Below the pieces are notes generated by a model. That model ran no database searches and was not told the origin of the DNA. It saw only the letters and a program-made list of their open reading frames with translations. A program made the translations under genes and the position numbers. Below are positions 1 to 64,000 of a stretch of 64,000 bases of DNA, piece after piece (position 1 is the first letter of the stretch; every line of letters begins with the position of its first letter). This DNA comes from Bauldia sp. GTDB lineage: Bacteria > Pseudomonadota > Alphaproteobacteria > Rhizobiales > Kaistiaceae. The stretch spans positions 1 through 64,000 of the forward strand of contig JADLGL010000017.1 of the NCBI GenBank assembly GCA_020849325.1. Direction: 5' to 3'.

Positions 1-114
1 GGCACCGCTCGTTCTCCTTGGCCTTGCGCCTCGTAACCTCATCTCGCTCTGCCCGCGCTCTCACCCGCGCGCCTGCCGCCATCCCGCTCCCCGGCGGGTC
101 TTCGGCCGCCTGCT

Positions 115-3100
115 CTACGTGACGCGAGCCACGAGCTCGCAGATGCGTTCGAGGTAGAGGCGCTTTTCGATCGGGTTGGTCCCGGAGCGCAGGAAGGCGG
201 GGATCTTCGTGAACCAGTCGTCGGGGTCCGTGAGCCGCTGGCGGATGAGGGACTCGATCATCGCGTCGCGGAGGATCGACCGGTGCGGCTCGAACTGCGG
301 CGAGGCGGGGCGGATCACCGTCTCGCGGAGCTCGGCCAGCACGGCCCACACTTCCGTCTCCGTGAGCGGGCCGGCGTCGGGCGACGCGTTCGTGAGGGTC
401 GTGCTCCCGGCGGCTTGGGCAGCGGCATCATCGGAGGCGATGTCAGGCGCGGGCGCGTCGGGCGGGCGACGGGTGTCCGCCGCTGATCCATCGCCGCCGC
501 CGGCGTCTCCCGCGTCCGGCGGGCGGACGTCGTCGGGGAAGAGAGGGAGGGGTGGCACTTCGACGAGCCCCGCTTTCTCGCCTTCCTCCCCGGGGCTCAG
601 TCCCGATGGCGCCGTTGCAGCCTCGGCCGGCGTGTCGCGTCGGCCGTCTCCCCCCGGCGTGTCGCGTTGGTCGCCGCCTGCCGGCGTGTCGCCCTCGCGG
701 GCCCCGTCGCCCGAGGGTGCCGCGGCGCCCGGCTCCGCGCGTCCGGCGATCCGGTAGTCGAGCCAGCCGGAGGGCCGCGTGCCGCGGCGGAGCTCGTCGA
801 GTTTGGCGACGAGCCGGTCGGCCTGGGTGTCGGGGTCGTCGAACCAGTCCGTCGACCAGACGCGAAGGATGGTCCAGCCGAGGCCGCGAAGCACCTCCTC
901 GCGGAGGCGATCGCGGTCGCGCGCGTTCCGGCTCGCATGGTAGCGCGCGCCGTCGCATTCGATGCCGGCGAGGAAGGTGTCGGGCCGGTCGGGATGGCGG
1001 ACGCCGAGGTCGATCCGGAACCCCGACACGCCTACCTGGAGGTCGACGTCGTAGCCGCGCTTCCGGAGACGCTCGGCGACCTCGATCTCGAAGTCGCTGT
1101 CGGGGTCGCGACCGGTGGCCGTCGCCGCCGCGCGACCGCCGGTCTCGGCGTATTGGAGGTACTCCTTCAGCACGCGGACGCCGCGGTGGGTGGCCGTTCC
1201 CGGCCTGATGTCGGTCGATCCGAACGAGGCGAACAGGACGATGCGGAGGCGGGCGCGCGAGAAGAGAACGTTGAGCCGCCGGTGGCCGTTGGCGCTGTTG
1301 ATCGGTCCGAAACGCTGCGCGAGGACGGTCGAATCCTCCGCCATGCCGTACGTCATCGAGATGAAGACGAAGTCGCGCTCGTCGCCCTGCACGTTCTCGA
1401 GGTTCTTGACGAACACGCCTTCGCCGCGCCGGCCGGTCTTCTCCTGGAACGCCTCCACCAGCGGATCGCCGGCCGACAGGCGCCACAGCGTCTCTTCGAT
1501 GAGGTCGCGCTGCTCGATGTTGAGCGCCACGATGCCGAGGCTCGGCGGCTCGTCCGCCGCGGCGAAGTGGTGCATGAAGGCGATCGCCTCCTCCGTCAGC
1601 CGCTCGGCCTCGACGACGTTCCGTCGGGCGGCAAAGGCGCCGTCGGCGCGCACGAGATCGACCGAGAACGACCCCGGCCGCGCCGCGGGAAACGTGACGA
1701 GGCTGCCGTCGTAGAACTGCTCGTTCGAGAAGCGGATGAGGCTCTCGCAGCGGCTCCGGTAGTGCCATTTCAGGCGGCGCAGCCGGCCGAAAACCTTCTC
1801 GCAGCGTTCGAGGATGGACTCGTCGTCGACCTCGTCCGCCTCCCCGTCATCGCTGCCGCCTTCGGCCGAGCGCTCGAAGAACGAGGTCGGCGGCAGCTGC
1901 TTCGGATCGCCGACCACGACGATCTGCCTGGCGCGCAGCATCGCGCCGAGCGCATCCTCGGGCCGCATCTGCGAGGCCTCGTCGATGACGAGGACGTCGA
2001 AGGAGAAGCTTCCGGGCGGCAGGAACTTCGCCAGCGACAGCGGCGACATCATGAAGCACGGCTTCAGCGCCCGCACGGAGGCGGGCGCGCGGCGGAGGAG
2101 ATCGCGGACCGGCGCGAGCTGCTTCTGCTTCTGGAATTCGTGCCACAGGAGCGCCATCTCCGTCCAGGTCCTTACCGACCCGGACCGCTCGCCCGCCGGC
2201 GGCGTCCGGCGGAGGAGCGTCGCGCGGACGGCGGCGCGGTCGGCTTCCTTCTTCCGGCGATCGCGCTCGACGAAGGTCTGCCGCTTCGCGTCGAGATCGA
2301 TGCCGGTACGCCGGGCCAGCGGTTCGGAACTGCGCCGCGCCGCCTCCGCCCGCCGCCCGGCAATTGCTGCGTCGAACAGCGCCGGCAGTCGGTCGGGCGC
2401 GATTTCCGCACGGTCGGCGCCGGCGAGGAGTTCTCCGAGGCCAGCTCCGTCGAGACCGCCCCTGAGGCGGCGGAGTGCCACGAAATCCGCCAGTGCGGGC
2501 GCCTGTTCGAGGAGGGAATCGACGTGCGCGCGGCGTTCGCCGTCCGGGACGAAGGCGATGTCCGGCAGGCCCGCCGCCGCCACGTCGTCGAGCGCCTCGG
2601 CGTGGCGGGTTTCTGCATCGCCCCACGTCGCGGCCGCCTCGCGCAGCGCCTCGCGGGTGATGGCGGGCGTCGCGAGGAGCGCGGCGGAGAGCGGCTCCGG
2701 CAGGCCGGCCGATCGGACCGTCCGGACGAAGACGACGGCATCGACGATCCGCTGGACGCCCGTAAGGTCGCCCGCCAGCGACCGCGCCGCCGGTGCGAGC
2801 GCGGCTGCGTCGAACGCCTCGCGCGCGGCTTTCGCCGCGCGTCGTGCGTCCCCGATCGCCGCGAGGCGCCCGATGGGGAGGTCGACCGTGACGAGGACGC
2901 GGTCGGGGTCCTTTGCCGTGATTTCGCCGAGCGCGGCGACCTCGCCGTCGCACGCCGCCCGGAGGCCATGAAGGGGCGTCGAATCGAAGAGAGCGCCGAA
3001 GGCGGGGCGCCCGTCGCGATAGCGGGCGGCGGCGCCGGCGTGCGTCGCGAGCCGCCCGAGCCCGTCGGGGCCGAGCCGGAACAGCGCTGCGGCGACGGTC

Positions 3101-5832
3101 GCGCCGCCGGGAAGGGCTCGGAGCAGGCGTTCTGCATCCTCGCGCGCGGCGATCGCGGCGCCGAGCGTCGGGAAGGGCGACGAGAGGCCGTTCCACGCGT
3201 CCGCGAAGACGGCCGGACCGGCGCGATCGGCCGCAAACGCGGTGAGCCGACGCTGGTGGTCCGCAACGCGGGCGAGGCGTTCGTAGCCGGTCGGGCCGTC
3301 GGCGAGCCCGAGCCGCGTCAGCGCCTCGCGGAGCGCCCTGCGCCCGAACAGTTTTGCCAGCCCGCCGCGCTGCGACTCGGCCACCGCGCTCGCGAGGAGG
3401 TCCGGGTCGGGCCAGTCCGGCTGTGTCTGCTGCGGCAGCAGCCGTCGAAGCTCGGCCTCCTCCCGCCGCAGGTCGCGCGCCGTAGCCTGGAGCCGCGCGA
3501 AATCGTCACCCCCGACCGCAACGGCGATCCAGCCGGCGAGGTCGGGCGGGAGCTGCGCCGCGAACAGGACCGCCTCGGCGACGGCTTCGAGGTGACCGGC
3601 CGGCGTCGAATCGGGCAATCCGAGCGCCGCGGCGGCCGGCGCCAGCTCGCCCGCGACCGCGGCGAAATCCCGGACGAGGGCGATCCGCCGCTCGACGGCC
3701 GCATAGATTTCGGCCGGCGTCCGCGAGGCGTAGGCGCCGCGCCAGAGGACATTCAGCGCGGCGGCACGCTCGATGACGATGTCGGCGAGGTGGTCGGCGC
3801 CGAGGGCCGCAAGGGAGTCCGCGGCTTCGAGGGCCCGCCGTCGGAGGGCCAGCGCGCCGTCGAGCCCGTCGAGGTCGTGCGGCAGGATCGCGGCAACGGC
3901 CGCGGCATCCGGAGCGAGGCCGAGGCTGCGGTCGGCGGCGACGGCCGCCGCGGCGTCGTCCGCTCCGATTTCGCGGAGGCCCGCCACCGCCTCGTCGAGC
4001 GCCGCCTGCCGGTCGCGAAGGGTCCGGAGCGCCGCCATCAGGGTTTCGCGCTCATCGCCGAGAAGGTCCGCGGGCGGCGTGCGCTGCCAGGGCGAGCGCG
4101 CCGGATGGCCATGCCGGTCGGCGAAATGGCGGGCCGCCGCGCCATACACCTCCACCTCGCCGCGGAGGGCGGGAAGGCGGAGCGGATCCCCGTCCGCCGC
4201 GCCGACCTTCGACCGCAGCACCTCGCGCGCATCGGTGAAGACCGATCGGCCGCGGATCGCCTCCCACATCAGGCGGAACGGCGTCGCGCCGTCGCCCTGC
4301 CGCTCGTGGAGGGCGTCGACATACGCCCGGATCTCGCTTCGGACGGCCCGCCAGGTCGGGTCGGACGTCGCCGCCGGCTCGTCCTCCGCCGCGAGGGCGT
4401 GGCGGTCGGCGAGGCTCTTCACGAAGGCGCGGGGCGATGCCTTGTCGGAGTGGAGCTCGAGGCAGAAATCACCGAGGCCGGCGATGTCGAGGCGCCGCTT
4501 CACCGCATCGAGGGCGGCCTGCTTCTCGGCGAGGAAGAGGACGCTCCTGCCCGCCGCGAGGAGGTTCGCGATCGCGTTGGTGATTGTCTGCGATTTCCCG
4601 GTTCCGGGCGGACCTTCGATGACGATGTTGCGGCCCGCCATGACGTCGATGAGGGCGCTGTGCTGGGACGAATCCGCGTCGTGGATCAGGATCGGCGCGA
4701 TCTTCTCGACCTCCGGATCGTCGATCGGATAGTCCTCCTGCGGCCGGTAGGCGGCGCCCTCCGCCGGCTCGGCGTCGAAGCCGGCGAGGAGCGCGCCGAC
4801 GAGCGTATGGTCGACCGGCTCCCCGGACCAGCGGGCGGGATCGGTATCCTCGTAGATCGCGATGCGGCTGAAGGCGAAGTGACCGAGGAGGAGCTGGCGC
4901 CGGACGCGCCAGCGCTTCAGGCCGTCGACCGCTGCCGTCACGGCCGCGAAATAGGCCTCGACGGACGCCGGCTCGTCCGATTCGCCGGCGTCGAAGTCGG
5001 GCAGCGTCCGGCCGAAATTGACCTCGAGGAACCGCCGCAGGCTGACATTGGTCTCGGCCTCGCCCTCCGCCGCCGCGATGCCGAACACACGGCGGCCCTT
5101 GCCGCGCCGCCGCTCCGGCCGCGTCACGCGGACGGGAAGGAGGAGGAGCGGCGCGAAATACGCTTTCTCGGAATCCTCGCTCTCGTACCATTCGAGGAAG
5201 CCGAAGGTGAGGAAGAGCGTCGAAAGGCCCGCCTCCTGCTCGGCGAGGCGCGCCTCCGAGGCGATCTTCTCCATCACCGCTTCGAGTTCGTCGGGGTATT
5301 TCAGGGTCTGGAGGCGCCGGTCGCCGTGCGATGCCTTGCTGCTGGACGGCGCGAGATCGATCGACGGGTCGATGCCGACCGAGCGCGCGTGGTCGTTCCG
5401 GTTGATCTCGGCGCGCGAGCGCCGCGGCGGCATGCCGAGCGCCGTCCGCACCCGATCCCGGAGGGTGCGATCGAGCCGTTCGATGGCGACATCGTCGTCC
5501 CGGCCGGCATCGGCGAGCGCGGCGAGCTGGGTCAGGTATTCGACATCGGCAACGCGCGCGTGCGCCAGCGCCGCGAGGAACTCCTCGTTCCGTTCGTCTT
5601 CCGGGGTGCCAGGCGGCTCCTCCAGCGGCTCGACGGTGAGCGTTGCCTCGCCGTTGCCGACGAGTCGCGCGTACACCTCTTCGAGAACCTCGTCGACGAT
5701 CTGGAGCTGCCGCTTCGACCGCGCCGCGATCGGGAAGGCGAGCATCCGGTTCTTTTTGGTGAGGTCGAGGAGCCGCTCGCGCAGTTTTCCGTAGAGCGCC
5801 GCCAGCCGGTCCCGTTCGGTTTCCACCGGCAT
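115..5832 (-). CDS. Giant DUF4011-type SF1 helicase with C-terminal Vsr/REase-like nuclease
   Basis: Predicted nucleic-acid helicase-nuclease of about 1905 aa. The N-terminal ~330 aa resemble DUF4011 (the start MPVETERDRLAALYGKLRER leads into LLDLTKKNRML). Walker A GPPGTGKS lies near residue 405. A long Ala/Arg-rich insert of roughly 800 aa separates it from the DEAS Walker B (near 1282), the GDPKQLPP motif and the C-terminal SF1 motifs (NVQGDERDF, then NVLFSRAR). Residues ~1575-1665 form a Vsr/MTES_1575-like endonuclease fold with FRIDL and GIECDGARYHAS. A Pro/Gly/Asp-rich linker with short repeats and an unassigned ~90-aa tail follow. I chose ATG 5832 over the upstream GTG 5871 because GGTGGAG precedes it. 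The gene is divergent from the 5985-10354 operon. Helicases of this architecture are usually defence-associated; the link to the neighbouring operon is inferred. Confidence 0.85.
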   Translation of the reverse strand: MPVETERDRLAALYGKLRERLLDLTKKNRMLAFPIAARSKRQLQIVDEVLEEVYARLVGNGEATLTVEPLEEPPGTPEDERNEEFLAALAHARVADVEYLTQLAALADAGRDDDVAIERLDRTLRDRVRTALGMPPRRSRAEINRNDHARSVGIDPSIDLAPSSSKASHGDRRLQTLKYPDELEAVMEKIASEARLAEQEAGLSTLFLTFGFLEWYESEDSEKAYFAPLLLLPVRVTRPERRRGKGRRVFGIAAAEGEAETNVSLRRFLEVNFGRTLPDFDAGESDEPASVEAYFAAVTAAVDGLKRWRVRRQLLLGHFAFSRIAIYEDTDPARWSGEPVDHTLVGALLAGFDAEPAEGAAYRPQEDYPIDDPEVEKIAPILIHDADSSQHSALIDVMAGRNIVIEGPPGTGKSQTITNAIANLLAAGRSVLFLAEKQAALDAVKRRLDIAGLGDFCLELHSDKASPRAFVKSLADRHALAAEDEPAATSDPTWRAVRSEIRAYVDALHERQGDGATPFRLMWEAIRGRSVFTDAREVLRSKVGAADGDPLRLPALRGEVEVYGAAARHFADRHGHPARSPWQRTPPADLLGDERETLMAALRTLRDRQAALDEAVAGLREIGADDAAAAVAADRSLGLAPDAAAVAAILPHDLDGLDGALALRRRALEAADSLAALGADHLADIVIERAAALNVLWRGAYASRTPAEIYAAVERRIALVRDFAAVAGELAPAAAALGLPDSTPAGHLEAVAEAVLFAAQLPPDLAGWIAVAVGGDDFARLQATARDLRREEAELRRLLPQQTQPDWPDPDLLASAVAESQRGGLAKLFGRRALREALTRLGLADGPTGYERLARVADHQRRLTAFAADRAGPAVFADAWNGLSSPFPTLGAAIAAREDAERLLRALPGGATVAAALFRLGPDGLGRLATHAGAAARYRDGRPAFGALFDSTPLHGLRAACDGEVAALGEITAKDPDRVLVTVDLPIGRLAAIGDARRAAKAAREAFDAAALAPAARSLAGDLTGVQRIVDAVVFVRTVRSAGLPEPLSAALLATPAITREALREAAATWGDAETRHAEALDDVAAAGLPDIAFVPDGERRAHVDSLLEQAPALADFVALRRLRGGLDGAGLGELLAGADRAEIAPDRLPALFDAAIAGRRAEAARRSSEPLARRTGIDLDAKRQTFVERDRRKKEADRAAVRATLLRRTPPAGERSGSVRTWTEMALLWHEFQKQKQLAPVRDLLRRAPASVRALKPCFMMSPLSLAKFLPPGSFSFDVLVIDEASQMRPEDALGAMLRARQIVVVGDPKQLPPTSFFERSAEGGSDDGEADEVDDESILERCEKVFGRLRRLKWHYRSRCESLIRFSNEQFYDGSLVTFPAARPGSFSVDLVRADGAFAARRNVVEAERLTEEAIAFMHHFAAADEPPSLGIVALNIEQRDLIEETLWRLSAGDPLVEAFQEKTGRRGEGVFVKNLENVQGDERDFVFISMTYGMAEDSTVLAQRFGPINSANGHRRLNVLFSRARLRIVLFASFGSTDIRPGTATHRGVRVLKEYLQYAETGGRAAATATGRDPDSDFEIEVAERLRKRGYDVDLQVGVSGFRIDLGVRHPDRPDTFLAGIECDGARYHASRNARDRDRLREEVLRGLGWTILRVWSTDWFDDPDTQADRLVAKLDELRRGTRPSGWLDYRIAGRAEPGAAAPSGDGAREGDTPAGGDQRDTPGGDGRRDTPAEAATAPSGLSPGEEGEKAGLVEVPPLPLFPDDVRPPDAGDAGGGDGSAADTRRPPDAPAPDIASDDAAAQAAGSTTLTNASPDAGPLTETEVWAVLAELRETVIRPASPQFEPHRSILRDAMIESLIRQRLTDPDDWFTKIPAFLRSGTNPIEKRLYLERICELVARVT
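620..700 (-). repeat. Short tandem repeats in helicase linker
   Basis: Three near-copies of CCGGCGTGTCGC, spaced about 27 bp apart, encode a repeated DTPAG/DTPGG motif in the low-complexity linker between the nuclease domain and the C-terminal tail of the giant helicase. It is probably a flexible tether and prone to length variation. Confidence 0.6.
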
Positions 5833-5984
5833 GCGCTGCGATACTCCACCCGCGTCCCGCCTTCCAAGCACGATTGCCGCAGATGGGCGAACGCGTCCAG
5901 TGCTGCCGGTCGGTCGCCTGCACGCGGGCCTTGCAGCCGGCGACCGTTCGTCATCATTCTGTGGGCAACCGATTGGGGGAGCGC
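5833..5984. promoter_or_regulatory. Divergent promoter region of the helicase/ATPase cassette
   Basis: This 152-bp spacer between the minus-strand helicase and the plus-strand operon must hold the start signals for both. I see the ribosome binding sites at each edge (GGTGGAG on minus, TTGGGGGAGC on plus) but no convincing -35/-10 pair or operator. The shared spacer suggests co-regulation; that is inference. Confidence 0.4.
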
Positions 5985-6755
5985 ATGACGACGACTTTCA
6001 CCGAGGCACTCGACGGCCTCGACGCCCGGCTGGCCGAGGCCCAGAAGGCGGCCGAACTCCTCGCGCGCTCGTTCAAGAAGCTGCGAAAGGCGGCGAAGGA
6101 CGGCCAGGTCGGCGAGATCGAGAAGTCGCTCGCCGCGCTGCCGGAGGCGGCCGCGTCCGCCGTCCGATCAGTGGCGGGCCTCGATGGCGTCTGGAGCTTC
6201 GACGCGAAAGCGTGGCTCGCCGACGGTTATCGCGCCGAACTCCTCGCGGCGGCGGACGCCGCCGGCGTCCGTCTCATCGAGCGCGACGGGAGGCTCTACG
6301 CCTTCCCGCTGTCGCTGAAGCTCGATCCGCAGACCCCTGCGGTACGGATCGGGAAGAAGAGCGAGCGCGGCATCCGCCCCGCGCGGATCGTGGCCGAGAT
6401 CGCCAAGCTCCAGAAGCGTCCGCCGAAGCTCGCGGAACAGAAGTTCCTCGATCTCCTGTTCAACGCCTATCGCCGGGTCAACCGCTTCGACCCTGCCGCC
6501 ATTGCCGCCGGCCCGGTGACGCTCCTCACGGAACTCCACGCACTCCTGACGCTCCTGCCCGGCGCCGACTATCCGATCGAGGAATTCGGCCGCGACCTCC
6601 TCCTCCTCGACCGTCACCCCGATCTGACCGCCAAAGGCCTCCGGTTCGAGTTCGTCGCCGCCGCCCTTGCGCGCACGGCGCCGCGGATCACGGTCTACAG
6701 CGAGGACGGCGCCGAGAACGTCTTCATCGGCATCCGCTTCCGGCGCGAGGGCTGA
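5985..6755 (+). CDS. Coiled-coil protein of helicase/ATPase cassette, unknown function
   Basis: A 256-aa protein. The ORF track starts at 5874, but ATG 5985 is preceded by GGGGGAGC at good spacing and gives a natural N-terminus (MTTTFTEALDGLDARLAEAQ). The first ~50 aa are helical and probably coiled coil, rich in Lys/Arg/Ala/Glu. The rest looks globular, with LYAFPLSLKLDPQ, FLDLLFNAYRRV and YPIEEFGRDLLLLDRHP. There is no signal peptide, membrane segment or catalytic motif that I recognise. It is the first gene of a tight operon (3-bp gap to the ATPase), so it is probably an adaptor or subunit for the ATPase. I do not recognise the family with certainty. Confidence 0.7.
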   Translation: MTTTFTEALDGLDARLAEAQKAAELLARSFKKLRKAAKDGQVGEIEKSLAALPEAAASAVRSVAGLDGVWSFDAKAWLADGYRAELLAAADAAGVRLIERDGRLYAFPLSLKLDPQTPAVRIGKKSERGIRPARIVAEIAKLQKRPPKLAEQKFLDLLFNAYRRVNRFDPAAIAAGPVTLLTELHALLTLLPGADYPIEEFGRDLLLLDRHPDLTAKGLRFEFVAAALARTAPRITVYSEDGAENVFIGIRFRREG

Positions 6756-6758
6756 GCC

Positions 6759-8981
6759 ATGGCGATTGCACCCGGACTCTGGCTCGACGTCATGCGGCGG
6801 GAGTACTTCGGGCGTTTCATTCCCGAGGGTGGCGCCTCGACGAAGTTCATCGCCTTTGCCGACGATCCGGACCCCGCGACCGAAGGCCTCCGGCGGATCG
6901 CGGCGGACGGAAACCTTCTGATCGTGCCGGTCGAGTCGGCCGAGACGAAGATCCACATGATCCAGGACGTCTTCTTCGCGCTCGCCCGCCTCGTGCCGTG
7001 GGAGAATCTCGCCCAGCGCTGGATCGAGCGGACGTTCGCCGAGAACCGCTACACCTGGACGCGTCCGGGCGAGGCGGTGCCGCTCCGCGAACTCGCCGAG
7101 GCGAACCGGGTCGACGAGGTGCTCCTCAGGAAGAGCATCCACCAATGGGCGACCGATCTCATCATGCGGGATCGCGACCTGTCGCAGGACTTCCGGGCGG
7201 CGATGGTCAGCCTCTGCCTCCAGCGCATGGATCTCGGCGACGGCAGCACGACGGCGCCCGTCCTCGAATGGCTGCGGGGCGAACTGCGGACGATCGGGGC
7301 GGTGCGCCAGGTGCCGATCAGCGCGAAGATCACCCGTCACAACGGGCGCGCGATGCTCCGCTCGCTGTGCCATTGGCTCCGCCTCTCGGCGGAACCGGGC
7401 CTCCTCGTCCTCCTCGACATCCGCCATGCCATCGCCGGTGCCAAGGACGGGGTCCGCTACTCGCCGGCCGCGCTCCTCGACCTCTACGAGGTCCTCCGCC
7501 AGCTCATCGACGATGCCGAGAACGTCTCCGGCCTGTTCGTTGCCGTGGTGGCCGATCCGCGGTTCCGCGACGGCGATCCGCGCCGCGACGTCGGTCGCTA
7601 CGCTGCCCTCAAGGAGCGTATCTGGCCCGACGTCAATCCCCGCGGCCATGACGATCCGGTGGCGCCGATGCTGCAGCTCGACCCCGCGCGGCCGGTGCCC
7701 GCGACGGTCACCACGACCGCCGATCTGCCGATTTCGGCCGAGCGCGTCGCCGTGGAGGCCCTGCGCTCGGGCGTGCCGAACCGCACGGCCATCCGACTTC
7801 TGGGCAGCGCCGAGGATCAGCTGATCGCCCGCTTCGTGCAGAGCCTCGCGGCGGTGTCGTCAGGGCTTGCGGGCGGCCGGGCGGTTCGCGGCGATATCCT
7901 GTCGGGCGGCTTCGGCTCCGGAAAGTCGCATCTCCTCGGCGTTCTCGCCGAGCGGGCGCTCGACGAGAAATTCGTCGTCAGCGTCGTTCCGGTCAGCAAG
8001 GAGACGCCGCTCTTCGATCCGGCCCGCTTCTTCCTCGCGGCGATGCGCGCCGCGGTCGTGCCCGGCGCCAACGACGACGTCATGACGGAGGTGCTGCGGC
8101 GGGTGAGCGGCGCTCCCGGGCGCTGCCTGGCCCTGGAAGAGTGGGCGAGCGACCCGCGCTCGGGATTGTCGCCGATCTTCGCGGCCATCCTGCATGTCCT
8201 GCCCCGGCAGCTGCTGACGCCCGAAGACAAGGTCGCCGTCGCCCGGTTCTTCGCGGGACACCGCATCGGCGTCGCGCGCGTCAACCAGTGGCTGCGCGCC
8301 ATCGGCCTCCGCGGCAAGAACAATCTGTTCGACCTCAAGGGCATCCGCGAGGCCGACCTCGTGCCGCAGCGCATCCGCTTCGCCCCGCGCCTGTTCCAGG
8401 CCGCCGGCTTCAACGGCTGGTGCGTGCTGATCGACGAGGCGGAGCTGATCGGACGCTATAGCGCGCTCCAGCGCGGTAAGAGCTACGCGGAACTCACCCG
8501 CTGGCTCCACCTCGACGCCGCCTCGGGCGTGCCGGGGATCGCGAGCGCCGCCGCGATCGTCACCGATTTCCGCGCCGCCGTCCTCGGCGACCGGCTCGAC
8601 CTCGAGCGGGTGCCGCGGCTGCTGCGCGACCGCGGCCTCGACGTCCAGGCGGATCTCGCCGTGGCCGCCATGGCCGCCCTCGATGGCAAGGCGACGGAAC
8701 TCCGCGCTCCGGACGAAGAGGTCCTGCGGCACAGCCTCGACCGCGTGCGCGGCCTCTACCGCGCCAGCTATGGCTGGGAGCCGCCGCCGATCGACATCGG
8801 TCCGCGGCGCCAGAGAAAGTCGATGCGCGAGTACATCAAATCGTGGGTCATCGAGTGGGATTTGCGCCGCATCTATGGCGACGCGGGTGATCTCGCGACG
8901 AACACGATCAGGCCCGACCTCACCGAGAACCTCGATCTTGAGACGGCGCCGGCCGATCTGGACGAGGACGCCGAGGCCTGA
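6759..8981 (+). CDS. BrxD/DUF2791-like ATP-binding protein, tandem ATPase halves
   Basis: A 740-aa P-loop ATPase. The C-terminal half carries Walker A GGFGSGKS (residues ~382-390) and Walker B CVLIDEAE (~555-563), followed by a Lys/Ser/Tyr-rich segment, in the pattern of DUF2791 ATPases such as BrxD of BREX systems. The N-terminal ~330 aa look like a second, degenerate copy: they run EYFGRF, FIAFADDPDP, IVPVESAETK and LLVLLDIRHAI in the same order but have no P-loop. The start ATG follows the upstream stop by 3 bp, and the stop overlaps the start of the SNF2 gene. It probably acts as a motor or switch in a defence complex with the SNF2 helicase; that role is inferred. Confidence 0.8.
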   Translation: MAIAPGLWLDVMRREYFGRFIPEGGASTKFIAFADDPDPATEGLRRIAADGNLLIVPVESAETKIHMIQDVFFALARLVPWENLAQRWIERTFAENRYTWTRPGEAVPLRELAEANRVDEVLLRKSIHQWATDLIMRDRDLSQDFRAAMVSLCLQRMDLGDGSTTAPVLEWLRGELRTIGAVRQVPISAKITRHNGRAMLRSLCHWLRLSAEPGLLVLLDIRHAIAGAKDGVRYSPAALLDLYEVLRQLIDDAENVSGLFVAVVADPRFRDGDPRRDVGRYAALKERIWPDVNPRGHDDPVAPMLQLDPARPVPATVTTTADLPISAERVAVEALRSGVPNRTAIRLLGSAEDQLIARFVQSLAAVSSGLAGGRAVRGDILSGGFGSGKSHLLGVLAERALDEKFVVSVVPVSKETPLFDPARFFLAAMRAAVVPGANDDVMTEVLRRVSGAPGRCLALEEWASDPRSGLSPIFAAILHVLPRQLLTPEDKVAVARFFAGHRIGVARVNQWLRAIGLRGKNNLFDLKGIREADLVPQRIRFAPRLFQAAGFNGWCVLIDEAELIGRYSALQRGKSYAELTRWLHLDAASGVPGIASAAAIVTDFRAAVLGDRLDLERVPRLLRDRGLDVQADLAVAAMAALDGKATELRAPDEEVLRHSLDRVRGLYRASYGWEPPPIDIGPRRQRKSMREYIKSWVIEWDLRRIYGDAGDLATNTIRPDLTENLDLETAPADLDEDAEA

Positions 8982-10354
8982 GCACCCCGCCTGAAGCCGC
9001 GCCGGAGAAAGCCTTCGAACTCGACTGGCCGAGGCCGCTCTTCGCCTTCCAGCTGGCCGGGATAGAGCACCTCCTGTCGCGGCCGGGTGCGCTGCTCGCC
9101 GACGAGATGGGCCTCGGCAAGACGATCCAGGCGATCGGCGCCCTCCGCGTCCTTCATGCGCGCGGGATGGCGGAGGGGGCACTGATGGTCGCGCCCGCCG
9201 GGCTCGTCTTCCAGTGGCGGCGCCAGCTTCGCGACTGGGCGCCGGAGCTGCGCCCGTCGACGGTCACCGGCAACGCCGACGAGCGCCGCCGCGCGTGGAA
9301 GGCGCCGGCCGACGTCTATCTCGTGAGCTACGAGGCGCTGAAGGCGGATGTCGGGCTCGCGGCGGAGTTCGGCCCCGGCCGCCGTCGCTGGGGCGTCGTG
9401 GTGCTCGACGAGGCGCAGCGGATCAAGACGGCGAGCACCGACGGCAGCCGCGGCATCAAGCGCCTCCATCGCGAGCGGAGCTGGGCGCTCACCGGAACGC
9501 CGCTCGAAAACCGCCTCGACGACCTCCTGTCGATCCTCGACTTCGTCGTTCCCGGACGGTTCGACCCGGCCGGCATGGCCGTCGGCCTCCGGCGGCTCCT
9601 CGCCGAGGTGCAACTCCGCCGCCGCCGCGCCGAGGTGCTGACGGACCTGCCGCCAAAATACGTCGCGACCGTCCCGATCGATCTTACGCCGGGTCAGCGC
9701 CGTCACTACGAGCGGGCCCGGACGGAGGGGCTCTATCGGCTCGAAGCGCACGGACGCGAACTGCGCGTCGCGCACGTCCTCGAGCTCATTCTCCGCCTGA
9801 AGCAGCTGTGCAACTTCGCGCCCGAGACGGGCGAGTCGGCGAAGCTCGACGACCTCCGGCCGCGCCTCGATGCGGTTCTCGCCTCCGGCGAGAAGGCGCT
9901 CGTCTTCTCCCAGTTCGTGGAAGAGCCCTTCGGCATCCACAGTCTCGCCAGAACGCTCGCCCCGCTCCGCCCCCTCGTTCTGACCGGCGGCCTTTCGGCG
10001 GAGGAGCGGGTCGCGGTCGTCGCGGCCTTCGAACGCGATCCGGACCGGCGGCTTCTCCTCCTCTCGCTCAAGGCGGGCGGCGTCGGCCTCAACCTCACCG
10101 CCGCGTCCCACGTCTTCCACTTCGACCGCTGGTGGAACCCGGCGTCGGAAGCGCAGGCGGAAGACCGCGCCCACCGCATCGGCCAGGTCCGTCCCGTCTC
10201 GGTTCAGGCCTATCTCTGCGCCGACACGGTCGAGGAGCGGATCGAAGAGATCCTCCGCGGCAAGCGGGCGCTCTTCCTCGATGTGGTGGACGGGATCGAC
10301 GCCGGCCATCTCGCCCGTCTCGATCTCGACGAGCTGCTGTCGGCGCTGCGCTGA
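8978..10354 (+). CDS. SNF2-family helicase/translocase, probable CTG start
   Basis: An SF2 Swi2/Snf2 ATPase of about 458 aa. Motifs in order: DEMGLGKT (residues ~42-49), DEAQ (~143), SQFVEEP (~307), SLKAGGVGLNL, FDRWWNPASEAQAEDRAHRIGQ in two adjoining parts. The ORF track begins at ATG 9107, which is the Met inside DEMGLGKT and would delete the Q motif and the P-loop context, so the real start is upstream. That frame is open only from 8942 and contains no ATG, GTG or TTG before 9107. CTG 8978 overlaps the previous stop as CTGA and has GAGGA 9 nt upstream, so I take it as a translationally coupled start. It is the last gene of the operon. Confidence 0.85.
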   Translation: MSTPPEAAPEKAFELDWPRPLFAFQLAGIEHLLSRPGALLADEMGLGKTIQAIGALRVLHARGMAEGALMVAPAGLVFQWRRQLRDWAPELRPSTVTGNADERRRAWKAPADVYLVSYEALKADVGLAAEFGPGRRRWGVVVLDEAQRIKTASTDGSRGIKRLHRERSWALTGTPLENRLDDLLSILDFVVPGRFDPAGMAVGLRRLLAEVQLRRRRAEVLTDLPPKYVATVPIDLTPGQRRHYERARTEGLYRLEAHGRELRVAHVLELILRLKQLCNFAPETGESAKLDDLRPRLDAVLASGEKALVFSQFVEEPFGIHSLARTLAPLRPLVLTGGLSAEERVAVVAAFERDPDRRLLLLSLKAGGVGLNLTAASHVFHFDRWWNPASEAQAEDRAHRIGQVRPVSVQAYLCADTVEERIEEILRGKRALFLDVVDGIDAGHLARLDLDELLSALR

Positions 10355-10567
10355 TCGGGTTCCGGGGACTCCGGACGGCCGTCCGCATGCACGAACCCGG
10401 CGCCGGCGGCGCCCTCGCTTCCAGCCGTGGCGCGGACGCGGCGTGGAGGGAGAAGTCCAAAACATCGTCGAATTGAACCCGGCGCGTTAGGGATTGCTCA
10501 AGCGTCGCACGTCAGGATTGTGGTGCGGCAAGCGGCGGATGCGCCCGGCCGAAGGGGGATTTTCCGC
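10355..10567. other. Intergenic spacer after the helicase/ATPase cassette
   Basis: A 213-bp spacer. It contains the perfect palindrome CGGACGGCCGTCCG (10372-10385), which could end the upstream operon, although no T-tract follows. No gene is supported. Confidence 0.35.
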
Positions 10568-12508
10568 ATGAATTCGCCTCGGCCCCTGGCGGGGGCACGG
10601 CAGGTGCGGCGCGCGACCGACGGGGACACCCTCGGGGCGCTGCGGTCGCTCCAGCACGCGATGCTCGAATCCGTTGCGACCGGACGGCCGCTGGCGGAGG
10701 TGATGGACCTTCTGTGCCGGAGCGTCGAGGCGATCGAGCCCGAAGTCATCTGCTCCGTGCTGGCGGTCGACCGCTCGAGCCGGCTTCGTCACCTGTCGAG
10801 CCCGAGCCTGCCGCAGCACTACATCGAAGCCATCGACGGTCTTCCCGTCGGCCCGATGGCCGGATCGTGCGGGACGGCGGCCTATCTCGGCCATCCCGTC
10901 GCCGTCAGCGACATCGCCGCCGATCCGCTCTGGGCCGACTACCGCCAGTTCGCGCTGCCGATCGGCCTCCGGGCATGCTGGTCGAGCCCGATCAAATCGA
11001 GCACCGGGCGCGTCATCGGCACGCTCGCTCTCTACCGCCGGACGACCGGCGCCCCCGAGGCGTTCGACCACGACATCGTCGAATCCTGCCTCCACCACTG
11101 CGCCATTGCGATCGAGCACGAGGAGACGCGTCGCCGCGTCTCGGAGCTCGCCTTCCGCGACGCGCTGACCGGCCTCCACAACCGCGCTTCCTTCCAGGCC
11201 GAGGCCGAGCAGGCGCTGCGCGTGGTCGCCGCGGGCGTGGGCGCCGCAGCGATCCACTACATCGACCTCGACGACTTCAAGGGCGTCAACGATACGCTCG
11301 GCCACCGCGTCGGCGACCAGCTCCTCGAGGAGGCGGCGCGGCGGCTGATCGCCTGCGCGCAGTACGAGGAGATGGTGGCACGCCTCGGCGGCGACGAGTT
11401 CGCCGTCATCCAGCCTGCCGTCGCCAGCCGAACCGAAGTCGATACGCTGGCGGCGCGAATCGTCGCCGCCTTCGAGGCGCCGTTCGACATCGAGGACAAT
11501 CGCATCCGCATCGGCGCGAGCGTCGGCATCGCCATGGCGCCCGCCGATGGCTGCGACCTCGTCGCCATCCTCCGGAAAGCCGACCTCGCGCTCTACGAGG
11601 CGAAAGGGGAGGGCCGCGGCCGCTACCGCTTCTTCACCCCCGAGATCGACGCCGCGCTCCAGCGCCGGCGCGTGCTCGAGCACGATCTGCGCCTCGCGAC
11701 CGAGGCGCGCGCCTTCGAACTCCGCTATCAGCCGATCGTCCATCTCCACACCGGCGCCACGGTCGCCGTCGAGGCGCTCCTGCGCTGGAACCACCCGGTT
11801 CGCGGCGTCGTCAGCCCGACCGAGTTCATCGCGGCCGCCGAGGACACCGGCCTCATCGAGGAGATCGGCGAGTGGGCGCTCGTCGAGGCGTGCCGCGCCG
11901 CGGTGGCCTGGCGGTCCGAGGTGAAGGTGTCGGTCAACCTCTCCTGCCGCCAGTTCCGCCGGGCGGGTCTTCTGCAGGACATCGTCCGGGCGCTCGAACG
12001 GACGGGCCTTCCGCCGCACCGGCTCGAGCTCGAGATCACCGAGTCGGTCATTCTGTCGAAGAGCCCCGCCGTCGGACGCACCCTCCGCGATCTCCGCGCG
12101 ATGGGCGTCTGCATCGTCCTCGACGATTTCGGCACCGGCTATTCGTCGCTTTCCTACCTTCGGACCTTCCCCTTCTCGAAGATCAAGATCGACCGCTCCT
12201 TCATCGCCGACCTCACCTCGCGGCCCGACTGCGCGGCGATCGTGCGGGCGATCATCGCGCTCGCCCGCGACCTCGGCATCCGCACCACGGCGGAAGGCAT
12301 CGAAACGGCGGAGCAGCTCGAAATCCTCCGCGAGGAGGGCTGCATCGAAGGCCAGGGCTATCTCTTCGGCCGGCCGATGCCCGCCGCGGACGTCGCCTCC
12401 CTCTTCGGTGCGGGCCTCTCCGGCGCGGGCCTCTCCGGTGCGGGCCATCGCGGCGCCGCCAACGACGCGCCGCCCCGCGCGGCCGGCGCCGGATCGCGCG
12501 GCATCTGA
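10568..12508 (+). CDS. GAF-GGDEF-EAL cyclic-di-GMP signalling protein
   Basis: A cytosolic 646-aa protein with an N-terminal GAF sensor (~50-190), a diguanylate cyclase domain with intact GGDEF (~274), and an EAL phosphodiesterase domain with EALLRW (~402) and DDFGTGYSS. Both catalytic signatures look intact, so it could make or degrade c-di-GMP. The RxxD inhibitory site expected five residues before GGDEF is absent (QYEE instead), so product feedback is probably lost. There are no membrane segments. ATG 10568 is preceded by AAGGGGGA; the longer ORF-track start has no ribosome binding site. The C-terminus ends in short GAGLS repeats. It lies 213 bp past the SNF2 gene and is probably an independent unit. 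Confidence 0.92.
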   Translation: MNSPRPLAGARQVRRATDGDTLGALRSLQHAMLESVATGRPLAEVMDLLCRSVEAIEPEVICSVLAVDRSSRLRHLSSPSLPQHYIEAIDGLPVGPMAGSCGTAAYLGHPVAVSDIAADPLWADYRQFALPIGLRACWSSPIKSSTGRVIGTLALYRRTTGAPEAFDHDIVESCLHHCAIAIEHEETRRRVSELAFRDALTGLHNRASFQAEAEQALRVVAAGVGAAAIHYIDLDDFKGVNDTLGHRVGDQLLEEAARRLIACAQYEEMVARLGGDEFAVIQPAVASRTEVDTLAARIVAAFEAPFDIEDNRIRIGASVGIAMAPADGCDLVAILRKADLALYEAKGEGRGRYRFFTPEIDAALQRRRVLEHDLRLATEARAFELRYQPIVHLHTGATVAVEALLRWNHPVRGVVSPTEFIAAAEDTGLIEEIGEWALVEACRAAVAWRSEVKVSVNLSCRQFRRAGLLQDIVRALERTGLPPHRLELEITESVILSKSPAVGRTLRDLRAMGVCIVLDDFGTGYSSLSYLRTFPFSKIKIDRSFIADLTSRPDCAAIVRAIIALARDLGIRTTAEGIETAEQLEILREEGCIEGQGYLFGRPMPAADVASLFGAGLSGAGLSGAGHRGAANDAPPRAAGAGSRGI

Positions 12509-12824
12509 GAGCCGGCCTCCGGGCACCGCGACGGTTTCGCGCGCCCTTCCCGGCCGGCCGGCCGGGTCCGTTCCCGCGCGCCGCGCCGATCCCGACGAAT
12601 CCTGTCGGAAAGGCCGTTGCGGCCCCAAAACGCGGTTCTTATATACGCCGCGAAGCAAGGCCGCGCCTTTGCGCGCGGGCCTTGAATGGAACAGAAACGC
12701 AGCGTAGGGGACCGCCCGCACGGATGCTCGTGCACCGCAGTCCAGCTGTACCGAAACGGGCTGGGCTGCTGTGCCGGGGGTGCCTTCGAGGGCCCTGGCG
12801 ATCCGCCTCTAGGAGAGACGAACG
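12509..12824. other. Intergenic region and structured dnaK leader
   Basis: 316 bp without a gene. It holds the sigma-32-type promoter listed separately and a leader of about 170 nt. Just after the promoter, AAGGCCGCGC and GCGCGGGCCTT can pair into a GC-rich hairpin (about 12654-12682). AGGAGAG precedes the dnaK start. No CIRCE element was seen. Confidence 0.6.
12616..12647 (+). promoter_or_regulatory. Heat-shock (sigma-32/RpoH) promoter of dnaK
   Basis: GTTG, an 18-nt spacer, then CTTATATACG. This matches the alphaproteobacterial RpoH consensus CTTG-N17/18-CYTATNTNNG in all but the first base. It lies about 180 bp upstream of dnaK in the right orientation. Confidence 0.75.
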
Positions 12825-14738
<1,914 letters not shown>

Positions 14739-14746
14739 ACGGACGA

Positions 14747-14780
14747 AACGAGGGGCCGGCTCTGCGTCGGCCCCTTCGTT
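14747..14780 (+). terminator. Hairpin terminator after dnaK
   Basis: AACGA-GGGGCCG pairs with CGGCCCC-TTCGTT around a short loop, beginning 8 bp after the dnaK stop and ending TTCGTTT. The stem is strong and the trailing T-run short, so termination or attenuation before dnaJ is likely. Confidence 0.65.
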
Positions 14781-14795
14781 TGTAGGGTCGCCCTT

Positions 14796-15002
14796 GTGGG
14801 GGGAGTCTTGGCGGACGACGTCCCGGCCGATGTGAGCGAAGCGATGGCGGCCGATTCGGCCGTTCATGTCGCATTTCTCACCCTTCCGCCGAGCCATCGG
14901 CGTGAGTATCTCAACTGGATCGGCGAAGCGAAGCGGGACGACACCCGGCGCCGCCGTATTGCCGGGATGATCGACCGGCTCAAGAGCTCCGGCACGAAAT
15001 AG
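14796..15002 (+). CDS. Small YdeI/OmpD-associated-family protein
   Basis: A 68-aa protein whose C-terminal 40 aa match the YdeI/OmpD-associated signature: FLTLPPSHRREYLNWIGEAK followed by DDTRRRR. In larger members this motif closes a domain linked to peptide or stress tolerance; here it stands almost alone. The start is GTG 14796, or TTG 14808, which has a GGAG placed too close. It sits between dnaK and dnaJ, only 3 bp before dnaJ, so it is cotranscribed with dnaJ. The function is unknown. Confidence 0.7.
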   Translation: MGGVLADDVPADVSEAMAADSAVHVAFLTLPPSHRREYLNWIGEAKRDDTRRRRIAGMIDRLKSSGTK

Positions 15003-15005
15003 ACG

Positions 15006-16175
15006 ATGGCAGTCACCAAGCGAGACTATTACGAGGTTCTCGGCGTCCAGCGGTCCTGCGACACGGTCGTTCTCAAGACGACCTTCCGGAAGCTCGCGAT
15101 GCAGTTCCACCCGGACAAGAATCCTGGCGACGCCACCGCCGAGATCAGGTTCAAGGAAGTCAACGAAGCCTACGAGTGCCTGAAGGACCCGCAGCGCCGG
15201 GCGGCCTATGACCGCTTCGGCCACGCCGCCTTCGAGAACGGCCATGGCGGCGGCTTCACGCACGACTTCGCCTCGTCGATGTCGGAAATCTTCGACGACA
15301 TTTTCGGCGACTTCATGGGCCGGCGCGGCGGCGGCAACGCCCGCGGCGGCGGTGCCGGCCGCGAGCGCGGCGCGGACCTGCGCTACAACATGGAGCTGAC
15401 GCTGGAGGAGGCGTACTCCGGCAAGACGGCGCAGATCAGCGTCCCCACCAAGATCGCCTGCGAGAAATGCCACGGCACCGGCGCCAGGCCGGGGTCGAGC
15501 CCGAAGGCGTGCCCGACCTGCGAGGGCCATGGCCGCGTCCGCGCCTCGACCGGCGGCTTCTTCTCGATCGAGCGGACCTGCCCGACCTGCCAGGGCCGCG
15601 GCGAGGTGATCTCCGACCCGTGCGACGCCTGCGGTGGCGCCGGCCGGCAGACGCAGGAGCGGACGCTCTCGGTCAACATCCCCGCCGGCATCGAGGACGG
15701 CACCCGCATCCGCCTCGCCGGCGAGGGCGAGGCCGGCCTCAGAGGCGGCCCGGCGGGCGACCTCTACATCTTCCTGTCGATCAAGCCGCACGCCTTCATG
15801 CAGCGCGACGGCGCGGACCTCTTCTGCCGCGTCCCCGTGTCGATGACCACGGCCGCGCTCGGCGGCCAGTTCGAGGTGCCGACGATCGATGGCGGCCGCA
15901 CCAAGGTGAAGATCGCCGAAGGGACGCAGACCGGCGAGCAGTTCCGCCTCAAGGGGAAGGGCATGCCCGTCCTCCGCTCGTCGAAGGTCGGTGACATGTA
16001 CATCCAGGTCACCGTCGAGACGCCGCGCAAGCTGACGCGGCGCCAGCGCGAGCTGATGCAGGAATTCGAGGCTGCCTCCTCCGAGGAGAACAACCCCGAT
16101 TCCACCGGCTTCTTCTCCCGCGTCCGCGACCTCTTCGAAGGCCTCGGCGGCGGCAGCAGCAAAACCGGCACTTAG
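15006..16175 (+). CDS. dnaJ: Chaperone DnaJ (Hsp40)
   Basis: 389 aa. The J-domain holds HPD ([11 protein letters not shown]). A Gly-rich G/F region follows ([11 protein letters not shown]), then four CxxCxGxG zinc motifs ([32 protein letters not shown]), and the C-terminal substrate-binding domain. It delivers substrates to DnaK and stimulates its ATPase. ATG 15006 is 3 bp after the small YdeI-like gene, so translation of the two is probably coupled. Confidence 0.98.
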
Positions 16176-16542
16176 GTCGATTGCCGGTGCGTTTCGCGAC
16201 CGCCTCGCCCGAGCCGCGAAGCCCTCGGTTTCCTCATCGCCGCGAAGGCCGCCATCGCGCCGAACCACAAATGGGTCCCGCTGTTGCCCTTTCTTCACCT
16301 CCCCCCTTGTGGGGGAGGCCGGGAGTGGGACTTGCGGCCTGCGTGCCCGGCACGGCCGAATTGGCCGGGAGGCCGAAAGTCCCCGCCCCAACCCTCCCCA
16401 CAAGGGGGAGGGAGGACAATGACGGCGCCCGGATCCTTCCTTGCGCGCCTCGGGGAAGCGGGCCGAGGCCTGCAAAGAACGACGACGGTGCCTCGGTCGT
16501 TCCTCACGCGCTCCGCAGGAGTGGCGATGCAGGGGCGTCACG
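16176..16542. other. Intergenic region with GC-rich repeat
   Basis: 367 bp between dnaJ and the methyltransferase. It is mostly occupied by a copy of the CCTCCCC...GGGGAGG palindromic repeat (16284-16420). The plus-strand ORFs across it are low-complexity Pro/Arg-rich shadows, and I see no gene. Confidence 0.6.
16284..16420. repeat. Palindromic intergenic repeat, family B copy 1
   Basis: A 137-bp element with outer inverted arms CCTCCCCCCTTGTGGGGGAG and CCTCCCCACAAGGGGGAGGG and an inner pair around the core GGCCGAATTGGCC. A closely similar copy lies at 52855-52985, so this is a dispersed family rather than a local hairpin. No coding capacity. Confidence 0.8.
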
Positions 16543-17094
16543 ATGAGCCTCTCCGACATCGCAAAATACATCCGCACCTGGGGGACGACCGGCGCCGTCG
16601 CCCCTTCCGGCAAGGCGCTGGCGCGGCGGATGGTGCGCCATGTCGATCCGCGCGGCACCGGCATCGTGCTCGAGCTCGGCCCGGGCAACGGCGTCGTCAC
16701 GCAGGCGCTGATCGAAAAAGGCGTCGCGCCGGAGCGGATCGTGGCGGTCGAGTTCAACCCGGAATTCTGCGCCATCGTTGGCGAGCGCTATCCCGGCGTG
16801 CGTGTCGTTCAGGGTGACGCCTACGACCTCGACCAGACGCTCCGTGGCGTCCATGACGGCTCGTTCGCCTCGGCCGTCTCGTCGATCCCGCTTCTCCTCC
16901 GCGAACCGGCCGACCGCATCCGCCTCGTGAAGAGCGTTCTCGCCCGGCTGCCGCAGACGAGCGCCCTTGCGCAGTTCTCGTATTCGCCGAAGCCGCCCGT
17001 GCCTGCTTCGCCGCTCGACTGGCGGCTCGAGGGAAGCGGCTGGATCCTCATGAACATGCCGCCGGCGCGGGTCTGGACCTACCGGCCGGTTTGA
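16543..17094 (+). CDS. PmtA-like phospholipid N-methyltransferase / class I SAM methyltransferase
   Basis: 183 aa. The N-terminal segment (SDIAKYIRTWGTTGAVAPSG) and the SAM-binding motif I LELGPGNGVVTQAL resemble rhizobial PmtA, which methylates phosphatidylethanolamine towards phosphatidylcholine at the inner membrane. The acidic motif II (VAVEFNPEF) and motif VDGD-like VVQGDAYDL follow. There is no membrane segment. ATG 16543 has AGGGG 7 nt upstream. PmtA is the best family guess; related phospholipid or rRNA-type methyltransferases share this fold, so the substrate is not certain. Confidence 0.75.
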   Translation: MSLSDIAKYIRTWGTTGAVAPSGKALARRMVRHVDPRGTGIVLELGPGNGVVTQALIEKGVAPERIVAVEFNPEFCAIVGERYPGVRVVQGDAYDLDQTLRGVHDGSFASAVSSIPLLLREPADRIRLVKSVLARLPQTSALAQFSYSPKPPVPASPLDWRLEGSGWILMNMPPARVWTYRPV

Positions 17095-17129
17095 CGGCAC
17101 AAAGGCCTCCCACTTTCGGAAGGCAGCAC

Positions 17130-17705
17130 GTGGCCGACACCAGAATTCTCGTCTTCGCCGGTTCCATCCGCACCGGTGCCTATTCCGGCAAGCTCGCCGC
17201 CGCGGCTGCCAAGGAGCTCGCGGTCGCGGGCGCCGACGTCACCCTCGTCTCGCTCGGCGACTACCCGCTGCCGATCTACAATGCCGACATGGAGAAGCAC
17301 GACGGCTTTCCCGAGAACGCAAAGAAGTTCGCGCGGCTGATCGAGGCGCACCAGGGCGTCTTCATCGCCACGCCCGAATACAACCACTCGCTGCCGCCGC
17401 TCCTCAAGAACACGATCGACTGGACGAGCCGGCCGAAACTCGCCGCCGAGATCAAGGTCCGCGGAAAAGTGTTTGCGATCGGCAGCTCGTCGGATGGCCT
17501 GATCGGCGGCGCGAGGGCCCTCATCGACCTTCGGAAAGTGCTCAATACGGCGTACGGCGCCATCACCATCGCCGAGCAGATCTCGATATCAAAGTCCGGC
17601 GAAGCCTATGACGAGCACGGCAATTTCGTCGCCGAGGCGCCGCAGAAGCTGATGCAGACGATCAGCCGCCGGCTGATCGAAGTTGCGGCGAGGCTCGTGC
17701 CATGA
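17130..17705 (+). CDS. NADPH-dependent FMN reductase
   Basis: 191 aa with a flavodoxin-like fold: FAGSIRTGAYSGKLA binds the FMN phosphate, and TPEYNHSLPPLLKNTIDW is the typical family signature. It probably reduces FMN or quinone substrates with NADPH in the cytosol. I chose GTG 17130 because GGAAGG lies 6 nt upstream and the protein then starts directly before the first beta strand. The stop overlaps the pyrF start as ATGA, so the two are cotranscribed. Confidence 0.9.
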   Translation: MADTRILVFAGSIRTGAYSGKLAAAAAKELAVAGADVTLVSLGDYPLPIYNADMEKHDGFPENAKKFARLIEAHQGVFIATPEYNHSLPPLLKNTIDWTSRPKLAAEIKVRGKVFAIGSSSDGLIGGARALIDLRKVLNTAYGAITIAEQISISKSGEAYDEHGNFVAEAPQKLMQTISRRLIEVAARLVP

Positions 17706-18424
17706 CCGTCGGAAAGCCGCTCCAGCCGCGCGACCGCCTGATGGTGGCGCTCGACGTTCCCACCGTCGCCGAAGCCGAGGCGATGGTGCAAACGCTGGGC
17801 GACTCGGTCGGCTTCTTCAAGATCGGCCTCCAGCTCGCCTTCGCCGGCGGCCTTCCCTTCGCGGCGAAGCTCGCCAAGGAGGGCCGCAACGTCTTCCTCG
17901 ACGTGAAGCTCCTGGACATCGGCAACACGGTGGGGAAGGCCGTCGAGAGCATCGCCGCGCTCGGCGTCCGGCTCGCGACGATCCACGCCTATCCGCAGGC
18001 GATGCGGGCGGCGGTCGTGGCGCGGGCGCATTCGCCGCTCGGCCTTCTCGGCGTCACCGTGCTGACCTCGATGGACCAGAACGATTTCGCGGCCGCCGGC
18101 TACTCCGGCAACATCACCGACCGCGTCGTCGCCCGCGCGATCGCGGCGATGGAGATGGGGATGGACGGCGTCGTCGCCTCGCCGTCCGAGATCGGCGCGA
18201 TCCGGAAGGCGGTCGGCCGCAACCTTGCGATCGTCACCCCAGGCATCCGGCCGAAGGGGAGCGACGTCGGCGACCAGAAGCGCGTCGCGACCGCCGAGGA
18301 CGCCATCGCCGCCGGGGCCGACTACCTCGTCGTCGGCCGGCCGATCACCGCTGCGGCTGACCCCCGCGCCGCCGCTGAGGCGCTGGCGGACGAGATTGCG
18401 GCCGGGATGGAGCGGCGGGCCTGA
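17702..18424 (+). CDS. pyrF: Orotidine 5'-phosphate decarboxylase
   Basis: 240 aa; the last step of UMP synthesis. The active-site signature DVKLLDIGNT (consensus DxKxxDIxNT) and the C-terminal phosphate loop VTPGIRP and VVGRPIT are present. The start overlaps the flavin-reductase stop by 4 bp (ATGA). The 3' end overlaps the convergent DUF5946 gene by about 80 bp. Confidence 0.97.
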   Translation: MTVGKPLQPRDRLMVALDVPTVAEAEAMVQTLGDSVGFFKIGLQLAFAGGLPFAAKLAKEGRNVFLDVKLLDIGNTVGKAVESIAALGVRLATIHAYPQAMRAAVVARAHSPLGLLGVTVLTSMDQNDFAAAGYSGNITDRVVARAIAAMEMGMDGVVASPSEIGAIRKAVGRNLAIVTPGIRPKGSDVGDQKRVATAEDAIAAGADYLVVGRPITAAADPRAAAEALADEIAAGMERRA

Positions 18425-18914
18425 CGGCGTCGATCGCCGCCACGGTGGCCGCCGCGAGGCGGGCAACCGCGTCAGCGTAGGTGTCGGGGTCGACATCGCA
18501 GCAATCCGCCACCGTGAGCGGCCACGTCGATGGCCACAGTCCGAGCATGGGATCGCGGCCGCCGGCAGCGCTGCGCCGGACGCGCTGCGGGCCGTTGAAG
18601 GCGCGCCGGGCAGCGAGCCGGACGTCCGCGACCTCCCTTCGACCCGCAAGCACGTCCCCGAGCCCTTGGTGGAGACCCGCCAGCGCCGCTGCCGTCAGCC
18701 CCGCCGGATGCTGGAGCTGATACGACCCGACCGCGAAGAAATGCGCCTTCATGCCGACCGCGGCCACCTCGCGGGCGAGAAATGCCTCCGGCGCGATCCG
18801 GCGGCCGATCCGGCCGATCATCTCCCACTCCACCGCGAGCATCCGGTTGAAGAGGTCGGCACAGCTTTCGCCCGCGCCGGGCGGCGCGCCGCATTCGGGG
18901 CAGCGGTTCGGCAC
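18345..18914 (-). CDS. DUF5946 family protein
   Basis: 189 aa. It begins with a CxxC zinc-ribbon-like motif (CPECGAPPGAGESCADLFNR) and continues with a helical core (MLAVEWEM) and the HFFAVGSYQLQHP segment typical of DUF5946, whose function is unknown. I placed the start at GTG 18914, directly before the CPECG motif; the longer ORF-track start adds Arg-rich sequence without homology. The last 80 bp overlap the end of pyrF on the other strand. The low-complexity Arg/Pro tail is likely an effect of that overlap. Confidence 0.72.
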   Translation of the reverse strand: MPNRCPECGAPPGAGESCADLFNRMLAVEWEMIGRIGRRIAPEAFLAREVAAVGMKAHFFAVGSYQLQHPAGLTAAALAGLHQGLGDVLAGRREVADVRLAARRAFNGPQRVRRSAAGGRDPMLGLWPSTWPLTVADCCDVDPDTYADAVARLAAATVAAIDAVRPAAPSRPQSRPPAPQRRRGGQPQR

Positions 18915-19112
18915 GCCCGCGCCTGACCCGTCGCGTATGGCGGACTGCTCTCGTGTGGATTGCGGGCGTCGTGGCTGAGCGTTGCGGCGCCGCCACAGTC
19001 CGCTTCGAATGCGTGCGGCGCGTTCGGTGCGATCCTGCACAACCTTAGAATGAGCGCATACAATATGCGTCATCGGCTGGCCGACTCGGCTGGCCCAGCG
19101 GGGGCTGATTTC

Positions 19113-20141
19113 GTGAACGTGAAGATTCTTCTTGGCACTGCCGCCGTTGCGCTCCTCGCAACGACCGGCGCGGTGCGCGCTGCCGACGTGATGCCGATCG
19201 TCGTCCCGGTCACACCGGTCGCTCCGGTCGCAGCAGGACCGACGGTGACGGTCCAGACCGTGCATCAGTTGTATATCGGTTCATACGACCAATATTACTT
19301 CGAAGCCGGTGGCTATTCCTACGGCGAAGTCAACGTCGTTTCGGCATCCGGCTGGGGCTTCAACCTCACGGGCAATGCGAGCGCGGGAATCTATCGCTAC
19401 GGGAACGATCCGCTGCTGTTCGGCGCCGACGTCGATTTCCGTGCGGAGCTCTACCGCGTGGTCGGCAATGCCGAAATCGGTTTCTTCGTAGCGCCCTATG
19501 GCATCGGCCCGCTCAACCTCGATTTCGGTCCGACCTTCCGCTACCGGACCGCGCAGGTGGAATTCTTCCACGAGACCGAGGTCAGCATCTACGGGACGGA
19601 CTGGTGGGTCGACCTGAAGAACGACCTGACCGTGCACGTCAACGAGCGCCTCGATGTCGGCGGCTATCTCGACTTCGAATTCGGTGTCTACGGGCCGTAT
19701 CTCGATCTCGGCGCCAACACCAACATCGAGGTCAACGATCGCCTGACGGTCGAAGCGTGGACCGACTTCGGCATCGACGGCATGGGGCTCGAACTCGACT
19801 TCGGCGTCAACGGTGAGTTGGATGTCAACGACCGGCTGACCCTCGAAGGCTGGGCGGCGGCTTTCCTGTTCGGCGGTCCCGGCTTCGCTGTCGGCGGCCA
19901 GGCGACGCTGCATCTCGGGCCGATTTCGCCGTTCGTTGGCATCGAGTGGGACGGAGGCATCGGCGGCTTCGGCGGCGTCGAGCTCGAGCACCGGATCGGG
20001 TCCGGGCCGTACACGCTCATCGGCCACGCGGGTATGAACTTCTATCCCGGTCAGTCGCTGGACTACTTCGCGTCCATCGGTATCCGCTTCAATCTCGGTG
20101 ACGTCGACAACCTCCTCTACACCCACGACGACGAGAGCTGA
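19113..20141 (+). CDS. Outer-membrane beta-barrel protein with internal repeats
   Basis: 342 aa. The N-terminus is a Sec signal peptide (KILLGTAAVALLATTGAVRA, cut before ADVMP). The rest is rich in alternating aromatic/hydrophobic and Gly/Asp residues, as in beta-barrels (YFEAGGYSYGEVN, YIFLS-free). Residues ~165-270 contain three imperfect ~31-aa repeats centred on VNERLDVGG, VNDRLTVEA and VNDRLTLEG. I chose GTG 19113 so that the signal peptide is at the N-terminus; GGGGG lies 8 nt upstream. The exact family is not recognised. Its surface location is inferred. Confidence 0.7.
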   Translation: MNVKILLGTAAVALLATTGAVRAADVMPIVVPVTPVAPVAAGPTVTVQTVHQLYIGSYDQYYFEAGGYSYGEVNVVSASGWGFNLTGNASAGIYRYGNDPLLFGADVDFRAELYRVVGNAEIGFFVAPYGIGPLNLDFGPTFRYRTAQVEFFHETEVSIYGTDWWVDLKNDLTVHVNERLDVGGYLDFEFGVYGPYLDLGANTNIEVNDRLTVEAWTDFGIDGMGLELDFGVNGELDVNDRLTLEGWAAAFLFGGPGFAVGGQATLHLGPISPFVGIEWDGGIGGFGGVELEHRIGSGPYTLIGHAGMNFYPGQSLDYFASIGIRFNLGDVDNLLYTHDDES

Positions 20142-20161
20142 GCCACACTCGCTTTGGCACG

Positions 20162-20200
20162 AACGGCGGTCGCAGGTTCCTGCGGCCGCCGTTGTCGTTT
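20162..20200 (+). terminator. Hairpin terminator after the outer-membrane protein gene
   Basis: AACGGCGGTCGCAGG and CTGCGGCCGCCGTT form a long stem around a TTC loop, 20 bp after the stop, followed by GTCGTTT. A good intrinsic terminator candidate. Confidence 0.75.
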
Positions 20201-20311
20201 CGTGTCGCCTGAGGGACGCCGGAGAGAGTGACGCCCGGCGGGCGGGAGAAGCGGGCCAGCAGGGCGGTCGTTGCGATGGCAATCGGGCCTGGGGACGCGC
20301 ATATACGAGGC

Positions 20312-23300
20312 ATGTCCGCAGAACCCAATGCCGCCCCGACCGCCGACTCCGGCCGTGCGCCGGGGCCGGGCGATCACGTCTTCCTCGTCGACGGCTCGTC
20401 CTTCGTCTTCCGCTCGTACTTCCAGTCCATGAACCAGGACGCGAAGTACAATTACCGCTCCGACGGTCTGCCGACCGGCGCGCTCCGCCTGTTCACGACG
20501 AAGCTCTACCAGTTCATCCTGGAAGGCGCGGTCGACATCCGGCCGACGCACCTCGCCATCGTCTTCGACAAGGCCGAGCAGACCTTCCGGAAGGACATCT
20601 ACGCCGACTACAAGGCAACCCGCCGCGAGGCGCCGGACGACCTCATCCCGCAGTTTCCCCTCATGCGGAAGGCGGTCGAGGCGTTCGGCCTCCGGCCGGT
20701 CGAGCAGTCCGGCTACGAGGCCGACGACGTCATAGCCACCTACGCCACCGAGGCCGCCGCCGCCGGCGCCGAGACGCTCATCATCTCCGCCGACAAGGAT
20801 TTGATGCAGCTCGTCACCCCGAGCATCAATTTCTACGATTTCGAGAGCGGCTCGCGCGGCAAGCCGGGCTACCGGCCGGAGCGGCGCATCGGCATCCCCG
20901 AGGTGATCGACTATTTCGGCCTGCCGCCGGAGAAGGTGACGGACGTCCAGGCGCTCGTCGGCGACCCGTCGGACAACGTGCCCGGCGTGCCGGGCATCGG
21001 CCTCAAGACGGCCGCGGCACTCATCGCCGAGTTCGGCGACGTCGAGACGCTGCTCGCCCGCGTCGGCGACATAAAACAGCCGAAGCGCCGCGAGAGCCTC
21101 ATCACCTACGCCGAGCAGGCGCGCATCTCGAAGAAGCTCGTCACGCTCGAACGGGACGTGAAGGTCGATCTGCCGCTCGCCGCCTCGGCGCTCAGCGCCT
21201 TCGATCCGCGCCGGCTGATGGCGTTCGCGAAGGCGATGGAGTTCAACACGCTCGTCCGCCGCATCACCGACAATTCCGGCGTCGACGCCGACTCGGTCGA
21301 GGCCGATCCGGAGCTCCGCTCGAAGGGCCGCGGCACCGCGGCAAATCCCGGCCAGATCGGCACCATCGTCGGCGGCTATACGCGGAGCGCCCGGCCCGAC
21401 GCGGCCGCTGGCGCGATCGAAGGCGAGGCGACGCCCGCCGTGGCGGAGAAGCCGCTCGCCGACGTCGAACGCCCGTGGACCGGGGGCGACCTCTTCGGCC
21501 GGCCCGAGCCGCCCCCGCCGCCGGCGGGGGATGCTCCCGCTCTGCTGACGCCGGCCGGCGGCGCCGAAGCCGCCGCCGCGGCGCTCGCCCCGGTGCCGTT
21601 CGCGGCGTCGGCGCGTGAGGTGATCTCCACGGCGGCCGGGCTCGACGCGTTCCTCGCCGAAGCCCGGCGGAGCGGGTCGCTGGCGCTCGTCCCGCTCCTG
21701 TCGCCGGCCGACGCGATGCAGGCCGACCTCGTCGGCCTCGGCCTCGCGACCGCCCCCGGCCACACGGCGTATCTCCCGCTCGGCCATAAAAGCGGCGAAT
21801 CCGACCTCCTCGGCGGCGGCGTGGTCACGGGACAGATGTCCGCCGCCGAGGCGCTGGCCCGCCTGAAGCCGGTCTTCGAAGACCGCACCGTCCGGAAGAT
21901 CGGGCACGACCTCAAGGGTGCGGCCCTGGTCCTCTCGCGCCACCGCATCGCGCTCGATCCCGTCGAGGACGTGATGCTCCTTGCCTACGCCCTCGAAGCC
22001 GGCCGGCGGGACGTCTCGCTCACCGGGCTCGGCGACCGTTGGCTGGATCATCATCCCGGCGACGTGAAAGCCCTCCTCGGCACCGGCCGGAACGCGATCG
22101 GCTTCGACCGTCTGTCGATAGAGGCCGCCGGCGCCTGGGCGGCCGATGCCGCCGACATCGCTTTCCGTCTCGCTCTGGCGCTGAAGCCTCGCCTCGCCGA
22201 TGCGCGCGTGACGACGGTGTACGAGCTCCTCGAACGCCCGATGGTGACGGTCCTTGCCGCGATGGAGAAGGAGGGGATCACGGTCGACCGCCAGATCCTC
22301 TCGCGCCTCTCCGGCGATTTCAGCCAGACGATGGCGCGGCTCGAGGACGAGATCGCGACTCTCGCCGGCGAACCCTTCAACCTCGGCTCGCCAAAGCAGC
22401 TCGGCGAAATCCTGTTCGAGAAGAAGGGCCTCCCCGGCGGCCGCAGGACCAAGACCGGCGCGTGGTCGACCGATGCCGACATTCTCGAGGAGCTCGCCGC
22501 CGACGGCCACGAACTGCCCGCCCGCATCCTCGACTGGCGCCAGGTGTCGAAGCTGAAATCGACCTATACCGACGCGCTGCCCGATTTCATCAACCCCGAG
22601 ACCGGCCGCGTCCACACCTCCTATGCGCTCGCCGCGACGCCGACCGCGCGCCTCTCCTCGTCCGACCCGAACCTCCAGAACATCCCCGTGCGGACCGAGA
22701 TGGGGCGGAAGATCAGGACGGCGTTCGTGGCCGCCGATGGCAACCGGCTGATCTCGGCCGACTACAGCCAGATCGAGCTCCGCGTGCTGGCGCACATGGC
22801 CGAAATCCCGCAGCTCCGCCAGGCTTTCGCCGACGGCATCGACATCCACGCCATGACGGCGTCGGAGATGTTCGGCGTTCCAGTCTCGGGCATGCCGCCC
22901 GACGTCCGCCGGCGCGCCAAGGCGATCAATTTCGGCATCGTCTACGGCATCTCGGCGTTTGGTCTTGCGAACCAGCTGTCGATCCCGCGCGGCGAGGCGA
23001 AGGACTACATCGACAGGTATTTTCAGCGTTTCCCCGGCATCCGCGACTACATGGAATCGACGAAGGCCTTCTGCCGCGCCAACGGCTTCGTCACGACCGT
23101 CTTCGGCCGGAAATGCCATTACCCGCTGATCCTGTCGCGGAACCCGGCCGAGCGTGCCTTCAACGAGCGCGCCGCGGTCAACGCGACCATCCAGGGCTCG
23201 GCCGCCGACATCATCCGCCGCGCGATGATCCGCATGCCCGCCGCGCTGAAGGGCGCCGGCCTGTCCGTGCGGATGCTCCTCCAGGTCCACGACGAGCTCG

Positions 23301-23446
23301 TCTTCGAGGCGAACGAGGAGGAGATCGCGAAAGCCCTGCCGCTGATCAGGGCCGTGATGGAACGCGCCCCGGAACCGGCCGCAAAACTCCGCGTCCCGCT
23401 GCAGGTGGATGCGCGGGCAGGGGAGAACTGGGAAGCGGCGCATTAG
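20312..23446 (+). CDS. polA: DNA polymerase I with a degenerate 3'-5' exonuclease domain
   Basis: 1044 aa. The 5'-nuclease domain is intact (DGSSFVFRSYF, YEADDVIA, SADKDLMQLV, GDPSDNVPGVPGIG). The polymerase domain has motif A DYSQIELRVLAHM (~816), motif B RRRAKAINFGIVYG and motif C VHDELVFE (~991). The proofreading domain keeps its length, but its catalytic residues are gone: the usual DTE is VPL (~457), NLKYD is DLKGA (~532), and the YxxxD site is WAADA (~608). So it should polymerise and nick-translate without proofreading. The start is uncertain: ATG 20312 has GAGG too close, and GTG 20228 is possible. The stop overlaps the convergent toxin gene. Confidence 0.96.
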   Translation: MSAEPNAAPTADSGRAPGPGDHVFLVDGSSFVFRSYFQSMNQDAKYNYRSDGLPTGALRLFTTKLYQFILEGAVDIRPTHLAIVFDKAEQTFRKDIYADYKATRREAPDDLIPQFPLMRKAVEAFGLRPVEQSGYEADDVIATYATEAAAAGAETLIISADKDLMQLVTPSINFYDFESGSRGKPGYRPERRIGIPEVIDYFGLPPEKVTDVQALVGDPSDNVPGVPGIGLKTAAALIAEFGDVETLLARVGDIKQPKRRESLITYAEQARISKKLVTLERDVKVDLPLAASALSAFDPRRLMAFAKAMEFNTLVRRITDNSGVDADSVEADPELRSKGRGTAANPGQIGTIVGGYTRSARPDAAAGAIEGEATPAVAEKPLADVERPWTGGDLFGRPEPPPPPAGDAPALLTPAGGAEAAAAALAPVPFAASAREVISTAAGLDAFLAEARRSGSLALVPLLSPADAMQADLVGLGLATAPGHTAYLPLGHKSGESDLLGGGVVTGQMSAAEALARLKPVFEDRTVRKIGHDLKGAALVLSRHRIALDPVEDVMLLAYALEAGRRDVSLTGLGDRWLDHHPGDVKALLGTGRNAIGFDRLSIEAAGAWAADAADIAFRLALALKPRLADARVTTVYELLERPMVTVLAAMEKEGITVDRQILSRLSGDFSQTMARLEDEIATLAGEPFNLGSPKQLGEILFEKKGLPGGRRTKTGAWSTDADILEELAADGHELPARILDWRQVSKLKSTYTDALPDFINPETGRVHTSYALAATPTARLSSSDPNLQNIPVRTEMGRKIRTAFVAADGNRLISADYSQIELRVLAHMAEIPQLRQAFADGIDIHAMTASEMFGVPVSGMPPDVRRRAKAINFGIVYGISAFGLANQLSIPRGEAKDYIDRYFQRFPGIRDYMESTKAFCRANGFVTTVFGRKCHYPLILSRNPAERAFNERAAVNATIQGSAADIIRRAMIRMPAALKGAGLSVRMLLQVHDELVFEANEEEIAKALPLIRAVMERAPEPAAKLRVPLQVDARAGENWEAAH

Positions 23447-23850
23447 CGGTTGGTGCGGATGTAATGGGTTCCGATGTCGATCCATAGCCGACGCGACGGC
23501 TTCTCGCGGCAGTAGCCCCATTCGAGCTGAATGAGGCTCATCGCCTGTTCCAGCCGCAAATGCGCCGTCGGCTCGGGGCACGCCAGAAGGATGACGCAAA
23601 GCGTCTTCAGGCGATCCTGCCTCAGCTTGGCATCGTAGCGGCGGACCGCTCTGCTCGCGTCGCGGTCGATGACCAGCAGGACGGCATCGAGCCGGATGGC
23701 GGTCTCATAGACCTCGTCGTCGGTCGTCCGCTCCGGAAGCACGTCGCGGTGACGGACGACCAGATGACCGCGCAGCGAGAGAATCCTGCCGACCGAGTCC
23801 GGCACTCCGGCGTTAAGGAGCGCACGAAACGTCTCGGTCGGACCGGTCAA
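23443..23850 (-). CDS. DUF5615 PIN-like toxin
   Basis: 135 aa, a PIN-like RNase candidate. The family pattern is seen in ALLNAGVPDSVGRIL, LRGHLVVRHRD, TTDDEVYETA and LLVIDRD. The first catalytic Asp expected in the LLDxxxP motif is Asn here, which may weaken activity. The start is TTG 23850, overlapping the stop of the upstream antitoxin gene as TTGA, typical of a coupled toxin-antitoxin pair. The stop (TAA) overlaps the polA stop on the other strand. Confidence 0.8.
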   Translation of the reverse strand: MTGPTETFRALLNAGVPDSVGRILSLRGHLVVRHRDVLPERTTDDEVYETAIRLDAVLLVIDRDASRAVRRYDAKLRQDRLKTLCVILLACPEPTAHLRLEQAMSLIQLEWGYCREKPSRRLWIDIGTHYIRTNR

Positions 23851-24479
23851 GCCGCCGCATCGTAAGCGAGAGCAGCGGCAATGTCGGCCTCGGTGAGAGA
23901 CGGGTATTCCGCCCGAATCTCCTCGCTTGAAAAGCCCGCATCGGCGTACGCCTTCACCGTACTCACGGGTATGCGGGTGCCGGCGACCACGGGCTGGTTA
24001 CCTGCAACGTTCCGCTTCCTATCGACGTGCCCAAAACTCGTCGGGTCGCGCTTGAACAGGTTCCGGACGGCGGCGCTGGTGTCGCCGGTCACCTTTGCAA
24101 GCGGGATCTGAAGGACACCCTGCCCGGAGAGAACGTCCTCGACTTCGTCCGTCTCCGGATTGACGAACGCGACCCGGCCGTTGACGACGTAGAGAACCGT
24201 CTTCGACCACATGTCGTCGCCCAGATGCAGCAACTGCTCGCGGACCTCGCGAAGATGAGGCAGCGAGATGCCTGCCTCGTTGCGGAGCGCATTCAGGACA
24301 CGGAGCGCAACGATGTCGCGGAAGCTGTAGAGCCGAGCGTGTCCGCGGCCCTGCGCCCGCGCGCCGAGGCTCGGCGGGAAGAAATCGGGCGCCCAATACG
24401 ACAACTGTCTCTTGGTTATGCCCGTGAGTCTCGAAGCGGTGTCGGCATTGAAGGCCGCGCGGATGGCAGCATCGCTCAT
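23847..24479 (-). CDS. MerR-like/DUF433 antitoxin and regulator
   Basis: 210 aa. The N-terminal ~75 aa are a MerR-type helix-turn-helix (FNADTASRLTGITKRQLSYW). The C-terminal ~50 aa are DUF433 (NQPVVAGTRIPVSTVKAYAD, then a FSSEEIRAEYPSL helix), the VapB-like partner of DUF5615 toxins. The middle part has a small beta region. It probably neutralises the downstream toxin and represses the operon. ATG 24479 gives MSDAAIRAAF; the longer ORF-track start is less natural. Confidence 0.82.
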   Translation of the reverse strand: MSDAAIRAAFNADTASRLTGITKRQLSYWAPDFFPPSLGARAQGRGHARLYSFRDIVALRVLNALRNEAGISLPHLREVREQLLHLGDDMWSKTVLYVVNGRVAFVNPETDEVEDVLSGQGVLQIPLAKVTGDTSAAVRNLFKRDPTSFGHVDRKRNVAGNQPVVAGTRIPVSTVKAYADAGFSSEEIRAEYPSLTEADIAAALAYDAAA

Positions 24480-24563
24480 CTCGGCAGAATAGCACACGAC
24501 CAGTTCAGAGATACCATCTCTGGATGGACTCGGTTGGATGGCAGCCTGGCCCGCCGCTTCCAT

Positions 24564-24614
24564 CTACTTTGCGTCGATCTCGATGACGTTGCGGTCGGGA
24601 TCGAGGATGGGCGC
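24564..24614 (-). pseudogene. 3' fragment of a glyoxalase/VOC-family gene
   Basis: On the minus strand this reads ILDPDRNVIEIDAK and a TAG stop, the same ending as the complete VOC protein at 25442-25882 (ILDPDRNVIEINAEQ). 34 bp are identical between the two sites. No upstream part of the gene is present, so it is a remnant or a partial duplication rather than a working gene. Confidence 0.6.
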
Positions 24615-24632
24615 ACTGAGCGGGCGCGATGG

Positions 24633-25085
24633 CTACCGGGTGCAGGCCTTTGCGTAGCCTTCCAGGATCATGCCCCAGCTCGAGCCGTAGCTGCCACGAA
24701 GCATTTCCGCGAGGTCGCCGAAGACCTCCCAATTGCTCTGGGTGAGCGTGACCTCGGTTCGGTCGGTCGCGAGGGAAACGAACCTGACCTCGACCAGGCT
24801 CGCCTGACTGGCCGGCATGCCCATGTGGAAGTCGAACGCAGCATAGTGCGGCGGCTCGATCGATCGAAAGCTGCCCCAATGATGTTCGGTGCCGTCCCCG
24901 CCGATCTCGACGATCTTCCCGCCAACGCGCGGCTCGACCTCGAGGCTCCGAGCGGGCGTGCCGGTCCGCAGGGACATGGCCCGCTTGTGGAGCGGCCACC
25001 AGCTCCCCATGCCCCCGACGAAGACGTCGAAGGCACGGGTCACGCCGCAGGGGACTTCGATCTTCGTGACGACGGGGGCCAGCAT
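24633..25085 (-). CDS. SRPBCC/AHSA1-domain protein
   Basis: 150 aa with an activator-of-Hsp90-ATPase-1-like START fold. VPCGVTRAFDVFVGGMGSWW is the usual opening and SWGMILEGYAKAC the closing helix of this family, which binds hydrophobic ligands. It lies 12 bp downstream of an ArsR-type regulator gene, the standard arrangement for this pair, so it is probably derepressed when that regulator leaves its operator. The ligand is unknown. Confidence 0.87.
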   Translation of the reverse strand: MLAPVVTKIEVPCGVTRAFDVFVGGMGSWWPLHKRAMSLRTGTPARSLEVEPRVGGKIVEIGGDGTEHHWGSFRSIEPPHYAAFDFHMGMPASQASLVEVRFVSLATDRTEVTLTQSNWEVFGDLAEMLRGSYGSSWGMILEGYAKACTR

Positions 25086-25097
25086 CGTTGTTCTTTC

Positions 25098-25409
25098 CTA
25101 GTTGCCTTGGTTGAGCCTGGCGATGTGGTCGCCATATGCCCCGAGAGCGTCCGACCAGAAGCTCTCGATGTAGCGCCGGAGCTCGGCCAGGCCTTCCCGC
25201 CTGATCGAGTAGAGGCGAAAGCTGCCGCGGCTCTCGACGTCGACCAGCCTTGCCGCCTCCAGGACCTTGAGATGCTGCGAGACGGCCGGCCTGCTCACGG
25301 GCTGCTCCCGCGCCAGCTCCGTGACGGTCATCGCCTTCCCGCGCAGCGCCTCGAAAATGTGCCGTCGCGTCGGATCGGCAAGCGCCGCAAGAGCATCGAC
25401 GTAAGTCAT
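25098..25409 (-). CDS. ArsR-family transcriptional repressor
   Basis: 103 aa winged helix-turn-helix. ALADPTRRHIFEAL and the recognition helix VSRPAVSQHLKVLEAARLV are typical. There is no Cys pair for metal binding, which fits the non-metal ArsR group that accompanies SRPBCC genes. It probably represses itself and the downstream gene through the CTTAC/GTAAG sites that overlap its start codon. Confidence 0.93.
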   Translation of the reverse strand: MTYVDALAALADPTRRHIFEALRGKAMTVTELAREQPVSRPAVSQHLKVLEAARLVDVESRGSFRLYSIRREGLAELRRYIESFWSDALGAYGDHIARLNQGN

Positions 25410-25438
25410 GACTTACGTGTAAGCTATGGCTTACGTGT
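25401..25438. promoter_or_regulatory. Operator-like palindromes at the arsR start
   Basis: A perfect 16-bp palindrome GTAAGTCATGACTTAC contains the arsR start codon. It is followed by the near-palindrome CTTACGTGTAAG and one more CTTACGTG. Repeated GTAAG/CTTAC half-sites fit a dimeric winged-helix repressor acting on its own promoter. Confidence 0.65.
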
Positions 25439-25441
25439 CCG

Positions 25442-25882
25442 TCAATGGGAGCCGCCGTCCAGCTGCTCCGCGTTGATCTCGATGACGTTGCGGTCGGGAT
25501 CGAGGATGTAGATCTGCGGGAAGCCGGCGGTCGCCCTCGGGTTCACCTTCATGCGGAAAAGGTCGTCGGCCGCCGCTTCATCGTAGCCGGCAGCCCGGAA
25601 GTGGCGGAGCGCCGCCGCATAGCTCGGGACGCGGACGGCGAAGTGGATGTCGCGCGAATCGACCGCCTTCCCGTGCCGCATCGTCGGCGACCCCGATCCG
25701 CCGCCGATCAGGTGGAGCTGCTGGCCCGCCGCGCCCACCGCGAACCACGCCCCCGGAAAATCGAACGGCGGCCGCTCGATCTCGGCGAGCCCCAGAACCT
25801 CGCGGTAGAACCGCCGCGACCGCTCGACGTCCGTCACCGGCAGGCTGACATGGTGGAGGTTCTCGATCGACAGGGAAGGCAT
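25442..25882 (-). CDS. Glyoxalase/VOC-superfamily protein
   Basis: 146 aa. It has two beta-alpha-beta-beta-beta modules: NLHHVSLPVTDVERSRRFY opens the first and DIHFAVRVPSYAAALRHF the second, and it ends ILDPDRNVIEINAE. The metal ligands His (in LHHVS), His (in QLHLIG), His (in DIHFAV) and Glu (in VIEIN) appear intact. It is probably a metal-dependent lyase or dioxygenase-type enzyme acting on an unknown small molecule. It lies upstream of the ArsR operator region in the same orientation. Confidence 0.88.
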   Translation of the reverse strand: MPSLSIENLHHVSLPVTDVERSRRFYREVLGLAEIERPPFDFPGAWFAVGAAGQQLHLIGGGSGSPTMRHGKAVDSRDIHFAVRVPSYAAALRHFRAAGYDEAAADDLFRMKVNPRATAGFPQIYILDPDRNVIEINAEQLDGGSH

Positions 25883-25998
25883 CCTGGGCTCCTGGCACGG
25901 CAGCGCGAACGGGCCGATCGATTTCCTACCACGAAGGCCCCGCCGGAAAGGTCGCCGACGCCGGTTGATCCCTCCCGCCCCACGCGGGACAAGGAGGC

Positions 25999-26853
25999 AT
26001 GACCACGCCTCCGGCGCTTGCCGCGATCGTCCTCTCCGTCCGCGCGGCGCCCGAACTGGTCGAGGCCGTGCGGTCGCTCGTGGCCCAGCCCGAGCCGCTC
26101 GAGATCGTCGTCGTCAATTCCGGCGGCGGCGATGCCGCGGCGCTGCTGCAGCGCGCCGGGCTCGACGTCCCGGTGGTCGAGAGCCCGGCCCTCCTCAACC
26201 CCGGCGCGGCGCGGAACCGCGGCATCGCGGCGACGCGCGCGCCGATCGTCGCCTTCCTCGCGCAGGATTGCCTCGCCTCGCCCGGCTGGGCCGCCGCGCG
26301 CCTCGCGGCACACCGGAGCGGCCACGCCGCCGTCGGGAGCGCGCTCGTCCACGACCGGCCGGGCAATCCGATCGCCTGCGCGGCGCACCTCTTTCTCTAC
26401 TTCCGCCGGCTGCCCGGCACGCCGCCCGCGAAAGCCCTCGTCTACGGCGCCTCCTACGACCGCGTTCTCTTCGAACGACACGGCCTGTTCTGCGAAAACC
26501 TCCGCACCGGCGAGGACACCGAATTCCACGACCGCCTTCCGCCTGCCGACCGTCCCGTCTGGGCGCCGGCGGTGCGTACCGTGCACCGGACGCCGGGCCG
26601 GCTCGGCCCCCTCGTCCGCGATCACCTCCATCGCGGCCGGCGCATGGTTCAGGCGCGGAAGGCGCTGCGCGGTTCCTCGGCGCTCCGCATCGTGTTCGGC
26701 ACGCTGAAAGGCCTCGCCCCGAAAATGGTCCGGGGCTTCCGCTGGTCCGCAAGAGGCGAGCGGACGACCGTCGTCCTGTCGTTCCCGTTCATGGTGCTCG
26801 GCGCCGGCGCCTACATCTGCGGCGCCCTGACGCCCGACCGGCCGGCCGATTGA
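25999..26853 (+). CDS. Family 2 glycosyltransferase
   Basis: 284 aa GT-A fold. Seen: LAAIVLSVRAAPELVEAVRS, IVVVNSGGGD, NPGAARNRGIA and AFLAQDC, then GEDTEFHDRL as the acceptor-side ED pair. A hydrophobic stretch near the C-terminus (SFPFMVLGAGAYICGAL) may tether it to the membrane. AAGGAGG lies just upstream of the ATG. First gene of a four-gene glycan cluster. Confidence 0.88.
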   Translation: MTTPPALAAIVLSVRAAPELVEAVRSLVAQPEPLEIVVVNSGGGDAAALLQRAGLDVPVVESPALLNPGAARNRGIAATRAPIVAFLAQDCLASPGWAAARLAAHRSGHAAVGSALVHDRPGNPIACAAHLFLYFRRLPGTPPAKALVYGASYDRVLFERHGLFCENLRTGEDTEFHDRLPPADRPVWAPAVRTVHRTPGRLGPLVRDHLHRGRRMVQARKALRGSSALRIVFGTLKGLAPKMVRGFRWSARGERTTVVLSFPFMVLGAGAYICGALTPDRPAD

Positions 26854-26910
26854 AGCGGCGGCCTTTCGCGGCCATAGTCCGCGGCCCGCAACCAGTCACC
26901 CGGGTGAGGA

Positions 26911-27768
26911 GTGGCGTCGGACAACGAGCCCGAAATCAGCGTCGTCATTCCGGTCTGGGACCGGCACGAATCCCTTTTCGGCGCCATCGGCTCGGCGCTC
27001 GCGCAGGAAGAGGTCGATCATGAGGTCATCGTCGTCGATGACGGCTCGGACCCGCCTCTCGATCTCCGCTCCATCGTCGACACGCGTCTCCGCCTCATCC
27101 GGCACGATCGCAACCGCGGGCCGGCCGCGGCCCGGAATTCCGGCGTTGCCGCCTCGCGCGGCCGCTATCTCGCTTTCCTCGATTCGGACGACGTCTGGGC
27201 GCCGCGGAAGCTGGCGCTCCAGCTCGCCGTGGCGCGCGACGCCGGCGGGCTGACCGCCGTCGGCTGCGGCTGGCGCATCTCGCGCGGCGGTGTCAGCGCG
27301 GTCGTGATCCCGGCCGACGCGGAGGGCGGCGAGGCCTTCGCCGCCGGCGCCTGGCATGGCGCGGGCACGACGATGCTGCTGCCGCAGGGGGCGGTGAGCC
27401 TGATCGGCCCGCAGGACGAGGATCTGCTGCGCCTCGAGGATCTCGACTGGTACCTTCGCTTCGCCGCGGCGGGCGGCCGCCTGAAGATCGTGCCGCAGCC
27501 GCTCGCGACGATCGACTGGCGGCCGCACGACGATTTCCGCGAGATCGACCGCGCCGTCGAGCGCATCCTTGCGCGTCATGTCGGCCCCGGCAGCCCGCAT
27601 TCCGCCGCGGCCCAGCGTCGCATCGTCGCCTATGCGCTTCTCGTCCGGGCCAGCCGCCGCTGGCACGCCCGCCGCCGGACGGCCGCGCTCTGGTTCCTCC
27701 TCCGGTCGTGGCTCGTCCTGCCGCGGGCCACGGTCTTCCTCGACCGGCCGCACCGGTCGATCGAATGA
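26911..27768 (+). CDS. Family 2 glycosyltransferase
   Basis: 285 aa. A classic GT2 N-terminus: EISVVIPVWDRHESLFGAI, VIVVDDGSDPP, RGPAAARNSGVAASRGRY, FLDSDDVW; the DxD motif (DSDD) binds the sugar-nucleotide metal. The acceptor-side motif is LEDLDWYLR. The start is GTG 26911 with GAGGA directly upstream. The stop overlaps the next gene as ATGA, so the cluster is translationally coupled. The donor and acceptor sugars are unknown. Confidence 0.9.
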   Translation: MASDNEPEISVVIPVWDRHESLFGAIGSALAQEEVDHEVIVVDDGSDPPLDLRSIVDTRLRLIRHDRNRGPAAARNSGVAASRGRYLAFLDSDDVWAPRKLALQLAVARDAGGLTAVGCGWRISRGGVSAVVIPADAEGGEAFAAGAWHGAGTTMLLPQGAVSLIGPQDEDLLRLEDLDWYLRFAAAGGRLKIVPQPLATIDWRPHDDFREIDRAVERILARHVGPGSPHSAAAQRRIVAYALLVRASRRWHARRRTAALWFLLRSWLVLPRATVFLDRPHRSIE

Positions 27769-28481
27769 TCACGACCGAGCTCAGGCGGCGCCACGCCCGC
27801 CCGAACGTCGTTGCGATCTTCTCGTTCCGCTACGATGCCCACCTCGTCCCGGACCTCATCACGAACATCGCGCCGGTCGTCGACGGCTGGGTTGCCTATG
27901 ACGACAGGGCGAGCACCGAGGTCTTCAGCAATGAGTGGGTCCGCCGGAAGGCGCTGATCGAGACGGCGCAATCCCTCGGCGCGCGCTGGATCCTTGCGAT
28001 CGATCCCGACGAGCGGGTCGAGCGCCGCCTTGCGAACAGACTTCCGCGCCTGACACGGACCGACCAGCCGACCGCCTGGCTGTTCCGGCTGCGCGAGATG
28101 TACGCGCCCGACCGGTTTCGCGTCGACGGGCTGTGGCGGACCAAGCAGCGCGCGCGTCTTCTCTCGCTCCACGACGACCTGAGGTTCGACCTGCCGGAAC
28201 TCCACGCGCCATGGCAGGCGATCTACCCGCGCTACCGGCTCCGCGACGCGCGGCAGAACCTCTACCACCTCAAGATGATCACGCCGGACCGGCGGCTCCT
28301 CCGCCGCGACCTCTACAAGGCGCTCGACCCCGACGGCCGCTACCAGGCGGTCGGCTACGATTACCTCGCCGACGAGGATGGCCTCCGGCTGCGGAAAGTG
28401 GGCTGGCGCCGGCGGTACGACCCGCCGCACCACGACGACGGTGGCCTCTGGATGCCGGACCTGCGCGGGGCCTCGGAATGA
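27765..28481 (+). CDS. Glycosyltransferase (Glyco_tranf_2_4-like)
   Basis: 238 aa. NVVAIFSFRYDAHLVPDLI, GWVAYDDRASTEV and ILAIDPDERVERR fit the short GT-A group of the Glyco_tranf_2_4 type, often found in surface-polysaccharide loci. DPDE is the probable metal site. The start overlaps the upstream stop (ATGA), and the stop overlaps the LCP-like gene start (ATGA). A cytosolic protein without a membrane segment. Confidence 0.82.
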   Translation: MITTELRRRHARPNVVAIFSFRYDAHLVPDLITNIAPVVDGWVAYDDRASTEVFSNEWVRRKALIETAQSLGARWILAIDPDERVERRLANRLPRLTRTDQPTAWLFRLREMYAPDRFRVDGLWRTKQRARLLSLHDDLRFDLPELHAPWQAIYPRYRLRDARQNLYHLKMITPDRRLLRRDLYKALDPDGRYQAVGYDYLADEDGLRLRKVGWRRRYDPPHHDDGGLWMPDLRGASE

Positions 28482-29170
28482 CCGCGGTCGTCGTAGCCGT
28501 CCTCGACCGCGACGACTGGGGCGCCAACACCGACGTCATCATCGTCGCCGACGACCGGAAGCGCCGGCTCGTCTGGGTGCCGCGCGACCTCTGGTCTCCC
28601 GCGATCGGCGACCGCGTCAACAGGGCTTTCGCCCTTGGCGGCAACGATCTCCTGCTCCGCTGCCTTGCCGAACTCCGCTTCCCCTGCAGCGGCGCCCTCA
28701 CCCTTCGCCGCAGCGCCACCGAGGCCGCTCTCGCCCGCGCCGCGGTGACCGTTCCGCTTCGGGAGCGCCTCGATTTCTGGTACCCGTCCGAGCCGACGAG
28801 GCCGATCGAGGACGGCCGGAAGGCGATCGCCTTCTCACCCCCGGCCGAGCGCCTCGAGGGCGAGCGCATCCACCAGTGGATCGGCGCCCGCACGGCGATC
28901 GGCCGTGGCGGCTCCGACCTCCACCGCTGCGACCGTCAGCAGGTCTTCGTCCGGGCGCTGCTCGGGCAGGGCTTCGATTTCGCCGGCGCGCTGGCGGACC
29001 CGGCATTGTGGCGCCGCGGCGGAACCGACCCGCTGCCGGTCCTCGCGCAGGTCACCGCCGACTGGCGCATGCTCACCTTCCGGGATGTGCGGAACGCGAC
29101 GATCGACGGCAAGGCGGTCCTGCTCCGCGCCGGCCGCCTCCGCGGCCTCGCCCGCCGCCTCCTGCGCTGA
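28478..29170 (+). CDS. LytR-CpsA-Psr (LCP)-like protein lacking a membrane anchor
   Basis: 230 aa. The ORF track gives a longer reading; ATG 28478 overlaps the upstream stop as ATGA. The LCP signature is visible: NTDVIIVADDRKRRLVWVPR, then RVNRAFALGG, then LEGERIHQWIGARTA and SDLHRCDRQQVFVRALL, corresponding to sDt, PRD, KinaAya, L.G..Al.y.R and D..R..RQ. LCP enzymes transfer lipid-linked glycans onto cell-wall or surface acceptors and are normally anchored outside the membrane. This one has no signal peptide or transmembrane helix, which is odd. Encoded with three glycosyltransferases, it probably acts on the same glycan. Confidence 0.7.
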   Translation: MTAVVVAVLDRDDWGANTDVIIVADDRKRRLVWVPRDLWSPAIGDRVNRAFALGGNDLLLRCLAELRFPCSGALTLRRSATEAALARAAVTVPLRERLDFWYPSEPTRPIEDGRKAIAFSPPAERLEGERIHQWIGARTAIGRGGSDLHRCDRQQVFVRALLGQGFDFAGALADPALWRRGGTDPLPVLAQVTADWRMLTFRDVRNATIDGKAVLLRAGRLRGLARRLLR

Positions 29171-29189
29171 CCAGGCGCGCGAAACCAAA

Positions 29190-29211
29190 GGGCCGGCGTT
29201 GCCGCCGGCCC
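29190..29211 (+). terminator. Hairpin terminator after the glycan cluster
   Basis: GGGCCGGCG and CGCCGGCCC form a perfect 9-bp stem around TTGC, 19 bp after the LCP-like stop. No T-run follows, but the stem is strong. Confidence 0.6.
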
Positions 29212-29240
29212 CGAAGTCACCTTTCCGAGCGAAGAACGCT

Positions 29241-29344
29241 AGAGCGTGATCCGTTGAAGCCGGATCACGCTCGTCGCCCGATTCCTTGATGGAGCATGAT
29301 CTTTCTCGAAGAACCGGCAGCCACTTCTCCGGATCATGCTCTAG
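29241..29344. repeat. RIME-like intergenic repeat, family A copy 1 (full)
   Basis: A two-palindrome element bounded by CTAGAGC ends. One stem is GAGCGTGATCCG/CGGATCACGCTC; the other is GGAGCATGATC...GATCATGCTC with the inner pair TTCTCGAAGAA and CTTCTCCGG. The right end supplies the TAG stop of pnp on the minus strand. Confidence 0.9.
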
Positions 29345-31476
29345 CCGGCGGCCTGCTGCTCGTCCTTGCCTTCGACGATCTCTTCGCCGGTCTGCTGGTT
29401 CACGACCCGCATCGACAGGCGGACCTTGCCGCGGTCGTCGAAGCCGAGGAGTTTCACCCACACCTTGTCGCCTTCCTTGACGACGTCGGTCGTCTTGGCG
29501 ACGCGGTGCGGCGCGAGCTGCGAGATGTGGACGAGGCCGTCGCGGGCGCCGAAGAAGTTGACGAAGGCGCCGAAGTCGACGGCCTTCACCACGGTGCCCT
29601 GATAGATCGCGTTGAGCTCGGGCTCGGCGGCGATCGACTTGATCCAGTTGAGGGCGGCGGTGATCGCCTTCTGGTCCGACGAGGCGACCTTGACGGTGCC
29701 GTCGTCCTGGATGTCGACCTTGGCACCGGTCTTCTCGACGATCTCGCGGATGACCTTGCCGCCCGAGCCGATCACTTCGCGGATCTTGTCGGTCGGGATC
29801 TTGATCACCTCGATGCGCGGCGCGAACTCGCCGAGCTCGGTGCGGGCCGAGGTGATCGCCTTGCCCATCTCACCCAGGATGTGCATGCGGCCGCGCTTCG
29901 CCTGGTCGAGGGCGACGCGCATGATCTCCTCGGTGATGCCGGTGATCTTGATGTCCATCTGGAGGGCCGTGACGCCTTCCGAGGTACCGGCCACCTTGAA
30001 GTCCATGTCGCCGAGATGGTCTTCGTCGCCGAGGATGTCGGAGAGGACGGCGAACTTGTCGCCTTCCTTGATGAGGCCCATCGCGATGCCCGCCACCGGC
30101 CGCTTCAGCGGCACGCCGGCATCCATCAGCGACAGCGAGGTGCCGCAGACGGTGGCCATCGAGGACGAGCCGTTCGATTCGGTGATCTCGGAGACGACGC
30201 GGAGCGTGTAGGGGAAGTCGTGATGCGCCGGGAGCACCGGGTGCACCGCGCGCCAGGCCAGCTTGCCGTGGCCGATCTCGCGGCGGCCGGGCGAGCCCAT
30301 GCGGCCGGTCTCGCCGACCGAGTAGGGCGGGAAGTTGTAGTGCAGCATGAACGTCTCCTTGTACGTTCCGCTGAGGGCGTCGACGAACTGCTCGTCGTCG
30401 CCGGTGCCGAGCGTCGCGACCGCGAGGGCCTGCGTCTCGCCGCGCGTGAACAGCGCCGATCCATGGGTCCGGGGGAGGACGCCGACTTCCGACTGGATGC
30501 GGCGGACGGTCTCGAGATCACGGCCGTCGATACGGGTCCCCTTGTCGAGGATGTTCCAGCGGACGATGTCCTTCTCGAGGTGCTTGAACTGGTCGCCGAC
30601 GAGCTGCGGGGTCGGCGCGCCGTCCTCGCCGGTCGCGAACTCCTTCAGGAGGCGCGACTTCACCGCATCGATGGCGTTGCGGCGCTCGGTCTTGCCGACG
30701 ATGCCGTAGGCGGCACGAAGGTCCGCTTCGCCGGAAGCCTTCACGCGGCCGTAGAGCTCGTCGTGGTTGGCGATCCTGATGTCGCGCGGGTCTTTCGCGG
30801 CGCGCTCGGCCAGGCGGATGATCGCGTCGATGACCGGCTGGAACTGCCTGTGGCCGAACATGACGGCGCCGAGCATCGTCGCCTCGTCGAGCTCGCTCGC
30901 CTCCGATTCCACCATCAGCACCGCGTCCTGGGTGCCGGCGACGACGAGGTCGAGCTTCGAGGTCGTTTCCTCGTCGATCTGCGGGTTGAGGACGTACTGG
31001 CCGTCGATGAAGCCGACGCGCGCGGCACCGACCGGGCCCATGAACGGCACGCCGGAAATGGTGAGGGCGGCCGAGGCCGCGACCATCGCGACGACGTCCG
31101 GTTCGTTCTCGAGGTCATGCGACAGCACGGTCGCGATGACCTGGGTGTCGTTGCGGAAACCCTCGACGAACAGCGGGCGGATCGGGCGGTCGATGAGGCG
31201 GGAGATCAGCGTCTCGGCCTCGGACGGACGGCCCTCGCGCTTGAAATAGCCGCCCGGGATCTTGCCGGCCGCGAAGGCCTTTTCCTGGTAGTTGACGGTA
31301 AGCGGGAAGAAGTCGACGCCGGGCTTCGGCTCCTTCATCGCGACGACGGTCGCGAGCACGGAGGTTTCGCCGTAGGTCGCGAGGACCGCGCCGTCCGCCT
31401 GGCGGGCGATACGGCCGGTCTCGAGCGTCAGGGTGCGACCACCCCATTCGATGGAAACGCGCTGAGTGTCGAACAT
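29341..31476 (-). CDS. pnp: Polyribonucleotide nucleotidyltransferase (PNPase)
   Basis: 711 aa. Two RNase PH domains, then KH ([20 protein letters not shown]) and S1 ([20 protein letters not shown]) RNA-binding domains. It degrades mRNA 3' to 5' with phosphate and helps assemble the degradosome. The true start is ATG 31476 ([11 protein letters not shown]); the ORF track runs 49 codons upstream through the leader hairpin. It lies downstream of rpsO, as in many bacteria. The TAG stop is formed by the end of an intergenic repeat. Confidence 0.99.
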
Positions 31477-31509
31477 TTTTGATCCTTGATCCGCCCGGGC
31501 GCGCGGCCG

Positions 31510-31582
31510 GAGCCATGGACAAGACGACGAGCCGCTTCCCCGGCATTCGAGAGGGAAGCGGCTGGTGATCCTGCCATGGCTC
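31510..31582. promoter_or_regulatory. Nested inverted repeat in the rpsO-pnp spacer
   Basis: Outer arms GAGCCATGG and CCATGGCTC enclose inner arms AGCCGCTTCCC and GGGAAGCGGCT. The resulting long RNA hairpin, just upstream of pnp and after rpsO, sits where RNase III cuts the pnp leader for autocontrol in enterobacteria; it could also terminate rpsO. Its role here is inferred. Confidence 0.6.
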
Positions 31583-31653
31583 TGGGCGTCATCCGGGCGC
31601 TTTGTGGGCCGCAGCGGCCCCATTGCCGCCGCGGTTGGTCTCGCGTGCGGCGC

Positions 31654-31923
31654 CTAGCGGCGAAGGCCGAGGCGTTCGATCAGCGTGCGGTAGCGCGCTT
31701 CGTCGGTCCGCTTGAGGTAGTCGAGGAGGCTGCGGCGCTGGCTCACGAGACGGAGGAGGCCGCGGCGGGAATGCGTGTCCTTGACGTGCGTCTTGAAGTG
31801 CTCGGTGAGAGCGGCGATGCGCGTCGAGAGGATGGCGACCTGGACTTCCGGCGAACCCGTGTCGCCCGACTTGGTGCCATAGTCCTTGATGAGGCCCTGC
31901 TTGGCCTCGGCAGAAATCGACAT
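31654..31923 (-). CDS. rpsO: 30S ribosomal protein S15
   Basis: 89 aa, the normal length. [17 protein letters not shown] and [20 protein letters not shown] are the universal S15 signature. It binds 16S rRNA in the small-subunit platform. The ATG is at 31923; the longer ORF-track start is a read-through of the leader. It lies between the small membrane-protein gene and pnp. Confidence 0.99.
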
Positions 31924-32092
31924 CGTTGTCCTCTGGTGTTGCGGCCGAATGCCGGACCGGGCGTCCCGCGCGGGCGCCGGCTGGAAGGCCGTGTGGTTCA
32001 TCGAAGAAGGGCCGCCTGACCTCGCCGGGATGTCGTCCAGCAGTGGGTCATGGCGAACCCGTCCGCGCCGGGTACCGGCGACGGCGGGGCCC

Positions 32093-32488
32093 TTATGGCG
32101 GATATTCCCGCCGATTGCCACCGGAAAGTTGCACCCGCTCGCGCGGCACGTCTTCCGATTCCGGCTGCTGGTCCGGCGCGCCACGGCGGAGCGCCGTGCC
32201 GCCCGACATCACGCCCGCGGCCACCGAAAGGAGCACCGGCAGCGCCGTGACGAAGTTGAAGCCGAAGGAATAGAGGAGCCCGAACGTCCCGAACAGGAGG
32301 ACGAGAGCCGCAAATCCCGGCGCGAGGAGGGAGAGCCCGGTTCCGACGGCGAGGACGATCGGCGTCAGGATCACCGCGGTCTGGAAGCCGGGCGCTGCCA
32401 TCGCCGCGCCGAAACCGGTGCCGAACAGCCCGAGCCCGAGCGCCAGCACCGCCGCCGCCGTTCCGACAATGATGGTGGCCCGCTGCAT
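32093..32488 (-). CDS. Small four-helix membrane protein, unknown function
   Basis: 131 aa with four predicted membrane helices: [56 protein letters not shown] and [18 protein letters not shown] polar tail follows ([20 protein letters not shown]). The start is ATG 32488 ([10 protein letters not shown]), with no clear ribosome binding site. It sits between truB and rpsO in the same orientation, so it is probably cotranscribed. No family recognised. Confidence 0.6.
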
Positions 32489-32576
32489 CGCCGCGACCGG
32501 AGCCCGAGGGACGCCCGCCGCATCAGCGGCGATGAAGGTTGACGAATCCTTACCGCGGCTTCCGGCCAGCCGCCGC

Positions 32577-33491
32577 TCAGAGGTGGAAGACGCGTCGCGG
32601 GTGGAAACTGCCGGCCTCGATCTCGCCGATGGCGAGGAGCTGGCCGGCGCCGGTGGCGTAGGCGACCCCGGCGATCGGCGCCCGCGCGCCGCGGAGGAGC
32701 ACCGACTGCCCCTGGCGCACCCGGCCGGCATCCACGGGGGTGAGCGCCACCTCGGTGAGCGCCCCGAGTGCCGCCTCGATCGGCGTGAGATAGGGGTCGC
32801 AGCCCGCCGTCCCGTCGGCCTCCGCCGCCGTCCGGATCGTGTCGAGCGGCACCAGCTGGCTCTCCTCGAACGGACCGACCACGAGCCGGCGGAGTTCCTT
32901 GACGTGTCCGAGCACACCGAGGTCACGCCCGAGATCGCGCGCGATCGCGCGGACATACGTGCCCTTGCCGCACTCCGTCTCGAACACGGCGGTGTCGCGG
33001 TCGGGCATGTCGACGAGGTCGAGCCGGTGCACCGTCACCGTCCGCGCCTCCATCACCGGAGCCTCGCCATCGCGGGCGAGGTCATAGGCGCGCTCGCCGT
33101 CGATCTTGATCGCGGAATAGGCGGGCGGCACCTGCGAGATCTCGCCGACATAGCGCGGCAGCGCGGCGAGGATGGCGGCGCGGTCGGGCCGCGCTTCCGA
33201 GGTCGCCACCGGGCGGCCCTCGGTGTCGTCGGTGTCGGTCTCGACGCCCCACGACACCGCGAAGCGGTAGACCTTCGTACTGTCGAAGACGTGCGGCACG
33301 GCCTTCGTCGCCTCGCCGAGCGCGATCGGGAGGCACCCCGAGGCGAGCGGGTCGAGCGTTCCGGCGTGCCCGGCCTTCTGCGCGTCGAAGAGGCGGCGGA
33401 CGATCGAAACGGCCTGCGTCGAGGTGAAGCCGACGGGCTTGTCGAGCAGAACCCAGCCGGAAACCTCGCGGCCCTTCTTCCTGCGTCCCAT
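32577..33491 (-). CDS. truB: tRNA pseudouridine-55 synthase
   Basis: 304 aa. GWVLLDKPVGFTS and AGHAGTLDPLASGCLPIALG, with the catalytic Asp in TLDPLA, identify TruB, which makes pseudouridine 55 in the T loop of tRNAs. The N-terminal catalytic domain is followed by the C-terminal PUA-like region. It is 10 bp downstream of rbfA. Confidence 0.98.
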   Translation of the reverse strand: MGRRKKGREVSGWVLLDKPVGFTSTQAVSIVRRLFDAQKAGHAGTLDPLASGCLPIALGEATKAVPHVFDSTKVYRFAVSWGVETDTDDTEGRPVATSEARPDRAAILAALPRYVGEISQVPPAYSAIKIDGERAYDLARDGEAPVMEARTVTVHRLDLVDMPDRDTAVFETECGKGTYVRAIARDLGRDLGVLGHVKELRRLVVGPFEESQLVPLDTIRTAAEADGTAGCDPYLTPIEAALGALTEVALTPVDAGRVRQGQSVLLRGARAPIAGVAYATGAGQLLAIGEIEAGSFHPRRVFHL

Positions 33492-33501
33492 GATGTCCTT
33501 T

Positions 33502-33921
33502 TCAGTCGCCGCCGGTCTCGTCGGCCGGATCGGGCGCGATGTCCCGGCGCACGGCCGGGGAGCGGAGAAGGGCGTCGATGCGCGACCCCTTCTCGAACGT
33601 CTCGTCGACCCGGAAGCGGACGTCCGGCGAGAACTGGAGGTTCACCCGCTTCGCCACCGCGCCGCGGAGGAACTTCCGGTTCCGGTCGAGCGCCGCAACG
33701 GCCTTCGTCGCGTCCGCATTGCCGAGCGGCATCACATAGGCGGTCGCGAGCCGAAGGTCCGGCGACATCCGCACCTCGGGGATCGTGATCGTCATCGCCT
33801 CGATGTCGGGATCCATCACCTCGCCGCGGACGAGGATTTCCGCGAGCGCGTGCCGCACCAGCTCGCCGACACGGAGCTGGCGCTGGGACGGAGTTTTCGT
33901 GGAGGAGGGCGTGCGTCTCAT
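33502..33921 (-). CDS. rbfA: 30S ribosome-binding factor A
   Basis: 139 aa KH-like protein. RQLRVGELVRHALAEIL, IPEVRMSPDLRLATAYVMPL and FSPDVRFRVDETFEKGSRID are family signatures. It assists 16S rRNA 5' maturation and cold adaptation. ATG 33921 overlaps the ParE-like toxin stop as ATGA; the ORF track starts in the toxin. Translation of this essential-type gene is therefore coupled to the inserted toxin gene. Confidence 0.96.
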   Translation of the reverse strand: MRRTPSSTKTPSQRQLRVGELVRHALAEILVRGEVMDPDIEAMTITIPEVRMSPDLRLATAYVMPLGNADATKAVAALDRNRKFLRGAVAKRVNLQFSPDVRFRVDETFEKGSRIDALLRSPAVRRDIAPDPADETGGD

Positions 33922-34229
33922 TCTTCGTCCTCCTCGGCGGTCAGCATCTCCCACAGATACCGCCGTCGTCCGCTTCGAACCGTCAGAACGAGAACGTCTC
34001 CGCCGCGCTCCACATAGAGCAGGTGATATCCCCATCGCGGGAGGCTGACGGAGCGAAGCAACAGCGCCCCGTTGACGATGCGGCCGCTTTCGGGAAACTC
34101 CGCAAGCCGCCTGGCTGCCTTGTCGACCGCCTCGTTGAATCGAACTGCGGAGGCCGGACTGTTCTCGGCGATTCGCTTCATGATCGAGGCAACTTGCCGC
34201 CTCGCCTCAGACGAGAATCGAGCCGTCAT
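33918..34229 (-). CDS. RelE/ParE-superfamily toxin
   Basis: 103 aa. SSEARRQVASIMKRIAENS, KAARRLAEFPESGRIVNGAL, RSVSLPRWGYHLLYVERGGD and LTVRSGRRR give the ParE/RelE fold with a basic C-terminus. It overlaps the antitoxin stop by 4 bp and the rbfA start by 4 bp. Whether it poisons gyrase (ParE) or cuts mRNA (RelE) cannot be told from sequence. A toxin gene inside the infB-rbfA operon is unusual. Confidence 0.88.
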   Translation of the reverse strand: MTARFSSEARRQVASIMKRIAENSPASAVRFNEAVDKAARRLAEFPESGRIVNGALLLRSVSLPRWGYHLLYVERGGDVLVLTVRSGRRRYLWEMLTAEEDEE

Positions 34230-34468
34230 TTACCGCGGTACGGCTCGGATAGGGCCCGGATCTCTTCGAGCGAGTGCAGACGCCCCTGACGAACGTCTTC
34301 CAGCCCGCGCTGAACCGCAGCCATGTCCGCGTCGCTCAGAGGCGCATTGAGCTCGGCTTCCAACTCCTGCAGCAGACGGAGTGCCGCCTCCTGCACCTCT
34401 TCCGGCCACGACTCCGCGCGAACAGACAGCTCCTTCAGCTTCAGCGCAGCGCTCGTCTCGCGACCCAT
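34226..34468 (-). CDS. Antitoxin of the ParE-like pair
   Basis: 80 aa, acidic and helical: AALKLKELSVRAESWPEEVQ, EALRLL-type helices, LSDADMAAVQRGLEDVRQGR and LEEIRAL. This is typical of small antitoxins that pair with ParE/RelE toxins (addiction-module type). ATG 34468 has GGAGGCGGGG upstream; the longer ORF start falls in the repeat. The stop overlaps the toxin start as ATGA. Confidence 0.82.
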   Translation of the reverse strand: MGRETSAALKLKELSVRAESWPEEVQEAALRLLQELEAELNAPLSDADMAAVQRGLEDVRQGRLHSLEEIRALSEPYRGK

Positions 34469-34481
34469 GACCCCGCCTCCG

Positions 34482-34587
34482 CTAGAGCTTGATCCGATCA
34501 AGTCGGATCACGCTCGGCGCTCATCTTCTTGCTGGAGCATGATCTTTTCGAAGAACCGGTAGCCACTTCTTCGGATCATCCTCTAGA
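34482..34587. repeat. RIME-like intergenic repeat, family A copy 2 (full)
   Basis: Two palindromes: GCTTGATCCG/CGGATCACGC (partly diverged) and GAGCATGATC/GATCATCCTC with inner TTCGAAGAACCGG. The ends are CTAGAGC and CTAGAGC. It lies between the infB stop and the antitoxin gene; infB ends with the TAG that the repeat end provides. Confidence 0.9.
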
Positions 34588-37378
34588 GCGACCGCTTCAC
34601 TTCCTCGACGCGGTAGCACTCGATGACGTCGCCGACGCGCATGTCCTCGTACTTCTCGAAGGCCATGCCGCACTCCTGGCCCGCCGGCACTTCCTTGACC
34701 TCGTCCTTGAAGCGCTTGAGCGTCGACAGCTTGCCTTCGTGGACGACGACGTTGTCGCGGATGAGGCGGACATTGGCGCCGCGCTCGACGGTGCCGTCGG
34801 TGACCCGGCAGCCGGCGACCTTGCCGACCTTGGTGATGTTGAACACTTCGAGGATCTCGGCATTGCCGAGCATCGTCTCGCGCCGCTCCGGCGTGAGAAG
34901 GCCCGACATCGCCGCTTTGACGTCGTCCACGAGGTTGTAGATGATGTTGTAGTAGCGGATCTCGATGCCCGACTGATCGGCGATGTCGCGCGCCTGCTTG
35001 TTGGCGCGGACGTTGAAGCCGATCACCGCGGCGTTCGACGCGGTCGCAAGGTTCACGTCGGATTCGGTGATGCCGCCGACGCCGGAGAAGATGATCCGGG
35101 CGCCGACCTCGTTCGTGCCGAGCGCTTCGAGCGCGCCGGCGATCGCCTCGACCGAGCCCTGAACGTCCGCCTTGACGAGGAGCGGGAATTCCTTCCGGCC
35201 CGTCGTCTGAAGCTGGTTCATCATCTGCTCGAGCGAGCCGCGGGCGCCGGTCATCCGAGCCTGCGCCTTGTTGCGCTTCTGCCGCTGACGGTAGTCGGTG
35301 ATCTCGCGGGCGCGCGCCTCGGTGTCGACGACCGCGATCCGGTCGCCGGCGTCCGGGGCGCCCTGGAAGCCGAGCACCTCAACCGGGGTCGAGGGCGGCG
35401 CGGCGTCCATCGTCTCGCCATGCTCGGACACGAGCGCGCGGACGCGGCCCCATTCGGCGCCGGCGACCACGATGTCGCCGACCCGAAGCGTGCCGCGCTG
35501 GACGAGGACCGTTGCGACCGGGCCGCGGCCGCGATCGAGTTTCGCTTCGATGACGGTGCCCTCGGCCGGCCGGTCGGGGTTTGCCTTGAGGTCGAGCACC
35601 TCCGACTGGAGGAGCACGGCGTCGAGGAGCTTGTCGAGATTCGTGCCCTTGGTAGCGGAAACCTCGACCTCGAGGACGTCGCCACCCATCGATTCCACGA
35701 ACACCTCGTGCTGCAGGAGCCCGGTGCGGACCTTCGACGGATCGGCGCTCGGCTTGTCGATCTTGTTGATCGCCACGATGATCGGGACGGCCGCGGCCTT
35801 CGCGTGCTGGATCGCCTCGACCGTCTGCGGCATCACCGAATCGTCGGCCGCGACCACGAGGATGACGATGTCGGTCACCTTGGCGCCGCGGGCGCGCATC
35901 GCGGTGAACGCGGCGTGGCCGGGCGTATCGATGAAGGTCAGCTTGTGGCCGCCGCGCTCGACCTGATAGGCGCCGATGTGCTGCGTGATGCCGCCGGCCT
36001 CGCCCGAGACGACGTTGGTCTTGCGGATGGCGTCCAGAAGCGACGTCTTGCCGTGGTCGACATGGCCCATGACGGTCACGATCGGCGGCCGCGACACGAG
36101 GTGAGCCGATTCGTCGGCGGCGTCGAAGAGGCCGGTCTCGACGTCGGCGTCGGCGACGCGCTTCGCCGTGTGGCCCATTTCCTCGACGATCAGCTGCGCG
36201 AGATCGGCGTCGATGACGTCGCCCGACTTCACGATCTGGCCCTGCTTCATCAGGAGCATGATGACGTCGGCGGCGCGCTCCGACATGCGGTTGGCGAGTT
36301 CCTGGAGCGTGATCGTCTCCGGAATGATGACCTCGCGCATGACCTTTTCGCGCGGGCCCGACTGGCTGCCGCGGCGCGCTTCGCGCTCCCTGCGGCGGCG
36401 CATCGAGGCGAGCGAACGCTCGCGCTCGGCGTCGTCGAGGGCGTTGGTGAGGGTGAGCTTGCCGCGGCGGCGGTCGTCGCCGACCGCCTTCTTCACCGGC
36501 TTCGGATCGGGGGCGCGGGCGGCGGTCGTCTTGACGCGGCCCTTGAGCGCGCCCGGACGGTCGTCGTCCTCGGCCTCGACGGCGCGGCGGGCGCCGGCGA
36601 CCTCGGCCGCGGGCGTCTCGGTCCCGAGCTTCCGGCGTGCGGTCTCTTCCGCGCGCTGGCGCTGCTCTTCCTCGTGACGGCGACGGTCGTCTTCCTCCGC
36701 CTGGCGGCGCTCGGCTTCGGCGCGCTCACGGGCCTGGCGTTCCTCTTCGAGGACGCGCCGCTTGGCGTTCTCCTCCGCAAGGATGCGTTCCTCGGCTTCG
36801 CGGATGCGGGCGTCGCCGAGAGCGCGGCGGCGGGCATCCATCTCCTGCTCGGACAGCGTCTTGAGGACCACGCCGCCGCGCGACTGCGACCGCGACGAGG
36901 GCGCCGGCGGGCGCTGACCCTGCGGCGCCGCGCCGGAGCCGGGGCGTCCGGAAGGCTGCGGCGCGGAACGGCCGGAAGGCTGCGATGCGGAGCGGCCCTG
37001 GGGTGCCGGCGCCGGGCGCGCTGTCACCGGCGCCGCGGCGACCGGGGCGGGCGCCGGGCGCGCCGGGGTGGCCGGAGCTGCGGCAATGACCGGCTGCGGG
37101 GCCGGCGAAGGCGTGGCAACGACTGGCGCCGCCGGACGCACCGGCGGGGGCGCGGCAACGACGGCGGGGGCCGGCGCCGGCGCCGGTGGGGGCGCCTCGG
37201 GCTTCTCGCCCGGCGTTGGAATGCGGCGCTTCTTGATCTCGACCTGCACCGTATTGGTGCGGCCGTGCGAGAAGCTCTGGCGAACCGTCCCGTGTTCGGT
37301 ACGGGGCTTCAACCCCAGCGTCGGTTTCTTCTGGCCGACGCTGATGGTCTTGTCGCCGGTATTCTTGGTCTCGGTCAT
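34583..37378 (-). CDS. infB: Translation initiation factor IF-2
   Basis: 931 aa. The N-terminal ~340 aa are low-complexity (Pro/Ala then charged Arg/Glu helices), normal for alphaproteobacteria. The GTPase domain has GHVDHGKTS (~440), DTPGHAAF and NKID, then the C-terminal fMet-tRNA-binding domains. It recruits initiator tRNA to the 30S subunit. ATG 37378 overlaps the ylxR stop by 4 bp. The TAG stop lies in a repeat element. Confidence 0.99.
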
Positions 37379-38040
37379 ACGCTCTGCTGCTCTGCGGACG
37401 GTTCCGCGCTATCGGTCAAAAGCAATGCCCCGCCAGCCTGCGGTTCGCGGGCGAACCGGGCAAGGGCGTCGAAGAGGTCGAGGGCGTTCTGGCTCGCCCG
37501 GCCTGCGAGCAGGGCAGCATGTATCACATGTGGCCTGCCCAATGCCAAACTCATTTCCAGCGCGGTGAACGCGCGGATCACGGGGATCGGGGCGCCGTTG
37601 CCGCCGGCCCGGCGCGCAAGGCGTCCGATCTTCTCGCTGCCGTCGGCGCCGGCGTCGGTGGCCTCGACCAGCGCCGCCACCTTGCCCGTGGCGAGCGCCG
37701 CCTCGACCTTGGCGAAGCCGAGGACGAGTTCACCTGCCTTCCGCGCCAGCGACAGGCCCCCGAGCGCCGCCTCGCGCATCAGGCGGGCGACCAGCGCGTC
37801 GAGCCCCGGCTCGACGGTCGCTGCCTCCTTGAAGGCGCGGGAGAAGAGCTTTCGCTTCTCGGCCTCGGCGATCAGGGCGGCGTTCGCCGTCACCCAGACG
37901 CCGCGGCCGGGAAGCCGGTTGCGAAGGTCCGGCGTCACCCTGCCGGCAGGATCGAGGACGAAGCGCACGAGGTCGGTCACGGGCCTTTCGGCCCGTGTCA
38001 CGATGCAGGTGCGGCTGGTCGGCTCGTTCTTGCGTGGCAT
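37375..38040 (-). CDS. ylxR: YlxR-type RNA-binding protein fused to an L7Ae-like domain
   Basis: 221 aa. The N-terminal DUF448/YlxR part runs [40 protein letters not shown] and ends LFSRAFKE. The C-terminal half resembles the ribosomal L7Ae/L30e fold ([20 protein letters not shown]), a fusion common in this class. It probably binds RNA or RNase P. The start is ATG 38040 and the stop overlaps infB. The ORF-track extension to 38844 is antisense to nothing real; it is a shadow of nusA. Confidence 0.92.
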
Positions 38041-38057
38041 GCGGCGCGGCCCATGAC

Positions 38058-39680
38058 CTAGGCCGGAGCGGACTGTTCGGCCTCGGCGGCTGCCGCGGCG
38101 GCAGCTTCGGCTTCGGCCTTGGCCGCAAGATCGGCCTCGGTGACCCAGCCGGCCTTGATGCGGGCCGACATGATCATCGCCTCGGCATCGGCGCGGGTGA
38201 CGCCGAACCCGTCGAGCGCGCCGGCATGGAAGGTCGATTCGCCGTCCTTCCGCTCGGTGTAGCCGGTCAGCTCGTCCGGGATCGACCCCGCAAAGTCCTC
38301 GAGCGATTTGATGTCCGCCTTGCCGAGCGCGACCAGCATCGCGGTCGTCACGCCCTCGACGCCCTTGAGGTCGTCGGAAACCCCCAGCGCCTTCCGCTCC
38401 GCATCGAGCTCGGCGTCCCGCCGCTCGAGATACTCCTTGGCGCGGTTCTGGAGCTCGCTCGCCGTTTCCTCGTCGAAACCCTCGATCGAGGCGAGCTCGC
38501 CGAGGTCGACGAAGGCGATTTCCTCCACCGACGCGAAACCTTCCGAGGCGAGGAGCTGGCCCACCAGCTCGTCGACGTCGAGCGCCTCGATGAAGAGGCC
38601 CGAGCGCTCCTGGAATTCCTTCTGGCGCCGCTCCGACTCCTCCTGCTCGGTGAGGATGTCGATGTCCCAGCCGGTGAGCTGCGAGGCGAGGCGGACGTTC
38701 TGGCCGCGGCGGCCGATGGCGAGCGACAGCTGGTCGTCGGGAACGACGACCTCGATGCGCTCCGCGTCCTCGTCGAGGACGACCTTCGCCACCTCCGCCG
38801 GCTGGAGCGCGTTGACGATGAACGTCGCCGCGTCCGGGTTCCACGGGATGATGTCGATCTTCTCGCCCTGGAGCTCGTTCACCACCGCCTGGACACGGCT
38901 GCCACGCATGCCGACGCAGGCGCCCACCGGATCGATCGAAGAATCGCGCGAGATGACGGCGATCTTGGCCCGGCTGCCCGGATCGCGGGCGACCGACTTC
39001 ACCTCGATGATGCCGTCATAGATCTCCGGCACTTCCTGGGCGAAGAGCTTCGCCATGAACTGCGGGTGGGTGCGCGACAGGAAAATCTGCGGGCCGCGCT
39101 GCTCGCGCCGGACGTCGTAGACATAGGCGCGGACGCGGTCGCCATAGCGGAACGTCTCGCGCGGGATCAGTTCGTCGCGGCGGATGATGCCTTCGCCGCG
39201 GCCGAGGTCGACGACGACGTTGCCGTATTCGACGCGCTTCACCTGACCGTTCACGATCTCGGTGATGCGGTCCTTGTACTCGTCGTACTGCCGGTCGCGC
39301 TCGGCTTCGCGCACCTTCTGGACGATGACCTGCTTGGCCGACTGGGCGGCGATGCGGCCGAAATCCATCGGCGGCAGCGGCTCGGCGATGAAGTCGCCGA
39401 CCTGCGCGGCGGGGTTCCGGCCGCGGGCTTCGTCGAGCGCGATGTCCTTCGCCGGGTCCTCGACCACATCGACCACCTTGAGGAGGCGCTGGAGGCGCAT
39501 CTCGCCGGTCTTCGGGTTGATCTCGGCGCGGACGTCGGTCTCGGAGCCGTAGCGCGAGCGCGCGGCCTTCTGGATCGCGTCCTCCATCGCCTCGATGACG
39601 ATCATGCGGTCGATCGACTTCTCGCGGGCGACGGCGTCGGCGATCTGCAACAGTTCCAGGCGATTGGCGCTGACGGCCAT
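38058..39680 (-). CDS. nusA: Transcription termination/antitermination factor NusA
   Basis: 540 aa. The N-terminal RNA-polymerase-binding domain ([20 protein letters not shown]) is followed by S1, KH1 and KH2 ([19 protein letters not shown]), and C-terminal acidic helix-hairpin repeats with an Ala-rich tail. It controls pausing, termination and antitermination. It is 3 bp after rimP and 17 bp before ylxR. One of the repeats ends the coding sequence in EAEQSAPA. Confidence 0.99.
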
Positions 39681-39683
39681 GGC

Positions 39684-40340
39684 TCAGCTCTCCGGAGTCT
39701 CGGTCTCGGTGGCAGTGCCGCTGCCGGCACCGTGTTTCCGCCTTCCGGCGGCACGATCGGCGCGGTCGGCCTTCTTGGCCTCCTTCCGCGCCTTCTTGGC
39801 TTTCTTCTCGGCCCGAAGCTGGTCCCGGATCAGGTCGTCGGTGAGAACGAGCCGGGCGTCGGCGATGTCGTCGAGGCGGAGGAGGGCCTCCACGTCCGCG
39901 TCTTCCTCTTCATAGGTGAGGCGAAGACGGTCGCCCTCGATCCCGGCGATCGTGCCGGAGAAACGCTTCCGCCCGCCGACGGCGATCGCCATCTCGATTT
40001 TGGCGACGTGGCCGACGGCGCGCTCGAAATCGGTGCGGCGCACGAGCGGCCGGTCCATGCCCGGCGACGAGACTTCGAGCCGGTAGGCACTGGCTATCGG
40101 GTCCGCGACGTCGAGCACCGGCGAGATGTTCCTGGAAATCTCCTCGCAGTCGTCGACGTCGATCGTCCCGTCGGGGCGCTCGGCCATCACCTGCAGCGTG
40201 CCGCCGTCACGCGCCGAAACCTTGACCCGGACGAGCCGGAAACCGAGCTCCTCGATCACGGGCGCAACGATTTGCGCGATCCGGGCGTCGGTGCCCGTCT
40301 CGACGACGATGCGCGGTTCGTTGACGTCGGCTTCCGCCAA
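39684..40340 (-). CDS. rimP: Ribosome maturation factor RimP
   Basis: About 218 aa. [50 protein letters not shown] and [14 protein letters not shown] are the RimP signature. I placed the start at TTG 40340, directly before the conserved N-terminus ([20 protein letters not shown]); the ORF track goes to 40550 but the extra 70 aa have no family match. It helps assemble the 30S subunit. First gene of the operon; the C-terminal Lys/Arg tail is a common feature of this class. Confidence 0.93.
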
Positions 40341-40665
40341 GGCTCTCAGGATTCCGGTCTGCCGGATGATCAAGTGCGAAAGGAGCGGGCCCCGGAGGCC
40401 CACTCCAACGAAAAGATCATCGTTGAGGGTGATGGCGCGGATATAGTCGCTTTCCGCCGTGGTTGCAATGTCGCGCGCCGCGACTGCGTCGGCGCGATCG
40501 GCGGATGCGTCCGCGGCAGCGTGAGACCGTTCTACTGGCATCCCCGGCAAGATTTCTCTTCTATGCTTAGCCCCCGTTCATATTTCGGCCCTAAATCCAG
40601 TTAAGGTCGAAGGAAAGAAGCTGTCGATCCGCCAAAGCAAAGTGCGGACGAAAGGGATGAAGGCG
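40341..40665. other. Leader region of the rimP operon
   Basis: 325 bp between rimP and the small ORF on the other strand. The part around 40560-40620 is AT-richer than its surroundings and is the likely site of divergent promoters. No metY-type initiator tRNA precedes rimP here. The reading frame of rimP stays open across 40341-40550, so an upstream rimP start cannot be excluded. Confidence 0.45.
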
Positions 40666-40884
40666 ATGTCCACGCCTCTCGATATCGCGGTCGAGATTGC
40701 CGGTGAGCTGATGCGTTCGCGTGGCGCCGGCAAGCCGCTGAACGTTGCGCTCGTCGCCCGCGACATCTCCGCCCGGCATTCCGGCGCCGGCTACTCCCAC
40801 GTCGAGATCGCCGATGCCCTCGCCGAAGAAGGCATCCGCGCCGGCGTCCTCCCGCGCCGCCCCCGCCTCGCCACGCTGGAATAG
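40666..40884 (+). CDS. Small hypothetical protein
   Basis: 72 aa if started at ATG 40666 (AAGG just upstream); ATG 40657 and GTG 40642 are alternatives. The sequence is helical, with LDIAVEIAGELMRSRGAG and YSHVEIADALAEEGIRAG, and a basic C-terminus (PRRPRLATLE). The composition looks like a real small protein, but I recognise no family. It is divergent from rimP. Confidence 0.5.
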   Translation: MSTPLDIAVEIAGELMRSRGAGKPLNVALVARDISARHSGAGYSHVEIADALAEEGIRAGVLPRRPRLATLE

Positions 40885-40934
40885 CGGCCGCCTCGTCACC
40901 CCTTCCGCGTTCTTCCCCCTCCGCTCCCCTCCTT

Positions 40935-41068
40935 CGTCATTGCCGGGCTTGACCCGGCAACCCATGACGACTCGCCTTCCCGCGCCGGACGATGGTGCCC
41001 GAAGTACCTCATCGGACTGAGAAAACGGCGCGTCTTCATGGGTCCCGGGTCAAGCCGGGGGATGACGA
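40935..41068. repeat. Palindromic intergenic repeat, family C
   Basis: Arms GTCATTGCCGGGCTTGACCC and GGGTCAAGCCGGGGGATGAC face each other across ~90 bp, with inner ACCCATGACG and TCATGGGTCC. This is the well-known type of dispersed element that reads 'GTCATTGCCGGGCTTGACCCGG' in many alphaproteobacterial genomes. A related weak stretch lies near 62915. Confidence 0.75.
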
Positions 41069-41131
41069 TTGGGGGTAGGGATGGCGCGCCGCTTCTCCCT
41101 GCGTCCGCGAGGATGGCGTTGCCGCGAGGCC

Positions 41132-41968
41132 TCAGCGTCGCCGACCCAGTCTCTTCGCGATCAGCCGGTCGAGCAGCCTCGCCGGGAGCATCCGCATCAG
41201 CCGTTCCGTCACCGGGTGTGGCGTGACGAGGTAGCGCGTCCGCGGCCGCCTTGCGTCGAGCAGCACCCGCGCGATCAGTGCACCGACCCGCTCCGCCGCG
41301 AGCCCGGCTTCCCCCGCCGCCAGCGCCGCGGATCGGAACTCGGCCGCCGGCGCCTCGTATTCCGTGCCCGCGAGCGCCGATGAATCCGCCGCGCTGGCCT
41401 TCTGCCAGATCGGCGTCCTGATCCCTCCCGGCTGGACAATGACGACGTCGATCCCCCGCGGACCGAGTTCCCGGCGAAGGCTTTCCGACATCGCTTCGAG
41501 CGCGGCCTTCGACGCCGAATAGGCGCCGAGGGACGGCATGGCGGTGGCCGCGGCGACCGAGGAGACGTTCACGATCCGCCCGCCGCGCGCGAGGGCCGGC
41601 AGGAAGGCCTGCGTCACCGCGAGCGTGCCGGCGAGGTTGATCTCGATCTGGTCACGGAAATCGGCCAGCGGAAGGTGCTCGAGCGGCCCCGGGACGGCGA
41701 CCCCGGCATTGTTGACGAGACCGCGGAGACCGGCCGGCGCGAGCGCCCGGACCTCGTCCGCCGCCGCCGCGATCGCCGTGGGGTCGCGGAGATCGAACAC
41801 CGCTGCGCCCGCGGCCGGCCCGATGGCCGCCGCGAAAGGCCCGGCATCTGCCGCCTTGCGCACGCTGCCGATCACCGGCACGCCGCGCGCGGCAATCGCC
41901 TTCGCCACCGCAAGGCCGATTCCGGACGAGACGCCGGTGACGAGAACGGCCCGCCGGTCGCCGTCCAT
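41132..41968 (-). CDS. Short-chain dehydrogenase/reductase
   Basis: 278 aa Rossmann-fold oxidoreductase. VLVTGVSSGIGLAVAKAIAA binds the nucleotide, NNAG stabilises the fold, and Ser (IVNVSSV), Tyr and Lys (AYSASKAALEAMSESL) form the catalytic triad. The substrate is unknown; the C-terminal MRMLPARLLDRLIAKRLG helix suggests a membrane-proximal or long-chain substrate. It is 6 bp downstream of gshB, same strand. Confidence 0.9.
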   Translation of the reverse strand: MDGDRRAVLVTGVSSGIGLAVAKAIAARGVPVIGSVRKAADAGPFAAAIGPAAGAAVFDLRDPTAIAAAADEVRALAPAGLRGLVNNAGVAVPGPLEHLPLADFRDQIEINLAGTLAVTQAFLPALARGGRIVNVSSVAAATAMPSLGAYSASKAALEAMSESLRRELGPRGIDVVIVQPGGIRTPIWQKASAADSSALAGTEYEAPAAEFRSAALAAGEAGLAAERVGALIARVLLDARRPRTRYLVTPHPVTERLMRMLPARLLDRLIAKRLGRRR

Positions 41969-41974
41969 CGCGCC

Positions 41975-42922
41975 TCAGCCCTTCCGCCGCGCCTCGATCG
42001 CGTCCCAGGTGAGCGCCGGGACGTCCGCACCGCCGAAGCGCGCGATCTCGCGAACGCCGGTGGGGGAGGTGACGTTGATCTCGGTCAGCCAGTCGCCGAT
42101 CACGTCGATCCCGACCAGCACCAGCCCGCGCCGCCGCAGCTCCGGCCCGATCGCGGCGCAGATTTCCCGCTCCCGCGCCGTGAGCGCGGCCGGCTCCGCC
42201 CGGCCGCCGACATGCATGTTGGAGCGCGTTTCGTCGGCGGCCGGCACGCGGTTGATCGCGCCCACCGGCTCGCCTTCGACCAGCATGATCCGCTTGTCGC
42301 CCTGCCGCACTTCGGGGATGTAGCGCTGCACCACGAACGGCTCCGGGAAGGCCGTGGCGAAAACTTCGAGGAGAGAGGCGAGGTTCTGGTCGCCCTCGGC
42401 GAGCCGGAACACGCCGGCGCCGCCATTGCCGTAGAGCGGCTTGATGATGATGTCGCCGTGCTCTGCCCGGAACGCGCGGATCGCGATCGGGTCACGCGAG
42501 ATCAGCGTCGGCGGCGTCAGCCCCGGAAACTCGGTGACGAAGAGCTTTTCCGGCGCGTCGCGGACCGAGCGCGGATCGTTGACGACGAGCGTCTTCGGCT
42601 GGAGCCGCTCGAGGAGGAACGTCGTCGAGATGTACGCCATGTTGAACGGCGGGTCCTGGCGGAGGAGCACCACGTCGACCGTCGACAGGTCGATCAGCTC
42701 GGGATCGCCGAGGGTGAAGTGATCGCCCTTCACGTCCCGCACCGCCACGGGCTCCACCCGCGCCTCCACTCTCCCGTCGCGCAGCGACAGACGGTCGGGC
42801 GTGTAGTGGAGCAGCCGATGCCCCCGCCTCTGCGCCTCCAGCATCAGCGCGAAAGTGGTGTCGCCCGATATGTTGATGCGGGCGATGTGGTCCATCTGGA
42901 CCGCGACGGTGAGGCGGCTCAT
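41975..42922 (-). CDS. gshB: Glutathione synthetase
   Basis: 315 aa ATP-grasp enzyme that adds Gly to gamma-glutamylcysteine. [57 protein letters not shown] and [20 protein letters not shown] are diagnostic. ATG 42922 ([13 protein letters not shown]) is preferred over the ORF-track start at 43186, which adds Arg-rich sequence. Confidence 0.98.
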
Positions 42923-43413
42923 GTGCGCTCCGGTTCCGCCCTGCGGGTACGCGCGCTGGTGCCGCGTGGCAAGCGGGAGAGGATCGCGACCGGCGCCGGC
43001 CGTGTTGCCCACGCGACAGAATTGGCGCTTCGATCCGGCGTTGCCTAAGGGCCGTCCGACCGTGATCGGCCGTCCTTGCCGGTAGATGGCGAGCGAGGCG
43101 GCGATGGGGCGCGCCAGCGCACCAATAGACGAAACTCGCCATCGATCCACAAAATCCAGACCAATCAGGTCGTACTTTGGTTTCAAGCTGGGAGGCAGTT
43201 TGTACTTTTCGGGCCCTTTGGTTTAAAGTGCGGGCCCGCCTCATACCGAGCTTCAAACATGAACCGCGCGGAGTTTGCCCCCGACGCTCCAGCCGAGGTT
43301 TCGGAGGCGACCTAGAGAATGATCCGAAGAAGTGGCTGCCGGTTCTTCGAAAAAGATCATGCTCCAGCAAGAAGTTGAGCGACGAGCGTGATCCGACTTC
43401 AACGGATCATATT
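42923..43413. other. Intergenic region upstream of gshB
   Basis: 491 bp. 43130-43270 is AT-richer than the surroundings and holds two CGGGCCC boxes about 20 bp apart flanking TTTGGTTTAAAGTG, possibly a hairpin or promoter. 43312-43418 is a full family A repeat. The ORFs called here carry no recognisable domain. Confidence 0.45.
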
Positions 43414-43418
43414 CTATA
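43312..43418. repeat. RIME-like intergenic repeat, family A copy 3 (full)
   Basis: CTAGAGAATGATCCGAAGAA opens the first palindrome (pairing with TTCTTCGAAAAAGATCATGC), and GAGCGTGATCCG/CGGATCATATTC forms the second, ending CTATAG. The right end gives the TAG stop of yraN. Confidence 0.9.
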
Positions 43419-43797
43419 GCCGTCCCATCGCATCGAACGCGTTCGGCACGTGCACCGGCCAGCGCCGCGGGCGGATCACCACGATGTCGTAGCGGAGATC
43501 GAGCGCGCCGGCGGCCGGGTAGCGCGACACCCAGGCCGCGCCCGCCCGCGCGATCCGTGCCCGCGACGCCGCGGTGACCGCTTCCAGCCCCACCATGAGA
43601 TCGGCCCGCGCCTTCACCTCGACGAAGGCCAGCACTCGCCCGCGCTTCACCACGAGGTCGATCTCGCCCGCGCCGGTCCGCCAGCGTCGGGCGATGACAC
43701 GATAGCCTTTCAGCCGCAGGTACCACGCCGCGAGCCGCTCGGCGCGATGGCCGTGCCGCTCGGATCGCTTGCGCGCCTCAGTCCCGTCGGTGCTCAT
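43414..43797 (-). CDS. yraN: UPF0102 protein YraN
   Basis: 127 aa, a predicted nuclease of the restriction-endonuclease fold. RHGHRAERLAAWYLRLKGYR, GEIDLVVKRGRVLAFVEVKA is the D...ExK core. The start overlaps the rsmI stop as ATGA. The linked rsmI-yraN-gshB order is common in this class. The TAG stop is formed by the repeat. Its exact substrate is unknown. Confidence 0.95.
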   Translation of the reverse strand: MSTDGTEARKRSERHGHRAERLAAWYLRLKGYRVIARRWRTGAGEIDLVVKRGRVLAFVEVKARADLMVGLEAVTAASRARIARAGAAWVSRYPAAGALDLRYDIVVIRPRRWPVHVPNAFDAMGRL

Positions 43798-44702
43798 CCG
43801 GCCTCGCCGCGGAGCGCGAGCGCCCGCGCGTAGACCCGCTTCCGCGGCAGGCCGAGGGCGGCGGCGACCGCCGCCGAGGCGGCGCTGACGCTGTCGGTTG
43901 TGAGGGCGGCACGGAGGGCGGCATCGAGCGCGTCGTCGTCCGCCACCGTTTCCTCCGGCGGCCCGACGAGGATCGTGATCTCGCCGCGTGGCTCCGGCTC
44001 GGATGCGAAGGCCGCCGCGAGCGCCGCGAGCGTGTCGCGCCGGAACGTCTCGAACGCCTTCGTCACTTCGCGCGCGACGACCGCCGGCCGCAATCGGCCC
44101 AGCGTTTCCGCCATGTCGGCGAGCGTTTCGGCGGTCCGCTGCGGCGCCTCGTAGAAGACGAGCGTCGCCGGCACCGCGGCGAGCTCCGCGAGCCGTTTTC
44201 GCCGCGCCACCATTTTCGGCGGCAGGAAGCCGGCGAAGAGGAACGTGTCGGTCGGCAGCCCCGCTGCCGACAGCCCGGCGATCACCGCCGACGGGCCCGG
44301 AATGGGAAACACGAGGTGCCCCGCCGCGACCACGTCGCCGACGAGGCGATAGCCGGGGTCCGAGATCAGCGGCGTCCCGGCGTCGCTGACGAGCGCCACG
44401 GCCTTCCCCTCGGCGAGCGCAGCGAGGATCCGCGGCCGCTGCCGTTCGGCGTTGTGCTCGTGATACGGGAACAGCGACGCCTCGATGCCGAAATGGCGGG
44501 TGAGCCGCGACGTCACCCGCGTGTCCTCGCAGGCGATGAGGTCGGCCGCTGCCAGCGTCCTGAGCGCGCGCAGCGTCACGTCGCCGAGATTGCCGATGGG
44601 CGTCGCGGTCACGTAGAGGCCCGCCTCCAGCGACGGTGCGGCATGCGCAGTTCCGTCGATCAGGAAGGTCCGGGGAGGGGCAGTTGAGGCGTCGCTTTTC
44701 AC
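43794..44702 (-). CDS. rsmI: 16S rRNA 2'-O-methyltransferase RsmI
   Basis: 302 aa tetrapyrrole-methylase-like fold. LYVTATPIGNLGDVTLRAL, DLIACEDTRVTSRL, ALVSDAGTPLISDPGYRLV and PGPSAVIAGLSAAGLPTD are signatures. It methylates C1402 of 16S rRNA on the 2'-OH. It is transcribed away from the LpoA-like gene. The N-terminal 20 aa are variable. Confidence 0.97.
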   Translation of the reverse strand: MKSDASTAPPRTFLIDGTAHAAPSLEAGLYVTATPIGNLGDVTLRALRTLAAADLIACEDTRVTSRLTRHFGIEASLFPYHEHNAERQRPRILAALAEGKAVALVSDAGTPLISDPGYRLVGDVVAAGHLVFPIPGPSAVIAGLSAAGLPTDTFLFAGFLPPKMVARRKRLAELAAVPATLVFYEAPQRTAETLADMAETLGRLRPAVVAREVTKAFETFRRDTLAALAAAFASEPEPRGEITILVGPPEETVADDDALDAALRAALTTDSVSAASAAVAAALGLPRKRVYARALALRGEAG

Positions 44703-44749
44703 GGGATTCCGTGGCTTTTGGGCAGCACCGGCGACACAATGCCGTCACT

Positions 44750-44778
44750 TTGACAGGACAACCGTGCCTCCGTAGGGT
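44750..44778 (+). promoter_or_regulatory. Candidate promoter of the LpoA-like gene
   Basis: TTGACA, a 17-nt spacer, then TAGGGT, about 50 bp upstream of the start. The -35 box is perfect and the -10 box is poor, so this is a reasonable but unproven housekeeping promoter. Confidence 0.4.
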
Positions 44779-44829
44779 CCGGCGGACTTTAGCAGGTCGC
44801 CGCGGCCTGCACGGAAGAGGAGTGTAGCT

Positions 44830-46089
44830 TTGCGCCAGAATGCATCTTGGTCGGCGCGGGGGCTCGCTACGTTCGGCACGCTCATCGCTGGTCTCCTCCT
44901 CCTCGCCGCGTGCAACGCCCGCGAGTTCACCTTCACCGGCCCGCCGCCGTCGATCCCGACCGGCGCGCCCGTCACCGGCGAGGTCCTCGGCACCGGCACG
45001 ATCCGCGTCGCGCTCCTCGTCCCGCTCTCGGCCAATGGCAATGCCGCGGAGGCCGCGCAGAACATCCGGAACGCCGCCCAGCTCGCTCTCCAGGAATTCT
45101 CGAACGCCAACATCCAGATTCTCGTGAAGGACGACCTCGGCACGCCCGAAGGCGCGCGCGCCGCCGCCACCGAGGCGATCAGCCAGGGCGCCGAGCTCAT
45201 CCTCGGCCCGCTCTTCGCCGCGTCCGTCTCCGCCGCCGCCGAGGTGGCGCGGCCGCAGAACATCCCGATGATCGCCTTCTCGACCGACGTCTCGGTCGCC
45301 ACCGCCGGCGTCTATCTCCTGTCGTTCCTGCCGCGGAACGACGTGCAGCGGATCATCCCCTACGCGGCGCAGAACGGCTACACCAACATCGCCGCGCTCC
45401 TCCCCGACAACGCCTACGGCACGCTCGCCGAAGCCGCGCTGCGCGAGACCGCGACGGCCTCGGGTGTCCGCATCGTCGCCGTCCAGCGCTACGCCCTCGA
45501 CCGCGCCGCGATGCAGCCGGCCGCGGAAGCGATCGCCGACCTCGTGATCGCCGGCCAGGCAGACGCCGTCTTCATGCCCGACGGCGGCGACGCCGCGCCT
45601 TTCCTGGCCCAGATCATGGCGGCGAAAGGCATCCGTCCGGGCCAGGTGAAGTTCCTCGGCAGCGGCCAGTGGAACGACAGCCGCATCCGCAGCGAGACCG
45701 CGCTCGCCGGCGGCTGGTATCCCGGCCCCGACCTCGCCGGCTTCCGCACCTTCTCGAGCCGCTACCAGACGGCGTTCGGCGCCACGCCCTTCGCGACCGC
45801 GACGCTCGGCTACGACGCGACGATCCTCGCCGCGGGCCTTGCCGCCAATTTCGGCCCCGCCCGCTTCGCCGCGGCCACCATCACCAACCCCAACGGCTTC
45901 CGCGGCATCGACGGCGCCTTCCGCTTCCTGCCGAACGGCCTCAACCAGCGGGCCCTCGCGATCTACGAGATCGACCGCAGCGGCACGGAGCGCGTCGTCG
46001 ACCCGGCCCCCACGGGCTTTGCCGGCGTGGCGGCGGCTACGACCACCGCACCCGTGGCCGGAGGCGCCCTCGCGGGGCTGTTCAACTAG
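44830..46089 (+). CDS. LpoA-like lipoprotein (penicillin-binding protein activator)
   Basis: 419 aa. A lipoprotein signal (LIAGLLLLAAC, lipobox LAAC) is followed by a periplasmic-binding-protein type I fold: TIRVALLVPLSANGNAAEA, AELILGPLFAASVSAAAEVA, IPMIAFSTDVSVA. The family includes LpoA, which activates PBP1A, and amino-acid-binding proteins; the rsmI-yraN neighbourhood supports the LpoA-like group. PBP1A is encoded in this window at 60317. The start is TTG 44830. Confidence 0.85.
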   Translation: MRQNASWSARGLATFGTLIAGLLLLAACNAREFTFTGPPPSIPTGAPVTGEVLGTGTIRVALLVPLSANGNAAEAAQNIRNAAQLALQEFSNANIQILVKDDLGTPEGARAAATEAISQGAELILGPLFAASVSAAAEVARPQNIPMIAFSTDVSVATAGVYLLSFLPRNDVQRIIPYAAQNGYTNIAALLPDNAYGTLAEAALRETATASGVRIVAVQRYALDRAAMQPAAEAIADLVIAGQADAVFMPDGGDAAPFLAQIMAAKGIRPGQVKFLGSGQWNDSRIRSETALAGGWYPGPDLAGFRTFSSRYQTAFGATPFATATLGYDATILAAGLAANFGPARFAAATITNPNGFRGIDGAFRFLPNGLNQRALAIYEIDRSGTERVVDPAPTGFAGVAAATTTAPVAGGALAGLFN

Positions 46090-46219
46090 TCCGAACGCCC
46101 GCCACGCCTACGGCCGTGACGTTCTCGCCGCGCGATTCGGACGCCCTTGTCAACTGGGTGATTGCAACAAACCTATTGACATGCGATTCGAGGGGACTGC
46201 GAGTCGCCTTGGGATTGAT

Positions 46220-46783
46220 ATGAGACTACCGGGATACAACGTGCGCAAGGCCGCTCAGTTGGTTGCATTCTTCGCAACTAAGCAGGGCGGGCGCATCAAT
46301 GTCCTGAAGCTGTCGAAGCTGGTCTATCTCTCGGACAGAGAGCATATGAGCCGCTACGACATGCCGATCCTGTTTGACAAACTGGTCTCTATGGACCACG
46401 GGCCGGTGAACTCTCTCACGCTCAACCATATCAATGGGATGAGCTATGATGAGCGGCCGGAATGGACCGCCTTCGTCTCTGACCGATCGGAGTACGAGGT
46501 AGGGACGTCAAAGCCAGATATTGGCATTGACGATCTGGACGAGCTGAGTGACGCTGAGTTAGACGTACTTGAGTATGTTTGGCTAACGTTTGGGCACATG
46601 GGCAAGTATCAACTCCGCGATGAGACCCATCGACTTTGCCCAGAGTGGGAAGATCCTCATGGGTCATCGGAGTTGATCCCCTACAGCCGCGTGTTCAAGT
46701 TCCTCGGTAAGAACGGCGACGTTCTTGCCGAGCGGGTGGACACCATCCGAAGCTTGGACACCATCTTTGATGGTCGGAGCTAG
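46220..46783 (+). CDS. Panacea (DUF4065) SocA-like antitoxin
   Basis: 187 aa. NVRKAAQLVAFFATKQGGRI, VLKLSKLVYLSDREHMSRY and SMDHGPVNSLTLNHINGM form the Panacea domain, a broad antitoxin fold that blocks many unrelated toxins. A C-terminal part follows with YSRVFKFLGKNGDV. The start is ATG 46220; an upstream ATG at 46181 is possible. It overlaps the next gene by 14 bp. The DNA is AT-richer than its neighbours, and the codon use differs, which suggests recent transfer. Confidence 0.8.
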   Translation: MRLPGYNVRKAAQLVAFFATKQGGRINVLKLSKLVYLSDREHMSRYDMPILFDKLVSMDHGPVNSLTLNHINGMSYDERPEWTAFVSDRSEYEVGTSKPDIGIDDLDELSDAELDVLEYVWLTFGHMGKYQLRDETHRLCPEWEDPHGSSELIPYSRVFKFLGKNGDVLAERVDTIRSLDTIFDGRS

Positions 46784-47177
46784 TTTCGATCCTCAAAAGG
46801 GAAAGACACTTCTCATTCAATCCGGTTCAGCAGACGAGCCGGATAAGAAGCACCTATTTGTCATAGCTACCGGCCCGGATGACAAAGGCTGGTTCCTCTT
46901 GTTCTCGGTTTGCACCATCGACGCCGGCGTTTATCATGACCATGCCTGCATAATTAAGGCCGGTGAGCATCCATTCATCGTTGCCGACTCGTATGTGCTT
47001 TATGCCAAGCCGATGGCAGCACACCACGATGGTCTGAAGAAGAAGACCGATGGATGGGTGTACTACGAGAAGGCGCCTGTTTCTGCGGACCTTCTCGTCA
47101 GGATCGTGGACGGTGCTGACAAGTCACGACACACGCCCCGATGGGCCAAGGTTTCTATGCGAAACGCGAAGGGATAA
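46770..47177 (+). CDS. Putative toxin partner of the Panacea protein, unknown family
   Basis: 135 aa. Seen: GKTLLIQSGSADEPDKKHLF, FVIATGPDDKGWFLLFSVCT, YHDHACIIKAGEHPFIVADS and a basic C-terminus (SRHTPRWAKVSMRNAKG). The first part, with a Lys-Lys-His turn and repeated beta strands, is reminiscent of the PemK/MazF SH3-like fold, but I cannot assign it. ATG 46770 lies inside the upstream gene, as in coupled toxin-antitoxin pairs. Same AT-richer composition as the partner. Confidence 0.6.
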   Translation: MVGASFDPQKGKTLLIQSGSADEPDKKHLFVIATGPDDKGWFLLFSVCTIDAGVYHDHACIIKAGEHPFIVADSYVLYAKPMAAHHDGLKKKTDGWVYYEKAPVSADLLVRIVDGADKSRHTPRWAKVSMRNAKG

Positions 47178-47242
47178 GGAACCGGCCACGCAATTCGTGG
47201 GTGGCGAGGTTTTGTGCGTGCGACTGAGCTGCGGCGGCTGGT

Positions 47243-48397
47243 CTACGCCGCCAGATCCGCCACCACGGCATCCAGCACGAACGATCCCGCCCGCGTCACC
47301 CGCACCCGGTGGTCGGCGAGCTTTTCCACCATGCCGTGGGCCGTGAGGTCCGACAGCCGGGCCGGGTCGAGCGCGCGGCCGGCGAGGGCGACGTAGCGGC
47401 GGAGGTCGATCCCCTCGCTCAGGCGAAGGCCCATCAGCAGCATTTCGTCGGACTCCTGCTCGGGCGTCAGCAGTTCGTCGACCTCGGTCCCGTCGCCCCA
47501 GGATTCGACGCGGGACAGCCATGTCTCCGGCTCCCGAGCCGTCGACGTCGCGTGGCGGCCATCCTCCAGCAGGAGCCGGCCATGCGCGCCGGGGCCGATG
47601 CCGGCATATTCGCCGTAGCGCCAGTAGAGGAGGTTGTGGCGGCACTCCGCGCCGGGCGCGGCGTGGTTCGAGATCTCGTAGGCCGGCCGGCCGTGGCGGT
47701 CGCACACCTCCTGCGTCAGCGCGTAGAGCGTCGCCGCCGTGTCTTCGTCGGGAACGGCGAGTTTTCCGGCGCGGTAGAGCGCGTGGTAGGCGGTCCCTTC
47801 CTCGATGGTGAGCTGGTAGAGCGAGATGTGGTCCGACGCGCGCGACAGCGCCTCGGAAAGCTCCGCCGCCCACGCCTCCGGCGTCTGGCCGGGGCGGGCA
47901 TAGATGAGATCGTAGCTCGTCCGCTCGAACGTTTTCTGCGCGATCTCGATCGCCTTCCACGCCTCGGCGACGTTGTGGAGCCGCCCGAGCGTGCGGAGGT
48001 CGGCGTCGTTGAGCGCCTGGACCCCGAGCGACACCCGCGTCACCCCCGCCGCGCGGTAGCCGCGGAACCGCTCCGCCTCGACGCTCGACGGATTGGCCTC
48101 CATCGTGATCTCGGCGCCCGGCGCAATCGTCCACGCTCTCCCGATGGCGTCGAGGACGCGCCCCACCGTTTCCGGCTTCATCAGCGACGGCGTGCCGCCG
48201 CCGAGAAAGATGCTGCCGACAGTTCGTCCCGGCGTCTTCGCCGCCGTCGCCTCGATCTCGCGGACGAACGCGGCGGCGTAGCGCTCCTGATCGACCGGCT
48301 GGTGCCGGACGTGGCTGTTGAAGTCGCAATACGGGCATTTGGCGGCGCAGAACGGCCAGTGGACGTAGACGCCGAAACCTGCGTCGGACGGGTTCAT
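47243..48397 (-). CDS. hemW: Radical SAM heme chaperone HemW
   Basis: 384 aa. GVYVHWPFCAAKCPYCDFNS holds the CxxxCxYC iron-sulfur cluster site; SIFLGGGTPSLM and VSLGVQALNDADLRTLGR are typical of HemW, and the coproporphyrinogen-oxidase-specific residues are not expected. It inserts heme into respiratory enzymes. ATG 48397 is preferred to the ORF-track start. The start overlaps the rdgB stop by 1 bp. Confidence 0.95.
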   Translation of the reverse strand: MNPSDAGFGVYVHWPFCAAKCPYCDFNSHVRHQPVDQERYAAAFVREIEATAAKTPGRTVGSIFLGGGTPSLMKPETVGRVLDAIGRAWTIAPGAEITMEANPSSVEAERFRGYRAAGVTRVSLGVQALNDADLRTLGRLHNVAEAWKAIEIAQKTFERTSYDLIYARPGQTPEAWAAELSEALSRASDHISLYQLTIEEGTAYHALYRAGKLAVPDEDTAATLYALTQEVCDRHGRPAYEISNHAAPGAECRHNLLYWRYGEYAGIGPGAHGRLLLEDGRHATSTAREPETWLSRVESWGDGTEVDELLTPEQESDEMLLMGLRLSEGIDLRRYVALAGRALDPARLSDLTAHGMVEKLADHRVRVTRAGSFVLDAVVADLAA

Positions 48398-49035
48398 CAG
48401 CCGCCCATCGCCTCGGCCGCGAAGGCCGCGAAGGCGCGGGCGCGGTGGGAGAGCGGCGGCAGCGGCGGGTTCCAGCCGTGCTTCTCCTCGGCGCTCATCT
48501 CGCCGAACGTCCGGGTGTGACCGTCGGGCTGGAACATCGCGTCGTAGCCGAACCCCTGCGTGCCGCGCGGCGGCCATACCAGCGTTCCCGCGATCTCGCC
48601 GCGCCAGGTGTCGACGGCGCCGGCCGGCGTCGCGAGCGCGAGGACCGCGACGAACGTACCGCGCCGCGTCTCCGGCGTCGTGGCGCCCGCGGCCTCGAGC
48701 CGCCGCTCCACCTCGCGCATGGCGGCATCGAAATCCTTCGCCGGCCCGGCCCAGCGGGCGGAATGGATGCCCGGCTCGCCGCCGAGCGCATCGACCGCCA
48801 GGCCGGAATCGTCGGCCAGCGCCGGGAGGCCCGACGCGAGCGCGGCGACCTTCGCCTTGATGATGGCGTTCTCCTCGAACGTCACCCCGGTCTCCTCCGG
48901 CTCCTGCAGGCCGAGCGCGCCGGCCGCGACGACGTCGACGCCGAACGGCCGAATCAGCTGCTGCAGCTCGCGCACCTTCCCGGAATTGTGGCTCGCGACC
49001 AGCAGCCTGTCACCTCGCGCGAAACGCCTGACCAT
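48397..49035 (-). CDS. rdgB: dITP/XTP pyrophosphatase
   Basis: 212 aa. [58 protein letters not shown] and [20 protein letters not shown] are the RdgB/HAM1 signature. It removes deaminated purine nucleotides. The ORF track joins it to the upstream rph antisense region; ATG 49035 starts it correctly. It sits between rph and hemW. Confidence 0.98.
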
Positions 49036-49046
49036 GCGCGATCGCC

Positions 49047-49760
49047 TCAGGCCACCGCGAGCTTCTGCAGCTCGACGAGCCGGCCGATGCCGCCCTTGGC
49101 GAGCCCGAGAAGCGCGCTGAGTTCGGCTTCGGTGAACGGCTTCCGCTCCGCCGTGCCCTGGATCTCGACGAGCCCGCCGCCGCCGGTGATGACGAAATTG
49201 GCGTCCGTCTCCGCCTCGACGTCCTCGAGATAGTCGAGGTCGAGCACGGTCTCGCCCTTCACGATCCCGCACGAGACCGCCGCGACATGGTCGAGGAGCA
49301 CGGGCTTGGTCAGCATCTCCCGCGCCTTCATCCATTTGAGGCAGTCGTGGAGCGCCACCCATGCGCCGGTGATCGCCGCCGTGCGCGTGCCGCCGTCCGC
49401 CTGGATGACGTCGCAGTCGATCTGGATCTGCCGCTCGCCGAGCGCGACGAGGTCGACGACGGCACGGAGCGAGCGGCCGATCAGCCGCTGGATCTCCTGC
49501 GTCCGGCCGGATTGCTTGCCCTGGCTCGCCTCGCGCTTCATCCGCTCCGACGTCGAGCGCGGCAGCATGCCGTATTCGGCCGTGATCCAGCCCTTGCCGC
49601 CGCCGCGCAGCCATGGCGGCACGCGGTCCTCGAGGCTCGCGGTGCAGAAGACGTGGGTGTCGCCGAAGCGGACGAGGCACGAACCCTCGGCGTGCTTGGC
49701 GACGGCCCGTTCGAGGCTCACCGCGCGCAGTTCGTCGGGCGCGCGTCGGGAATGCCGCAT
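49047..49760 (-). CDS. rph: Ribonuclease PH
   Basis: 237 aa. [59 protein letters not shown] match RNase PH, the phosphate-dependent exonuclease that trims tRNA 3' ends. ATG 49760 ([13 protein letters not shown]) is the standard N-terminus. It is divergent from hrcA with an 87-bp spacer. Confidence 0.98.
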
Positions 49761-49847
49761 GATGGTCCTTTCGTTGATGGCGCTTGGTGCCATCGATCAC
49801 CATTGCGGTAAAGCCCGCTTGAAGGCGGAGCGTCCATCCTTACAGAT

Positions 49848-50960
49848 ATGGGCATGATCGACACGCCCCGCGGTCCGCAGCCGGCCGGCGACCGCCCGGC
49901 ACCCTCCGGCGGCCTCCCCGGCCTCGACCACCGCTCCCGCGAAATCTTTCGCCGCATCGTCGAGACCTATCTCGACACCGGCGAGCCGGTCGGCTCGCGC
50001 AGTCTCTCGCGCATGCTGCCGGTGTCGCTCTCGCCGGCCTCGGTGCGGAACGTGATGGCCGACCTCGAAGAGGCCGGCCTCATCTTTGCGCCGCACACCT
50101 CCGCCGGACGCCTGCCGACGCAGACGGGGCTCCGCTTCTTCATCGATGCCCTCCTCGAAGTCGGCGACCTCTCGGCCGACGAGCGCCGCCAGATGGAATC
50201 GCAGATCGCCGCTGCCCGCGCCGGGCGGAGCCTCGACGACGTCCTGTCGGAGGCGAGCCGCATGCTGTCGGGCCTGTCACGCGGCGCCGGCGTGGTGCTG
50301 GCGGGCAAGGCCGATCCGCGCATCCGGCAGATCGAGTTCGTCCGGCTCGAGCCGGCGCGCGCGCTCGTCGTCCTCGTCGGCGAGGACGGTTCGGTCGAGA
50401 ACCGGCTGATCGACATCGACCCCGGCACCACCCCCTCGGCGCTGATCGAGGCGGGCAACTACCTCAACACGTCGATCCGCGGCCACACGCTGTCCGGCGC
50501 CCGCGCCGAGATCGAGCGCCGGCGCGTCGCCGCGCAGGCCGAACTCGATGCGCTCACGGGAAAGCTCGTCGACGACGGCCTTGCCACCTGGGCCGGTGCC
50601 AATGCCGGCGGCCGGCCGGAGACGCTGATCGTCCGCGGCCGTTCGAACCTCCTCGACGACATCCGCGCCGCGGAAGACCTCGAACGGGTGCGGCTCCTCT
50701 TCGACGACCTCGAGACGCAGCGCGAGCTGATCGAACTCCTGTCGAGCACCGAATCCGGCGACGGCGTCCGCATCTTCGTCGGCGCGGAGACGAAGCTTTT
50801 CTCCCTCTCCGGCTCGTCGATCGTCGCCTCGCCGTTCCGCGACAAGGACCAGCGCGTCGTCGGCGCGCTGGGCGTCATCGGCCCGACGCGGCTCAACTAC
50901 GCCCGCGTCGTCCCGATGGTGGATTACACGGCGAAGCTCGTCGGCCGGCTGATGCGGTAG
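49848..50960 (+). CDS. hrcA: Heat-inducible transcription repressor HrcA
   Basis: 370 aa. The winged helix (IFRRIVETYLDTGEPVGSRS, SPASVRNVMADLEEAGLIF) and the GAF-like dimer domain (DGVRIFVGAETKLFSLSGSS) are typical. It represses groESL-type operons through CIRCE, but no CIRCE element was seen in this window; dnaK uses an RpoH-like promoter instead. grpE does not follow it here. The TAG stop is at the edge of a partial repeat. Confidence 0.97.
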   Translation: MGMIDTPRGPQPAGDRPAPSGGLPGLDHRSREIFRRIVETYLDTGEPVGSRSLSRMLPVSLSPASVRNVMADLEEAGLIFAPHTSAGRLPTQTGLRFFIDALLEVGDLSADERRQMESQIAAARAGRSLDDVLSEASRMLSGLSRGAGVVLAGKADPRIRQIEFVRLEPARALVVLVGEDGSVENRLIDIDPGTTPSALIEAGNYLNTSIRGHTLSGARAEIERRRVAAQAELDALTGKLVDDGLATWAGANAGGRPETLIVRGRSNLLDDIRAAEDLERVRLLFDDLETQRELIELLSSTESGDGVRIFVGAETKLFSLSGSSIVASPFRDKDQRVVGALGVIGPTRLNYARVVPMVDYTAKLVGRLMR

Positions 50961-51025
50961 TGAACGATCCGAAGAAGCGGTCGCCGGTTCTTCGAAAAAG
51001 ATCATGCTCCATCAAGGAACTAGTC
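50958..51025. repeat. RIME-like intergenic repeat, family A copy 4 (partial)
   Basis: TAGTGAACGATCCGAAGAAG and TTCTTCGAAAAAGATCATGC form the first palindrome only; the second is missing after CATCAAGGAAC. It begins at the hrcA TAG stop. Confidence 0.85.
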
Positions 51026-51044
51026 TGCTCTGGCCGCTCGGCGC

Positions 51045-51650
51045 TCAGTCGGCGGCGCACGAGCCGATGGCGCCCACGATGCCGCCGACGAGCCCGCCGA
51101 GGATGCCGCCGAGAGCCGCGCCCGGCAGGCCGCCGAGGCCGAGGCCGAACAGGGCGCCGGCAATCGAGCCGCCGCCGACGCCCATGTTGACCGCGCCCGT
51201 CGACGCCGCCGACAGGCTCTTCGGCGGCCGGTTGGTCACCGCGAAGCTCGCGCAGGAACTCGCGATCGCAAGGGCCACCGGGCTGCTGTCCGGGTCGACC
51301 GCGAGCGCCCGGTAGATGTCGATGATGCGTTCCATCGCGTCGTCGCCGAGCCGCCCGCGCTGGACCTGGAAGAGGAGGACGCAGAGCCGGCCGAGCTGGC
51401 TCGCCTCGGCGCGCGAGATCGCGCCGCCGGCCTGGAGCCGCGCCAGCCCCTCCTTGCAGGCCTCGACCGGATTGCCGTCGTTCTCCGCGAGGATGCGCTC
51501 GACCTCGGCGACGATGAGCACCCGCATGTCGCCGGCACCCATCGCCATCGCCCGCAGCGATCCCAGCCCGGAGAAATCCGGCATCACGAACGGCCCCGCG
51601 GCGGGCTTTGCCGCCGCGCCACCCTTCTCACTTGCCTTCTCGCCAGTCAC
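51045..51650 (-). CDS. Cys-containing protein with C-terminal glycine zipper
   Basis: 201 aa of unknown function. The GTG 51650 start has GGAGAGG upstream; the ORF track runs into the adenosine-kinase region. The middle part is helical (MRVLIVAEVERILAENDG, GDDAMERIIDIYRALAVD) with four Cys (EACKEG, RLCVLLF, SSCASF, GSCAAD). The last ~40 aa are Gly-rich, with GxxxG spacing (GALFGLGLGGLPGAALGGIL), as in membrane-inserting glycine zippers. Probably membrane-associated; that is inference. Confidence 0.65.
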   Translation of the reverse strand: MTGEKASEKGGAAAKPAAGPFVMPDFSGLGSLRAMAMGAGDMRVLIVAEVERILAENDGNPVEACKEGLARLQAGGAISRAEASQLGRLCVLLFQVQRGRLGDDAMERIIDIYRALAVDPDSSPVALAIASSCASFAVTNRPPKSLSAASTGAVNMGVGGGSIAGALFGLGLGGLPGAALGGILGGLVGGIVGAIGSCAAD

Positions 51651-51793
51651 AGGCCTCTCCCCACAAGAGCGCCCGCTCCGCCGTCGCCCCGCGGCCGGCG
51701 CCAGTCCCGCCGCAACCATCGGCAGCGGCATCGCCGGGCCGCAACTGCCCGATGGGACAGCCGCGGTCGGGGGAGGTCGGCCTCCGAGGCTGG

Positions 51794-52795
51794 CTACACG
51801 GCGTAGCCGTCGCCGCGGGCGAGCGTCTCGAGGCGCTCGGCCGGCCGTGCGCCCATGTGGGAGATGACTTCCGCCGCCGCGAACGAGCCGAGCGCCGCGG
51901 CCCGCGCCAGCGGCCAGCCGCGCGCCACCCCGAGGAGGAAGCCGGCGGCATAGAGATCGCCGGCGCCCGTGGCGTCGACGACGCGCTCGACCCGCTTCGC
52001 CGGCACTGCCTCGATGCCGGCGGCGGAGAGGACGAACGACCCCTCGCCGCTGTTCGTCACGGCGGCGAGCGTCGCGTCGGCGCGAAGCGCGGCGAGCCCC
52101 GCGTCGAGGCTCGACGTCTCGTAGAGCGAGCGGAGCTCGTGCGCGTTGGCCAGCACGATGTCGACGGCCTTCCCGCAGATCAGCTCGAGGAACTCGCCGC
52201 GATAGCGGTCGACGCAGAACGAATCGGAAAGGCTGAGCGCGACCTTCCGGCCGGCCGCATGGGCAGCCGCCGCGGCCTTCCGGAAGGCGTCCTTGGCGAG
52301 CGGCGGATCCCAGAGATAGCCCTCGAGGAAGGTGATCGCCGACGCGCCCACCAGCGCCCCGTCGATGTCGTCCGGCCGCAGATCCTGCGCGGCGCCGAGG
52401 AAGGTGTTCATCGTCCGCTCGCCGTCGGGCGTCACGAGGATGAGGCAGCGCGCCGTGGGTGCGCCGCCGGCAAGCGGCGGCGTCCGGAACGCGACGCCGT
52501 TTGCGGTCATGTCGTGCGCGAAGATGCGGCCGAGCTGGTCGTCCGCGACCTTGCCGATGAAGGCGGCGCGCCCGCCGAGCGAGGCGATCCCGGCGATCGT
52601 GTTGGCCGCCGAGCCGCCGGAGGATTCGGTCGCCGGGCCGAGCCGGCCGTAGATTCGCTCCGCCTCCGCCGCATCGATGAGGCGCATCGATCCTTTCGCG
52701 AGCCGCTCGTCGAGGAGGAACCGTTCGTCGGTGCGGGCCAGCACGTCGACGATGGCGTTGCCGATCCCGAGGACCTCGTACTGTGCTTCCGCCAC
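51794..52795 (-). CDS. Adenosine kinase (PfkB family)
   Basis: 333 aa. LGIGNAIVDVLARTDERFLL, ESSGGSAANTIAGIASLGG, and the C-terminal signature VVDATGAGDLYAAGFLLGV with the catalytic Asp identify a PfkB sugar/nucleoside kinase; the N-terminus and the AAQDL region fit bacterial adenosine kinase. It phosphorylates adenosine to AMP in purine salvage. It reads towards the glycine-zipper gene on the same strand. Confidence 0.92.
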   Translation of the reverse strand: MAEAQYEVLGIGNAIVDVLARTDERFLLDERLAKGSMRLIDAAEAERIYGRLGPATESSGGSAANTIAGIASLGGRAAFIGKVADDQLGRIFAHDMTANGVAFRTPPLAGGAPTARCLILVTPDGERTMNTFLGAAQDLRPDDIDGALVGASAITFLEGYLWDPPLAKDAFRKAAAAAHAAGRKVALSLSDSFCVDRYRGEFLELICGKAVDIVLANAHELRSLYETSSLDAGLAALRADATLAAVTNSGEGSFVLSAAGIEAVPAKRVERVVDATGAGDLYAAGFLLGVARGWPLARAAALGSFAAAEVISHMGARPAERLETLARGDGYAV

Positions 52796-53263
52796 CGCGC
52801 GTCTCCCTGCGTTCGCGCGTGCGAAGAAGCACGGCGGTCCCGACGGGCCGGCCGTGCCCCTTCTTCACCTCCCCCCTTGTGGGGAGGCCGGGACGGGACT
52901 TCCGGCCTGCGGGCCCGGCCTGGCCGAATTGGCTGGAAGGCCGGAAGTGCCCATCCCGACCCTCCCCACGAGGGGGGAGGGAGAACGAAGGCCGTGACCA
53001 GCCTCATTCCTTCACACGCTCTTTCGCGGCCGCCTTATAGCCGCCGGCCGGCGCGTCGCAAGCCAGGCGCCGGGCGGCCGGCCGGAGCCGGCGCCGCGCC
53101 GTCCGACCTGCTCCATCGGACAGGGTTCTCGCACGCTCATGATTTTCGCCGGGCGGCTGCCCGCCGAATCCCACTCGCCGGGCCTGCCGAAATCGCTATA
53201 GTCCGCCGCGGACCGCTCGACCGGTCCCGTCATTTCAAAAAAGGCTCAGGAGAGGAATTGCAC
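52796..53263. other. Intergenic region with repeat and beta-propeller promoter
   Basis: 468 bp between adenosine kinase and the secreted protein, transcribed divergently. 52855-52985 is a family B repeat. 53180-53263 leads into the secreted-protein gene with AGGAGAGG at 53248. The ORFs in between are Arg/Pro-rich shadows. Confidence 0.5.
52855..52985. repeat. Palindromic intergenic repeat, family B copy 2
   Basis: A 131-bp element nearly matching 16284-16420: CCTCCCCCCTTGTGGGGAGG at the left, CCTCCCCACGAGGGGGGAGG at the right, core GGCCGAATTGGC. Two copies this similar point to a mobile or transposed palindromic unit. Confidence 0.8.
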
Positions 53264-54331
53264 ATGAAGGGACTTCACGCCCTGACTGCGACTGCCGCGC
53301 TTCTCGCGACGACCGCCTCTGCGTTCGCCCAGGCTGCGGCCACGCCGCCGCCCCCGCCGCGGCCCTATTTCGTCGGCAACCCGATCGGCCTTCCGGCCGC
53401 CCCGCCGGCCCCCGATGCCACCAACCCGGCCGCGTTCGTCCCGATGTCGGACAACGTTCGCGTCTATGGCGGCTTCCGCGGCGCCGAGGCCTGCCAGTAC
53501 GATCCGGTCATGGACCTCGTCGTCGTGTCGAACATGGGCATTGCCCAGAACCTCACGCCGAACGACGGCTGGATCACGCTCCTCAACCATGACGGCTCGG
53601 TACACACGCCGAAGTGGATCGGCGTTCAGGCTGCGAACGCCCGCGGCGACGCCAACCTGATCACGCCGCTCGTGCTCAACCAGCCGTTCGGCATCGACAT
53701 CGTCGGCCGCACGCTCTACGTCGCCGACTCGGACGGCAATCTCCGCAATCCGGATCCGGCCGCGACCGGCAACACGCCGACGGTCTACAACGTCCGTACC
53801 TTCAACCTCGACACCGGCGAGCCGATCGCGACCTTCCCGATCCCGGAAGCGAACGGCCTCATCAACGACCTCGCGGTCGCCGCCGACGGCACGATCTACG
53901 CCTCGCAGACCAGCGCGGCCGAGAATTCGCGCATCTGGAAGATCACGCCCGACGGCACCGTCTCGGTGTTCTTCGCCGGCGCTCCGCTCAACTCGCCGAA
54001 CGGCGTTGCGATGGATCCGGACGGCAACATCGTCGTCGTCAACATCGGCGACAATGCCGTCGTCACCTTCTCGCCGGCGGGCGAGGTGCTGAAGACGGAG
54101 AACGCGGCGCAGGCCGGCAATGACGGCCTCGTCGTCCTGGCCGACGGCACCAAGTACGTCTCGAGCGTCCGTGAGGGCGGCGTCTCGATGATCCCGGCCG
54201 GCGGTGGCGAAGCCACGCTGATCGCGACCGGCATCCCGAGCGCGGCCTCCATGTGCTACGACCCGACCGCCAACGCGCTGTTCATCCCGATGAACAACAA
54301 CAACGCGGTCGCGATCGTCCCGCTGGACTAG
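53264..54331 (+). CDS. Secreted SMP-30/NHL-like beta-propeller protein
   Basis: 355 aa. A Sec signal peptide (LHALTATAALLATTASAFAQ) is followed by a Pro-rich linker and about six beta-propeller blades (GFRGAEACQYDPVMDLVVVS, NQPFGIDIVGRTLYVADSDG, GLINDLAVAADGTIYASQTS, NSPNGVAMDPDGNIVVVNIG). Such propellers act as gluconolactonase-like hydrolases or as binding proteins; no specific catalytic set is clear. It is probably periplasmic. AGGAGAGG precedes the ATG. The TAG stop lies in a repeat. Confidence 0.85.
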   Translation: MKGLHALTATAALLATTASAFAQAAATPPPPPRPYFVGNPIGLPAAPPAPDATNPAAFVPMSDNVRVYGGFRGAEACQYDPVMDLVVVSNMGIAQNLTPNDGWITLLNHDGSVHTPKWIGVQAANARGDANLITPLVLNQPFGIDIVGRTLYVADSDGNLRNPDPAATGNTPTVYNVRTFNLDTGEPIATFPIPEANGLINDLAVAADGTIYASQTSAAENSRIWKITPDGTVSVFFAGAPLNSPNGVAMDPDGNIVVVNIGDNAVVTFSPAGEVLKTENAAQAGNDGLVVLADGTKYVSSVREGGVSMIPAGGGEATLIATGIPSAASMCYDPTANALFIPMNNNNAVAIVPLD

Positions 54332-54430
54332 AGCATGATCCGAAGAAGTGGTCGCCGGTTCTTCGAAAAGATCATGCTCCATCAAGGAGCGGGCCCGAGC
54401 GTGATCCGGCCTGAACGGATCACGCTCTAG
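54328..54430. repeat. RIME-like intergenic repeat, family A copy 5 (full)
   Basis: CTAGAGCATGATCCGAAGAA and TTCTTCGAAAAGATCATGCT form the first stem; GAGCGTGATCCG and CGGATCACGCTC form the second; the ends are CTAG. The first CTAG provides the TAG stop of the beta-propeller gene. Confidence 0.92.
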
Positions 54431-54456
54431 GCGAACCATCTTCGCTTCGCGAACCG

Positions 54457-54479
54457 GGCCCGCGGCATCGCCGCGGGCC
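54457..54479. terminator. Bidirectional hairpin terminator
   Basis: GGCCCGCGGC-ATC-GCCGCGGGCC is a perfect 10-bp stem, 10 bp from the end of the DHFR-like gene and downstream of the repeat after the beta-propeller gene. TTCTC follows on the plus strand. Confidence 0.6.
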
Positions 54480-54488
54480 TTCTCGCTG

Positions 54489-55040
54489 TCAGGGCCGCCA
54501 GACCTCGACCGACAGGCCCACCGCCGGGTCGAGCATCTCCGTCTCCACCACCACGAGCCCCGCTTCGGCGAGCACCCCTTCCGCGGTGTCGCCCTCGTCG
54601 CACGCCGAAAACACCGGCAAGCCGCCGGGCAGCGTGACCGCCGGCAGGCGGGCGAGATGGAAGGCGTCGTAGCCGACGCCGAGAAAAACATCGAAGACGC
54701 GCGTCCCGCCGGGAACGGCGACGAGGCCGCCGCCGGGGGCCACCGCTTCCAGCGCCTCCTCGAGCGTCGCCTCCGCCGGGTTCCACCACCACGCGTCGAC
54801 GCGCCTTTCGATCCCGCGCGCCGACGACGACAGCACCAGCCGTCGGCGTCCCGGCCGGCCGGGATCGGATTCGTGCGACTTCCGCCCGACCGCGATCACC
54901 GCCGCCCTCGCGAGCTCCGCCTGGAACCGCGCCCAGTCGAGCGGGTGGTTGAGTTCCGGCGGCTTGTTGCCGGCGGCGTCGGCGATCCGGTCGTCGCCCG
55001 ACACGAGCGCGTGGCCCTCGATCCGGTAGTTGCCGATCAT
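54489..55040 (-). CDS. RibD C-terminal/DHFR-like protein
   Basis: 183 aa. IEGHALVSGDDRIADAAGN, AAVIAVGRKSHESDPGRPGR and RRLVLSSSARGIER resemble the dihydrofolate-reductase-like fold of the RibD C-terminal family, NADPH-dependent reductases of unclear substrate. ATG 55040 (MIGNYRIEGH) is supported; the ORF track starts further upstream. No neighbour suggests a folate or riboflavin pathway. Confidence 0.75.
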   Translation of the reverse strand: MIGNYRIEGHALVSGDDRIADAAGNKPPELNHPLDWARFQAELARAAVIAVGRKSHESDPGRPGRRRLVLSSSARGIERRVDAWWWNPAEATLEEALEAVAPGGGLVAVPGGTRVFDVFLGVGYDAFHLARLPAVTLPGGLPVFSACDEGDTAEGVLAEAGLVVVETEMLDPAVGLSVEVWRP

Positions 55041-55189
55041 GTGTCCTCGCTGCTTCGGTCCGGCGGGCGGCCGGCACGGCGACAATGACACGATCCGCGG
55101 CGCGCGCGGCTCCCGAAGTTCGTTCACGTCCTGTTCTTGACGCGAGGTCTCCGGCCTGCGATGCTGGCTGCCGGGTCGAGGGTCTGCCG

Positions 55190-56728
55190 ATGGTCAGTCA
55201 CGTCACGACGGTCGCCTTCCAGGGCATCGAGGCGGTTCCGGTGGACGTCCAGGTGCAGCTGACGTCCGGCAATCCCTATTTCGGCATCGTCGGCCTGCCC
55301 GACAAAGCGGTGGGCGAGAGCCGCGAGCGTGTCCGCGCCGCCCTCCACGCGAGCGGCCTGTCGCTGCCGCCGAAGCGGATCATCGTCAATCTGGCGCCCG
55401 CCGACCTCCCGAAGGAGGGCAGCCACTACGACCTCCCGATCGCGTTGTGCCTGATGGCCGCCATCGGCGCGCTGCCGGCGGCGCGGCTCGAGGACTACGT
55501 CGTCCTCGGCGAACTGTCGCTCGACGGCACGATCGCGCCGGTGACGGGCGTCCTGCCCGCCGCCATCGCCGCGAACGGCCTCGGCCGCGGGCTGATCTGC
55601 CCGGCGGCGTCCGGCCCCGAGGCCGCGTGGGCGAGCCGCGAGATGGACATCCTCGCGCCGCGCTCGCTGATTGCGGTGGCAAACCACTTCCGGGGGACGC
55701 AGGCGCTCGCCCGGCCCGAGCCGATGATCGCCGCGCCCTCCGGGGCGCTGCCCGACCTCGCCGAGATCAAGGGGCAGGAGACGGCGAAGCGGGCGCTCGA
55801 GGTCGCGGCCGCCGGCGGCCACAATCTCCTCTTCGTCGGCCCGCCCGGCGCCGGGAAGTCGATGATGGCCGCGCGCCTGCCGTCGATCCTGCCGCAGCTC
55901 ACGCCGCGCGAACTCCTCGACGTGTCGATGATCGCCTCGATCGCGGGCGAACTCGCCGACGGAAAGCTGTCGACGCGGCGGCCGTTCCGCGCGCCGCACC
56001 ATTCCGCCTCGATGGCCGCCCTCGTCGGCGGCGGGCTGCGGGTGCGGCCCGGCGAGGTCTCGCTCGCCCACAACGGCGTCCTTTTCCTCGACGAACTGCC
56101 GGAATTCGTGCCGCAGGTGATCGACGCCCTCCGCCAGCCGCTCGAGATCGGCGAGGTGGCGATCGCCCGCGCCAACACCCGCGTCACCTATCCCGCGCGT
56201 TTCCAGCTGATCGCCGCGATGAATCCGTGCCGCTGCGGCCTCGCGGGCGAACCCGGCATGACTTGCGCCCGCGGCCTCCGCTGCGCCGCCGACTACCAGG
56301 CCCGGCTCTCCGGCCCGTTCCTCGACCGGATCGATCTCCGCATCGAGGTTCCCGCCGTCACCGCCGTCGACTTGATCGCGCCGCGCGCTGCCGAGACGAG
56401 CGCCGTGGTTGCCGCCCGCGTCGCTGCGGCGCGCGAGCGTCAGTCCGCCCGCTTCGCGGCGCTGAACGTTCCGGAGATCCTCACCAACGCCGCCTGCCCG
56501 CCCTCGCTCCTCGACGAGGTCGCGGCGGCCGATGCGGGGGCGCTCGCGCTCCTCCGCGATGCGGCTGAGAAGATGCGTCTGTCGGCGCGCGCCTACCATC
56601 GCGTCCTGAAGGTGGCGCGCACCGTCGCCGATCTCGACGCCACGCCGCGCGTCGGCCGCATCCACCTCGCCGAAGCCCTCAGCTTCCGCGTCTTCGGCCA
56701 GCCGGGGCGTTCGGCGCAGGCCGCGTGA
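55190..56728 (+). CDS. comM: ComM/YifB-type Mg-chelatase-like ATPase
   Basis: 512 aa. The N-terminal Lon-protease-like domain (VTTVAFQGIEAVPVDVQVQL, VNLAPADLPKEGSHYDLPIA) precedes an AAA+ core with Walker A GPPGAGKS (~217) and LFLDELPEF, and a C-terminal Mg-chelatase part. ComM is a branch-migration helicase for recombination after DNA uptake. ATG 55190 has GAGGG 7 nt upstream; the ORF-track start is later judged too long. Confidence 0.95.
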   Translation: MVSHVTTVAFQGIEAVPVDVQVQLTSGNPYFGIVGLPDKAVGESRERVRAALHASGLSLPPKRIIVNLAPADLPKEGSHYDLPIALCLMAAIGALPAARLEDYVVLGELSLDGTIAPVTGVLPAAIAANGLGRGLICPAASGPEAAWASREMDILAPRSLIAVANHFRGTQALARPEPMIAAPSGALPDLAEIKGQETAKRALEVAAAGGHNLLFVGPPGAGKSMMAARLPSILPQLTPRELLDVSMIASIAGELADGKLSTRRPFRAPHHSASMAALVGGGLRVRPGEVSLAHNGVLFLDELPEFVPQVIDALRQPLEIGEVAIARANTRVTYPARFQLIAAMNPCRCGLAGEPGMTCARGLRCAADYQARLSGPFLDRIDLRIEVPAVTAVDLIAPRAAETSAVVAARVAAARERQSARFAALNVPEILTNAACPPSLLDEVAAADAGALALLRDAAEKMRLSARAYHRVLKVARTVADLDATPRVGRIHLAEALSFRVFGQPGRSAQAA

Positions 56729-56896
56729 GGGACGCCGGCCACCTTCGCCGGCAGTCGGCCATGGCCGACGACGACCATTCCCGAGGCCCGGCGCGACGCC
56801 GGCCCGGTGCGGCTCAGGACGCGGCCCGGTAGTCGAGTTCCGCCCGTCCACGCAGCGTCATTGGAGGCCGTGGGCGACGGCGGCGATCGGAGACGC

Positions 56897-57511
56897 TCAG
56901 GCTGCGAAAAAGATCGGCCGCTGCCGCACGAAGGCGTTGCGGTCCATCTCGTCGAGCATGAAGGCAGCGAGGTCCGCGCGGCTCACCGGCCTGAAGCCGT
57001 TGACCGTCACGTCGACAGCGGCCTTCGCTTTGCCCGTCGCCGGCTTGTCGCTGAGCGTGACCGCGCGCACCGCGGTCCAGTCGAGGCCGCTGTCGCTGAG
57101 CGCCTGCTCTGCCGCCATCTTGTCGGCGTTGAGTTTCGTGAGGAGGCGGCGGAACACGAAACCCTGCAGCCCGTGCCCGCTGTCGCCGGCGCCGTAGGCC
57201 GAGACGACGATGATCCGCCGCGCGCCGGACACCTGCATGGCGGCGACGGCATTCCGCACCGCGTCGGCCGACACCAGCACGTTCCGGTCGCCGATCGCGA
57301 TGAACACGGTGTCGCTTTCGGCTACCGCCGCGGCCACGTCCGCGGCCGATCGCGCGTCGCCACGCACCACGCGGGCGCCTTTTGGCAGTTTCGCCGCTGC
57401 CCTGGCCGGGTCGCGGACGAAGGCCGTGACCTCGTGGCCGCGGGCGAGGCCCTGCGCAACCACTTGTGCCCCGGTCCGTCCTGAGGCTCCTAGAACCACG
57501 ATGCGATGCAT
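56897..57511 (-). CDS. NmrA-like NAD(P)-binding protein
   Basis: 204 aa. IVVLGASGRTGAQVVAQGLA is the Rossmann nucleotide-binding loop; FIAIGDRNVLVSADAVRNAV and IIVVSAYGAGD follow. There is no full SDR triad, as in NmrA-like NADP sensors or reductases. It is divergent from a TetR-type regulator with a palindromic operator between them, so it is probably the regulated gene. ATG 57511 is the natural start. Confidence 0.85.
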   Translation of the reverse strand: MHRIVVLGASGRTGAQVVAQGLARGHEVTAFVRDPARAAAKLPKGARVVRGDARSAADVAAAVAESDTVFIAIGDRNVLVSADAVRNAVAAMQVSGARRIIVVSAYGAGDSGHGLQGFVFRRLLTKLNADKMAAEQALSDSGLDWTAVRAVTLSDKPATGKAKAAVDVTVNGFRPVSRADLAAFMLDEMDRNAFVRQRPIFFAA

Positions 57512-57534
57512 GCGATCCGCTCCCTGATCCGATG

Positions 57535-57563
57535 ACACGAAACGAAACCATTTCGTTTTGTGT
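57535..57563. promoter_or_regulatory. TetR-type operator between tetR and the NmrA-like gene
   Basis: A 29-bp inverted repeat with arms ACACGAAACGAAA and TTTCGTTTTGTGT around CCA; only one mismatch between the arms. It lies in the shared divergent promoter. Confidence 0.75.
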
Positions 57564-57604
57564 ATGGCATATCGTAGGTTCCTGCGGCTTCGCAAGAGGT
57601 GACG

Positions 57605-58240
57605 ATGCGCGAATGGACCGATGACGACCCGAAGGCGCGGTTGCTGGCCCGGAAACAGGCGGCGATCCTCAAGGCCGCGCGGCGGGAGTTCCTGGAGAAG
57701 GGGTTCGGCGAGACGACGATGGCCGGGGTTGCGGCCGCCGCCGGCGTCTCGGTGGCGACGCTCTACCGCCACGCCCGCAGCAAGGACGAGCTGTTCGAGG
57801 CGGTCGTCGCGCTCCGGCACGATCCGCAGGAGATGGCCGCGGGCCTTGCCCGTATGGCCGCGATACCGCTCGGCGACGCCCTCGTCCTCTTCGGCGAGGG
57901 CATGTTGGCCATGATGGTCTCGCCCGAGGTGCTGGCGATGCACCGCATGGTCATCGCCGAGGCCGAGCGCTTCCCGCATCTCGGCCGGGCCGTGTTCGAT
58001 GCCGTCATCGGCCATGTCACCGGAACGTTTGCGGCGTTTCTGGGCAGCAGGATCGGTCCGGAGCGCGCCGCGGCGATCGCGCCGGCCTTCATCGAGCGCG
58101 TCGTCGGTGACCGGATGACGCGCGCCCTGCTGGGTCTCGACGTCGACACGGCGCCCGGCGCCAATGCCGGCCGGATCGCGGCGATCGTGGCCGACCTCGT
58201 GCCCGAGGCGGCCCCGTCATCAAGCAAATCGAAAGGCTGA
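57605..58240 (+). CDS. TetR-family transcriptional regulator
   Basis: 211 aa. KQAAILKAARREFLEKGFGE, TTMAGVAAAAGVSVATLYRH give the N-terminal helix-turn-helix; the C-terminal helical domain binds an unknown ligand. The ATG at 57605 has AAGAGG at 5-nt spacing; GTG 57599 is less likely. It probably represses itself and the divergent NmrA-like gene via the operator at 57535. Confidence 0.93.
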   Translation: MREWTDDDPKARLLARKQAAILKAARREFLEKGFGETTMAGVAAAAGVSVATLYRHARSKDELFEAVVALRHDPQEMAAGLARMAAIPLGDALVLFGEGMLAMMVSPEVLAMHRMVIAEAERFPHLGRAVFDAVIGHVTGTFAAFLGSRIGPERAAAIAPAFIERVVGDRMTRALLGLDVDTAPGANAGRIAAIVADLVPEAAPSSSKSKG

Positions 58241-58285
58241 GCGCGCATCCTCCGGCCTCCCGCAGCGCGGGTGGGGGCGGCCGCC

Positions 58286-60154
58286 ATGGCACGGAGCAAA
58301 CGGGCGAGAGCGGAGCGGTCGGCGCGGTTGACGCGCGCGGCCTTCGTGGCCCTCGCCCTCGTGGCCGCCGCGGTTCCCTCCGCGGCGCTGGTGTTCCTCC
58401 TGCCGGACTACGCCATTGCGGCGTCGCTCCTCGGCGTCCTCTGCGGTGCCGGCGCGATCGCGATCCTCTGGAAGCGGGCGGCGGTCCGCGACCTCGCCGA
58501 GGAGCTCGTCCCCGAAAGCGAGCGCGAGGCCGACCGGCGCTGGGAAATGTCGGACATCTCCGAGCATTTCCGGCGTACCGCCGACGGCCGCCGCCGGGCG
58601 GAAGCCGCGAGCGAAGCGAAGTCGCGCTTCCTCGCCACCGTCAGCCATGAGCTGCGGACGCCGCTGTCGGGCGTTCTCGGCCTCTCGACGGTCCTCCTCG
58701 ACACGCCGCTGTCGCCCGAGCAGGAAACCTTCGCCCGCGCCGTGAAAACCTCGGGCGAACTGATGCTCGGCCTCGTCGACGACATGCTCGACTTCGCCAA
58801 GATCGAGGCCGGTCGTTTCGTCCTCAACCCGCAGCCGACGCCGGTGACCCGGCTCGCCGACGAGGTGGTGGAGCTGTTCGCGACGCGCGCCGAGGCGAAG
58901 GACATCGACCTGTCGGCCGACGTTGCCGCGGATGTCCCGGCAACGGCGCTCCTCGATGGCCCGCGCCTCCGCCAGGTGCTCATCAATCTCGTCGCCAACG
59001 CGGTGAAGTTCACCGATCGCGGCGGCGTGACGCTGCGGGTGACGCGCGAGCCGCGCGGTCTCCGCTTCCTCGTCGAGGATACCGGCCCCGGCATTCCGGC
59101 GGACGCCGTCGAGACCATCTTCGCCGAGTTCTCGTCCGTGGCGACCGATCCCGTCCGCCGCGGGTCCGGCCTCGGCCTCTCGATCTCGCGCCGGATCGTC
59201 CGCGGCATGGGGGGCGACATCGCGGTCGCCGATCGGCCCGGCGGCGGCGCGGCCTTCGCCTTTGCCGTGCCCGCTGAGGCCGTGCCGGCGCCGGCGCCCG
59301 CCGAACCCCGCCTCGACGGCCGGAAAGCCCTCCTGCTCGCCCCGGCCGGGCTCGCCCCGGCGGCCGCGGCCCGCCAGGTCGCCGACGCCGGCGCAACGCT
59401 CCGCGCCACCGCCACGCCCGGCGACGCCGCCGCGCTCGCCGGCGCGGCCGCGGCAGCGGGCGAACCCTATGATTTCCTGCTGGTCGACCCGCGCGCCGTG
59501 CCCGACGCCGCGGCGGCGCTGGCGACGATCCGCGAGGCCGCCGGTCGCCGCATGGCGGCCGCGATTCTCGTCCCGCCCGGCCGCCGCCAGCCCGAGGCGG
59601 AGCTCCGGGCCGCCGGCTTCGACGCCTACCTCGTCCGCCCGGTCCGGCGCGCGTCGCTCCTCCGCATCGCCGCCCGGCTCGCGGCCGGCGACGCCGCCTT
59701 CGGGGCCGACCCCGGCGACCGGCGGAACAGCGCGCCCGCGCCGCGCCGGATGGCGGCCGGGCTGAGAATCCTCCTTGCCGAGGACGACGAGATCAATGCG
59801 CTCCTCCTCCGCTCCCTTCTCGTCCGCCTCGGCCACGAGGTGACGGAGGCGACCGACGGCGAAACGGCGCTCGCGGCGACCCGCGCCGGCCGGTTCGACG
59901 CCATCCTCATCGACGTCCATCTCCCCCGCCGGAGCGGCCTCGAGGTCGCGCACGCCGTGCGGGCGGCGGAGGCCGGCGAAGGAGCGGGCGTCCGCACCCG
60001 CCTCGTCGCCGTCACCGCCGACGGCCGGCCGGAGAGCCGGGAGCTTGCCTTCGCGGCGGGTTTCGACGATTTCGCCCAGAAGCCGGTGACGTCGGAGCGG
60101 CTCCGCGAAATCCTCGCGCCCGCGACGAGAACGGCTCCCGCAGCCGTCGCGTGA
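58286..60154 (+). CDS. Hybrid sensor histidine kinase with two receiver domains
   Basis: 622 aa. Two membrane helices (AAFVALALVAAAVPSAALVF and IAASLLGVLCGAGAIAILW), the phospho-acceptor His in FLATVSHELRTPLSGVLGL (~119), and the HATPase domain (NLVANAVKFTD, EDTGPGIP, GSGLGLSI). Then a degenerate receiver (~345-465) without the acidic pocket, and a true receiver with ILIDVHLP (Asp ~540). The sensor region has almost no periplasmic part, so it probably senses a membrane or internal signal. No partner regulator gene is next to it. Confidence 0.93.
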   Translation: MARSKRARAERSARLTRAAFVALALVAAAVPSAALVFLLPDYAIAASLLGVLCGAGAIAILWKRAAVRDLAEELVPESEREADRRWEMSDISEHFRRTADGRRRAEAASEAKSRFLATVSHELRTPLSGVLGLSTVLLDTPLSPEQETFARAVKTSGELMLGLVDDMLDFAKIEAGRFVLNPQPTPVTRLADEVVELFATRAEAKDIDLSADVAADVPATALLDGPRLRQVLINLVANAVKFTDRGGVTLRVTREPRGLRFLVEDTGPGIPADAVETIFAEFSSVATDPVRRGSGLGLSISRRIVRGMGGDIAVADRPGGGAAFAFAVPAEAVPAPAPAEPRLDGRKALLLAPAGLAPAAAARQVADAGATLRATATPGDAAALAGAAAAAGEPYDFLLVDPRAVPDAAAALATIREAAGRRMAAAILVPPGRRQPEAELRAAGFDAYLVRPVRRASLLRIAARLAAGDAAFGADPGDRRNSAPAPRRMAAGLRILLAEDDEINALLLRSLLVRLGHEVTEATDGETALAATRAGRFDAILIDVHLPRRSGLEVAHAVRAAEAGEGAGVRTRLVAVTADGRPESRELAFAAGFDDFAQKPVTSERLREILAPATRTAPAAVA

Positions 60155-60316
60155 CCCAGACGACACGGTTGGGCGCCTGCAAGCCCCGCGGCGGCGGAAC
60201 CACATTGTCGCCGCGGTTCCGTCCTTAACGACACCTTAAACGGCCGCATTTAGCGTTCACCAACGCTCCGTGGGGCGGCCCGAGGCCGCGCGGAAACACT
60301 CGCGAAAACGGACTTC

Positions 60317-62848
60317 ATGGCCAGGAACCGGCGCCGCGTCGAACGGATCGAGCCGGCCCTGCGTGGCAAGACCCAGCGCCGCGCGGGTGATCTCGACATC
60401 GGCCTCGACGAATCCGATCGCGCCGGCGGTTCGCCCCGGCCGCGCCGGAGCGCGTCCACCCGGGCGCGCGTCGTCGAGGTCATCGAGCCGGACGGCCGCG
60501 TCCATCGTGGCCGCAGCCCGAAGAAGAAGCGGAAGGTCGGCGTCATCCGGCGGATTTTCCGCTGGTCGCTCCTCATTGCCGCCGTCCTTTTCCTCGGCGG
60601 CATGGCCGTGCTCGGCTACTACGCCTCGAAACTCCCCAACATCACCACCTGGGCCGTTCCGGAGCGGCCACCGAACTACCGCATCCTCGCGGCCGACGGC
60701 ACGCTGATCGCCAATCGCGGCGATACCGGCGGGGAGAACGTCACGCTCGAGGAGCTGCCGGATTACGTGCCGCAGGCGATCATGGCCGCCGAGGACCGCC
60801 GGTTCTACTGGCACCCCGGCGTCGATCCGATCGGCCTCGTCCGCGTGGTCTGGACGTCGGTGACCTCGGGCAACCAGCTCGCCGGCGCCTCGACGATTAC
60901 CCAGCAGCTCGCCCGGACGCTCTTCCTCACCACCGAGCGGTCGACGGAGCGAAAGATCCAGGAGGCCATCCTCGCGGTCTGGCTCGAGGTCCAGTACTCG
61001 AAGGAGGACATCCTCGAGATGTACCTCAACCGCGTCTATTTCGGCGCCGGCGCCACCGGCATCGACGCCGCGTCGCGACGCTATTTCGGCAAGCCGGCCA
61101 CGCAGCTGACGCTCGCCGAGGCCTCGACGCTCGCCGGCATCCTGCCGTCGCCCGCCCGCTACGCCCCCGACACCAACCCCGACGCCGCGCACGAGCGGCA
61201 GCGCCTCGTCCTCCGCGCGATGGTCGAGGAGGGCTACATCACGCAGCGCGAGGCGGATCTCGCCCGCGAGGGCCAGGTCGTCGCCGTCTCGCGCGCGACG
61301 AGCGCCGGCTCCTACGTCGCCGACTGGGTTGCCGGCCTCGTCTCCGATTTCGTCGGCACCGTCCGCGGCGACATCATCATCGACACCACGATCGACCCCC
61401 ACCTCCAGGAGCTTGCGGCGAACGCGGTCGAGGCGCGCCTCGCCGAGCAGGGCGAGACGATGAACGTCACCCAGGCCGCGCTCGTCTCGATGAGCCCCGA
61501 CGGCGCCGTGCGGGCCCTCGTCGGCGGCCGGGACTATGCCGCGAGCCAGTTCAACCGCGCGGTCAATGCCCGCCGCCAGCCGGGCTCCTCGTTCAAGCCT
61601 TTCGTCTACCTCACCGCGCTCGAGCGCGGTCTCGTGCCGGAGACCATCCGCGTCGACCAGCCCGTCACGATCAACGGCTGGTCGCCGCAGAACTTCTCGG
61701 GCGAGTACGCGGGCCCGGTCACGCTCCAGCGCGCGCTCGCGATGTCGCTCAACACCGTCTCGGTGCAGCTGACGCAGGAGGTCGGCGCGGAGGCGGTGGT
61801 CGCGACCGCCCGCCGGCTCGGCATCACCACGCCGCTCGAGCCGAACCCGTCGATCGCGCTCGGCACGTCCGAGGTGTCGGTGCTGGAGATGACCGGCGCC
61901 TACGCCGCCTTCGCCAATGGCGGCAACCGCGCGCTGCCCTATGTCATCCGCCGCATCTCCACCGAGGACGGCGAGGTTCTCTACCAGCGCACCGGCGGCG
62001 GACCGGGTGCGGCGGTCGACATCCGGTATGTCGGCATGATGAACTCGATGATGCGCGAGACGCTCGAATCCGGCACCGGGCGCGGCGCGGTCATCGACGG
62101 CTGGGACGCGGCCGGCAAGACCGGCACCAGCCAGGAGTTCCGCGACGCCTGGTTCATCGGCTACACCTCGCACCTCGTCACCGGCGTCTGGGTCGGCAAC
62201 GACGACAACACCCCGACCAACCGCGCTTCCGGCGGCAACCTGCCGTCGGCGATCTTTGGCGAGTACATGAACGCCGCGCATGAGGGCGTGACGCCCAATC
62301 CGCTGCCCGGCAGCTACGTCTACCGCAACGCCGAGGGCTACGACCCGAACGCCGCGACGCCGCAGACCATCTACGACGTCATCAATGGCGGCGGCGTGCC
62401 CGGCGGCGTCGCCGGCCAGCCCTGGCAGGCCCTCGACGGCCGCTGGTACCAGCAGGGCCTCAACGGCCAGACCTACGAAGTCGCGGCCCCGACGGGCGCG
62501 GCGCCGGCCGGCGTCGCTCCGGCGGGCGCCGTCCAGCAGCCCGTCTACGGCACCGTCGACCGCTACAATCCCACCTACGATCCGCGCTACGACCCGACCG
62601 CCGTCCAGGGCGCGGCGCCCGCGGGTGCGCAGACCTATCCGCAGGGAACCTACCCCCAGCAGACCTATCCGCAGGGGACGTACCCGCAGCAGACCTACCC
62701 CCAGCAGGTCTATCCGGGTACGGGGCCGGTTCCACCGGGCCAGGTCGGCAACGGCCAGGTCGTCCTCCCGCCGACCGGCGTCGTGCAGCCGCCGGTCCAA
62801 CAACCCGTTCAGCAGCCCGGCTTCTTCCGCCGCCTGTTCGGCGGGTAG
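60317..62848 (+). CDS. Penicillin-binding protein 1A
   Basis: 843 aa. A basic N-terminus, one membrane helix (~80-100), a glycosyltransferase-51 domain (MAAEDRRFYWHPGVDPIGLV, ASTITQQLARTLFL), and a transpeptidase domain with SxxK (GSSFKPFVY, ~424), SLN and KTGT (~600). It builds peptidoglycan in the periplasm. The C-terminal ~130 aa are unusual: Gly/Ala/Pro-rich with tandem YPQQT/YPQGT repeats, then VQQPGFFRRLFGG. The LpoA-like lipoprotein at 44830 may activate it. Confidence 0.97.
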   Translation: MARNRRRVERIEPALRGKTQRRAGDLDIGLDESDRAGGSPRPRRSASTRARVVEVIEPDGRVHRGRSPKKKRKVGVIRRIFRWSLLIAAVLFLGGMAVLGYYASKLPNITTWAVPERPPNYRILAADGTLIANRGDTGGENVTLEELPDYVPQAIMAAEDRRFYWHPGVDPIGLVRVVWTSVTSGNQLAGASTITQQLARTLFLTTERSTERKIQEAILAVWLEVQYSKEDILEMYLNRVYFGAGATGIDAASRRYFGKPATQLTLAEASTLAGILPSPARYAPDTNPDAAHERQRLVLRAMVEEGYITQREADLAREGQVVAVSRATSAGSYVADWVAGLVSDFVGTVRGDIIIDTTIDPHLQELAANAVEARLAEQGETMNVTQAALVSMSPDGAVRALVGGRDYAASQFNRAVNARRQPGSSFKPFVYLTALERGLVPETIRVDQPVTINGWSPQNFSGEYAGPVTLQRALAMSLNTVSVQLTQEVGAEAVVATARRLGITTPLEPNPSIALGTSEVSVLEMTGAYAAFANGGNRALPYVIRRISTEDGEVLYQRTGGGPGAAVDIRYVGMMNSMMRETLESGTGRGAVIDGWDAAGKTGTSQEFRDAWFIGYTSHLVTGVWVGNDDNTPTNRASGGNLPSAIFGEYMNAAHEGVTPNPLPGSYVYRNAEGYDPNAATPQTIYDVINGGGVPGGVAGQPWQALDGRWYQQGLNGQTYEVAAPTGAAPAGVAPAGAVQQPVYGTVDRYNPTYDPRYDPTAVQGAAPAGAQTYPQGTYPQQTYPQGTYPQQTYPQQVYPGTGPVPPGQVGNGQVVLPPTGVVQPPVQQPVQQPGFFRRLFGG
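62630..62720 (+). repeat. Tandem repeats in the PBP1A tail
   Basis: Four to five copies of ACCTATCCGCAG/ACCTACCCCCAG-type units encode YPQGT and YPQQT repeats. Expected to vary in number between strains. Confidence 0.7.
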
Positions 62849-63216
62849 TCCCGTCTCGCCGGGCTGCGCGAGGGTGAAGAAGGGCCTCGCGCCGCTCTCC
62901 AACCCAACCGCCGTCTTGGCCGGGCTCGTCCCGACCATCCACGGCTTCCTTCGCTTTCCCGGTGGATTGACGCTTTCGGAAAACTCCCCTGTTGGGGTCG
63001 CCGGACCTCTGCACTCACTCGTGCCTGTTCCCCTCTCCCCGAACGACCCCGAACGGGGCGAGGCGACATGAGCGGTCGCTCCGGGAACGATCCGAGCGCG
63101 TCCAGCTACCAGGAAAAGCAAGGCGTCGATGGTCGGGACGAGCTGCTCGTCGCCTTGTTCCTTGATGGAGCACGATCTTTTTCGAAGAACGGGCAGCCAC
63201 TTCTTCGGATCATGCG
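62849..63216. other. Intergenic region between PBP1A and the DMT-family gene
   Basis: 368 bp. It holds a weak relative of the family C repeat near 62915 (TTGGCCGGGCTCGTCCCGACC) and a partial family A repeat at 63160-63219. No gene is supported; the ORFs here are frame shadows. Confidence 0.5.
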
Positions 63217-63219
63217 CTA
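63160..63219. repeat. RIME-like intergenic repeat, family A copy 6 (partial)
   Basis: GGAGCACGATCTTTTTCGAA with CTTCTTCGGATCATGCGCTA forms one palindrome; the second is missing. Its end gives the TAG stop of the DMT-family gene on the minus strand. Confidence 0.85.
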
Positions 63220-63588
63220 ATGCGCCACCGAGGCGCCCGTGCTCCTGAAGATGAAGGCCGCGCCGATGCCGATGAACACGAAGCCGATCAGCTGGTTCCA
63301 GGTGGGCGGCTCTTTCAGGTAGACGATCGAGAAGATCACGAACACAGAGAGGGTGATGATCTCCTGGATCGTCTTCAGCTCAGCGGCCGAGTAGGCCTGA
63401 TAGCCGATCCGGTTCGCGGGCACGGCAAAACAGTATTCGATCAGCGCGAGGCCCCAGCTGATCGCGATCACGCCGGCGATGGGAAAGCTGGTGAACCGGA
63501 GGTGCCAGTACCACGCCGCCGTCATGAAGACGTTCGACACGGCGAGGAGCAGGATCGGCAGAACCTGCGGGCCCGTCAGGAACTGCAT
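63217..63588 (-). CDS. DMT-family (DUF486) small membrane protein
   Basis: 123 aa with four membrane helices (VLPILLLAVSNVFMTAAWYW, AGVIAISWGLALIEYCFAVP, IITLSVFVIFSIVYL, LIGFVFIGIGAAFIF). NRIGYQAYSAAELKTIQEII is the hallmark of DUF486 proteins of the drug/metabolite transporter superfamily. It probably works as an oligomer in the inner membrane; the substrate is unknown. The TAG stop overlaps a repeat. Confidence 0.92.
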   Translation of the reverse strand: MQFLTGPQVLPILLLAVSNVFMTAAWYWHLRFTSFPIAGVIAISWGLALIEYCFAVPANRIGYQAYSAAELKTIQEIITLSVFVIFSIVYLKEPPTWNQLIGFVFIGIGAAFIFRSTGASVAH

Positions 63589-63601
63589 CGGTGATCGCGC
63601 C

Positions 63602-63898
63602 TCAGGCGGTACCCTGGGCCGGGCCGATCGTCGCGTCGTCGGCGAGCTGCGCCTCGATGTCGTCGAGGAGCGTCGTCATCGCCTGCTCGACCTCCTCGCG
63701 GTCGATGCCGGCCTGGAGGAGGCGGCCGAGGAGTTCCGCCGCGCCGTGGAGCGCCACGGAATGGCGCGGCAGCCCGTGCGAGGCTTCCCACGCTTCCGCG
63801 GCCGGCACCAGCACCTGGGCGGCGATGTCCTGCGCCCGGCAGGCGACGCAGCTGTCGGTGGAATCGTGGGTGACGATCGCCTTGAGATCGATGGCCAT
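63602..63898 (-). CDS. Small hypothetical protein with a CxxC motif
   Basis: 98 aa. The start is ATG 63898 (MAIDLKAIVTHDSTDSC). The N-terminal part carries CVACRAQD, which could bind a metal; the rest is helical (AAEAWEASHGLPRHSVALHG, LLQAGIDREEVEQAMTTLLD). It lies 13 bp upstream of the DMT-family gene and is probably cotranscribed. No family recognised. Confidence 0.65.
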   Translation of the reverse strand: MAIDLKAIVTHDSTDSCVACRAQDIAAQVLVPAAEAWEASHGLPRHSVALHGAAELLGRLLQAGIDREEVEQAMTTLLDDIEAQLADDATIGPAQGTA

Positions 63899-63942
63899 GT
63901 CGGGCACTCCGCGTCCGCGGGCGGCGGATCGAAACCGCTCTT

Positions 63943-64000
63943 CTAGCGCAGCGGCGCGTTTCGCCAAACCCCGCCGGTGCGGCGGATGGTGAAGCGCATC
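63943..64000 (-). CDS. Possible 3' end of a gene running off the right edge
   Basis: A minus-strand frame reads MRFTIRRTGGVWRNAPLR and stops with TAG at 63943, 44 bp before the next gene on the same strand. Composition and spacing fit the end of an operon member, but only 19 codons are visible and nothing identifies the protein. Confidence 0.3.
   Translation of the reverse strand, partial: MRFTIRRTGGVWRNAPLR

What the first reader, a model, noticed from the sequence alone, without database searches (positions are those of the whole stretch)
46090..47242. Panacea toxin-antitoxin-like pair with an unrecognised partner in AT-richer DNA
A DUF4065 protein overlaps by 14 bp a 135-aa gene with no family I know; both use AT-richer codons than the neighbours. 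Panacea proteins neutralise very diverse toxins, so this partner may be a new toxin type. Its N-terminal half slightly recalls PemK/MazF.
Basis: partly seen in the sequence, partly recalled or inferred. Interest (0 to 1): 0.62.

Follow-up and report, generated by a model that had tools for sequence, protein, structure and literature searches.

The report
Panacea antitoxin with MazF-fold toxin partner
This is a small, horizontally acquired two-gene toxin-antitoxin module in which a known all-purpose antitoxin (Panacea) sits next to a toxin that folds like the RNA-cutting enzyme MazF; it belongs to a phage- and plasmid-borne family that closely matches an already described pair, so it is ordinary rather than a new toxin type.

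Summary
A Panacea/DUF4065 gene (46220-46783, +; Pfam SocA_Panacea E=4.8e-19) overlaps a 135-aa gene (46770-47177, +) by 14 bp, in DNA of about 53-54% GC against 69-73% for the neighbours. The pair is an insertion: the flanking convergent genes lie 74 bp or less apart in 8 of 9 relatives, and both genes are absent from the 24 other same-family genomes searched.

The partner is not a new toxin type. It belongs to an unnamed family (phrog_19071). A Panacea gene sits directly upstream in all 100 loci with enough upstream DNA (43 non-redundant pairs), and the two proteins co-diverge (Mantel r=0.83). Its AlphaFold2 model (pLDDT 94.7) matches MazF/PemK structures best. Its profile reaches phage protein phiOS31_p24, which others tied to MazF endonucleases. 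The Panacea clade matches the start of P. moraviensis PanA, whose partner toxin blocks translation (Kurata 2022).

Sequence profiles do not detect PemK/MazF, and MazF's catalytic Arg appears replaced by an invariant His, so 'works like MazF' is better supported than 'is a MazF'. Toxicity, neutralisation and RNase activity were not tested here. Verdict: new member of a known kind.

The parts
46220..46783 (+). panA: standalone Panacea (SocA_Panacea, PF13274) antitoxin, 187 aa
   Evidence: Pfam E=4.8e-19; AlphaFold2 pLDDT 94.7, mostly helical with a small beta element and a C-terminal helix; no HTH/PAD1/ZBD N-terminal domain matched
46770..47177 (+). panT: predicted MazF-fold toxin, 135 aa, PHROG family phrog_19071
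   Evidence: phrog_19071 E=2e-17; AlphaFold2 pLDDT 94.7; Foldseek PDB top 50 all MazF/PemK or CcdB
46770..46783 (+). 14-bp overlap of panA 3' end and panT 5' end (probable translational coupling)
   Evidence: most homologous pairs overlap by 4 bp or lie within about 20 bp
46090..47242 (.). inserted AT-richer segment between the Peripla_BP_6/LppC-like lipoprotein gene (stop at 46089) and hemW (stop at 47243)
   Evidence: gap 1153 bp here; 74 bp or less in 8 of 9 relatives with the same gene order, 553 bp in the ninth; no convincing bounding repeat

Best explanation
A mobile type II toxin-antitoxin pair of the PanAT kind. PanT is a small beta-barrel protein of the MazF/CcdB fold that most likely cuts RNA and so stops translation. 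PanA, translated first and coupled to panT by the overlapping frames, binds PanT and holds it inactive. PanA is a standalone Panacea domain, the class shown by others to neutralise its toxin directly. The pair is inherited as a unit and moves between phages, plasmids and chromosomes; in the host of the window it arrived between two conserved convergent genes. The likely benefit is stabilisation of the carrying element and/or abortive defence against phages. Shown here: gene pair, strict linkage, co-divergence, predicted fold, horizontal insertion. Inferred: toxicity, RNase activity, neutralisation by binding, defence role.
For: Panacea domain in PanA. The partner family has PanA directly upstream in 100/100 testable loci, with loci selected on the toxin alone. 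Conversely 13/13 strong PanA hits in 399 genomes carry this PanT, one of them in a degraded state. In 41 near relatives both genes occur together in 2 genomes and neither occurs elsewhere. Mantel r=0.83, 0 of 2000 permutations as high, 43 non-redundant pairs. AlphaFold2 pLDDT 94.7; the top 50 PDB matches are all MazF/PemK (Foldseek prob about 1.0, E from 1.8e-3, TM about 0.5-0.6) plus a few CcdB; named hits at the top of the viral library are endoribonuclease/PemK-like. hhalign of the family profile against phiOS31_p24: E=1.9e-5 over 117 columns; that protein was published as an HHpred match to MazF-type COG2337 (98.94%) next to a DUF4065 gene (PMC7556043). Kurata 2022 (PMC8832971): P. moraviensis PanT lacks CDD hits, is MazF-like by HHpred, specifically blocks protein synthesis, and is bound and neutralised by PanA; that PanA starts MIFSEQKVAQ, identical to the Pseudomonas phage Sirocco PanA of this clade, which starts at GTG.
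Against: No sequence-level match to PemK/MazF: Pfam PF02452 none for any of 13 members, hhalign against a small PemK profile 0.2% probability, PDB sequence search none. MazF's catalytic Arg appears replaced by invariant His28. The structural match is moderate (TM 0.5-0.6, rmsd about 4 A, best E just above 0.001). The P. moraviensis toxin sequence itself could not be fetched. Nothing was tested in cells.
Confidence: 0.83

Rival explanations
1. PanAT pair whose MazF-fold toxin is not an RNase but hits another target (for example DNA gyrase, as CcdB does with the same fold, or a new substrate through its changed active site).
For: CcdB structures appear among the fold matches; the catalytic Arg of MazF is replaced by invariant His28, and D57, C60 and S74 are invariant in this family.
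Against: MazF/PemK structures outrank CcdB. T49, at the position of MazF Thr52/Thr48 by sequence register, is Ser/Thr in 42 of 43 members. The probable family member P. moraviensis PanT blocks translation specifically (PMC8832971).
Confidence: 0.1
2. SocAB-like (type VI) pair: PanA works as a protease adaptor that delivers PanT to ClpXP instead of inhibiting it by binding.
For: PanA shares the SocA_Panacea domain.
Against: NCBIfam SocA model scores 18.3 bits against a cut-off of 190; Kurata 2022 found that neutralisation by the PanAs tested does not need ClpXP or Lon, and pull-downs showed stable complexes including P. moraviensis.
Confidence: 0.05
3. A decayed or non-functional relic of an integrated phage or plasmid module.
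For: No phage genes or bounding repeats at the site; one homologue elsewhere has a degraded toxin.
Against: Both reading frames are intact, carry the invariant residues of the family alignments and give high-confidence models.
Confidence: 0.05

Closest known systems
PanA/PanT of Pseudomonas moraviensis (Kurata et al. 2022, PMC8832971)
   Same: Standalone Panacea antitoxin apparently of the same clade, judged by its ten N-terminal residues; small toxin without CDD hits, MazF-like by HHpred; validated toxin-antitoxin pair, translation blocked, complex pulled down
   Different: Sequence not available here for direct comparison; the window pair is a divergent chromosomal member in another class
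phiOS31_p23/p24 of Serratia phage OS31 (PMC7556043)
   Same: DUF4065 gene overlapping a MazF-like toxin gene; p24 aligns to the window family profile over 117 columns, E=1.9e-5
   Different: Not found by BLAST from the window protein; its PanA is outside the tight clade
MazF/PemK/Kid mRNA interferases (PF02452)
   Same: Predicted fold; Ser/Thr near the catalytic Thr position
   Different: No detectable sequence similarity; catalytic Arg apparently replaced by invariant His28; antitoxin is Panacea, not MazE/PemI
SocAB of Caulobacter
   Same: Panacea domain in the antitoxin
   Different: Far below the SocA model cut-off; SocA acts as a ClpXP adaptor, which PanAs tested by Kurata did not need

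Membership tests
PanAT (Panacea toxin-antitoxin) | Antitoxin carries a Panacea/DUF4065 domain | tested here: met
   PF13274 69.8 bits against a cut-off of 25.7
PanAT (Panacea toxin-antitoxin) | Second gene within 100 nt, arrangement conserved in several species | tested here: met
   14-bp overlap; 100/100 testable loci, 43 non-redundant pairs
PanAT (Panacea toxin-antitoxin) | Partner is not a spurious neighbour (reciprocal linkage) | tested here: met
   13/13 strong PanA hits have the partner family; joint presence/absence in 41 relatives
PanAT (Panacea toxin-antitoxin) | Toxin inhibits growth; antitoxin rescues and binds it | not testable with these tools
   Needs expression and pull-down; shown by others for P. 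moraviensis (PMC8832971)
MazF/PemK mRNA interferase | Sequence match to PF02452 | tested here: not met
   No member matches at E<=10; hhalign 0.2%
MazF/PemK mRNA interferase | MazF/CcdB beta-barrel fold | tested here: met
   Predicted model only: pLDDT 94.7, PDB top hits all MazF/PemK/CcdB
MazF/PemK mRNA interferase | Catalytic Arg (R25/R29) and Thr (T48/T52) | tested here: inconclusive
   Register from sequence only: Arg column is His28 in 43/43; Thr column is S/T in 42/43; roles of R29/T52 from PMC10893535
MazF/PemK mRNA interferase | Sequence-specific RNA cleavage | not testable with these tools
   Needs a biochemical assay
SocAB (type VI) | Antitoxin meets the SocA equivalog model | tested here: not met
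   18.3 bits against a cut-off of 190
phrog_19071 | Profile match | tested here: met
   E=2e-17 for the window protein; 28/28 family members

The most novel reading that the evidence does not exclude
The family is a diverged branch of the MazF fold with a rebuilt active site (invariant His28, Asp57, Cys60, Ser74 and Ser/Thr49 in place of the Arg/Thr pair), so its chemistry or target could differ from known mRNA interferases while staying dedicated to Panacea antitoxins.
Probability: 0.2. Interest if true: 0.4.

Novelty: new member of a known kind. Interest (0 to 1): 0.22.

Why it matters
It gives a probable fold and mechanism to an unannotated phage protein family (phrog_19071) and shows that its link to one Panacea clade is strict and co-diverging, against the background of frequent partner swapping described for Panacea. 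Carriage in phages, including the cos-portal interval of a P2-like phage where defence genes gather, makes an anti-phage role worth testing.

Tried and rejected
Single-protein scans of genome and viral contigs with the window protein found nothing because it is too divergent; the 13-member alignment was too variable for pattern scans, so a four-member phage sub-alignment was used. A sequence-profile link to PemK/MazF failed. PanA's own fold has no PDB match. DNA similarity to plasmids: none. A promoter and terminator scan gave one weak promoter-like match inside panT and no terminator, no more than chance. ARAGORN's tRNA-Pro at 48634-48718 lies inside the rdgB-like reading frame and is probably spurious.

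Full report
Observation. The Panacea gene (46220-46783) and the 135-aa gene (46770-47177) are present as described, overlapping by 14 bp on the + strand. PanA matches SocA_Panacea (PF13274, E=4.8e-19); the partner matches no Pfam, NCBIfam or PADLOC model, but does match PHROG family phrog_19071 of unknown function (E=2e-17). GC is 0.54/0.53 and GC3 0.69/0.60 for the pair, against 0.69-0.73 and 0.88-0.94 for neighbouring genes.

Setting. The pair lies between the convergent genes of a Peripla_BP_6/LppC-like lipoprotein and hemW. In nine relatives with that gene order the interval is -4 to 74 bp in eight and 553 bp in one; here it is 1153 bp. Neither gene occurs in the 24 other same-family genomes searched, including two of the same genus; one more distant genome of the order has both, side by side on another contig. 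So the pair was acquired horizontally. No bounding repeat or phage gene was found at the site, and how it got in is not known.

The partner family. Searches with the partner alone found relatives on plasmids (Acetobacter, Phaeobacter, Endozoicomonas, Acinetobacter), in phages (Yersinia YeP1-3, Pseudomonas Sirocco, Escherichia SKA5, a Vibrio tailless phage, a Helicobacter prophage, a Klebsiella phage) and in about 3% of sampled Pseudomonadota genomes. Every copy examined lies directly downstream of a Panacea gene. Over all fetched loci, 100 of 100 with upstream DNA have it; the other 20 are contigs that begin at the toxin. From the other side, all 13 strong PanA hits (E<1e-30) among 399 genomes have this partner, one in a degraded form, while weaker PanA hits have other partners. 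PanA and PanT distances correlate at r=0.83 over 43 non-redundant pairs, with 0 of 2000 permutations as high. Shared ancestry of the carriers contributes to this figure, but the carriers are mobile, which makes joint inheritance the simplest reading.

Fold and mechanism. AlphaFold2 on 28 aligned members gives pLDDT 94.7. The 50 best PDB matches are all MazF/PemK-type toxins, with CcdB (same fold) lower down; best E=1.8e-3, probability 1.0, TM 0.5-0.6. Viral matches with names at the top are endoribonuclease or PemK-like. Sequence methods do not reach PF02452. A bridge exists: phiOS31_p24 of a Serratia phage, published as a MazF-type (COG2337) HHpred match beside a DUF4065 gene (PMC7556043), aligns with the family profile over 117 columns at E=1.9e-5. 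By sequence register, the catalytic Thr of MazF corresponds to T49 (Ser/Thr in 42/43) and the catalytic Arg to an invariant His28 (roles of Arg29/Thr52 from PMC10893535). The register was not checked on coordinates, so the active site is inferred.

Link to a tested toxin. Kurata et al. 2022 (PMC8832971) validated PanA-PanT of P. moraviensis: the toxin has no CDD hit, is MazF-like by HHpred, specifically blocks protein synthesis, and forms a complex with PanA. They extended that PanA by MIFSEQKVAQ at an upstream start. The Sirocco phage PanA of this clade reads (GTG)IFSEQKVAQ followed by Met, exactly that arrangement, and its partner is a member of the window family. It is therefore very likely, though not directly shown, that P. 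moraviensis PanT belongs here too. Ernits et al. 2023 (PMC10440598) found that standalone Panacea domains neutralise toxins directly; no added HTH, PAD1 or ZBD domain was recognised in the window PanA.

Role. Carriage by phages fits addiction or defence. In the P2-like phage Sirocco the pair lies near the end of the genome next to the portal gene, the interval described as a defence hotspot in P2-like phages (PMC9122126); in an IMG/VR prophage it sits downstream of what look like tail genes. This is suggestive only.

Verdict. Observation confirmed; toxin-antitoxin reading supported; 'new toxin type' not supported. It is a new member of a known kind, with a modest open question about its changed active site.

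Noticed in passing
L163:1488-2515 (genome G407): A homologous pair with an intact PanA but a PanT whose family similarity ends after about 25 residues, that is, a broken toxin beside a kept antitoxin.
   Followed up: partly
L172 around 3001-3555 (Escherichia phage PhiR5_2): A PanA homologue without any recognisable PanT next to it, with an in-frame stop within the matched stretch.
   Followed up: partly
L134:1100-1453 (-) and L137:980-1375 (-): Partners of distant PanA homologues align collinearly but weakly with the PanT family profile (hhalign E=0.015 and 0.11); together with phiOS31_p24 this hints at a wider MazF-fold group of Panacea toxins.
   Followed up: partly
L151:2650-3200 (genome G752): The same lipoprotein-hemW interval holds a different 553-bp stretch in another genome, so the site may accept foreign DNA repeatedly.
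   Followed up: no
L007:4369-5199 (Phaeobacter plasmid): A gene annotated as an abortive infection family protein lies directly beyond the homologous pair.
   Followed up: no
window 48634-48718 (-): ARAGORN calls a tRNA-Pro (cgg) inside the rdgB-like reading frame; probably spurious.
   Followed up: no
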